Below, piece by piece: positions 1-36,767 of a DNA stretch of 36,767 nt. The stretch lies in contig JAJTGK010000064.1 of assembly GCA_021297815.1 (NCBI GenBank), positions 1 through 36,767 on the forward strand, read 5' to 3'. Numbering within the stretch: position 1 is the first letter of the stretch; every line of letters begins with the position of its first letter. This stretch comes from Planctomycetaceae bacterium (GTDB lineage Bacteria; Planctomycetota; Phycisphaerae; Phycisphaerales; SM1A02). Below the pieces are notes generated by a model. The model did no database searches, was not told the DNA's origin, and was given only the letters and a program-made list of their open reading frames with translations. The position numbers and the translations under genes are program-made.

Positions 1-1
1 C

Positions 2-400
2 GCCGCGCCCGGTACGGGCGTCATCGCGGGCGCCGCGGTTCGCGCGGTGCTCGAGATGATCGGCGTGCAGGACTGCCTCACCAAGGTCTACGGTTCGAGC
101 AACCCGAAGAATGTCGTCAAGGCGACGCTCGGCGCCCTCGAGACGCTTCGCACCCGCCAGCAGGTCGAGGCGCTTCGCGGCGTCACCCTGCCCGAGACGG
201 GCGTCGAAGAGGCGATCAAGCGCGGAATGGCCTTCATGCCGCAGACCAAGGGCGGCGAGAAGATGGCCGCTCCGAAGAACACCGTCGGCGAGGAGAACCG
301 CCGCGGTGGCCGCGGTGGCCCGCGTCGCGGCGGACCGCGTCGCGACCGTGGTTCCGAGGGTGGCGGCGAGGCCGCAGCGCCCGCGGCTCCGACCGCGTGA
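2..400 (+). CDS. rpsE: 30S ribosomal protein S5, C-terminal part
   Basis: This is the 3' end of the S5 gene; the N-terminal half lies outside the window. S5 sits in the small subunit near the decoding site and contributes to accuracy and mRNA unwinding. The reading frame opens at base 2 with the conserved C-terminal block [18 protein letters not shown], followed by [20 protein letters not shown], which is diagnostic for S5. The last roughly 50 residues go beyond the usual S5 end and form a low-complexity tail with several RGG/GPRRGG units and an Ala/Pro-rich terminus. The gene leads the + strand ribosomal run and is followed by a 239-base spacer before rplO, where rpmD (L30) is found in many other bacteria. 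Identity is secure; the role of the tail is unknown. Confidence 0.97.
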
Positions 401-603
401 GCCAGGCAGGCTTCGCAGCGTGATTCGCCCGTCGGCCGTGAAACGACCGACATCAGTCGAACGACGCGACGGAGTGTGCCCAGCGTCAGGAGCAGCATGA
501 AAGTGCTGCGAGAACGAGACACGAGCCTCTGCGAACGCCCGCACGACCGGTGCGGCGCGCGCGGAGGCGAGAACAGGCAAGCCAGCGAGACGAACGCAGA
601 TTG

Positions 604-622
604 CCGGATCGAACCGATCCGG
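604..622 (+). promoter_or_regulatory. Hairpin in the rpsE-rplO spacer
   Basis: CCGGATCG (604-611) and CGATCCGG (615-622) form a perfect 8-bp inverted repeat around AAC, 17 bases before the rplO start. No T-run follows, so it is not an intrinsic terminator. The rest of the spacer (401-603) holds no convincing gene. The hairpin may protect or pace the mRNA just ahead of rplO, but this is inference from position only. Confidence 0.45.
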
Positions 623-639
623 ATTGGAGAGTTCCAGCC

Positions 640-1089
640 ATGATGATCCACGACATCACCGCCAAGGTCGGGCCGCACAAGAAGCGCAAGCGCGTCGGCC
701 GTGGCGAGGCGAGCGGCAAGGGCGGCACCTCGGGCCGCGGCCACAAGGGTGCGAAGAGCCGCGCCGGCTGGAACAGCCGTCCGTCCTACGCCGGCGGTGC
801 GACGCCGTTCGCGCGTCGCTTCCCGAAGCGTGGCTTCTCGAACGCGGGCTTCCGCGTCGAGTACTACGTGGCCAATGTCCGCGACCTCGAGAAGAACTTC
901 GAGTCCGGCGCGACGATCGACATCGACGCGCTCGTGAAGCTCGGCCTCGTGCCGAACGCGAAGATCGGCCTCAAGGTGCTCGGCACCGGCGACCTCAAGA
1001 AGAAGTTCACCGTCGTCGCCGCCGCGTTCAGCGCGAGCGCGAAGGCGAAGATCGAGGCCGCCGGCGGCACCTGCACGGTGGCCGCCTGA
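640..1089 (+). CDS. rplO: 50S ribosomal protein L15
   Basis: L15 is a late-assembling large-subunit protein. The 149-residue product begins MMIHDITAKVGPHKKRKR and carries the L15 signature VGRGEASGKGGTSGRGHKG (near residues 19-37), followed by the basic FARRFPKRGFSN segment and a globular C-terminal half. Length is normal for the family. The ATG at 640 (or the adjacent ATG at 643) fits homologous N-termini and has a purine-rich GGAGAG about 8 bases upstream; the reading frame stays open further upstream, but that sequence is unlike L15. It lies between rpsE and secY as in a standard spc operon. Confidence 0.97.
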   Translation: MMIHDITAKVGPHKKRKRVGRGEASGKGGTSGRGHKGAKSRAGWNSRPSYAGGATPFARRFPKRGFSNAGFRVEYYVANVRDLEKNFESGATIDIDALVKLGLVPNAKIGLKVLGTGDLKKKFTVVAAAFSASAKAKIEAAGGTCTVAA

Positions 1090-1212
1090 TCGGTTGAGAG
1101 CCGCGCGGTCCGTCTGACGGGCCGCGCGGTGTCTTGAGATGCACGGATGGAGCGGGGGCCCCGTCGAGGGGCCGCAGAGCACGACGAGATTCAGCGCAGA
1201 GATCCAGCCACG

Positions 1213-2628
1213 ATGCTGCAAGCCTTCGCGAACATCTTCAAGATCCCCGATCTGCGTCGCCGCGTGTTCTTCACGCTCGGCATGCTCGCGATCTATCGCG
1301 TCGGCTTCGTCATTCCGCTCGTCGGCGTCGACCAGCTGCAGCTGAAGGAAGCGGCCGAGAAGGCCTCCGAGGGTTCGTCGGGCTTCGGCCGCATCCTCGA
1401 GTACGCGTCGATCTTCTCGGGCGGCAGCCTGCAGCAGTCGACGATCTTCGGCCTCGGCATCATGCCGTACATCACGGCGTCGATCATCTTCCAGCTCCTG
1501 ACGACGGTGTACAAGCCGCTCCAGGACCTGAAGAAGGACGGCGTCTCGGGTCAGACCAAGATCAACGAGTACACCCGCTACGCGGCCGTCGGACTCTGCT
1601 TCCTGCAGGGCCTGATGTGGCTCTCGTACCTGCGCAGCCAGGGCCTCGTGCAGGCGAACTTCCTCACGGGCGGCGGCATGGTGGTGTTCTACGCCGCCGG
1701 CATCGCGGGCCTGACCGCGGGCAGCCTGTTCCTGATGTGGCTTGGCGAGCAGATCGACAAGTACGGCATCGGCAACGGCATCTCGCTCATCCTGACCGCG
1801 GGCATCCTCGCCCGCATGCCCGATGCGATCTCGTGGGTGGTCGACAACTTCCAGTGGTCGATCCAGACCGAGCCGGGCAAGCTCAGCCCCATCGGCCTGA
1901 TCCTGCTCATCGGAGGCTTCGTGTTCGTGGTCGCGGGCGCGGTGATCATCACCGTGGCGCAGCGCCGCATTCCGATCCAGCAGGCGAAGCACACCCGCGG
2001 TCGTCGCGTGTACGGCGGCCAGCGCCAGTATCTGCCGCTGCGCCTCAACCACGCGGGCGTCATGCCCATCGTGTTCGCCAGCTCCCTGATGATCTTCCCC
2101 TCCAGCATCTTCGCGTGGCTCCAGGCCCGCGCGGTCGCTGGCAACTGGCCCGACTGGATGCAGTCGACGACGAGCTTCCTCGCCGCGAATGTGCAGATGG
2201 GTCAGTTCCCGTACATCTTCCTCGAGATCGTCCTGATCTTCTTCTTCAGCTACTTCTGGACGACCGTGCAGTTCAGCCCCGACGAGATGTCGAAGCAGCT
2301 GAAGCAGCATGGCTCGTTCATCCCTGGCTACCGCCCGGGTCCGCGCACCGCGGAGTACCTCGAGACCGTGATGGAGCGCATCACCTATGTGGGCGCGGGC
2401 TTCCTCGCGGCGATCGCGATCATCCCGACCGTGGTGTCGTACAGCATGGGCATTCCTCCGAATGTCTCGCAGTTCCTCGGCGGCACGGGCCTGCTCATCG
2501 TGGTGAGCGTCGGACTCGACCTGATCCAGCGCATCGAGGCGAACCTCCTCATGCGCAACTACTCGGGCTTCCTCGCCGACGGTCCCAACGACCCCAAGGC
2601 TCCGCGCATCCGGAGTAGGCAAGGCTGA
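1213..2628 (+). CDS. secY: Protein translocase subunit SecY
   Basis: SecY is the channel subunit of the SecYEG translocon in the inner membrane. The 471-residue product shows about ten hydrophobic segments, beginning with FFTLGMLAIYRVGFVIPLVG, and contains the conserved plug-region block SGGSLQQSTIFGLGIMPYI and the motif GNGISLILTAGI. The late cytoplasmic loop FIPGYRPGPRTAEYLE precedes the last membrane segments. The ATG at 1213 is preferred because MLQAFANIFKIPDLRRR matches SecY N-termini; an in-frame upstream ATG at 1147 would add 22 residues unlike the family. adk, often found after secY, is absent: map starts one base after the secY stop codon. Slightly longer than the E. coli protein. 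Confidence 0.97.
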   Translation: MLQAFANIFKIPDLRRRVFFTLGMLAIYRVGFVIPLVGVDQLQLKEAAEKASEGSSGFGRILEYASIFSGGSLQQSTIFGLGIMPYITASIIFQLLTTVYKPLQDLKKDGVSGQTKINEYTRYAAVGLCFLQGLMWLSYLRSQGLVQANFLTGGGMVVFYAAGIAGLTAGSLFLMWLGEQIDKYGIGNGISLILTAGILARMPDAISWVVDNFQWSIQTEPGKLSPIGLILLIGGFVFVVAGAVIITVAQRRIPIQQAKHTRGRRVYGGQRQYLPLRLNHAGVMPIVFASSLMIFPSSIFAWLQARAVAGNWPDWMQSTTSFLAANVQMGQFPYIFLEIVLIFFFSYFWTTVQFSPDEMSKQLKQHGSFIPGYRPGPRTAEYLETVMERITYVGAGFLAAIAIIPTVVSYSMGIPPNVSQFLGGTGLLIVVSVGLDLIQRIEANLLMRNYSGFLADGPNDPKAPRIRSRQG

Positions 2629-2629
2629 C

Positions 2630-3571
2630 ATGAACCGCGGCGATTCGACCATCGCCCTCACGAACGGCGCGCGTGCCCGCGAGGGCAAGCGCGCCGTGTC
2701 GCCGCGCCCTGTGGTCGCGCTGCGGTCGGTCGAGGAGATCGTTGCGATCGCGAAGGCCGGCGAACTCGCTGCCCGTGCGCTCGAGGCCGCCCGCTCGGCC
2801 TGCGTTGCGGGCTGCACGACCGCCGACATCGATCGTGCCGCGCGCGCGGTGATCGTCGATGGCGGGGGAGAGGCGCTCTTCCTCGGATACCGCGGTGCAG
2901 GCCGCGCATCGGTCGAGCGCAACGCGTATCCCGCGGTCACCTGCATCAGCGTGAACGAAGAGCTCGTGCACGGCGTGCCTGGCGCGCGGGTCGTGTGCGA
3001 GGGCGATGTGGTCGCGATCGATGTCGGCGTGCGTCTCGACGGCTGGTGCGCGGACTGCGCCACCACGGTCGGGGTCGGCACGATCGACGCTGAATCGATG
3101 CGACTCCTCGCGTGTGGCGAGCGCATGCTCGATGCCGCTGTCGGCATGGTGGTTCCCGGCCGTCGCTGGAGCGATGTCGCGCGAACCGTCGAGGCGATCG
3201 CCAGCGATGCAGGCTTCGCCGTCGCCGTCGACTTCGTCGGCCATGGCATCGGCCGCGAACTGCATGAAGCCCCGCAGGTTCCGTGCGCGCTCAACGCCGC
3301 GTACCTCGAGAACGGCGACTTCACGCTGCGCCCGGGCATGGTGCTCGCGATCGAGCCCATGATCGTGTCGGAGCGCCCCTCGCGGAACGAGCGTGGCGAG
3401 CTTGTCGGCCCACGCGCCACGCTTTCGAGCGACGGCTGGACCGTCCGCGTCGACTCTGGCGCGCGCAGCTGCCACTTCGAGCACACGATCGCGGTCGGCC
3501 GCCTCGGCGCGACCGTGCTCACCCCATCGAACAACACCGTTGCCGCCGCGGCCCTGCGCCGCGCCGGCTGA
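2630..3571 (+). CDS. map: Type I methionine aminopeptidase
   Basis: This enzyme removes the initiator methionine from nascent proteins in the cytoplasm. The 313-residue protein has all metal-site residues of the family: H114 in the VNEELVHGVP block, D131 (AIDVGV), D142 (WCADCA), H205 (GHGIGRELHE), E242 (AIEPM) and E284 (FEHTIAV). The D131-D142 and D142-H205 spacings are those of E. coli MetAP. The stretch between the two glutamates is longer than usual by about ten residues, and the first about 30 residues form a basic, low-complexity extension. The start codon follows the secY stop by a single base, implying coupled translation in the ribosomal operon. Confidence 0.96.
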   Translation: MNRGDSTIALTNGARAREGKRAVSPRPVVALRSVEEIVAIAKAGELAARALEAARSACVAGCTTADIDRAARAVIVDGGGEALFLGYRGAGRASVERNAYPAVTCISVNEELVHGVPGARVVCEGDVVAIDVGVRLDGWCADCATTVGVGTIDAESMRLLACGERMLDAAVGMVVPGRRWSDVARTVEAIASDAGFAVAVDFVGHGIGRELHEAPQVPCALNAAYLENGDFTLRPGMVLAIEPMIVSERPSRNERGELVGPRATLSSDGWTVRVDSGARSCHFEHTIAVGRLGATVLTPSNNTVAAAALRRAG

Positions 3572-3625
3572 TCCAGTCAGTCACCCCAGAAGAGAAACAC
3601 CGAGAACGCAAGGTCTGCACCGAAG

Positions 3626-3841
3626 ATGGCCAAGGAAGACAAGATTACGCTCGACGCGGAAGTGACGGAGGCGCTGCCGAACGCGATGTTCAAGGTGCGG
3701 CTCCAGAACGACCAGGAGATCCTGGCCCACGTCAGCGGCAAGATGCGGAAGTTCTTCATCCGCATCCTTCCCGGCGACAAGGTGACCGTGGAGATGAGCC
3801 CGTACGACATGACCAAGGGCCGCATCGTCTATCGGTTCTGA
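3626..3841 (+). CDS. infA: Translation initiation factor IF-1
   Basis: IF-1 binds the A site of the 30S subunit during initiation. The 71-residue S1-like OB-fold protein begins [19 protein letters not shown] and contains the family blocks [20 protein letters not shown] and [20 protein letters not shown], ending GRIVYRF. Length is exactly typical. It lies 54 bases after map and 82 bases before rpmJ, the classical infA-rpmJ-rpsM order. Confidence 0.98.
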
Positions 3842-3923
3842 GACCAGGCCGAGAACCTCGCAAGACACGCGCCTCCCCAACGGGAGCCGCTCGCCAGACG
3901 ACCGTGAGACTTAGGAGAACGCC

Positions 3924-4040
3924 ATGAAGGTTCGCTCAAGCATCAAGCGCCGCACCCGCGATTGCCAGATCGTTGTCCGCAAGGGCAAGCGCTTCGTGAT
4001 CAACAAGAAGAATCCCCGGCTCAAGCAGCGCCAGGGCTGA
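3924..4040 (+). CDS. rpmJ: 50S ribosomal protein L36 without the full zinc site
   Basis: A 38-codon gene encoding L36, the smallest protein of the large subunit. The product begins [20 protein letters not shown] and ends NPRLKQRQG, matching the family over its whole length. The usual Cys-Cys-Cys-His zinc site is largely missing: only Cys14 remains, with Thr at position 11, Asn in the region of the third Cys, and Arg in place of the His. It therefore resembles a C-minus L36 that folds without zinc. A good ribosome-binding site (TTAGGAGA) sits 6-8 bases before the ATG. Confidence 0.96.
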
Positions 4041-4073
4041 TTTCGGCGGAGATTCCGCTACCATGTCCCATTC

Positions 4074-4095
4074 CCCCTCGGTCGACCCCGAGGGG
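4074..4095 (+). promoter_or_regulatory. Hairpin between rpmJ and rpsM
   Basis: CCCCTCGG (4074-4081) and CCGAGGGG (4088-4095) form a perfect 8-bp stem with a six-base loop. No T-run follows, so read-through into rpsM is expected. It lies 37 bases ahead of the rpsM start, the place where alpha operons often carry a translational control structure. In E. coli that control is exerted by S4, whose gene is not in this cluster. A tiny ORF (4105-4131, MTRGFDGA) lies between hairpin and rpsM. Function inferred only from position. Confidence 0.45.
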
Positions 4096-4132
4096 TCCAG
4101 CCGCATGACCCGCGGCTTTGACGGAGCCTGAA

Positions 4133-4510
4133 ATGCCTCGTATCGCTGGTATCGACATCCCTGACAAGAAGAAGATCGGCGTCTCGCTGCGCTACATCTT
4201 TGGCATCGGTCCCAAGGTCGCGCTCGAAATCCTGCGCGAAGTTGGCATCGACCCCGAGACTCGCACCAACGAGCTCAAGGAGCAGCAGATCGCCCAGATC
4301 GCGGGCATCATCGACGCGAAGATCGTGGTCGAGGGTGCGCTGCGTCGTCAGATCCAGCAGGACATCCAGCGCCTGAAGGACATCAAGAGCTACCGCGGCG
4401 ACCGTCACCGCAGGTCGTTGCCTGTCCACGGACAGCGCACGCGCTCGAACTCCCGTACCCGCAAGGGCAAGAAGAAGACCGTCGCCGGCAAGAAGGGCGT
4501 GAAGGGCTGA
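4133..4510 (+). CDS. rpsM: 30S ribosomal protein S13
   Basis: S13 is in the head of the small subunit and contacts the large subunit and the P-site tRNA. The 125-residue product begins MPRIAGIDIPDKKKI and has the S13 blocks YIFGIGPKVALEIL (helix-hairpin-helix-like), SYRGDRHRRSLPVHGQRT and the basic tail SNSRTRKGKKKTVAGKK. An in-frame TTG at 4118 would add five residues; the ATG at 4133 is chosen because homologues start MxRIAG and GGAG lies seven bases upstream. First gene of the alpha-operon part. Confidence 0.97.
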   Translation: MPRIAGIDIPDKKKIGVSLRYIFGIGPKVALEILREVGIDPETRTNELKEQQIAQIAGIIDAKIVVEGALRRQIQQDIQRLKDIKSYRGDRHRRSLPVHGQRTRSNSRTRKGKKKTVAGKKGVKG

Positions 4511-4641
4511 TCCTTGCGGCCACGGGCGCCTTTGGCGCGCCGCGGCCCACGGAGGTCTTCGGTCGCGCCGCCTGACGGCGCTCCGAAGCCAGTGCCTAGA
4601 ACCGTCCGACACGGCAGAGAAAGACAAGCAGAGATACGACG

Positions 4642-5043
4642 ATGAACACGCCAACCCCGGCATCAGCAGGTTCGACGAAGAAGAAGGTCCGCAAGAACGT
4701 GACGCGAGGCATCGTGCATGTGAACGCGACCTTCAACAACACCCTTGTGACCATCACCGACACGAGCGGCGAGACCATCTCGTGGGACTCGGCCGGCACG
4801 GTCGGCTTCAAGGGCGCCCGCAAGTCGACTCCGTTCGCGGCAAGCCGCGCCTCGGAGAAGGCGGTCGGCAAGGCGAAGCGCGTCGGCCTCAAGGAGGTCG
4901 AGGTTCGCGTGAAGGGCCCAGGTCCGGGCCGCGAAAGCGCGATCACCGCGCTGCAGGCCAACGGCCTCAAGGTCACCGCGATCGAGGATCACACCGCGAT
5001 CCCGTTCAACGGCTGCCGTCCCCCGAAGAAGCGCCGCGTCTGA
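4642..5043 (+). CDS. rpsK: 30S ribosomal protein S11
   Basis: S11 lines the platform of the 30S subunit near the mRNA exit. The 133-residue protein has the family blocks [31 protein letters not shown] and [20 protein letters not shown], and ends [13 protein letters not shown] as S11 does. The first about 14 residues are a Pro/Ser/Thr/Lys-rich extension usual for the family. In many bacteria rpsD (S4) follows; here a 196-base gap leads straight to rpoA. Confidence 0.98.
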
Positions 5044-5106
5044 CGCGGCCGTGAAGTGGACGCAGGCCGCGCCCATCGGGTGCGCCCGCGTCGAGTAAAC
5101 CAAGTT

Positions 5107-5194
5107 GCTCCTGCGCACAGCAGGGCACCCGTCTTCCGGCAGGAGCGGGCCGCCCGACAGGCGCAGGGAGTCTCGAGCCAGGCGCTTGCGCCTG
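5107..5194 (+). promoter_or_regulatory. Structured leader ahead of rpoA
   Basis: Two inverted repeats occupy the rpsK-rpoA gap. GCTCCTGC (5107-5114) pairs with GCAGGAGC (5139-5146) around a 24-base loop, and CAGGCG (5179-5184) pairs with CGCCTG (5189-5194) around CTTG. No T-run follows either. This is the slot where rpsD would sit, so the structures may have a control or RNA-processing role; that is inference. Confidence 0.4.
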
Positions 5195-5239
5195 CACAGG
5201 CCTGCCGGAACGCCCCCTGTGGGCAATGGAGCGAATGTG

Positions 5240-6250
5240 ATGCATCTCAGTTGGCGCGGGCTCGACCTTCCCGCATCCGTCCAGGTCGATCAGCGGAGCC
5301 GCACCCAGACCTTCGCCCGTTTCACGGCGGAGCCGTTTGAGCCGGGCTTCGGCACCACCGTCGGCAACAGCCTCCGTCGCGTGCTGCTCTCGGCCATCGA
5401 GGGCGCGGCGATCACGAAGGTGAAGATCAAGGGCGTCACCCACGAGTTCTCGACGATCCCGGGCGTGCTCGAGGATGTCGTCGACATCATCCTGAACATC
5501 AAGGGCGTCGTCATCGCGATGGACGGCGACGGCCCGAAGACGATGCGCCTCTCGGCCGAGGGCCCAGGCGATGTCACCGCCGAGCTCATCGAGTGCGATG
5601 CGTCGATCCAGATCCTCAACCCCGACAAGGTCATCGCCACCCTGACCGACAAGATCGACTTCGATGTCGAGTTCACCGTCGAGAAGGGCCGTGGCTACCT
5701 GCCCGCGAGCGAGCAGATCGCGAAGGACGGCATCGAAGGCAAGGATCAGGTCGTCGGCGAGATTCCGATCGACGCGATCTTCTCGCCCGTGCAGCGCGTG
5801 CGCTTCTCGACCGAGGACACCCGTCTCGGTCAGCAGACGAACTACCAGAAGCTCATCCTCGACATCTGGACCAACGGCACCGTCACCCCCGAGATGGCGC
5901 TGGTCGAGGGCGCGAAGATCCTTCGCAAGCACCTCAACCCGTTCGTCCAGTTCGACGAGCTGGGCATGACGCAGGTGTCCGACGAGGTCGCCGCGTCGAA
6001 CGAGCAGGATGACGAGATCATCCGCAAGCTGCGGGCGCCCGTCAGCGAGCTCGAGCTCAGCGTGCGCGCCTCGAACTGCCTTGAGACCGCCAAGATCCGT
6101 ACGGTCGGCGAGCTCGTGCAGCGGAGCGAGGACGACCTGCTCGGCGTGCGCAGCTTCGGCAAGACCTCGCTGCGCGAAGTGAAGCAGGAGCTCGAGAAGC
6201 TCGGGCTCCACCTTGGCTACCCCGTCCCGGACGGGCTGCTGAACGGCTGA
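5240..6250 (+). CDS. rpoA: RNA polymerase alpha subunit
   Basis: RpoA nucleates RNA polymerase assembly and contacts promoter UP elements and activators. The 336-residue product has the N-terminal dimerisation and assembly domain (FEPGFGTTVGNSLRRVLLSA near residues 33-52, and LEDVVDIILNIKGVV) and the C-terminal DNA-binding domain with the helix-hairpin-helix block AKIRTVGELVQRSEDDLL...FGKTSLREVKQEL near residues 285-325. The reading frame stays open upstream, but the ATG at 5240 (MHLSWRGLDLP) fits RpoA N-termini and has GGAG eight bases before it. Followed 105 bases on by rplQ, the standard order. Confidence 0.97.
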   Translation: MHLSWRGLDLPASVQVDQRSRTQTFARFTAEPFEPGFGTTVGNSLRRVLLSAIEGAAITKVKIKGVTHEFSTIPGVLEDVVDIILNIKGVVIAMDGDGPKTMRLSAEGPGDVTAELIECDASIQILNPDKVIATLTDKIDFDVEFTVEKGRGYLPASEQIAKDGIEGKDQVVGEIPIDAIFSPVQRVRFSTEDTRLGQQTNYQKLILDIWTNGTVTPEMALVEGAKILRKHLNPFVQFDELGMTQVSDEVAASNEQDDEIIRKLRAPVSELELSVRASNCLETAKIRTVGELVQRSEDDLLGVRSFGKTSLREVKQELEKLGLHLGYPVPDGLLNG

Positions 6251-6355
6251 TCGCCGCCGGCAGTTGGATCGTGAGTTCCCGCGCGGAGTGCCGCGCGGGT
6301 GAATCGAGAGAATGCGGGCCAGGCCGAGAGGGCCGCGCCCAGATAGGAACGAGTC

Positions 6356-6967
6356 ATGCGTCACCGAGTATTTGGCAAGCAGCTCTGCGTGAAGGAAGAC
6401 CACCGTCGCGCCATGCTCCGCAACCTCGCGGCCGGTCTCTTCGAGCACGGCCAGATCGAGACCACGCTTCCCAAGGCGAAGGCTGTCCAGCCGTTCGTCG
6501 AGAAGCTGATCACGATGGCGAAGCGCTCGGGGCTTGCAAGCCGCCGCGCCATCGCCTCGCGCATCAACGACCGCGCGGTCTTCGCGTGGGTCGCTGACGA
6601 CAATGTCAACGAGGAGAAGAAGGCCTCGCACCCGCTGTGGGATCTTCCCGCCAAGGATGCGATCGAGTTCAACCGCTACGGCGAGCTCCGCAAGGCGCCG
6701 CGCCTCGTGCAGCACCTGATGTCGCGCGTCGCGCCGCTCTACGCCGAGCGTGCGGGTGGCTACACCCGCATCGTGAAGCTCGACAAGCGCCGCGTGGGCG
6801 ACCAGTCGGATCTGGTCATTCTTCAGCTCGTCGGCAAGGAGGACGGTCCGCAGGTCAGCGGTCGCCGTTCGAACCGCCGCCGCACCGCCGACAAGCGCAC
6901 CGCGTTCGCCGCGGAGCGTCGCAAGGCCGGTGGGGCGACCGCGGGCGAGGCGAAGGCCGAGGCCTGA
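6356..6967 (+). CDS. rplQ: 50S ribosomal protein L17 with insertion and basic tail
   Basis: L17 lies at the bottom of the large subunit near the exit tunnel. The product begins MRHRVFGKQLCVKEDHRRAM and has the conserved blocks IETTLPKAKAVQPFVEKLIT and LYAERAGGYTRIVKL. At 203 residues it is much longer than the roughly 120-130 of most bacteria. An insertion of about 35 residues (near 81-116) separates the conserved halves, and a basic, Ala/Arg-rich tail of about 40 residues follows residue 160. Last gene of the ribosomal run; AGGAAC lies just before the ATG. Confidence 0.96.
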   Translation: MRHRVFGKQLCVKEDHRRAMLRNLAAGLFEHGQIETTLPKAKAVQPFVEKLITMAKRSGLASRRAIASRINDRAVFAWVADDNVNEEKKASHPLWDLPAKDAIEFNRYGELRKAPRLVQHLMSRVAPLYAERAGGYTRIVKLDKRRVGDQSDLVILQLVGKEDGPQVSGRRSNRRRTADKRTAFAAERRKAGGATAGEAKAEA

Positions 6968-7009
6968 TCCTCCGTCGCGCGGACCTGTTCGCGCTGCTTT
7001 GATCGCTTT

Positions 7010-7044
7010 CCGCCGCCCCGATTCGTCGGGGCGGCGGTCTTTTT
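7010..7044 (+). terminator. Intrinsic terminator of the ribosomal operon
   Basis: CCGCCGCCCCG (7010-7020) and CGGGGCGGCGG (7027-7037) form a perfect 11-bp stem around ATTCGT, followed by TCTTTTT (7038-7044). It lies 43 bases after the rplQ stop and closes the + strand operon. The opposite strand has no T-run on the other side, so it acts in one direction. Confidence 0.93.
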
Positions 7045-7050
7045 GCGTCG

Positions 7051-7821
7051 TCACACCACGAGGCACCGCCCGCCCGCGAGCCGCTGGCCGGCCATCGCAT
7101 GCAGGCGAGCGTAGAAGCGCATGTCGGCGGCGTTCAAGCGCGCGATGAGGTCGCGCGTCGATGCGGGCAGCGCCGTGGAGTCCGAGCGCTCGGGCGCGCG
7201 ATTCGACTGCCCGAGCTCGACGGGGCCGAGGAGCCCGAGCATGTCGCGCCAGCGCTCGAGACCGCGGTAGAGGCGCGCGGCGCGCCGCACGGCGCCTGCG
7301 AAGGCCTCGAAGCGGTCGAGGAAGCCGACGACATCGAACTCGCGTGCCAGGAAATCGATTGCAGCATCGACCGCCGCGTCTGGGTCGCGGTCGATCTCGT
7401 CGCGGGGGATCCGCGAGAGCTGGTAGCAGTAGTAGTTGCGAGTCTCGGGAGTGACGCCACTCGTCAGGAAGGTGTCGAAGTCCATGTTCGCATCGCTTAC
7501 GGCGCGATGGCGTGGATGCATCTTCTCGCGACGCGTGTATTGGAACAGCGACACAAGCCGCTCCGCAGGCTCGCGGAAGCAAGTCACACGCACGGCATCC
7601 TGCCGCGTGCACGGGAAAGCGTCGCGCGCGGCGTGCCCGATGACAAGCTCGATCCGCATGCGCTCGGTTTCGGAGCGCTTCGCAAACGCCTCCACGATCG
7701 CCGCGTTGTTGCCTCCGTCGAGCTCCAGCGTCTGGTCCGCGGCGTAGAACCTCCGCAGGTACTCCGTAAACGAAGACCCGCCGCACTTCGGCATGTGATC
7801 GAACGCAAGTGGTCGCGGCAT
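7051..7821 (-). CDS. Sulfotransferase-like protein
   Basis: The 256-residue protein resembles PAPS-dependent sulfotransferases of the carbohydrate/heparan type. The N-terminal FDHMPKCGGSSFTEYLRRF (residues 7-25) fits the 5'-phosphosulfate-binding P-loop, PKxGGTS in relatives. VTCFREPAERLVSLFQYTRR (79-98) fits the 3'-phosphate block RxPxERxxSxY. Together these support transfer of a sulfate group, probably to a sugar hydroxyl; the acceptor cannot be read from the sequence. There is no signal peptide, so a cytoplasmic role is expected. It starts three bases after the stop of the upstream lipoprotein hydrolase, so the two are co-transcribed. Its stop lies seven bases from the T-run of the ribosomal terminator on the opposite strand. 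Confidence 0.75.
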   Translation of the reverse strand: MPRPLAFDHMPKCGGSSFTEYLRRFYAADQTLELDGGNNAAIVEAFAKRSETERMRIELVIGHAARDAFPCTRQDAVRVTCFREPAERLVSLFQYTRREKMHPRHRAVSDANMDFDTFLTSGVTPETRNYYCYQLSRIPRDEIDRDPDAAVDAAIDFLAREFDVVGFLDRFEAFAGAVRRAARLYRGLERWRDMLGLLGPVELGQSNRAPERSDSTALPASTRDLIARLNAADMRFYARLHAMAGQRLAGGRCLVV

Positions 7822-7824
7822 CGA

Positions 7825-9150
7825 CTAGCGCGTCGATGCTACAGGAACGATACGACCGAGGAACTCCGCATCGTGGAAGCCCTCGCTGCCTGTCAGCAGG
7901 CCGAACCGCACGATGACGAGCCCTTGCGCAGGCAGCACATAGAGCCGCTGCTTGCCCTTTCCCGCGGCCATGAAGCCGTCGATCGGCTGTTCGACCAAGG
8001 TGCTCGCCCGCGCCTGGGCGTCTTCGGCGCGGTCGCGCGCGGCGGAGGCCAGCCGCTCGCGGATGGCGCGCCGTACGAGGCCGTCCGACTCCTCGGGCGC
8101 GAGGCGCTCGGCGGCGATCGCGGGCGCAAGCTCGTCCTCGGGGTTCGCACCGTCGGCACCGCCACGCAGAAGCCACCAGCTCAGCCCGTAGCGGGGGTTC
8201 GGTCCGTGCGGCGAGAGCACCTCGGCAAGCACCTTCGGATCGACCAACGGCATGCCGTTCCAGCGGCCACCATCCAGGACGAACAGGCCGAATCGGGCCC
8301 AATCCTCGGCGCACAGCCGCACGCCCCCCGCGAAGTTCGGGTTGTCAGTCTCGTCACGCATCACCACGGGCGCGATGCCGAGCGGCGTGAAGATGCGGCG
8401 CTTCAGGTAGTCGGCCATGTCGCCGTCGGGGGCGCCCGAGGCCCGCAGCTTCCGCTTCATCAATTCCCCGAAGACATAGAACGAACTCGGGCCGTAGATG
8501 AACCTGCTCCCCGGCTCGGCGAGCAGCCGCGCAGCGACGGAGGCGGCCGCGCGGTCGCTGATGCCCGCCGCCTTGGCGTTGCGCGGGTTGTCGATCTTCG
8601 CTCCGAGCGACTCGAGGCCTGCCGCAAGCGAGAGCAGCTGGCGCACGGTGATCTCGCGCCGCTTCGGATCGTCGCGCCACTCTTGGATCGTGTCCGAGAC
8701 CCGTTCGTCGAGGTCGAGCAGCCCGTCTCCGACCGCGAGTGCCGCCGCGATGCCGCAGAAGCTCTTGCTGCCGCTCGCGAGTGCGTGCGGCGTGCGCTTC
8801 GTGTACGGCGCGCGGCCCTCTTCGAAGAGCACCTCGCCGCCGCGCATGACGAGCATGAAGTCGCCGTCGTGCCTCAGCGAGTAGGCGCTCGCGGCGCGGC
8901 AGGCGTCGAGAAGCGCGGCGTCCTCGGACACAGCCGCCGTGGAGGCGGCCGACGGTTCGGAGGGTGGCGTGGCGGTGGCCGCGACGGCGCCCTCGGCCGA
9001 GGCAGCTGCAGTGGTAGCGTCCGCCGAGGCGCGCGCCGCTGCAGGCTCAGCAGTCGGTGCGCACGCAGCAAGCAGTGCCAGCGTTAGCGTGGGGACACAC
9101 GCTCGGAGGGCGACGGGCCAGAACTGCAGGGAGGGTTTCGTGCCGCGCAT
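7825..9150 (-). CDS. Lipoprotein serine hydrolase, class C beta-lactamase family
   Basis: A 441-residue exported protein of the beta-lactamase/D-aminopeptidase/esterase superfamily. Residues 1-30 (MRGTKPSLQF...LTLALLAAC) are a lipoprotein signal with lipobox LAAC30, followed by an Ala/Thr/Pro-rich linker to about residue 75. SGSK (126-129) is the SxxK catalytic motif; YGPSS (219-223) sits where the Tyr motif is expected; MAAGKGKQRLYVLPAQGLVIVRFG-like sequence near the C-terminus replaces the third K/H-x-G box. A charged stretch of about 40 residues rich in Ala/Arg/Glu is inserted before that box. The ATG at 9150 is preferred over one 60 bases upstream because it puts the basic residues just ahead of the hydrophobic core. 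Substrate unknown; real beta-lactamase activity is not implied. Confidence 0.8.
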   Translation of the reverse strand: MRGTKPSLQFWPVALRACVPTLTLALLAACAPTAEPAAARASADATTAAASAEGAVAATATPPSEPSAASTAAVSEDAALLDACRAASAYSLRHDGDFMLVMRGGEVLFEEGRAPYTKRTPHALASGSKSFCGIAAALAVGDGLLDLDERVSDTIQEWRDDPKRREITVRQLLSLAAGLESLGAKIDNPRNAKAAGISDRAAASVAARLLAEPGSRFIYGPSSFYVFGELMKRKLRASGAPDGDMADYLKRRIFTPLGIAPVVMRDETDNPNFAGGVRLCAEDWARFGLFVLDGGRWNGMPLVDPKVLAEVLSPHGPNPRYGLSWWLLRGGADGANPEDELAPAIAAERLAPEESDGLVRRAIRERLASAARDRAEDAQARASTLVEQPIDGFMAAGKGKQRLYVLPAQGLVIVRFGLLTGSEGFHDAEFLGRIVPVASTR

Positions 9151-9214
9151 CGGACCGACGAACGCCTCGCCTTGAGGCCCGATTGCCCCGCGGGAACGGC
9201 ATTCTTCCACTCGT

Positions 9215-9221
9215 TAGAGTA
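9215..9221. promoter_or_regulatory. Overlapping divergent -10 elements, pheS and hydrolase
   Basis: The block TTAGAGTAT gives TAGAGT (9215-9220) on the + strand and TACTCT (9221-9216) on the - strand, both fitting TAnnnT. For pheS the sixth base of the hexamer is followed by six bases and the ATG, so transcription would begin at the A of the start codon (leaderless). For the hydrolase the predicted leader is about 58 bases. -35 matches are weak on both sides. Placement is from pattern and spacing alone. Confidence 0.5.
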
Positions 9222-9226
9222 TCGGA

Positions 9227-10234
9227 ATGCTTGCCGAACTCGACTCCATGGAGCAGGAGGCCATCTCCGAACTCGCGACGGTCGCCGATGCGGCGGCCCT
9301 CGAGGCCTTCCGCGTGCGCTGGCTGGGCGCCAATGGCCGCCTGCGCGCCGCCATGGACGCGCTGAAGACCGTTCCCAAGGACCAGAAGCCTGCGGTCGGC
9401 AAGCGTGTGAACGAGGTCAAGGCCGCGATCGAGGGCGTGTTCAACGCGCGCAAGGATGCGTTCGCCGCGGTGCCCAAGGGCCCGCTCGTCGATGTCACCG
9501 AACCCGGCCTCCCGATGGGCGAGGGCGCGCGCCATGTCGTCGCGAAGACGATCGACGGCATCGTCGAGGTCCTCGGCCGCATGGGATTCTCGGTGGCCGA
9601 CGGCCCCGAGCTCGAGGACGAGTGGCACAACTTCAACGCGCTCAACATCCCCGAGAGCCACCCCGCGCGCGGACCCGCCGACAACTTCTTCCTCGGCGGT
9701 GAGGTCGCGGGCAAGCTCCTGCTGCGCACCCAGACCTCGACCGTGCAGATCCGCGCGATGGAGACCATGAAGCCGCCGCTCAAGATCTGCGCCATCGGAC
9801 GCGTGTACCGCCCCGACGCGCACGATGCGACGCACTATTCGATGTTCCACCAGGTCGAGGGCCTGTACATCGACCGCCATGTGTCGATGGTCGACCTCAA
9901 GACGACCCTCGTCCAGTTCGCCAAGGCGTTCTTCGGCCCCGAGGCCGAGGTGCGGCTGCGCCCGAGCTTCTTCCCGTTCACCGAGCCGTCGGCCGAGCTC
10001 GACATGAAGATGAAGATCATCCGCAACGGCAAGCCCGAGTGGAAGTGGATCGAGCTCGGCGGCTGCGGCATGGTCGACCCGAATGTGTTCCGCGCGGTCG
10101 GCATCGACCCCGAGGAGTGGACGGGCTTCGCCTTCGGCCTCGGCATCGAGCGCGTCGCGATGCGCAAGTACGGGATCGGCGACATCCGCCTGCTGTTCGA
10201 GAACGACGCGCGCTTCCTGCGGCAGTTCGCCTAG
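9227..10234 (+). CDS. pheS: Phenylalanine-tRNA ligase alpha subunit
   Basis: PheS forms the catalytic half of the alpha2-beta2 enzyme that charges tRNA-Phe. The 335-residue product has the N-terminal coiled-coil region (1-90), then the class II aminoacyl-tRNA synthetase core: motif 2 region CAIGRVYRPDAHDATHYSMFHQ, the phenylalanine-site block LRPSFFPFTEPSAE, and motif 3 FAFGLGIERVAMRKYGI near the end. Length is normal. pheT, encoding the beta subunit and usually next to it, is not here: the next gene is a chemotaxis receptor on the other strand, converging nine bases away. No Shine-Dalgarno sequence precedes the ATG, in keeping with the leaderless promoter proposed above. Confidence 0.97.
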   Translation: MLAELDSMEQEAISELATVADAAALEAFRVRWLGANGRLRAAMDALKTVPKDQKPAVGKRVNEVKAAIEGVFNARKDAFAAVPKGPLVDVTEPGLPMGEGARHVVAKTIDGIVEVLGRMGFSVADGPELEDEWHNFNALNIPESHPARGPADNFFLGGEVAGKLLLRTQTSTVQIRAMETMKPPLKICAIGRVYRPDAHDATHYSMFHQVEGLYIDRHVSMVDLKTTLVQFAKAFFGPEAEVRLRPSFFPFTEPSAELDMKMKIIRNGKPEWKWIELGGCGMVDPNVFRAVGIDPEEWTGFAFGLGIERVAMRKYGIGDIRLLFENDARFLRQFA

Positions 10235-10243
10235 GCGCCGCGT

Positions 10244-12325
10244 TCACTCGATGCGGAAGCGCGCCACGCTGCTGCGGAGCGCCTCGACCTCGGTCGCGCT
10301 CTCCTTGGCGGTCGATGCGACCTGCTCGCTCTGCCCGGCGGCCTCCTGCGTGGTCCGCGAGATCTCGGCAATGCCCTGATCGAGCTGGGTGATGCCCGAC
10401 AGCTGCTCGTCCTGCGCGTTCGCGATCCACTGCACGGCCGTCGCCACCTCGGTGGAGCTGTCGAGGATCCGGTCGAGCGTCGTGCGCACGGTCTGCGAGT
10501 AGCCGACGCCGCGTCCGACGCGCTCGACCGCCGAATCGACGAGTTCCGTCGTCTTGCGCGCGGCCTCGCCCGAACGCGTGGCCAGCGCGCGGACTTCCTG
10601 TGCGACGACCGCGAACCCGCGGCCCGCTTCGCCCGCGCGGGCCGCCTCGACGGCCGCGTTGAGCGCCAGCAGGTTGGTCTGGAACGCGATCTCGTCGATC
10701 ACGCGGACGATCTGGCCGATCTCCGCCGCGGCGCGATCGATGTCGCCCATCGAGCGCTCGAGCGCCTGCACGGCCGATCGTGCCTCGTTCGCCTCGCGGT
10801 CGCTCGACCGCGTGGTGTCGCGCGCGCGCCTGCTCTGCTCGGCGGTGCGCTGCGTCTGTTCGCGAAGCTCGGTGACGGCTGCCGACATCTCCTCGATACT
10901 TGCGGCTTGTCCGCTGGCGACCGTCGCAAGCGACTCGCTCGCGTGGGTCAGGGTGCCTGCCTCGCTGCCGAGGCGATCGGCGCCGTGGCGCACCGAGTCG
11001 ATCGAGGTCCGCAGTCCGCGGATCACCTCGTTGCACCGCACGGCGATCGCCGCGAACTCGTCGCGGGCCACCACCTCGAGTTCGGTCGAGAGATCTCCTG
11101 CAGCCACGCGCCCGAGCCCATCGACCACGCTGCGCGCACGCCGCGAGATCGAGCGGGCGACCGGCAGCGCGACAAGCGACACCACCGTCACGCTGAGCGC
11201 CGCCACGCCAACGATCCACCATTGCAGCGTCCGCACGGGTGCAAGCACCTCGTTCATGTCGATCGTTCCGAGGATCGCCCACTTCTGACCGAGGAAATCG
11301 AAGGGCTGGAACGCTGTGAGCGTGGGCGTGCCCGCCGCATCGGTCGTGGTGCTGCCCGACTCGCCGCCCGCCGCGCGCTTCGCGACCTCGGCAAGCACCG
11401 ACGCGGTGCCCACGGTCGGCGTCTCGGAGAGCCGGCTGTTCGAACGGAGCCGTCCGTCGGCACCGACGAGCACCACCTCGCCCGACTCGCCAAGCCCTGC
11501 CGCCAGGCCGCACATCGCGTCGATGCGGTCGATGGGGACCTGCACCGCCAGTGCGCCGACGATCTTGCCGTCGCGCATCACGGGCGCCGCGATGAAGCCC
11601 GCCTGCGCCCCGTAGCTCGGCGTGTACGACGCGAAGTCGCATGCCTGCGCGTTGCCACCCGCGTCGAGCACCTGCCGCACGAGCCGCGCGAGGTTCGAGC
11701 CTGCGAACGGCCCTTCGCGCATCGAGGTCGCGAAGTCCGACTCCTTGAACACGGTGTAGACCGCATGGCCCTGTGCGTCGAAGAGGAAGATGTCGTAGTA
11801 GCCGAACGCCTCGAGCGCGGTGCGGAAGCGCGGATGTTCGCGCGCGTGCACCTCGTCGTAGGCGAGACCCGCGGTCGAGGCCTCGAGCAGGTGCTTCGAG
11901 CCGATCGGGTTCGGGTTCGCGACGATGTAGGCGTCCTGCAGCGTGCGGTGTTCGTCGTGGTGTGCGGCGATGCGCGCGCGCGCGGCCTCGGCGCTGGTCG
12001 CGCCGCTGGTCCCCACCTGGGCGAAGGCCTCGGTGAAGGCCTCGACCGCCGTGGTGGTCGACGGGTCCGTCGCCAGCGTGGTCACATGACCGCGAAGGGT
12101 CGCGAGGTAGCCTTCGAGACTCGCGGCGCGTGCCTCGAGCGTGGCCGCGAACGCCTCGCGGCGACCCTCGACAAGCGAGTCCGAGGCGAGCCGCGTGGAC
12201 GCATAGCCGATCGCGACGCTGGTCGCGATGATGGCGGTAATGGTGCCGACGAAGGTCCGTATCCCGATCGAATCGGTGCGGCGGGAGAGCGGGGGTTGGT
12301 GCGAGGGGCTCGTCGAAGTCGGCAT
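10244..12325 (-). CDS. Methyl-accepting chemotaxis protein
   Basis: A 693-residue membrane chemoreceptor. Residues 22-45 form the first membrane segment, about 50-365 a large Cache-like extracytoplasmic sensing region (including [20 protein letters not shown]), and 368-391 the second membrane segment. A HAMP domain (about 389-441, with [17 protein letters not shown]) leads to the cytoplasmic coiled coil. The signalling tip [18 protein letters not shown] (545-562) and [17 protein letters not shown] (569-585) bind CheA and CheW in all such receptors. There is no C-terminal CheR-docking pentapeptide. The ATG at 12325 is chosen since the frame upstream of it runs antisense to argJ. No che genes lie nearby, so the receptor must work with a cluster elsewhere. 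The 188 bases to argJ hold two short inverted repeats but no clear terminator. Confidence 0.94.
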
Positions 12326-12513
12326 GGCGGCTGGATCCACGAAGTGGTGCGGTCGACCGAGCAAGTCGGCTTGCGGGTCGTGGCGATCCAACGACCCGTG
12401 GAAGCGCGCCGAAAATTGAACAATCGACGCCGTCGAACCCGCGGAATGGGGTAGACGCCGTAGCCGCGGAACCGCGGCACAGCCACGCTCCTTGCGGCGC
12501 AAGCGCGCACGAC

Positions 12514-13764
12514 TCAGGTCGTGTAGTCGGCGTTCAGCCGCACATACTCGGTGGTGAGTCCGCACGAAAGGAACTCGTCGGAGTTCGTCTCCGCGGCCTC
12601 GCCCTCGGTCGCACCGAGCGACAGCTCGACATCGACATGCGAGCCGTTGAAGACCGCGCGCACCGCATCCTTGTCGGCGTGAAGCGGCTGGCCGTCGGCG
12701 AAGATCTCGATGCCGCCCACGGTGAGGCGCAGGTCGCTTGGACGGAAGGCCACGCCGGCACGGCCTGCGGCGGCCACGATGCGTCCCCAGTTCGGGTCGC
12801 CACCGGTGATCGCGGTGCGGACAAGCAGGCTCGACGCGACCGTCTCGGCGACCTTCAGCGCGTCGGCCTTGGTCGCCGCGCCCGTCACGCGCACGCGCAG
12901 CGAGCGCTCGAAGCCCTCGCCATCGCAGACGATCATGCGCGCAAGGTCGCAGGCGACCTCGCGGAAGGCCTGCGCAAGCGCCTGCTCGTCGCACGGCCCG
13001 GCGGCGCCCGAGGCGAAGGCGAACACCGAGTCGTTCGTCGAGGTGTCGCCATCGACCGAGATGCGGTGGTAGCTCGCATCGGCCGCACGGCGCAGGATAC
13101 GGTCGAGCGTGCGCGCGTCGACCTCGGCGTCGGTGGCGAGTACCGAGATCATCGTCGCCATGTCGGGGCGGATCATGCCTGCCCCCTTGGCGACGCCCGA
13201 GACGCGCACGGTGCGGCCGTCGCCGCACTGAACCGCGCGCGAACTCATCTTGGGCTTCGTGTCGGTCGTCATGATCGCCCGCGCGAAGGGCTCGAGCGGG
13301 CCGCCGTCGGCGCTCTCGGAGAGCCGCGCGACCATGTGCGGGATCTCGGGCGCGATCCGCTCCATGGGAAGCTGCACACCGATCACGCCCGTCGAGTTCA
13401 CGAGCACCGCCTCGGCGGCGCAACCGAGCGCGAGGGACACGAGGTCGACGCATTCGACGGCGCTCGCCAGGCCGCGCGGGCCCGTGGCGGCGTTCGCACA
13501 GCCCGAGTTCAGGATGAGCGCCGAGGCGTGGCCCTTCGAGTCGCGAAGGTGCCTGCGCGAGACCTCGATGGGAGCCGCCGCGAACAGGTTGCGGGTGAAG
13601 ATGGCCGCAGCGGTGGCGCCCGAGGGCATCGTGAGCAGCGCGAGATCGTCGCGGTGCGCCTTCTTGATCGCGGCGGCGCCCACCGACGCGCGGAATCCAC
13701 GCGGCCAGTCGAGGCTTGCGTTCGAGACGGCGTCGGAAGCGGCGGTGGTGGTGCTGGTGCTCAT
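12514..13764 (-). CDS. argJ: Glutamate N-acetyltransferase/amino-acid N-acetyltransferase ArgJ
   Basis: ArgJ transfers the acetyl group of N-acetylornithine to glutamate, recycling it in arginine synthesis; some members also use acetyl-CoA. The 416-residue precursor self-cleaves before the nucleophile Thr. The site is seen as [20 protein letters not shown], with Thr204 after Ala203. The oxyanion-hole pair lies in NSTGVIG (Thr125-Gly126). [17 protein letters not shown] and the C-terminal NADYTT also match the family. It is the last gene of the arg operon, ten bases after argHA. Whether it is mono- or bifunctional cannot be told from sequence here. Confidence 0.96.
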
Positions 13765-13774
13765 CGGGGCTTGC

Positions 13775-15652
13775 TCACTTCGCGTCGGGAAGCACGGTGT
13801 CGTGCACGAGCGCGATCTCGTCGCAGTTGGTGTTCTTCGGGCAACTCGAGCAGTCCTTGAGCACCTTCTCGGGCAGGGAGTTGATCGAGACCTTGCGGAA
13901 GCCGCACTTCTCGAAGAAATCGGGAGCCCGCGTCAGCACGAACAGGCGGTCGATGTGGAGCTGTCCCGCGACCTGCTGGAAGTGCCGCACGAGGCCTTGG
14001 CCGATGCCGCGGCCCTGGAATTCCGTATGGACGCCGAGCGAGCGGATCTCCGCGAGATCGGGGTTGTAGATCCACAGCGCCGCGCATCCGACCACGCGCC
14101 CGTCGATCACCGCGACGCCGAAGTCGAGGATCGCCTTCATGATGTCCTCGCGCGAGCGGGGCAGGTTCTCCCCATGCTGCGCCCAGTAGTCGACAAGATG
14201 GACGATCGCGTCGAGGTCGTCCATCCGCGCCTGGCGGAACTCGACCTCGCCGCTTCCCGCAGGCACCGCGCGTTCGCGCAGCATGCGGCGAACGCGCTCG
14301 ATCGCGCTCTCGACCGCCTTCGGTCCCGTCCCGCCCGTCACGCCGCGCTTCTCGAGCGTGGCGCTGACGGTGAGCTGGGTGTAGATGTCGCTGTTCGCGC
14401 GCGGCGCCTGCTCGCGGATCACTTCGATCGGCAGTTCCTCGAGCGACGAGTGCGCCTCGATCGCCTTGCGCACCAGGCGGCCCGCCTGATGGTGCGCCTC
14501 GCGGAACGGCACGCCGAGCCGCACGAGGTAGTCGGCGAGATCGGTCGCGTTGGTGTAGCCCTCGGCGGCCGCGACGAGCGCGTTCTCGCGGTTCACCTTG
14601 ATGCCCGCGACCATCGGCGGCAGCACGCGAAGGCACATCGACAGCTGCCGCATCGCGTCGAAGAGCGGCTCCTTGTCCTCCTGCAGGTCCTTGTTGTAGG
14701 CCATCGGGAGGCCCTTCACCGTGACGAGCAGCGTGACGAGGTTGCCGATCTGGCGGCCCGTCTTCCCGCGGAAGAGCTCGAGCGCGTCGGGGTTCTTCTT
14801 CTGCGGCATCAGCGAGCTGCCCGAGGTGAACGCGTCGGGCAGCTCGACGAGCGATGCCTCGCTCGTCGAGTAGAAGATCAGGTCCTCTGCGAATCGCGAG
14901 AGGTGCACCGCGCACAGCGCGCACGCGGAGAGCGTCTCGATGACGAAGTCGCGGTCGCTGACCGCGTCGAGCGAGTTGGATGTCGGTGCGCGGAACCCGA
15001 GGTCCTTCGCGAGCAGCTCGCGGTCGATCGGGTACGCCGTGCCCGCGAGCGCGCCTGAGCCGAGCGGCGACAGGCGCACGCGCTTCAGGCAGTCGGTGAT
15101 TCGCTCGAGATCGCGGCGGAACATCTCGACATACGCGAGGCACCAGTGCGCGAACAGGATCGGCTGCGCGCGCTGCAGGTGCGTGTAGCCTGGGAACGGC
15201 GTGGTCTTCTCGCGCTCGGCGAGGTCGACGAGCGCGTTCATCGCGGCCCTGAGCTCGCTCTGGCGCAGCTTCAGCTGCCGCGCGGTCCACAGGCGGAGAT
15301 CGGTCGCGACCTGGTCGTTGCGGCTGCGGCCCGTATGCAGCTTCTTGCCGAGGTCGCCGACGCGGGCGATCAGCTGTCGCTCGACCCACGAGTGCACATC
15401 CTCGTCCTCGGCGTCGAGGATCGACGACGGGTCTTCCTGCGCAAGCGTAAGGATCTCGCCGAGCGCCGCCTCGATCTCGCGCTGCTCGTCGGCGCCGATC
15501 ACGCCCGCGCGCATGATCGCCTTCGACCATGCCACGGACCCCTCGATGTCCTCGCGCACCAGCGCGCGGTCGAAGGGAAGCGAGTCGTTGAATTCGCGGA
15601 AGAGGTCGTCGGCCTTGCCCTCGAGGCGGCCTGCCCAGATCGCGGTGGACAT
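13775..15652 (-). CDS. argH: Argininosuccinate lyase fused to N-acetylglutamate synthase
   Basis: The 625-residue product joins two enzymes. Residues 1 to about 465 are argininosuccinate lyase, which splits argininosuccinate to arginine and fumarate: LHTGRSRNDQVATDLRLW (105-122), the catalytic-base block GYTHLQRAQP with His158, and the fumarase-family signature GSSLMPQKKN (278-287) with the catalytic Ser. Residues about 469-625 form a GNAT acetyltransferase of the ArgA type, with the acetyl-CoA loop QGRGIGQG (546-553) and the C-terminal cysteine block CSSCPKNTNCDEIAL seen in short bacterial NAG synthases. The pair corresponds to the ArgH(A) fusion known from some marine gammaproteobacteria and other lineages. 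Starts 84 bases after the argG stop, across a strong hairpin. Confidence 0.95.
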   Translation of the reverse strand: MSTAIWAGRLEGKADDLFREFNDSLPFDRALVREDIEGSVAWSKAIMRAGVIGADEQREIEAALGEILTLAQEDPSSILDAEDEDVHSWVERQLIARVGDLGKKLHTGRSRNDQVATDLRLWTARQLKLRQSELRAAMNALVDLAEREKTTPFPGYTHLQRAQPILFAHWCLAYVEMFRRDLERITDCLKRVRLSPLGSGALAGTAYPIDRELLAKDLGFRAPTSNSLDAVSDRDFVIETLSACALCAVHLSRFAEDLIFYSTSEASLVELPDAFTSGSSLMPQKKNPDALELFRGKTGRQIGNLVTLLVTVKGLPMAYNKDLQEDKEPLFDAMRQLSMCLRVLPPMVAGIKVNRENALVAAAEGYTNATDLADYLVRLGVPFREAHHQAGRLVRKAIEAHSSLEELPIEVIREQAPRANSDIYTQLTVSATLEKRGVTGGTGPKAVESAIERVRRMLRERAVPAGSGEVEFRQARMDDLDAIVHLVDYWAQHGENLPRSREDIMKAILDFGVAVIDGRVVGCAALWIYNPDLAEIRSLGVHTEFQGRGIGQGLVRHFQQVAGQLHIDRLFVLTRAPDFFEKCGFRKVSINSLPEKVLKDCSSCPKNTNCDEIALVHDTVLPDAK

Positions 15653-15690
15653 CGGGTTCTGCCTTTGGTCGGAGTGCGTCTGTCGGAAGG

Positions 15691-15720
15691 GCCCCGCGCC
15701 CGGTCAGGGGCGCGGGGCCA
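15691..15720 (-). promoter_or_regulatory. Long GC hairpin between argG and argHA
   Basis: GGCCCCGCGCCC (15691-15702) and GGGCGCGGGGCC (15709-15720) form a perfect 12-bp stem around a six-base loop. On the - strand it follows the argG stop and is not followed by a T-run. It is therefore more likely an mRNA stabiliser, processing site or partial attenuator inside the operon than a full terminator. Confidence 0.6.
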
Positions 15721-15736
15721 GGTCATGTCGATGCGT

Positions 15737-17023
15737 TCAGGAGTGCTGCTTCGCGGCGTGGGTCGCGCTGCCCGAGGCCTTCGCCGCACCAGCGATCTTC
15801 GTCGCGTCGGGGTTCAGCCCGAGCAGCGCGCGGATGCGCAGCGGCAGGCTGAAGAGACGGATGAAGCCCTCGCTGTGCTTGTGGTCGTAGACCTCGTCCT
15901 CGCCGAAGGTGGCGAAGCCGTGGTGGAAGAGCGAGTTTGGCGAGCGGCGCTTCACCGCCTCGGCGCGGCCCTTGTAGCAGCGCACGACGACATCGCCGTC
16001 GAGGACCTGGGCGATCGCCTCGAACGAGGCCCACATCGCCTCGCGCGTCGGGCTGAACCAGGTGCCGTTGTAGATGATCTTCGCGAAGTCGAGCGCCAGC
16101 TTCTCGCGGAAGTGCAGCGTCTCGCGGTCGAGCACGAGCTGCTCGAGCCCGCGCACCGCCTCCATGAGGATCGTGCCACCTGGCGTCTCGTACACGCCGC
16201 GGCTCTTCATGCCCACGAGGCGGTTCTCGCAGATGTCGACGCGGCCGACGCCGTTGCGCCCGCCGATCTTGTTGAGCTCGGTCAGGAGCGACACGGGGTC
16301 CATCGCCTTCCCGTTCAGGTGCGTCGGGCGGCCCTTCGAGAAGGTGAGCATCGCGTCCTCGAACGCGTCGGGCGCGTCCTTCGGGCTGACCGAGATCATC
16401 CACACATCCTCGGGCGGCGCGTTCCACGGATCCTCGAGCTCGCCGCCCTCGTGCGAGATGTGCCACATGTTGGCGTCGCGCGAGTAGATCTTCTCGGCGC
16501 TCGCCGCGCAGGGGATGTTGCGCTCCTTGAGGTACGCGAGCATCGCCTCGCGGCTCTTCAGGTTCCAGATGCGCCACGGCGCGATCACGGGCAGCTGCGG
16601 CGCGAGCGACGCGTAGGTCGACTCGAAGCGCACCTGGTCGTTGCCCTTGCCCGTGCAGCCGTGGCAGAGCGCGTCGCAGCCCGTCGCGAGCGCGACCTCG
16701 ACCTGCGCACGCGCGATGATCGGCCGCGCGATCGAGGTGCCCATCAGGTAGCGGCCCTCGTACACCGAGCCCGAGATGCACATGGGGAAGACGAACTCCT
16801 CCATGAACTGCTTCTTCAGGTCGACGACATGGCAAGACTTCGCGCCCGTGCGGATCGCCTTCTCCTCGATGCCCTCGAGCTCGCGCGCGCCCTGGCCCAC
16901 ATCGGCCACGCAGGCGATGACTTCGCAGCCGTAGGTCTCGACGAGCCACGGAATGATGCAGGAGGTGTCGAGGCCGCCTGAGTAGGCGACGCACACGCGG
17001 GTGGGCTTCTTGGTCTGGCTCAT
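15737..17023 (-). CDS. argG: Argininosuccinate synthase
   Basis: ArgG condenses citrulline and aspartate with ATP to give argininosuccinate. The 428-residue product has the N-type ATP pyrophosphatase P-loop AYSGGLDTS (residues 13-21), the block CHGCTGKGNDQVRFE for aspartate/citrulline binding, and the late blocks IGGRNGVGRVDICENRLVGMKSRG-like and GVYETPGGT. The last about 20 residues are Ala/Gly/Ser-rich and outside the family core. It lies 57 bases after argF and precedes argHA, so the last two steps of the pathway are adjacent. Confidence 0.97.
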   Translation of the reverse strand: MSQTKKPTRVCVAYSGGLDTSCIIPWLVETYGCEVIACVADVGQGARELEGIEEKAIRTGAKSCHVVDLKKQFMEEFVFPMCISGSVYEGRYLMGTSIARPIIARAQVEVALATGCDALCHGCTGKGNDQVRFESTYASLAPQLPVIAPWRIWNLKSREAMLAYLKERNIPCAASAEKIYSRDANMWHISHEGGELEDPWNAPPEDVWMISVSPKDAPDAFEDAMLTFSKGRPTHLNGKAMDPVSLLTELNKIGGRNGVGRVDICENRLVGMKSRGVYETPGGTILMEAVRGLEQLVLDRETLHFREKLALDFAKIIYNGTWFSPTREAMWASFEAIAQVLDGDVVVRCYKGRAEAVKRRSPNSLFHHGFATFGEDEVYDHKHSEGFIRLFSLPLRIRALLGLNPDATKIAGAAKASGSATHAAKQHS

Positions 17024-17080
17024 GTTTCTGTTCGTGCTTTCAGAAGGGGTGCGGAGTCTGGCAACGACGCGCGGTGCGCG

Positions 17081-18088
17081 TCAGGCATTCGTGGTGGCGG
17101 GCTCGCGGCGCACCGAGCGCGCGGAGCCGTTCGGAGGAAGCGCGCCGAGAAGCGCGAGGAGCAGCGCGTTCTGCGCGTGCATGCGGTTCTCCGCCTGGTC
17201 GTAGATCACCGAGTTCGTGCCGTCGATCACGGCGTCGACGACCTCCTCGCCGCGGTGGGCGGGCAGGCAGTGCATGAACTTGGCGCGCGGGCCTGCGATC
17301 GCCATCACTTCGGGCGTCACGGTAAGGCGGCGGAGCGAGGCGATCTTCTCGGGGCAGTCCTGCTGGCCCATCGAGATCCATGCGTCGGTGTAGACGGCGT
17401 CGGCGCCGCGGATGGCGGCGGGGTCGTCGGCGAGCACGATCGACGCACCCGTCTTCGCGGCGATAGCCTCGATCTCGGCCGTCAGCACGGGGCAGGGTCG
17501 GTGCGACGGCGGCGTGACCACCGTCATGCGGCCACCCGTCAGCGCGGCGAGCTCCATGAGCGAGAGGCACACATTGTTGCCGTCGCCGAGCCACGCGAGG
17601 TGGCAGCGCTCGAGCGCGATGCCGTGCTCGACGATGGTCTGTGCGTCGGCGAGCGCCTGGCAGGGGTGCGCGATCTCGCTCAGCGCATTCACGATCGGCA
17701 CGCGGCAGTTCGCGCGCAGCGCCGTCAGCGTGTCGTGCGCGAACACGCGCGCCACGATCGCGTCGGCCCAGCGCTCGAGGTTGCGCCCGTAGTCGCCCAC
17801 GGGCTCGCGCGCGCCGATCCGCTCGTTGCGGTGGTCGAGGAACGACACGCATCCGCCGAGCTTCTGGAAGCCGATCTCGAACGACACGCGCGTGCGCAGC
17901 GACGGCTTCTCGAACAGCATCACGAGCGCGCGCTGGGCGAGCGCCCCCTGGAACGCCGCATAATCGGCCTTGAGCGCGCGCGCGAGGGCGAGCAGCGCCG
18001 CGATCTCGCCCGCCGAGAGATCGGTCAGGCGCAGGATCGAGCGGCCCTTCAGGCCCTCGAGGATGGAAAAGTCGACAGGTCGTGCCAT
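17081..18088 (-). CDS. argF: Ornithine carbamoyltransferase
   Basis: ArgF makes citrulline from ornithine and carbamoyl phosphate. The 335-residue protein has the carbamoyl-phosphate block KPSLRTR (61-67), HPCQALAD (141-148), the ornithine loop DAWISMGQ (235-242) and the C-terminal HCLPAHRGEE (273-282). The SMG loop argues for ornithine and against acetylornithine as substrate. The ATG at 18088 is chosen; an upstream ATG at 18208 would run into argB coding sequence. The C-terminus (RSVRREPATTNA) extends slightly beyond the family core. Starts 38 bases after argB. Confidence 0.96.
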   Translation of the reverse strand: MARPVDFSILEGLKGRSILRLTDLSAGEIAALLALARALKADYAAFQGALAQRALVMLFEKPSLRTRVSFEIGFQKLGGCVSFLDHRNERIGAREPVGDYGRNLERWADAIVARVFAHDTLTALRANCRVPIVNALSEIAHPCQALADAQTIVEHGIALERCHLAWLGDGNNVCLSLMELAALTGGRMTVVTPPSHRPCPVLTAEIEAIAAKTGASIVLADDPAAIRGADAVYTDAWISMGQQDCPEKIASLRRLTVTPEVMAIAGPRAKFMHCLPAHRGEEVVDAVIDGTNSVIYDQAENRMHAQNALLLALLGALPPNGSARSVRREPATTNA

Positions 18089-18126
18089 CAGTCTCTCCAG
18101 AGGCTTCGCGGTGCCCGCGCGGTTGG

Positions 18127-19002
18127 TCAGACGAGCGCGGTGCTCGAAAGGGGGGAAAGGATACGGGTTCCCGTCGCGCCTGTCGCGATGGCGGCGGGGT
18201 CGCGCCACGAGGCGATGGTCGCGGGGCAGCCCGCCTGCGCCGCGGCGTCGAGCGCGTTGCGCACCTTGGGAATCATGCCGCCCGAGATCGTGCCGTCGGC
18301 GATCAACGCCTCGATGCGCGCGGCGTCGAGCTCGGGGATGAGCGCCTTCGACGCGTCGAGCACGCCTGCGACATCGGTGAGGAGCACGAGACCCGATGCG
18401 CCCACCACGCGTGCGATCGCGCAGGCGGCCTCGTCGGCGTTCACATTGAGCGGTTCACCCGCGGCCGAAAGCCCGATCGAGTTGACGACAGGCATGAAGC
18501 CCGCGGAAAGCAGCGTGTGCGCGACCGTTCCGTCGCCGCCCGTGATCTCGCCGACCTCGCCCGCGTCGAACGCGAACTTCGTGGTGTGGCGGCACTGGCA
18601 CAGCCCGCCGTCCGACAGACCGAGGCCCACGCAACGCGCGCCCTGCGCGGCAAGGATGCCGAGCAGGCGCATGTGCGCGCTGCCCGCGAGCACGCCGACC
18701 ACCTGGTCGATCGCCTCTCGCGTGGTCACGCGAATGCCCTCGATGCGCGGCGTCTCGATGCCGACGAGCTTGAGCTGGCGGTCGACCTGCGCGCCGCCGC
18801 CGTGGACGAGCACGATGCCCGCGCCGCCGCGCGCGCGCACCGCCTGATGCAGCGCCACGAGGCCGCGGAACGCGTCGAGGTGCTGGTCGGCCGACTCGAG
18901 CAGCGCGCCGCCGATCTTGACGATGAGCGGGGCGGGAATCGGGGCGGGGGCCGACGCGGCGATCTCGACCGCCTTCGATGGATGCGGAACGCCGCGGCTC
19001 AC
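18127..19002 (-). CDS. argB: Acetylglutamate kinase
   Basis: ArgB phosphorylates N-acetylglutamate, often the feedback-controlled step. The 291-residue product has the amino-acid kinase blocks IVKIGGALLE (27-36), VLVHGGGAQVDRQL (64-77), NVNADEAACAIA (187-198) and SGGMIPKVRNAL (240-251). The start is GTG at 19002, whose last two bases are part of the argC stop codon (GTGA overlap), so argB translation is coupled to argC. The first about 23 residues are an extra Ala/Pro-rich stretch. A Cys-rich GGLCQCRHTTK block near residue 132 occupies the substrate-side region. Confidence 0.95.
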   Translation of the reverse strand: MSRGVPHPSKAVEIAASAPAPIPAPLIVKIGGALLESADQHLDAFRGLVALHQAVRARGGAGIVLVHGGGAQVDRQLKLVGIETPRIEGIRVTTREAIDQVVGVLAGSAHMRLLGILAAQGARCVGLGLSDGGLCQCRHTTKFAFDAGEVGEITGGDGTVAHTLLSAGFMPVVNSIGLSAAGEPLNVNADEAACAIARVVGASGLVLLTDVAGVLDASKALIPELDAARIEALIADGTISGGMIPKVRNALDAAAQAGCPATIASWRDPAAIATGATGTRILSPLSSTALV

Positions 19003-20069
19003 GCGGCACCTCCGACGCCCACGGCCGCGGGCAGGAATCCCGCGGTTTCCTCGAGGCCGAAGCGCAGGTTCATGCACTGCACGGCCTGCCCGGCGGCGCC
19101 CTTCACGAGGTTGTCGATCGCGCTCTCGACGATGAGGTGCGTGCCTTCGAGCGCGAAGCCGATGTCGCAGAAGTTCGTGCGCTCGACCGTCGCCACGCTC
19201 GGCCAGCGGCCCGACTTCAGGATGCGCACGAACGGACGGCCCGCGTACGCGCGTGCAAACGCGTCGCGCACATCGGCCTCGGTCGTGCCCGCCTTCAGCT
19301 CGAGATGCACCGTGGCCAGGATGCCGCGGTCGTAGCAGCCAAGGTGCGGCGTGAAGATGGTGGCGATGCCCGCGTGCTCGGCGATCTCGGGGCGGTGGCG
19401 GTGCTTGAACACGCCGTACGCCTGCATCGAGACCTCGCAGAACAGGCTCTTGACCTCGGCCTTGCGGCCCGCGCCCGACACGCCGCTCGTCGCGTCGACG
19501 ATCGCGGGGCGCGAGAGATCGACGAGCCCCGCCTCGACGAGCGGACGGATCGCCAGGATCGACGCGGTCGGATAGCACCCCGGCACCGCCACGAGGCGCG
19601 CGTCGGCGATCGCCTCGGCGTTGAACTCGGCGAGCCCGTACGCCGCCTCGGCGAGCAGCGCGGGGAACTGGTGCGCAAAGCCGTAGTTCTTCTCGAACAC
19701 CGCACGGTCGGACAGGCGGAACGCCGCCGACAGGTCGAGCACCACGATGCCCGCCTCGACGAGCGCCTGCGCGACCTCATGCGAGAGCTCATGCGGCGTG
19801 GCCAGGAAGATCGCATCGAGCGCGAGCGCCTTCGCGGCCTCCACCGAGAACGGCTCGACCCTCAGCGCGCCGACCGCAGAGCCCTCGAAACGCGGGAAGA
19901 GATCGGCCGCCGTCGGCGCGCCCTCTTCGGCCTTGCGCGACGAGCCGAACAGGCCCACGGTCTCGGCGGCGGGGTGCGCCGACAGGATCGCGAGGAGTTC
20001 GGCGCCTGCGTAGCCGCTCGCGCCCACGACGGCGCAGCGGATCGGATCGGTGGAGAAGGAGCGGGTCAA
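18999..20069 (-). CDS. argC: N-acetyl-gamma-glutamyl-phosphate reductase
   Basis: ArgC reduces N-acetylglutamyl phosphate with NADPH to the semialdehyde. The 356-residue protein has the Rossmann start CAVVGASGYAGAELL (12-26), the catalytic Cys165 in VAVPGCYPTAS, and HRHRPEI (223-229), where the family places its catalytic His. TSGVSGAGR (near 194-202) is also conserved. Starts 62 bases downstream of the argR remnant and overlaps argB by four bases. Confidence 0.97.
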   Translation of the reverse strand: MTRSFSTDPIRCAVVGASGYAGAELLAILSAHPAAETVGLFGSSRKAEEGAPTAADLFPRFEGSAVGALRVEPFSVEAAKALALDAIFLATPHELSHEVAQALVEAGIVVLDLSAAFRLSDRAVFEKNYGFAHQFPALLAEAAYGLAEFNAEAIADARLVAVPGCYPTASILAIRPLVEAGLVDLSRPAIVDATSGVSGAGRKAEVKSLFCEVSMQAYGVFKHRHRPEIAEHAGIATIFTPHLGCYDRGILATVHLELKAGTTEADVRDAFARAYAGRPFVRILKSGRWPSVATVERTNFCDIGFALEGTHLIVESAIDNLVKGAAGQAVQCMNLRFGLEETAGFLPAAVGVGGAA

Positions 20070-20131
20070 CTCGGTGGGCCTTGTCAGGTGGTGCGTGGGA
20101 GGGAAGGGTGAAGGCAGGGCTCGCGCGGGCT

Positions 20132-20462
20132 TCAGTCGAGCCCCGCGAGCTCGCGGATGCTCTTTGCGATGCGCCTCGCGGCAAGATCGCTGCTCGCCGC
20201 GAGGAAGATCGTGTCATCGCCCGCGATCGAGCCGAGCACGCCCTTGAGGTTCGCGCGGTCGAGCTCGATGGCGAGCGCGTTGCCGTGGCCGATCGGCGTC
20301 TTGAGGACGACAAGCGTGCCGCCCACATCGACCGACAGGAGCTCTCGTCGCCTGCGTCGCCTCGATGCCCTCGCGCGCGAGCAGGCGGCCGAGCTCATGC
20401 TGGCTGTGCACGCCGCCTGCGGCGATCAGGGTGCGGATGGTGGCAAGGCGACGGGACTTCAT
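20132..20462 (-). pseudogene. argR: Arginine repressor remnant with internal deletion
   Basis: Two pieces of ArgR lie in different frames. The first begins at an ATG (20462-20460) and reads MKSRRLATIRTLIAAGG, then HSQHELGRLLAREGIEATQAT, the start of the winged-helix domain up to the recognition helix. At about 20345-20350 this becomes RRELLSVDVGGTLVVLKTP in the next frame, the C-terminal arginine-binding and hexamer domain, ending SIRELAGLD. The missing part is about 40 residues: the rest of the recognition helix (normally SRDLRELG), the wing and the linker. The 331-base span is not a multiple of three. Read as it stands, the N-frame yields a truncated, wrongly joined product. A short repeat GGCGACG next to the joint suggests deletion between repeats. 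A sequence or assembly collapse is the alternative. Confidence 0.85.
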
Positions 20463-20639
20463 GGGGACTCGATGCGGAGAACTCGGGCAGATGCGGCGTG
20501 CGAACCGCGCGATCGGAACTTGTTCGGCCTCGCGGGACGCGGACCTTCGGGCGCTCGCTCGGACGACGGAGCGGCCCTGACTTTCTCGCCGGCTTCCACG
20601 GCTGCTGGGAAAGGGCCGCACCTGCGACCCGGACGGAAG

Positions 20640-20668
20640 AATATACAAACGACTGAATGAGAATGCAA
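20640..20668 (-). promoter_or_regulatory. arg operon promoter with overlapping ARG box
   Basis: On the - strand TTGCAT (20668-20663) and TATATT (20645-20640) are 17 bases apart, a good housekeeping promoter. Lying on it is TGCAT-TCTC-ATTCA (20667-20654), which matches the ArgR operator TGAAT-N4-ATTCA at nine of ten half-site bases. Binding there would cover the -35 element and spacer. The leader to argR is about 170 bases. No second box was found nearby; ArgR operators usually come in pairs. Confidence 0.75.
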
Positions 20669-20717
20669 GCGCCGCCCCGGGTTTTCCACATCGCGGGCCT
20701 CGGAGCCCGAAACACCG

Positions 20718-20752
20718 AAAAACACCGAGGCCCCGCGCAGGGCGGGGCCTCG
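20718..20752 (-). terminator. Intrinsic terminator after infC
   Basis: CGAGGCCCCGC (20726-20736) and GCGGGGCCTCG (20742-20752) form an 11-bp stem around five bases. On the - strand it is followed by GTG and TTTTT (20722-20718). It separates infC from the arg promoter, so infC is a single-gene transcript. Confidence 0.88.
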
Positions 20753-20811
20753 TTTGGGTCGTTCGGGGGCCTTGGGCGGCGCGGCGACTCTTGGCGCGCG
20801 CCCTCGGCGGC

Positions 20812-21492
20812 TCATTCCTCGCCGCCGTCGTCCTCGTCGTCGTCGTCGTGCATGTTCTCGAGCTGCTCGGGAATCGTGGGCAGGATCGGCTTGCCTTCGG
20901 CGGCCATCTTGCGCTTGTAGACCTCGATCTTCTGCTTCTCGGGCACCAGGATCATGCCCATGCGACGCCCGTTCAGGCGCGGCGGCACCTCGACCTTCGC
21001 GAGGTCGGACAGGCGGTGGATGATGTCGTCCATGCGCATGTCGCCCTTCTCGCGGAACGCCATCTCGCGGCCGCGGAAGTTCTGGATGATCTGCACGCGA
21101 TGGCCTTCGATGAGGAAGCGGCGGGCCTGCGCGACGCGGATGTCGACATCGTGCGGGTCGATCTTCATCGAGCGGCCGAGGCGCACTTCCTTCATCTCGG
21201 AAGCCTTGCTCTTGGCCTTGTTCAGCTTCTCCTTCTTCGACTGCTCGTACTTGAACTTGCCATAGTCCATGATCTTGCACACGGGCGGACGGCTGTCGGG
21301 CGAGATCTCGACGAGATCAAGACCGAGGTCGTACGCGCGGCGCTTGGCCTCGTCGAGCTCGACCACGCCGAGCATCTCTCCCTCGGGGTCGAGGAGACGC
21401 ACGGGAGTGATGCGGATGCGGTCGTTGATGCGCGGACCAAAATCACGCTGGTCACGCGAGGGGCCTCCGAACGGTCGACGCGGCGGATAGAT
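20812..21492 (-). CDS. infC: Translation initiation factor IF-3, AUC start
   Basis: IF-3 keeps ribosomal subunits apart and checks the initiator codon. The 226-residue product has the N-domain (RINDRIRITPVRLLDPEGEM, VVELDEAKRRAYDLGLDLVE, CKIMDYGKFKYEQ), the linker and the C-domain (VRLGRSMKIDPHDVDIRV, EVPPRLNGRRMGMILVP). The last about 12 residues are an acidic tail (DDDDEDDGGEE). The only start that keeps the whole N-domain is ATC at 21492: no ATG, GTG or TTG lies between the upstream stop (21498-21496) and the GTG at 21402, which would cut away the conserved RINDRIRIT strand. A strong AAGGAA (21505-21500) sits seven bases before the ATC. A rare start codon is the known basis of infC self-control in E. 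coli (AUU). rpmI and rplT do not follow. Confidence 0.94.
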   Translation of the reverse strand: MYPPRRPFGGPSRDQRDFGPRINDRIRITPVRLLDPEGEMLGVVELDEAKRRAYDLGLDLVEISPDSRPPVCKIMDYGKFKYEQSKKEKLNKAKSKASEMKEVRLGRSMKIDPHDVDIRVAQARRFLIEGHRVQIIQNFRGREMAFREKGDMRMDDIIHRLSDLAKVEVPPRLNGRRMGMILVPEKQKIEVYKRKMAAEGKPILPTIPEQLENMHDDDDEDDGGEE

Positions 21493-21744
21493 GGCTCAGT
21501 TCCTTCTGAAGGCGGCTTCGAATGTGTTTCCACGGGCAATCTGGCTCGCGCCGCTGGCGAGCCCGCCCAAGAAGCCGACGCCGGCTCCGAACGATTTCCA
21601 AGAGTGATTCGACGAGAGACGGCGCCAACAGGCACCGCTGCCCGCGTCACGCATCCAACCCGGCCGCTGGGCGGTCGAGGAGGTCATGCGGAACGGGTCA
21701 TCGGGCAAACCATGGGGGAAGCGTACCAAGTGGCGGACGCGGGG
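21493..21744 (-). other. infC leader region
   Basis: This stretch between the beta-helix terminator and infC holds no convincing gene. It has GGCTCGC (21543-21549) pairing with GCGAGCC (21557-21563) around seven bases, and the infC ribosome-binding site at 21500-21505. An open frame of 77 codons (21729-21496) ends two codons before the infC start, but it has rare codons (AGA, AGG, ACA), no Shine-Dalgarno sequence and only a TTG start. No clear promoter was found. Confidence 0.5.
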
Positions 21745-21786
21745 AAAAGAAGAAACGGGCCCGGGGGGAAACCCGCCCCGGGCCCG
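21745..21786 (-). terminator. Intrinsic terminator after the beta-helix gene
   Basis: CGGGCCCGGGG (21756-21766) and CCCCGGGCCCG (21776-21786) form an 11-bp stem around nine bases; on the - strand it runs into TTTCTTCTTTT (21755-21745). It starts 25 bases after the stop codon at 21811. Confidence 0.92.
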
Positions 21787-21810
21787 CGTGGATTTGTCGG
21801 AAAACCGGCC

Positions 21811-24081
21811 TCAGCGCTTCGCAGGCGGGCCGAGGTACTCGAAGCGGACACGGAACTTTGCGGGGCCCGAGTCCTCGAAGTACTCGAAGGCGAAGTCCAT
21901 GTCCTTGACCTCCTCGACCTCGAACTCGTAGCTGTCGACCGCCGAGGTGTGCACATCCCAGCGGTCGAGGACCTTGCGGCCGTCGATGTAGGCGCGCATG
22001 CCGTCGTCGCTCTCGACGGTCATCCGCCAGCGGCCAGGGCGCACGGCCATGCGTGCGTCGGTCGCCAGGCCGAAGCGCTCGCGTCCCACGCCGAGCCCCT
22101 CGACATTCGGGTCGGGAATGGCCTCCTCGGGCCCCTCCATGCCGAAGTCGAAGTCCATGGTCTTCAGGACGAGCGTCATCGGAGCCTCGGCCGCGCGCGC
22201 GCGGAACTCGGCCTCGGTCGGGACCTTGCCAATCTGCAGGCCATCGGCGTCGAGGTTGAAGACGCGCGTGCGCCATTCGGCGGCCACGATCACGCCCTTG
22301 CCGATGCCCTTCGACAGGCGGCTCTTCGCGATCATCTGCACATTGAAGTGGGTCAGGAAGCCAGGCGTGTTGGTGGCGACCTCGCTGGTGAGCTTGTCGG
22401 CCTCGAGCCCGATGAACATCTGGCCGTTGCCGATCACAGAGACCGAGTCGGCCTCGTTGATGCCGTAGATGCGGAACTTGGGGCGCGCCTGGTTGCGGTT
22501 GATGTTGACGACGACAGGCTTGACCCAGTCGAACGGCCCCTGGTCGAGCATCACGATGCGGTCGCGGCCGTTCAGGTCGGCGCGCATGCCGACGGCCTTG
22601 CGCGTGCCTGGAAGCCCGTCGAGCATCGGCTGCAACGACGCCAGCGTGGGCACATCGGTCGAAGGAGCGGACTCCGTGGTGCCTGGAGAGTCCTTCGCGA
22701 CGAGCTTCTCGATGCAGCCCTCGAAGGTGTTGCCCGACATCGCAGTCCCGCTCGCGCCGACGAGTTCGATCGCCGTGTTGTTGCGCGCGAACGCGTTGCC
22801 CGCGATCACATTGTCCTTCGCATCGGCGCCGTTCGCCGCCGCCCACGGCAGGCGGCGCAGCCCCGCGTCCTCGTCGGACCAGATGCGCACGCCCGCAGGC
22901 TCGTCGGAGAAGGTGTTGCGCACGATCGTGTTGCGCTGCCCGTGCTCGATGTTGATGCCGCCGCGCTCGGCGCCGTAGGGCGCGCCGCCGTTCGCCGAGA
23001 AGGTGTTCTCGGCGATGATCGTGTCGCGCGAGTAGCCGCCCCAGATGCCGCAGATCGCGTTGTCGTCGAAGCGGTTGCCGATGATGCGGTTCCCGAAGGA
23101 GAAGGTCATCTCAAGGCCGTGCGCGGCGCTGTGCGACAGGTCGTTGCCGACGAACAGGTTGCGGTTCGAGCCGCGTCCCTTGTGGAAGTCGGCGGCGCTG
23201 CCCGCGGGCGCGGCCGACTCGCCGAGCGCCTCGCGCCCCGCGAATCCGAACACGCCGTCGCCGCAGTGGGTCATGCTGTTGAGCGCGACCACATTGTCGG
23301 AGCACTGCTCGAACATGAGGAGGCCCGCCGAATCCTGCCCGCGGTTGTACACGCCGTGCGAGTAGCCGCGCACGCAGAAATCGAGGCTGTTGCGGCACAC
23401 CTTGTTGCCGCTCGAGCGCCACATCGCGATGCCCCAGCCCGACAGGAACGAGCACTCGTTGTCGTAGATCGCCGAGTCGGCGACGCGGTCGAGCAGGATG
23501 CCGTTCTGCGTGCGGAGGTTCGTGATGCGGCGGAGGGTGACGCCCTTCGCGTTGCGCACCGAGACGCCCGCGCCGTGCTGCGCCGCCCACTCGCCCGCAT
23601 CGTTGCGGTGCGGGTACAGCCAGTCGGCGGCGTTCTCCTCCCACGGCTTCGAGAGGAGAGCTTGCGCGTAGTTGTCGCTGGTGTCGAGGTCCTCGATGAC
23701 GAGGCCGTCGCAGTCGCTCGCCGAGACGCCGACCTTGAAGCCCACGACGCGGCCGTTGCGCAGCGTGACATTGCGGCCCGAGATCGAGATGCCGATGCCT
23801 GCGCGGGCCGAGGGCGCGATGGTCTCGTCTCCGAGCTTGCCGCCGCCGAGGTCGACCACGATGCGCTCGCCATCGTCGCGGCCGACGATGCGGATGACGC
23901 CATTGGCGTTCTCGTCGCGGATCGACGGGATCACGACCTCGATGGTGCACGAGGAGCGGATCTCGACATCGTCGCGGTCGACGCGCACGGTGTCGGCGGC
24001 CTGCGCGGCGCCGCCAAGCAGCAGCAGTGCGACGGGGGCGAGGATTCGAAGGCAGGCGGCGGGCAGGTTCTTCAGTTCCAT
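21811..24081 (-). CDS. Secreted parallel beta-helix protein with PA14-like C-terminus
   Basis: The 756-residue protein has a signal peptide (1-28, core LAPVALLLLGGAAQA). Next comes a long right-handed beta-helix region (about 90-480) made of coils such as GNRIIGNRFDDNAICGIWGG and DTIIAENTFSANGG, of the kind in NosD-like and pectate-lyase-like proteins. A middle region (about 490-670) carries no recognised motif. The end (about 675-750: RWRMTVESDDGMRAYIDGRKV, then DRWDVH) fits a PA14-type beta-barrel, often a carbohydrate-binding module. Binding or cleavage of an extracellular polysaccharide is plausible, but no catalytic residues can be assigned. ATG 24081 is preceded by AAGGA; it is flanked by terminators on both sides, so it is transcribed alone. 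Confidence 0.82.
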   Translation of the reverse strand: MELKNLPAACLRILAPVALLLLGGAAQAADTVRVDRDDVEIRSSCTIEVVIPSIRDENANGVIRIVGRDDGERIVVDLGGGKLGDETIAPSARAGIGISISGRNVTLRNGRVVGFKVGVSASDCDGLVIEDLDTSDNYAQALLSKPWEENAADWLYPHRNDAGEWAAQHGAGVSVRNAKGVTLRRITNLRTQNGILLDRVADSAIYDNECSFLSGWGIAMWRSSGNKVCRNSLDFCVRGYSHGVYNRGQDSAGLLMFEQCSDNVVALNSMTHCGDGVFGFAGREALGESAAPAGSAADFHKGRGSNRNLFVGNDLSHSAAHGLEMTFSFGNRIIGNRFDDNAICGIWGGYSRDTIIAENTFSANGGAPYGAERGGINIEHGQRNTIVRNTFSDEPAGVRIWSDEDAGLRRLPWAAANGADAKDNVIAGNAFARNNTAIELVGASGTAMSGNTFEGCIEKLVAKDSPGTTESAPSTDVPTLASLQPMLDGLPGTRKAVGMRADLNGRDRIVMLDQGPFDWVKPVVVNINRNQARPKFRIYGINEADSVSVIGNGQMFIGLEADKLTSEVATNTPGFLTHFNVQMIAKSRLSKGIGKGVIVAAEWRTRVFNLDADGLQIGKVPTEAEFRARAAEAPMTLVLKTMDFDFGMEGPEEAIPDPNVEGLGVGRERFGLATDARMAVRPGRWRMTVESDDGMRAYIDGRKVLDRWDVHTSAVDSYEFEVEEVKDMDFAFEYFEDSGPAKFRVRFEYLGPPAKR

Positions 24082-24148
24082 GGGGTTCCTTCCATCGGCA
24101 AGGCACCCTAGCGGGGTCAAGCGCGCGCCGTTGCAAAGTGGGAGCGGC

Positions 24149-24185
24149 AAAAAGAACCGCCCCCTGGCCGAAGCCAGGGGGCGGT
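24149..24185 (-). terminator. Intrinsic terminator with UUCG loop
   Basis: A 13-bp perfect stem (24156-24168 with 24173-24185) closes on TTCG when read on the - strand, a very stable RNA tetraloop, and runs into TCTTTTT (about 24155-24149). It terminates the dockerin-tailed gene 49 bases after its stop. Confidence 0.94.
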
Positions 24186-24233
24186 GGGTGTCCAGAGGAC
24201 TGCCTTGGTCAGCCCAAGGCGTTGATCCAGGGA

Positions 24234-26339
24234 TCAGCAGGTCGGGCAGGCGCCCCAGCCACCGAGGAGGATCGAGAGGTCGGCGGCATTGGTCGTGCCG
24301 TCGCCGTTGAGGTCGCCACCCGCGCCGTTCCACGCGCCGAGGAGGACCGAGAGGTCCGCAGCGTTCGTCACGCCGTCAGCGTTGAAGTCGGTCGCGCAAG
24401 CCGGGCAGGGGTTGCCCAGGATGTTGAGGGCGGGCGAGTAGACCACCGCAGCCGACGAACCGGCGCAGGGGAAGTACACGCCGTTGAGGGCGGTGTACTT
24501 CACGAAGCCGGCGGCAGCCGTGTTGCCTTCGCACTCGTTCGTCGTACCGGCGATCACGACCTCGTTGGCGGGGCCGCTACCCGACTGGACGCTCGAGCGC
24601 CACAGGAAGTAGCCACCCGGGAGGGCGGGATCGGGGAAGACGACGGGCGAGTTCGGTGCACCGATGAACCACGCGTAGTTCGAGAGCACCGCCTGGCCGT
24701 CGCTCGCGCGGCAGGGGTTGCCGACCGCCGAAGCGAAGACCGTCAGGTAGTACTCACCCGCGGGGAGGACGAGATCCGCGAAGATGTCGGCCTCGCCGTT
24801 GGCGCCGAGGGTCGGATAGGTGATCTGACCCGAGGCGACCTGGTTCGCCGCGTAGTTCGGCACGGTCGTGCCCGAGCGGCTCCAGATGATCCAGTTGAAC
24901 TTCTCGTTGAGGGTGCCAGCGGGCTGGAAGCCTTCGGGCGAGATGCGGGCGAGCTTCCACGAGTTCTGCGGGCCCGAACCATCGGGGTCAGAGACCGTGA
25001 AGGGAACCGCGAGCCAACGCTGCGGAGCGGTGGCCGCGATCGGGCCGCTCGAGAGGCCGAGGTTCACACCAGCGCCAGCGGCGTCGCAGACGGCCGCGTG
25101 GGTGCCCGTCGTGTAGACGACGCGCTCGACGGTGATCTGGACATTGCCCGCGCCAGCGGTGCCTTCGGTGCCGGGGGTGGCCGGGTTGCCCCAGATACCC
25201 ACGCGCCAGAGGTAGTACTGGCCAGCGACAACGCCGGGGAGGACAGCGCCCTCGCCGCCGATGCCGTTGACATCGACGCAGCCGAGGAAGTTGTTGGCGA
25301 GGTCAGCACCGACCACGGTCGAGGTCGCGCCCAGGCCGTAGGCCGAGAGGACGACATCCTGGGTCGGCGAGTTGCAGATCAGGGTCATGTTGCCGTCGGC
25401 GGGCGACTGGGTGACGAACCAGACATCCTTGAGGGTGTCCGAGCCGCACTGGCCGTTGTTCGGGCCGTCGGTCGTGGCGTTCGTGTTGTCGAACACAACG
25501 ATCGCGTCGATCGCAGCAGCGGTCGGCGAGGTCGCGCAGTCGTTGGCAACGCCCGCGCCAGGAGCCGAGCAGTTGTAGACGAAGATGCCGCAGCCGCCGT
25601 TGGCGGTGGGCTGCTGGGCCGCGGTGGCGCAGCTGGCGTCCCACGCGATGTCGCAGCAGAGCGGGTTGATCGTGCAGATGCGATCGCAGCAGGCCACATC
25701 GGTGCAGCCAGCCTGGGCGGGGGTCGCCACGCCGCAGGTGCCGCCAGCGGGGTTGCCGCACGACGAGAACTGCGAGAAGCGCGCCGACACGGTCGCGAGG
25801 TACGGCGACTCGCAGGGAACGCCACCCGAGGTGGAGAACTGCGTGGTCACGATGCACATGTAGGTGCCCGGTGCCGCGTAGAACTCGGGGTAGGCCGCGG
25901 GGCAGGTCGTGAAGGCGAAGCCACCGACCGAATCGCAGTCAGGAGTGACTCCGTCAGCGAGGAAGTTGCCCGAGAAGATGAGGATCTGGCCGGCGGGAGC
26001 GGCAGCGGGGTCGGTCATCGCGACCGAGATGTTGACGAAGCAACCCTCGGTGACGGTGAACGAGTACCAGTCGATGTCGCGCGAGCCCGAAGCCGCGTCG
26101 GCGCCGCAGGTGCCGCTGATGGTGAACGACGACGAAGCCGTCGAAAGGTTGCCGGTCGCCTGGAAGGCGACGGGGCTGACATTGCAGCCGCCGTTGGGGT
26201 CGGCCGTGCCCGTCACGGGGCAGCCGCCATCGTTCTGGACATAGTTACCCGTACCCGTGGTGCACTGGCCATACGCCGAGGCCGCCAGCAGCGTCCCGAG
26301 CAGCGCTGCGCCGGCGCTCATGTACTTACCGCGAATCAT
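24234..26339 (-). CDS. Large secreted protein with dockerin-like C-terminal repeats
   Basis: A 701-residue exported protein of unknown function. MIRGKYMSAGAALLGTLLAA and SAYG form the signal peptide (1-24). The body consists of Gly/Ala/Thr-rich beta-type sequence with several Cys-bounded segments. A short cysteine cluster, VACCDRICTINPLCCDIAWD, is a motif type seen in extracellular proteins of Planctomycetota and myxobacteria. The last 57 residues (645-701) hold two dockerin-type calcium loops, DFNADGVTNAADLSVLLGAW and DLNGDGTTNAADLSILLGGW, bounded by CPAC and CPTC. Dockerin modules bind cohesins, but no cohesin is visible here and a cell-surface or sorting role is equally possible. The ATG at 26339 is chosen because GGAGG lies five bases before it; an ATG at 26351 overlaps that site. 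Confidence 0.88.
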   Translation of the reverse strand: MIRGKYMSAGAALLGTLLAASAYGQCTTGTGNYVQNDGGCPVTGTADPNGGCNVSPVAFQATGNLSTASSSFTISGTCGADAASGSRDIDWYSFTVTEGCFVNISVAMTDPAAAPAGQILIFSGNFLADGVTPDCDSVGGFAFTTCPAAYPEFYAAPGTYMCIVTTQFSTSGGVPCESPYLATVSARFSQFSSCGNPAGGTCGVATPAQAGCTDVACCDRICTINPLCCDIAWDASCATAAQQPTANGGCGIFVYNCSAPGAGVANDCATSPTAAAIDAIVVFDNTNATTDGPNNGQCGSDTLKDVWFVTQSPADGNMTLICNSPTQDVVLSAYGLGATSTVVGADLANNFLGCVDVNGIGGEGAVLPGVVAGQYYLWRVGIWGNPATPGTEGTAGAGNVQITVERVVYTTGTHAAVCDAAGAGVNLGLSSGPIAATAPQRWLAVPFTVSDPDGSGPQNSWKLARISPEGFQPAGTLNEKFNWIIWSRSGTTVPNYAANQVASGQITYPTLGANGEADIFADLVLPAGEYYLTVFASAVGNPCRASDGQAVLSNYAWFIGAPNSPVVFPDPALPGGYFLWRSSVQSGSGPANEVVIAGTTNECEGNTAAAGFVKYTALNGVYFPCAGSSAAVVYSPALNILGNPCPACATDFNADGVTNAADLSVLLGAWNGAGGDLNGDGTTNAADLSILLGGWGACPTC

Positions 26340-26427
26340 GCGATCCTCCAAAATCTGAACCTTGGACTTGTGGGACGGTCAATCCTCGGAAACCGGATCC
26401 GAGCGATTACCTCATCAAGCAACCTCG

Positions 26428-26455
26428 ACAGTACTTCGGTCCGAGAGGAAGACAA
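26428..26455 (-). promoter_or_regulatory. Candidate promoter of the dockerin-tailed gene
   Basis: TTGTCT (26455-26450) and TACTGT (26433-26428) on the - strand are 16 bases apart, within the most AT-rich stretch of this intergenic region. The leader would be about 82 bases. Judged by consensus fit only. Confidence 0.4.
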
Positions 26456-26961
26456 AATGAGAGTGGGTGGAATTTTTGCGAAGATGCGATCAGATTCGTT
26501 GCGGTCGCGGGGGGAGGCGGTGCAGGATGTCCGCGTGGGCTCTGCAAAGGTCGCGCACTGCGGCGCTTGGCTTGCGCTCCAGGCTCGGCTCCTGAAGACG
26601 ATTGTGCAGGCTCTTGAATTGTTCTCGGACGCACATTTCCTCGCAGGCTGCGCGCCGTGTTCCACCCCTCGGCGTACCGTCGCGCAAGCGACAGGGCGTC
26701 TTTGGCTTGGCATCGCCAACCTGTCCGAGGCCGAAATCGTCCCTTCCGCCGGGACGCGGGGGGCTGCTCGGATCTGCGCTCGAAGGGACCCTGCGGCTCT
26801 GAGCCGCAAGGGTCCCGTGAGGTTGGGCGCCGATGGTCAAGACCCTCCAACTGTGTGCGGTGCCCGCGGGCTTCGATTGTTCGCCCGCAACCAAAGCCGC
26901 TGTGGCCTGCGGTCCGTCCGGGCGAGCTCGCAGGAGATCGGGATCGGGGCGGCGACGCCGG
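26456..26961. other. Gene-poor stretch with imperfect hairpin
   Basis: About 500 bases with no ORF that resembles a protein. The main structure is GGGACCCTGCGGCTC (26785-26799) pairing with GAGCCGCAAGGGTCCC (26801-26816) with one bulged A, about 145 bases beyond the stop of the GNAT gene. No T-run follows on either strand. It may stabilise the 3' end of the thrS-GNAT transcript or belong to a small RNA. No tRNA T-loop motif is present. Confidence 0.4.
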
Positions 26962-27861
26962 TCAGCCGAGCTCGAAGCTCGTGACGGCGTAGATGCGCTG
27001 CCACGGCAATGCGGGCGACGGGCCGAGGTGCATGCGGGTGCAGCGGAAGACTTCGCGCATGCCGCGGCGCGCCGCGAGGGCGATCGCGGCGGGGTTCGAC
27101 TCGGGCATGTCGAGGAACAGGGTCGAGCCTGCGAGGCGGCGTTCGAGTTCGTCGAGGAGCGACTCGGCGACGCGTTCGTCGCGCGCGAAGAGCGGTCCCA
27201 CGCGATGTCCGCCGTCGGTCGCGCGCGCGACGGCGAGGCCCTCGATGCGGCCGTGCTCGACGAACGCGATCGCGTGCCGCGCGGCGGGGGCGATCCACGC
27301 GGCAAGAAAGCGCGGGCGCGGCGCGGGGAAATGCGCGGCGTCGAACGCGGCGAGCGCGTCGAACGGGATCGATCGCGCGTCGACGATCTCGGCGGGGGTG
27401 TGGCCGCCGCAATCCTGCGTCTGCCACGCGAACCGCACCTCGAGGTGGTCGGCGTGGAATCCGCCGCGCTCGTAGAACGCACGCATCGCGCTCACGGCCG
27501 CCATGCCGATCGCGGCGCCTGGCGCGAGCCGCGCGCGCAGGAGGTCGCGTCGGGCGTACCAGAGCGCGTGTCCGACGCCGTGCCCGCGGTGGGCCGTCTC
27601 GACGAGGAAGAACCCCATGAAACCGTAGCGCCCGTCGTAGGAGACGATCGATCCGCCGCCGATCGCCCGGCCGTCGATGCGCGCCTCGACGAATCCCTCG
27701 GGATCCTGCGCCCAGAACGCGTCGTCGTCGCCCGCGCCTGGCAGCCAGCCCTCGGCGCGTGCCATCTCGACGAGCCGCGACAGGCCCGCGCGGTCGGCGC
27801 GCACGACCTCAAGCGCCGCTTCATCGCCTCGCCGTTCGTCGGAAGCGCCTTCGTGAGCCAT
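26962..27861 (-). CDS. GNAT family N-acetyltransferase, two-domain
   Basis: A 299-residue acetyl-CoA-dependent acyltransferase. The N-terminal half carries a GNAT core, with the acetyl-CoA loop HRGHGVGHALW (about residues 91-101) after the strand GFMGFFLVE, and AMRAFYERGGFHADHLEVRF as the last part of the fold. The C-terminal half (about 155-299), with HAIAFVEHGRIEGLAVAR and LFLDMPESNPAAIALAARRG, resembles the second domain of YitH/YitI-like two-domain GNAT proteins. Substrate not evident. It starts 34 bases after the thrS stop and is likely co-transcribed with it. No link to tRNA charging is implied. Confidence 0.82.
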   Translation of the reverse strand: MAHEGASDERRGDEAALEVVRADRAGLSRLVEMARAEGWLPGAGDDDAFWAQDPEGFVEARIDGRAIGGGSIVSYDGRYGFMGFFLVETAHRGHGVGHALWYARRDLLRARLAPGAAIGMAAVSAMRAFYERGGFHADHLEVRFAWQTQDCGGHTPAEIVDARSIPFDALAAFDAAHFPAPRPRFLAAWIAPAARHAIAFVEHGRIEGLAVARATDGGHRVGPLFARDERVAESLLDELERRLAGSTLFLDMPESNPAAIALAARRGMREVFRCTRMHLGPSPALPWQRIYAVTSFELG

Positions 27862-27895
27862 GCCGCGGATCCTGTCGCGCCGTTGCGCCGCGCGC

Positions 27896-30058
27896 CTACT
27901 TCGTCAACGCCGCCTGCACGGTTCCCGCGGCGCCAGAGAGCAGCCGCCCCTCGATCTCGGCCGCGATGCCGTCGACGAACGCCGCGAACGCCATCTCGCC
28001 GAGGTTCGCCTCGACGCCGCGCGCGCGCACGCTCACGACGCGGTTCTCGGCGTCGCGCGGCCCGACGACCGCCATGTACGGGATCTTCTCCTCGGCGGCG
28101 ACCTTGATCTTCGCCTGCACGCGGTCGTTCGAGTGGTCGACCGTGGCGCGCACGCCGCGGGCCTTGAGCGCGGCGACGAGTTCGTCGGCGTACGCCGAGC
28201 TCTTCTCGCTGATCGGCAGCACGCGCACCTGCTCGGGGTTGAGCCAGCAGGGGAACGCGCCCGCGAAGTGCTCGATGAGCACGCCGCAGAAGCGCTCCAT
28301 CGAGCCGAACGGCGCGCGGTGGATCATGACGGGGCGGTGCGGGCGGTTGTCGGCGCCGACATACGAGAGGTCGAATCGGATCGGCAGGTTGTAGTCGACC
28401 TGCACCGTGCCGAGCTGCCACGAGCGGCCGATCACATCCTTCACCACGAAGTCGATCTTGGGGCCGTAGAACGCGGCCTCGCCTGGTTCCTCGCTGAAGG
28501 GGACGCCGAGCGTCTTCGCGGCGTCGCGGCAGGCCTGCTCGGCCTTGTCCCAGTTCGCGGGGTCGCCGACATACTTGGTGCCGTCGGGGTCGCGCAGGCC
28601 GACGCGCACGCGGTAGTCGTTCATGCCGAGCGTCGAGAAGATGATCTTGACGAGCGAGAGGCAGCCGAGGACCTCCTCGGCGACCTGGTCCTCGCGCACG
28701 AAGAGGTGCGCGTCGTCCTGGGTGAAGCCGCGCACGCGGGTCATGCCGTTGAGCTCGCCCGACTGCTCCCAGCGGTACACCGTGCCGAACTCGGCGAGGC
28801 GCACGGGCATGTCGCGGTAGCTGTGGGGTTCGCTCGCGAAGATCTTCGCGTGGTGCGGGCAGTTCATGGGCTTCAGCAGGAAGCCGTTCACCAGGCGGTC
28901 GGCGTCCATCACGCGGTCGGCGCCGATGACCTCGCGGCCCGTGCGCGTGTTGAGCTGGTCTGCGAACTGCGCGCTCACGCCGTCGAGGCGCGCGACGAGT
29001 TCGGCGCACGAGCAGCCCGAGTCGCACAGCTTCGCGAGGTCGTCGCCCTCGGGGATCGCAGGGAACTGCGACTCCTTGTAGTACGGGAAGTGGCCGCTCG
29101 TCTTGTACAGGTCGAGCTTGCCGATGTGCGGCGTGTAGACCTGGTGGTAGCCCTGCTTGCGCAGCTCGGCGCCGATGAAGTTCTGCAGCTCGTTGCGCAC
29201 GATGCTGCCCTTCGGCGTCCACAGGATCAGGCCCTGGCCGACCATCTCGTCGATGTGGAAGAGCCGCAGCTGCTTGCCGAGCGTGCGGTGGTCGCGCTTC
29301 TTCGCCTCCTCCTGGAGGCGCACATGCTGCTCGAGCTCCTCCTTGGTCGCGAACGCCGTGCCGTACACGCGCGTGAGCCGGTCGAGCTTCTCGTCGCCCT
29401 TCCAGTAGCTCGACGCGAGCGAGAGCACCTTGAACGCGCCGATGCGGCCCGTCGAAGGCACATGCGGGCCGCGGCAGAGGTCTTCCCAGTTCCTGCCAGG
29501 CTCGCCCGTCGCGTACCACGAGAGCGTGGCGGAGCCCGCCTCGACCGCGCGCTGCGCGTTGTCGAGCTTGAACTTCGAGCCCTCCTTGCCGAGCTTGGCC
29601 ATGCCGTCGGCGACGGGCAGTTCGTAGCGCGTGAACGGGCGGTTCTCGGCGACGATCTTCGCCATCTCGGCCTCGACCTTCTCGAAGTCGTCGGCCGACA
29701 TCACCTTGCCCGAGGGGAAGAGCATGTCGTAGTAGAAGCTGTTCTCGAGCGGCGGGCCGTAGACGAGCTGCACCTCGGGGTAGAGGCGCTGGATGGCCTC
29801 GGCCATGATGTGTGCGCACGAGTGGCGCAGCAGGTAGAGCGCGTCGGGGCTGACCGTGCCGTCGCGGTTCTTCGCGGTGACGATCGCGACCTTGGCGTCG
29901 GCCGCGATGCGGTGCGAGAGGTCGACGAGCTCGCCGTCGACGCGCGCACCGAGGGCGCTCTTGGCAAGTCCCGCGCCGATCGACGCGGCGACCTCCCCTG
30001 CGGTGGGGGCGGAGGCGAATTCCTTGATCGAACCGTCGGGCAGGGTGATGCGGACCAT
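27896..30058 (-). CDS. thrS: Threonine-tRNA ligase with a cysteine-containing insertion
   Basis: ThrS charges tRNA-Thr and edits Ser-tRNA-Thr. The 720-residue protein has a TGS domain (1-62), the editing domain with HSCAH (79-83) and CRGPH (195-199), the class II core (about 265-590) and the anticodon-binding domain (about 600-705). MNCPHH (398-403) has the catalytic zinc ligand Cys400; motif 2 is RVRGFTQDDAH (441-451). It is longer than the E. coli enzyme (642). Most of the extra length is an insertion at about 332-391 between the motif 1 region and MNCPHH; it contains CDSGCSC (345-351). Start ATG at 30058; a TACACT -10 element lies nine bases upstream. Divergent from nrdR. Confidence 0.97.
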   Translation of the reverse strand: MVRITLPDGSIKEFASAPTAGEVAASIGAGLAKSALGARVDGELVDLSHRIAADAKVAIVTAKNRDGTVSPDALYLLRHSCAHIMAEAIQRLYPEVQLVYGPPLENSFYYDMLFPSGKVMSADDFEKVEAEMAKIVAENRPFTRYELPVADGMAKLGKEGSKFKLDNAQRAVEAGSATLSWYATGEPGRNWEDLCRGPHVPSTGRIGAFKVLSLASSYWKGDEKLDRLTRVYGTAFATKEELEQHVRLQEEAKKRDHRTLGKQLRLFHIDEMVGQGLILWTPKGSIVRNELQNFIGAELRKQGYHQVYTPHIGKLDLYKTSGHFPYYKESQFPAIPEGDDLAKLCDSGCSCAELVARLDGVSAQFADQLNTRTGREVIGADRVMDADRLVNGFLLKPMNCPHHAKIFASEPHSYRDMPVRLAEFGTVYRWEQSGELNGMTRVRGFTQDDAHLFVREDQVAEEVLGCLSLVKIIFSTLGMNDYRVRVGLRDPDGTKYVGDPANWDKAEQACRDAAKTLGVPFSEEPGEAAFYGPKIDFVVKDVIGRSWQLGTVQVDYNLPIRFDLSYVGADNRPHRPVMIHRAPFGSMERFCGVLIEHFAGAFPCWLNPEQVRVLPISEKSSAYADELVAALKARGVRATVDHSNDRVQAKIKVAAEEKIPYMAVVGPRDAENRVVSVRARGVEANLGEMAFAAFVDGIAAEIEGRLLSGAAGTVQAALTK

Positions 30059-30067
30059 GGGAGGGCG

Positions 30068-30125
30068 AGTGTAACCCGCGCCGCCGCCGCGATGCGTGGG
30101 CGGAATGCGGGGAACGGGGTATCCT
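30068..30125. promoter_or_regulatory. Divergent thrS / nrdR promoters
   Basis: The 83-base gap holds both promoters. On the - strand TACACT (30073-30068) is nine bases from the thrS ATG, predicting a leader of about three bases. On the + strand TATCCT (30120-30125) is 16 bases from the nrdR GTG, predicting about ten. Neither has a good -35 match. The thrS element and its downstream CGCC are identical to those before frr. Confidence 0.5.
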
Positions 30126-30141
30126 GCGGCCCGAGCCGCCC

Positions 30142-30636
30142 GTGAAGTGCCCTTCCTGCAACGCCGACGATGACAGCGTGGTCGACAGCCGCGAGGCCGA
30201 CGGCGGCGCCGCCGTGCGCAGGCGCCGCGAGTGCAACCGCTGCGGGCGTCGGTTCACGACCTACGAGCGCGTCGAGCGCGCCGAGCGGCTCGTCGTGGTG
30301 AAGAAGGACGGCACGCGCGTGCCGTTCAGCGCCGACAATGTGATGCGCGGCATCGTGGCGGCCTGCGGCAAGCGGCCGATCCCAGAGGAGCGCAAGGTCG
30401 CGGTCGTGCGCGAGGTCGAGGACGAGCTCGGCCGCGAGTTCGACCGTGAGGTCTCGTCGACCGAGATCGGCCGCCGCGTGGCCGCGAAGCTGCGGGCGAT
30501 CGACGCGATCGCGTACATCCGCTTTGCGAGCGAGCACGAGGACTTCCGCACGCTCGAGGACATCGCCGCCGAGGTGCGTGCCGTGCAGGAAAGCCCGCGC
30601 GACATGCGGGATCAGAGGCGGTTGTTCGACGGGTGA
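30142..30636 (+). CDS. nrdR: Transcriptional repressor NrdR
   Basis: NrdR represses ribonucleotide reductase genes according to the ATP/dATP level. The 164-residue product has the N-terminal zinc ribbon CPSC (3-6) and CNRC (31-34) and the ATP-cone domain (about 46-136: VVKKDGTRVPFSADNVMRGI, AYIRFASEHEDFRTLEDI). Length is typical. The start is GTG at 30142, giving MKCPSC as in the family. No nrd genes are in the window. Its last 25 bases overlap the 3' end of the convergent small winged-helix gene. Confidence 0.96.
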   Translation: MKCPSCNADDDSVVDSREADGGAAVRRRRECNRCGRRFTTYERVERAERLVVVKKDGTRVPFSADNVMRGIVAACGKRPIPEERKVAVVREVEDELGREFDREVSSTEIGRRVAAKLRAIDAIAYIRFASEHEDFRTLEDIAAEVRAVQESPRDMRDQRRLFDG

Positions 30637-30926
30637 CCGCTCGAGCCGGGAAGGCCTGCCAGCGCCTGTGCGAGGCGCTCGGCGCCTGCCTTGGTGCGTA
30701 GGGCGCGATCGCCCGCGATCTCGGCGAGTCCTTCCTCGGACAGCTTCCCGAGGGCATGCAGGACCGCAGGCTCAAGCGCGGGATGAAGCCCGAGTCGCTC
30801 CACGAGCCGTGGGATGCCGCAGCCTTCGGCGCCGATCGCGTCGAGGAGGCACAGGCGCTCCACATCGCCGCGGGAAAGCGGTTGCGGTTGGTCGGGGGCG
30901 TTGCTCGATGGGGCGAAGGTGATCAT
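30612..30926 (-). CDS. Small winged-helix-like protein coupled to a helicase
   Basis: A 104-residue protein I do not recognise. Residues 20-86 look like a winged helix: DVERLCLLDAIGAEGCGIPR, the helix pair LVERLGLHPALEPAVLHAL, then KLSEEGLAEIAGDRALRT as wing and KAGAERLAQAL as last helix. The ATG at 30926 overlaps the helicase stop codon (ATGA), so the two proteins are translationally coupled and probably act together or in fixed ratio. The disordered ends (MITFAPSSNAPDQPQP and GSSGHPSNNRL) are Pro/Ser/Asn-rich. DNA binding or binding to the helicase are both possible; neither can be shown from the sequence. Confidence 0.7.
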   Translation of the reverse strand: MITFAPSSNAPDQPQPLSRGDVERLCLLDAIGAEGCGIPRLVERLGLHPALEPAVLHALGKLSEEGLAEIAGDRALRTKAGAERLAQALAGLPGSSGHPSNNRL

Positions 30927-33507
30927 GCGTGGTGGGCCTTCTGAAGGGTCCTGGTGACGGAGTCGATCTCCTCGATGATGCGCTCGAGGACGCTCATGCG
31001 GACCATGGGCTGGCGGCCTGGCGATGCGCCTCGTGGCGAGCCGCCACGGGCGCGCCTGGCAGAGAGGCGGAACGCCTCGATGTCGCCGACGACGAAAAGC
31101 CCTCGTTTCGCGCGGGTGAACGCGACATTCCAGCGCTTCGGGTTGTCGAGGAACGGAGTCGACTTGGGGCGCACGAGGCTGATGAGCACGAAGTCGGCGT
31201 CGCGGCCTTGGCAGGTGTCGATCGTCTGGACGGCGACGCTGAGATGGTCGAACGACATGGAATCGACCATCTGCTTGAGCCGGTCGCGCTGCTTGCAGTA
31301 TGGGGTGATGACCATCACATCGTGATGCGCGGGCTTGTTCTGCGCCGCGGACTCGAGCGCCGCGGCGGTCTCGAGCTCCGCGAGGATCTCGGCGATGCGC
31401 GCGCACTCCTCCGCGCTTTCCTTCCCGTCGGCCGAGGGCGCGGAGCGGACCTGCTCGAGCACGGTGCCGTAGTCATGGCCTTTCGGTGCGCCGTCGTGAA
31501 GGGCCTCGTTGAAGTAGAAGAGCCGGCGCGGCGTCACCGAGATGCTCGGCGCCATGCGGTACTGCTTCTCGAGGACTCCCACGAAGGGTCTCACCATGTC
31601 CTGCAGCGCGCGGTCATCGAGAACCGCAAGCTCGCGCAGCGGAGAGACCGTGAAGTCGCGGATCGGCATGCCGACGAGCCAGTCGTACACCGACACGGCG
31701 CACAGGGCGTAGCGGACGGCCAGCGCCGTGCGTGTGTTCGCCGCGTCGGCAGGCCTGTCGAGCGCCTCGAGAAGCGCGTCGGTCGGCATGGCGTGCTCGA
31801 GTTCGTCGATGCACGCGAGGCCTGGCAGCGCGAGCCGTTGCCGATTGGCCCAGGGAAGCGCGTGATAGGCCTTGAACGATTGCTCGAACATGCCTGCCGC
31901 GACTCGCTCCTCGCGCTTGATGCGGGTGAGCCCCGGCACGCTCGGCAGGTCGCGTCCGAGCCGCTGCTCGACGAGCATCTCGAGTCCTGCGTGCTCGGGG
32001 TCGAGGCAGCGGCATGCGGCATCGACCTGCTCGGGCGACGCGACGAGCACGCCGTAGAAGCGTTGCGCGCGCCGCGCAGGCTCGAGTTCGTCGAACGCGG
32101 CAACCCGAGGGCTGCGGTCAAGCCCTGTCGTGACGAGCTGCTGGCGCAGGGCGTGCGCGGCGCGGGTCGGATGGCGCGCGACGAGGAGGAGCGGTTCGAG
32201 CCTGCGGTCCTTGGGCTTGCGTCGGGCGAGGGCCATCGCAGCGCTGCACGCAAGCTCCATCTCGGGGTCGAGAATGTCGGCAAGGACGACCGCATTTTCA
32301 CCCGCATCGACATGCGGCGGCAGCTGCTCGGGATCGCCGACCACCACCCAGCGCTTCGCCTTGACGGCGATCGCGAGGAACTCGGGCAGCGTCATCTTGG
32401 AGACTTCGTCGATGACGAGGAGATCGAACGCGCCTGGCGCGGCGTCTCGCACCGAGGCGTAGCCGAGCAATCCGATGGGGGTGCCGCAGATCACGGGCTC
32501 GAACGACGCGATCGCGGCGGAGAGCGGCGCGTGCCCATCGGCGTTCGGATCGACGCGGGGGAACAGCGCGCCCGCAAGCGGCATGGTCGCGGCCAGGCGG
32601 CGCTCGAGGCGTTCCGCGATGCTGCCCGCACGCCGCTGCGAACGCGGGCCGACCCACGCAGGAAGCGCCGCGTGCTGTAGACGCTTGGCGCGGGTCGCGT
32701 AGCGCACGGGAAGCGACTTCGGCTCCAGCGTGTCCGCGCCGCCGCCTGTTGGCTTCAGCAGCTTCTCGACGACATTGTCGACCGCGGTGTGCGTGGGTGA
32801 GACGACGAGCACGCGTTCGCCGCGCTGGATCGTGCCGACCACGATCTGCTCGATCAGCGTGGTCTTGCCAGCGCCAGGAGGGCCCTTCACGACGGCGAAG
32901 TGAGGCGTCGCGAGCGCAAGGTCCGTGCAGCGGCGCTGGTGGTCGTCGAGCTTTCCATGCGCCTTCGCGGGCGAGGCGTGTGGAGAGCCGAGACCGCGAC
33001 ATGCCTGACGCCGGTCGTCGAGTTCGGCGCGCTCTCGAAAGTGAGCTCGATCACATGGTCGACCATGCCGCGCCGTTCGATCTTGAAGTCGATGAGCGTG
33101 ACGGGCTCGAAGGTCTTCGCATCGAGGAACTGCCGCGGCGTGCGGCGCAGGCAGTCGAGCATGGCGTCGTCGAGCAGCGCCACCGAGTTGTCGACGGCGC
33201 TCTTGAGGTCGTCGAGGACCTTCTTCTCGTAGCCCTCCCAGCGTTCGTCGAGCTCGACAGCCACGCTGCACGAGCCCGACTCTGTGTTGATGACGAAGGG
33301 GCCCTGCGCGGGCGCGTGGGCGGCGCGCGCGGCGAACATGCGCTGGAACGGATCGTCCGAGCTCGGTTCCGCCGAGGAGTCGGCGAACTCGATGTGGAAG
33401 ATGATCGGGTTCCGAAGGAGTTGGTCGATCTTCGCGACGAGACAGGCGCGGATGTGCTCGGGCAGGTTCAGGCGCGGCGAGAGGGTGGATGAGTTCGTGT
33501 CGGCCAT
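30923..33507 (-). CDS. Superfamily 1 helicase (Upf1/DNA2-like) with a frame break
   Basis: About 861 residues if read through one frameshift. Frame 1 begins at ATG 33507 (MADTNSSTLSPRLNLPEHIR) and encodes an unrecognised N-terminal domain of about 180 residues. Between about 33005 and 32945 the coding frame moves by one base (-1 sense). Frame 2 then carries the helicase core: Walker A KGPPGAGKTTL, motif Ia SPTHTAVDNV, Walker B VIDEVSKM, motif III VVGDPEQLPP, EKQYRMAPSIS, and motifs V/VI VQTIDTCQGRDADFV and NVAFTRAKRG. These are hallmarks of SF1B helicases. Frame 2 has no start codon before Walker A, so without the shift no helicase is made. No X-XXY-YYZ slip site was found. Mutation or sequence error are the simpler explanations. 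The stop overlaps the next gene (ATGA). Confidence 0.8.
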
Positions 33508-33842
33508 AGGACAGCATTTGCCCGAGGTCGGGCGCAGTAGGCGGCGTGTTCGTTTGGAAGCGGTTGGCGGGAGGACGGTGAGGCGGGTCGAGTGCGCGGC
33601 GGACCTCGAGAGACGCTGTCAGAGGACGAATCCCGATTTCCGAGGAAATCCGATCGCGCGCCCATGGACGGTCATGGCGTGCGGCTCATTCCCAAGCGGG
33701 CTTCTGAGGCGACATGCCGTCTTGGGGCAGGTGCGTGATTGGCCGAGAATCGGGTCGAGGGGGAGCGGCACGCAGACGCCCTGCGCGATAAGAGCGCGGG
33801 GGAGCCATGCCGTCGCAAGATGCGGGGAAACGGCTGAGCCGC
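33508..33842. other. Gap between frr and the helicase gene
   Basis: 335 bases without a convincing gene or T-run terminator. GATTTC (33635-33640) pairs with GAAATC (33645-33650) around CGAG. It must contain the helicase promoter on the - strand, but I cannot place it with confidence. Confidence 0.4.
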
Positions 33843-34409
33843 TCAGATCTCCTCGATCTCGGCGCACTTCTTCGTGGCGAGCGCGTCGAGCTGGTCGCAG
33901 ACCTTCTTGGTGAGCTCGTCGATCTCCTCCTTGGCGGCCTTGGCGGCGTCCTCGGGGATCGCGTTCTTCTTGTCGGCGACGGCGGCGTCGATCGCCTTGT
34001 TGCCGTCGCGGCGCTCGTTGCGCACGGCGACCTTCGACTCCTCGGCGAGCTTCTTGACCTGCGTCATGAGCTGCTTGCGGCGGTCGGCCGAGGGCGCGGG
34101 CACATTGATGCGGATCGCGGTGCCGTCGACCATCGGGTTGAGGCCGAGGCCCGCCGTCTCGATCGCGCGCACGATGTCGTGCTTCGACGACGGGTCGAAC
34201 GGCTTCACCACGAGCTGCGTCGCCTCGGAGACGGTGATCGCCGCGAGTTCGCGCAGGTCGGTGTGCGAGCCGTAGTAGTCGACCTTGATGTACTCGAGGA
34301 GCGCCGTGTTGGCACGGCCCGTGCGGATGCCGCGGAGTTCGCGCGCGAGGTAGTCGGACGAGCGCTGCATGCGCTCCTCGGTCTCGAGGAGGATCGTGTC
34401 GAGGTCCAT
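33843..34409 (-). CDS. frr: Ribosome recycling factor
   Basis: RRF splits post-termination ribosomes with EF-G. The 188-residue product has the three-helix-bundle and hinge blocks SSDYLARELRGIRTGRANTA, VDYYGSHTDLRELAAITVSE, MVDGTAIRINVPAPSADRRK and VRNERRDGNKAI. Length matches the family (about 185). ATG 34409 is chosen by the N-terminal match; the longer frame upstream is unrelated. It is divergent from pyrH, 101 bases apart, whereas most bacteria have pyrH-frr in one operon. Confidence 0.97.
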   Translation of the reverse strand: MDLDTILLETEERMQRSSDYLARELRGIRTGRANTALLEYIKVDYYGSHTDLRELAAITVSEATQLVVKPFDPSSKHDIVRAIETAGLGLNPMVDGTAIRINVPAPSADRRKQLMTQVKKLAEESKVAVRNERRDGNKAIDAAVADKKNAIPEDAAKAAKEEIDELTKKVCDQLDALATKKCAEIEEI

Positions 34410-34418
34410 GGGGCGGCG

Positions 34419-34424
34419 AGTGTA
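34419..34424 (-). promoter_or_regulatory. frr -10 element
   Basis: TACACT (34424-34419, - strand), preceded by TGC (extended -10), lies nine bases before the frr ATG and predicts a leader of about three bases. The ten bases TACACTCGCC are the same as before thrS, at the same distance from the ATG. Confidence 0.5.
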
Positions 34425-34475
34425 GCAGGGGCGCGAATCGCGGCGGTACCTCGGGAATTCCCGCACGCGTGCGCC

Positions 34476-34504
34476 TTGACCGCGCGCGGCGGCTCGGATG
34501 GAAT
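34476..34504 (+). promoter_or_regulatory. Leaderless promoter of pyrH
   Basis: TTGACC (34476-34481) and TGGAAT (34499-34504) are exactly 17 bases apart. Six bases then separate the -10 element from the ATG, so the first transcribed base should be the A of the start codon. This is the best -35/-10 pair on the + strand of this region. Confidence 0.6.
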
Positions 34505-34510
34505 GCAGGC

Positions 34511-35236
34511 ATGTCCTCAAGCAAGGTCGCGCAGCGCCTCGTTCTCAAGATCAGCGGTGAAAGCCTGGCGCCCGTCGGGCAGCTCGGCATCGACACGCAG
34601 GAACTCAAGGTGATCGCGGGCGAGATCGCGTCGGCGTGCGAGCTCGGCGGGCAGATCGCGGTCGTCGTGGGCGGAGGCAACATCATCCGCGGCGCGCGCA
34701 TGGCGAAGGACGGCGTGGTGCACCAGTCGACCGCCGACTACATGGGCATGCTGGGCACCGTGATCAACGGCCTGGCGCTCAAGGAGGCGCTCGAGGGCAT
34801 CGGCCGGCCCGCGCGCGTGATGAGCGCGATCAATGTGCCCGCGGTCGCCGAGCCGTTCATCCGCGGCCGCGCGGTGCGCCACCTCGAGAAGGGCCGCGTG
34901 ATCATCCTCGTCGCGGGCACGGGCAACCCGTTCTTCACGACCGACACCTGCGCGAGCCTGCGCGCGATCGAGCTGAACGCGGCGCTTCTCCTGAAGGCGA
35001 CCAAGGTCGACGGCATCTACACGGCCGACCCGAAGAAGGACCCGAGCGCCACGCGGTTCGACCACCTGACCTTCGCCGAGGCGATCGAGCGGCAGCTTGG
35101 AGTCATGGACCTGACCGCGCTGACCATGTGCATGGAGCACGACCTGCCCGTGTGCGTGTTCGACTACAAGACCCCTGGGAACATCCGCCGCGTGGTCGCG
35201 GGCGAGAAGATCGGAACGCTGGTCACGCGCGGCTGA
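34511..35236 (+). CDS. pyrH: UMP kinase
   Basis: PyrH phosphorylates UMP to UDP. The 241-residue protein has the amino-acid-kinase fold blocks RLVLKISGESL (9-19), IAVVVGGGNIIRGA, TADYMGMLGTVINGLAL (UMP site), GTGNPFFTTDTCASLRA and TKVDGIYTADPKKDPSA. Length and motifs are those of the bacterial hexameric enzyme. ATG 34511 is preferred to an upstream alternative start at 34469 because homologues start within a few residues of the first strand. rpsB and tsf, the usual upstream neighbours, are not here. Confidence 0.97.
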   Translation: MSSSKVAQRLVLKISGESLAPVGQLGIDTQELKVIAGEIASACELGGQIAVVVGGGNIIRGARMAKDGVVHQSTADYMGMLGTVINGLALKEALEGIGRPARVMSAINVPAVAEPFIRGRAVRHLEKGRVIILVAGTGNPFFTTDTCASLRAIELNAALLLKATKVDGIYTADPKKDPSATRFDHLTFAEAIERQLGVMDLTALTMCMEHDLPVCVFDYKTPGNIRRVVAGEKIGTLVTRG

Positions 35237-35269
35237 TCGCCGCGTTTCCGCCGTCCGGCCTGTCATCGG

Positions 35270-35290
35270 GCGCCGATCGGCGCGTATATC
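35270..35290 (+). promoter_or_regulatory. Palindrome and -10 element before the VWA gene
   Basis: GCGCCGATCGGCGC (35270-35283) is a perfect 14-base palindrome and ends one base before TATATC (35285-35290), a -10 candidate. The leader to the ATG is about 20 bases and includes GAGG at a proper distance. No good -35 is seen. The palindrome covers the spacer, as an operator would; it is not a terminator for pyrH because no T-run follows. Confidence 0.5.
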
Positions 35291-35315
35291 GAGCCGAGCC
35301 CTTTCCGAGGCACCG

Positions 35316-36332
35316 ATGGAACGACCGCCGCCTCCGCCTCCTCCACACGCCGCGCGCGCGGGCGAGAGCCCCGAGGCGATGCTGCGCACCGAGCGCGGGC
35401 GCATGTCGCGCGAGCGGTGGATGCACCTCCTGCTGCTGGGGTTTGCGATCTCGGTGATCGTGCATGTGCTCATCATGCTGCGGCTCTGGTGGGTGCAGTT
35501 GCCCGGTCGCATCGACGAGGGCCCCGCGCCCGTCGAACTGTCGCTCCAGTCGCTGCCGCCGCAGGTCGAGACGCCACCGAGCGAGGTGGAGCTGCCCGAT
35601 CCGTCGCCGCAGGTTGCGGGCGAGATCACGCCCGAACCCGACGAACTGCCGAATCTGTCGGCGGACCTCGCGAGCGACAATCCTGCGGCCGACACCTACG
35701 GTGCGATCGAGGCGCCAGGCGTGGGCGCGATCGTCGGGCCTGGCGGCGCGGGCTCGGGCATCGGGATCGGCAGCGGAAAGGGCGGTGGCGGAACGAGCTT
35801 CTTCGGCGTGGGCGGGCGCGGCTCGCGCTTCGCGTTCATCGTCGATGTGTCGGGCTCGATGGAGCAGGAGAACCGCATCGGCACGGCGATCGCCGAGCTC
35901 AAGCGCTCGGTGGCCGCGCTGCCCGACTACACGCAGTTCTTCGTGGTGCTCTATGCGAGCGAGGCGATTCTGCCCGACTTCGCGCGCGAGGGCTGGCAGC
36001 GCGCGAACCGCTCGAATGTGGCGCGGCTGCGCAGCTGGCTCGACGGCATTCCTCCGCAGGGCGGCACGATTCCGCTGCCCGCGTTCGAGGCGGTGTTCAA
36101 GCTCGAGCCCGAGCCCGATGTGATCTTCTTCCTGACCGACGGCGAGATTCCGCCCGACACCGTGGCCGCGGTCAACCAGATGGTGCGCGAGAGCCGCTCC
36201 GATGTGTCGATCAACACGATCGGGTTCTCGAGCCAGGCGGGGCAGGTGCCCCTCATCGAGATCGCGAAGGCGAACCGTGGCGTGTTCCGCTTCGTGCCGA
36301 GCCAGATGCCCGCGGGCGGAGGCGTGCCGTGA
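35316..36332 (+). CDS. Membrane-anchored VWA protein with TonB-like N-terminus
   Basis: The 338-residue protein starts with a short cytoplasmic part holding eight Pro in a row (residues 4-10 region), then one membrane segment (about 37-60) with SVIVH (46-50), the SxxxH pattern of TonB-type anchors. A Pro/Glu-rich periplasmic stretch (68-115) and a Gly-rich linker (about 134-170) follow. Residues 171-338 are a VWA domain with a complete metal-ion site: DVSGS (177-181), T251 in QGGTIP, and D275 in LTDGEIP. VWA domains bind protein partners through the metal. The layout suggests a periplasmic binding device tied to the inner membrane. Its stop overlaps the ATG of the next gene by one base. Confidence 0.8.
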   Translation: MERPPPPPPPHAARAGESPEAMLRTERGRMSRERWMHLLLLGFAISVIVHVLIMLRLWWVQLPGRIDEGPAPVELSLQSLPPQVETPPSEVELPDPSPQVAGEITPEPDELPNLSADLASDNPAADTYGAIEAPGVGAIVGPGGAGSGIGIGSGKGGGGTSFFGVGGRGSRFAFIVDVSGSMEQENRIGTAIAELKRSVAALPDYTQFFVVLYASEAILPDFAREGWQRANRSNVARLRSWLDGIPPQGGTIPLPAFEAVFKLEPEPDVIFFLTDGEIPPDTVAAVNQMVRESRSDVSINTIGFSSQAGQVPLIEIAKANRGVFRFVPSQMPAGGGVP

Positions 36333-36767
36333 TGCACGCACGCTTGGTTTCCTGCATGGCGTTGTCGGGCATGACGCTGCTTGGCGCGGGTGCGGCGGAT
36401 GTGAAGGTCGACCTGCGCGCGAACGCGGGCGTGATCGCGGGCGCGGCGGCGACGGCGGATCTCCGCGGTATCGAGTTGCGCGGCGTTCGCGGTGACGCGG
36501 GAGTTGCCGCGGAAAGGCTCGTGCCGTGGGACATGGTGCGCGCGGTCGATGGATCGGTCGCGTCGGCCGCGGGTGCGGACCTTCCGACGATGCTGGAGGC
36601 GGCCACGGAGCTCTGGCGCGCGCGCACGCGCGTCGAGCGTGGCGACATGGAGCTTGCGCGGCCGCTGTTCCGCGCGCAGTGGCCGCGTTTCGCGCGCGCC
36701 GAGGGCCCGACGGCGGCGCTCGTCGCCGAGGGCGCGCTGCGGTGCGCGGTCGCGGCGGGCGAACTCG
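36332..36767 (+). CDS. Secreted protein of unknown function, 5' part
   Basis: An open frame with no stop before the window end, so the gene is incomplete. ATG at 36332 shares its A with the VWA stop codon (TGATG), indicating coupled translation. The first about 22 residues, MHARLVSCMALSGMTLLGAG plus AA, look like a signal peptide. The rest (VKVDLRANAGVIAGAAATAD, later LVPWDMVRAVDG and LARPLFRAQWPRFARAEGP) is Ala/Arg-rich and not recognised. Its coupling to the membrane VWA protein suggests a shared task in the cell envelope. Confidence 0.7.
   Translation, partial: MHARLVSCMALSGMTLLGAGAADVKVDLRANAGVIAGAAATADLRGIELRGVRGDAGVAAERLVPWDMVRAVDGSVASAAGADLPTMLEAATELWRARTRVERGDMELARPLFRAQWPRFARAEGPTAALVAEGALRCAVAAGEL

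Follow-up and report, generated by a model that had tools for sequence, protein, structure and literature searches.

In this family, ArgR is a repressor that occupies tandem ARG boxes together with arginine. The ArgR/AhrC proteins combine the PF01316 and PF02863 domains and are represented by the solved structures 3lap, 1f9n and 1b4a. ArgR regulons commonly include argR itself, according to PMC5343134, and PMC9239276 describes selected ahrC mutations in S. aureus that raised the transcription of argGH. A search of the open-licence literature returned no paper on ArgR in Planctomycetes, and none on an argR that was deleted in nature and whose operator remained.

The window, by which we mean the whole analysed stretch of 36,767 nucleotides, carries an argR locus which resembles those of the ArgR/AhrC family in the position of the gene ahead of argC and in the tandem boxes over its promoter. 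Both parts of the gene are clear ArgR sequence; unlike in the family, the reading frame is lost and so, it appears, are the recognition helix, the wing and the linker, and the gene would not be a working member. In this planctomycete of freshwater type, the argR gene at the head of an autoregulated argR-argC-argB-argF-argG operon was probably destroyed not long ago, when 116 nt were deleted and the frame was shifted. As in the S. aureus ahrC mutants, the repressor would be lost and the pathway kept, and a rise in arg transcription is to be expected here; those mutants, as PMC9239276 presents them, were laboratory-selected and tested by RT-PCR, whereas the present case is one environmental assembly.

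Remnants of the argR gene

The sole argR found in the assembly is broken and spread over two frames of the minus strand, which bears out the proposal of an earlier note on this DNA that the gene had been split and a segment deleted. The 5' part (codons 1–39; 20346–20462) aligns without gaps with the 15 intact genes of the genus and takes in the first and second helix of the DNA-binding domain. Its PF01316 match (20346–20459) covers only model positions 3–40 of 70, so that the winged helix-turn-helix domain is incomplete. From the ATG at 20462 the frame runs through 39 native residues (MKSRR...EATQAT) into 43 out-of-frame residues, and the resulting 82 amino acid product ends at the stop codon at 20216–20214. 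The 3' part (20135–20347), in the other frame, specifies 71 codons of the arginine-binding C-domain (RELLSVDVGG...AGLD) without a stop or indel, and is followed by a stop codon at 20134–20132. It matches PF02863 over model positions 4–67 of 68 (20153–20344, 64.8 bits) and retains the sequence GSIAGDDT, a form of the GT/S-IAGDDT motif which we take to play a role in the arginine-binding, oligomerising C-domain. The mechanically called ORF that contains this domain (88 amino acids, 20132–20398, minus strand) has its only ATG within the 5' part, in a different frame, and thereby gains 17 unrelated residues.

From ATG to stop codon the gene measures 331 nt. Of 15 genomes of the same genus, 13 have a gene of 447 nt and the other two have genes of 462 and 459 nt. 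The two ArgR domains do not lie in one frame, since 331 is of the form 3n+1, and the frame is lost at 20346. The absent stretch of 116 nt amounts to 38 codons plus 2 nt, in agreement with the earlier estimate of about 40 missing residues. At the joint (20346–20347, minus strand) the two sides share a 2-nt overlap, CG, the parts adding up to 117 + 213 + 3 = 333 nt where 331 are present. In alignments with intact ArgR and with the solved ArgR sequences the lost stretch starts at LSRDL, which we assume to be the recognition helix, followed by the wing and linker. Since the missing part should hold these three elements, it is predicted that no working repressor can be made. The deletion and frameshift would have removed them from argR, the remaining pieces would be unable to bind ARG boxes, and any C-domain that is still translated would be without its DNA-binding part.

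A GGCGACG repeat beside the joint had been taken to suggest a deletion by recombination. This origin was rejected, as the joint does not separate the two copies: they are found on the same flank and form native coding sequence (GAG GCG ACG CAG GCG ACG), these codons being unchanged in the intact argR of two relatives, G006 and G014.

The earlier note also called for a search for a second argR, and none was detected: a profile search of the whole assembly (3.03 Mb in 180 contigs, 88.37% complete) gave a single PF01316 and a single PF02863 match. A relocated copy of the missing segment was likewise discarded, there being no further match to either profile in the assembly.

The arg operon and neighbouring genes

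The operon runs on the minus strand from about 20670 down to 15737, and its downstream genes are open and full-length, as had been stated before. argC (18999–20069, with a TTG start as listed) is an open ORF with full-length tblastn partners. argB (18127–18942, start approximate) covers AA_kinase positions 3–234 of 234, argF (17081–18088) possesses the OTCace_N and OTCace domains, and in argG (15737–17023), as in argB and argF, the Pfam domains are whole. With infC, this makes five compared neighbours that are unbroken.

The infC gene for IF3, upstream on the minus strand (21402–21480), is unusual in that its true start lacks ATG, GTG or TTG. A stop lies one codon ahead of ATC TAT CCG CCG CGT..., and the gene seems to start at this ATC; the first usual start, the GTG at 21402, falls inside the IF3 N-domain. 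In G006 and G007 the infC start codon is ATT. Rare infC start codons are known in other bacteria. Elsewhere in the window (24234–26351, minus strand) a 705 amino acid ORF shows, by eye from its translation, a signal-peptide-like start and two dockerin-like repeats at the C-terminus (FNADGVTNAADLSVLL and LNGDGTTNAADLSILL).

Promoter and ARG-like boxes

Ahead of argR lies a promoter-like element (20640–20668, minus strand) consisting of TTGCAT (20668–20663), a 17-bp spacer and TATATT (20645–20640), and the same element can be aligned ahead of argR in the genus. When the promoters of the genus are aligned on TGTATA, ARG-like boxes 20 bp apart occupy positions -40, -20, 0 and +20, over the -35 and -10 elements, and there are up to four copies per promoter. 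The genome of the window (G000) retains the core pair. The box over the -35 element, TGCATTCTCATTCA (20654–20667, minus strand; the -20 box), scores 14.2 bits (p 0.005 in 1000 shuffles of 1100 bases), and that over the -10 element, TGTATATTCTTCCG (20634–20647, minus strand), lies 20 bp from it and scores 11.0 bits. Their sum of 25.2 was reached in none of 500 shuffles. The good box that the earlier note had placed over the -35 element is thus present; its description of the operator as intact is right for the core pair only, because the outer boxes are lost. The -40 place (20675–20688, minus strand) is degenerate at -2.1 bits, where 10 of 15 relatives exceed 8 bits, and at the +20 place (20613–20626, minus strand) the score is -6.3 bits, where 14 of 15 relatives exceed 10 bits. 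At the -20 place 10 of 15 relatives exceed 10 bits.

Summed over the -40, -20 and +20 places, G000 has the lowest score (5.8), followed by G004 (6.2) and G006 (9.3). Since the latter two have an intact argR, weak operators alone do not indicate loss of ArgR. Other relatives with an intact gene also have poor boxes: G015 is without the +20 box, and low scores at the -40 place are seen in G004, G006, G009, G010 and G013. Judged by sequence, the promoter boxes imply that argR would be autoregulated.

Exact TGHATNNNNATDCA sites occur at six more places in G000, on contigs C28, C50, C83, C132, C148 and C169 (L139, L145, L151), the control pattern giving 0.

Comparison with other planctomycetes

All 15 same-genus genomes (G001–G015) have a single intact argR, with one match each, and the inactivating change is absent from every one of them. 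The earlier note would have read an intact argR of about 450 bases in a relative at this place as a sign of assembly collapse. Such relatives exist; they are, however, other species (74–86% DNA identity in argC), and therefore show the ancestral state and not a collapse of the assembly. No same-species genome in which to check the deletion was found among the compared genomes, the nearest having 86% DNA identity in argC, and IMG/VR gave no match.

In the family (61 genomes) an ArgR C-domain match accompanies every strong argC (37 of 37; E <= 1e-40), and two genomes, G034 and G052, have two such matches. Among PF01316 matches above the cut-off, that of G000 stops at model position 40, whereas those of the other relatives end at 52 or later; the cut argR matches of G029 and G039 look like contig ends, and neither genome has a strong argC match. 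The 16 ArgR-free family members were considered as precedents for loss of the repressor with a kept operon and were set aside: 11 are without any ArgC match and the matches of the remaining five are weak (best E 1.9e-31, with an internal stop). In this family, therefore, the presence of argR is mostly coupled to that of argC. The order-level genomes outside the family number 40, of which 30 carry argC at E <= 1e-40; as 24 of these 30 are without an ArgR C-domain match, ArgR-free arginine synthesis is common there.

The boxes were surveyed at 51 planctomycete argC loci (L053–L103) out of 80, 29 with gammaproteobacterial titles being left out. An ArgR with its model covered nearly end to end lies ahead of argC at 44 of the 51. 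Six of the other seven (L067, L075, L077, L089, L092 and L099) belong to genomes with argC and without an ArgR C-domain match or box pair, and are separate ArgR-free cases; the genome of the seventh, L090, has ArgR elsewhere, and this locus, with argC at a contig end, was for that reason excluded when boxes were counted. A box pair, defined as two boxes spaced by 18–22 bp in the 1100 bases ahead of argC, occurs at p < 0.05 in 44 of 44 ArgR-bearing loci (p < 0.01 in 41) and in none of the six ArgR-free ones; the box model was trained on promoters of the genus, so that nine of the 44 loci are not independent and 35 come from outside. Operator and repressor thus go together among the loci scanned, and G000 is a mismatch, with the operator pair present and the repressor broken. 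Since the pair tracks ArgR and is present in G000, an ancestor of the cell was presumably under ArgR control. The six ArgR-free operons likewise keep argC without ArgR; they differ in having neither boxes ahead of argC nor an ArgR C-domain, whereas remnants of both survive here. Across planctomycetes (G001–G015, L062–L103), tandem ARG-like boxes 19–20 bp apart overlap the argR-argC promoter.

Selection on the argR remnants

A codon model was fitted with each of 16 taxa in turn as foreground. For both argR parts of G000 together, omega is 0.113 as against 0.055 elsewhere, the highest of the 16 values and not significantly different (LRT 2.79), and an omega of 1 is rejected (LRT 19.4). Fitted separately, the 5' part has an omega of 0.087 and the C part one of 0.121, with an omega of 1 rejected for the latter (LRT 12.5); the control genes of G000 give 0.092 vs 0.064 (argC, slightly raised as well) and 0.035 vs 0.036 (infC). 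For the fraction of the G000 terminal branch spent in neutral evolution, the best fit is 0 with the joint data, values above about 8% being excluded, and 5% with the C part alone, where values above about 28% are excluded. These estimates carry the limits that synonymous change on the G000 branch is near saturation (t about 2–3), that the other branch lengths were fixed and that the topology used has weak nodes (bootstrap 47–71).

The difference in omega not being significant, relaxed selection was rejected as evidence that would prove the pseudogene real and older. The 5' part, useless alone, is conserved like the C part, so the conservation reflects the time before the break. With both halves constrained and no significant relaxation, the deletion is either young relative to the split from the sister species or an artefact of assembly or strain; the lack of relaxation fits a very young deletion and an artefact equally.

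Origin of the break and state of the operon

The explanation is an ordinary one: either a known regulator has recently become a pseudogene, or the break is an artefact of the assembly or of strain mixture. On balance we take the deletion to be real in the organism, though it is seen in one assembly only, because the two sides of the joint have next to no sequence in common and the compared neighbours are unbroken. That the cells have an intact argR and the gap was introduced by a chimeric read, by the collapse of a variant or by a minority strain in the consensus is rather unlikely. Such an artefact would agree with a draft of 180 contigs at 88.4% completeness, with the conservation of both argR halves like that of a working gene, with an intact argR in every other member of the genus and with a core operator pair as in ArgR-bearing loci. 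The persistence of this pair, in contrast to six of six ArgR-free loci, counts against a real loss of argR. An assembler would seldom be expected to lose 116 nt where the two sides share just 2 nt, an overlap far below assembler word lengths, which argues against the artefact, as do the five unbroken neighbours and the fact that the rest of the assembly contains no second fragment of argR. The decay of the two outer boxes is a mild sign in the same direction, pointing to weaker ArgR control, although some relatives with an intact argR are similar.

If the break is real, the operon might still be repressed by a second ArgR encoded in the 12% of the genome that is missing from the assembly. The completeness of 88.37% leaves room for one, and two of the 61 family genomes do have two C-domain matches, but each of the 15 genus members has exactly one match and this alternative is improbable. 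Retention of the C-domain as a stand-alone protein (ORF 20398–20132), an arginine-binding hexamer part without DNA binding, is more improbable still: its open frame, with all the conserved C-domain positions and a strong PF02863 match, and its omega of 0.12, far from 1, would suit such a protein, whereas the equal conservation of the 5' half, which would then have no use, and a lone ATG that lies out of frame and prefixes unrelated residues do not.

Returning to a recent loss of argR, we infer that the deletion is present in living cells and that the arg operon is transcribed constitutively. As the recognition helix and wing are gone and the assembly yielded no other ArgR, derepression is the most likely state of the operon as far as the genes and boxes allow a prediction; it would then be expressed regardless of arginine.

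It may also be, as a tentative extension, that the regulon is midway in the loss of its regulator, the outer boxes having decayed first and argR having then been deleted, with the core pair not yet erased. If true, the order of loss (outer operators, repressor, core operator) would be readable from one genus.

Significance

As a single draft assembly, the case is mainly a caution, for one short gap makes a repressor a pseudogene. The tandem ARG-like boxes 19–20 bp apart ahead of argR-argC are useful for planctomycete annotation. If the deletion is real, the locus would be a natural derepressed arg operon and would date the point at which control by arginine begins to be lost; since operator boxes occur only with ArgR among the planctomycete loci scanned, this genome would represent an intermediate state.
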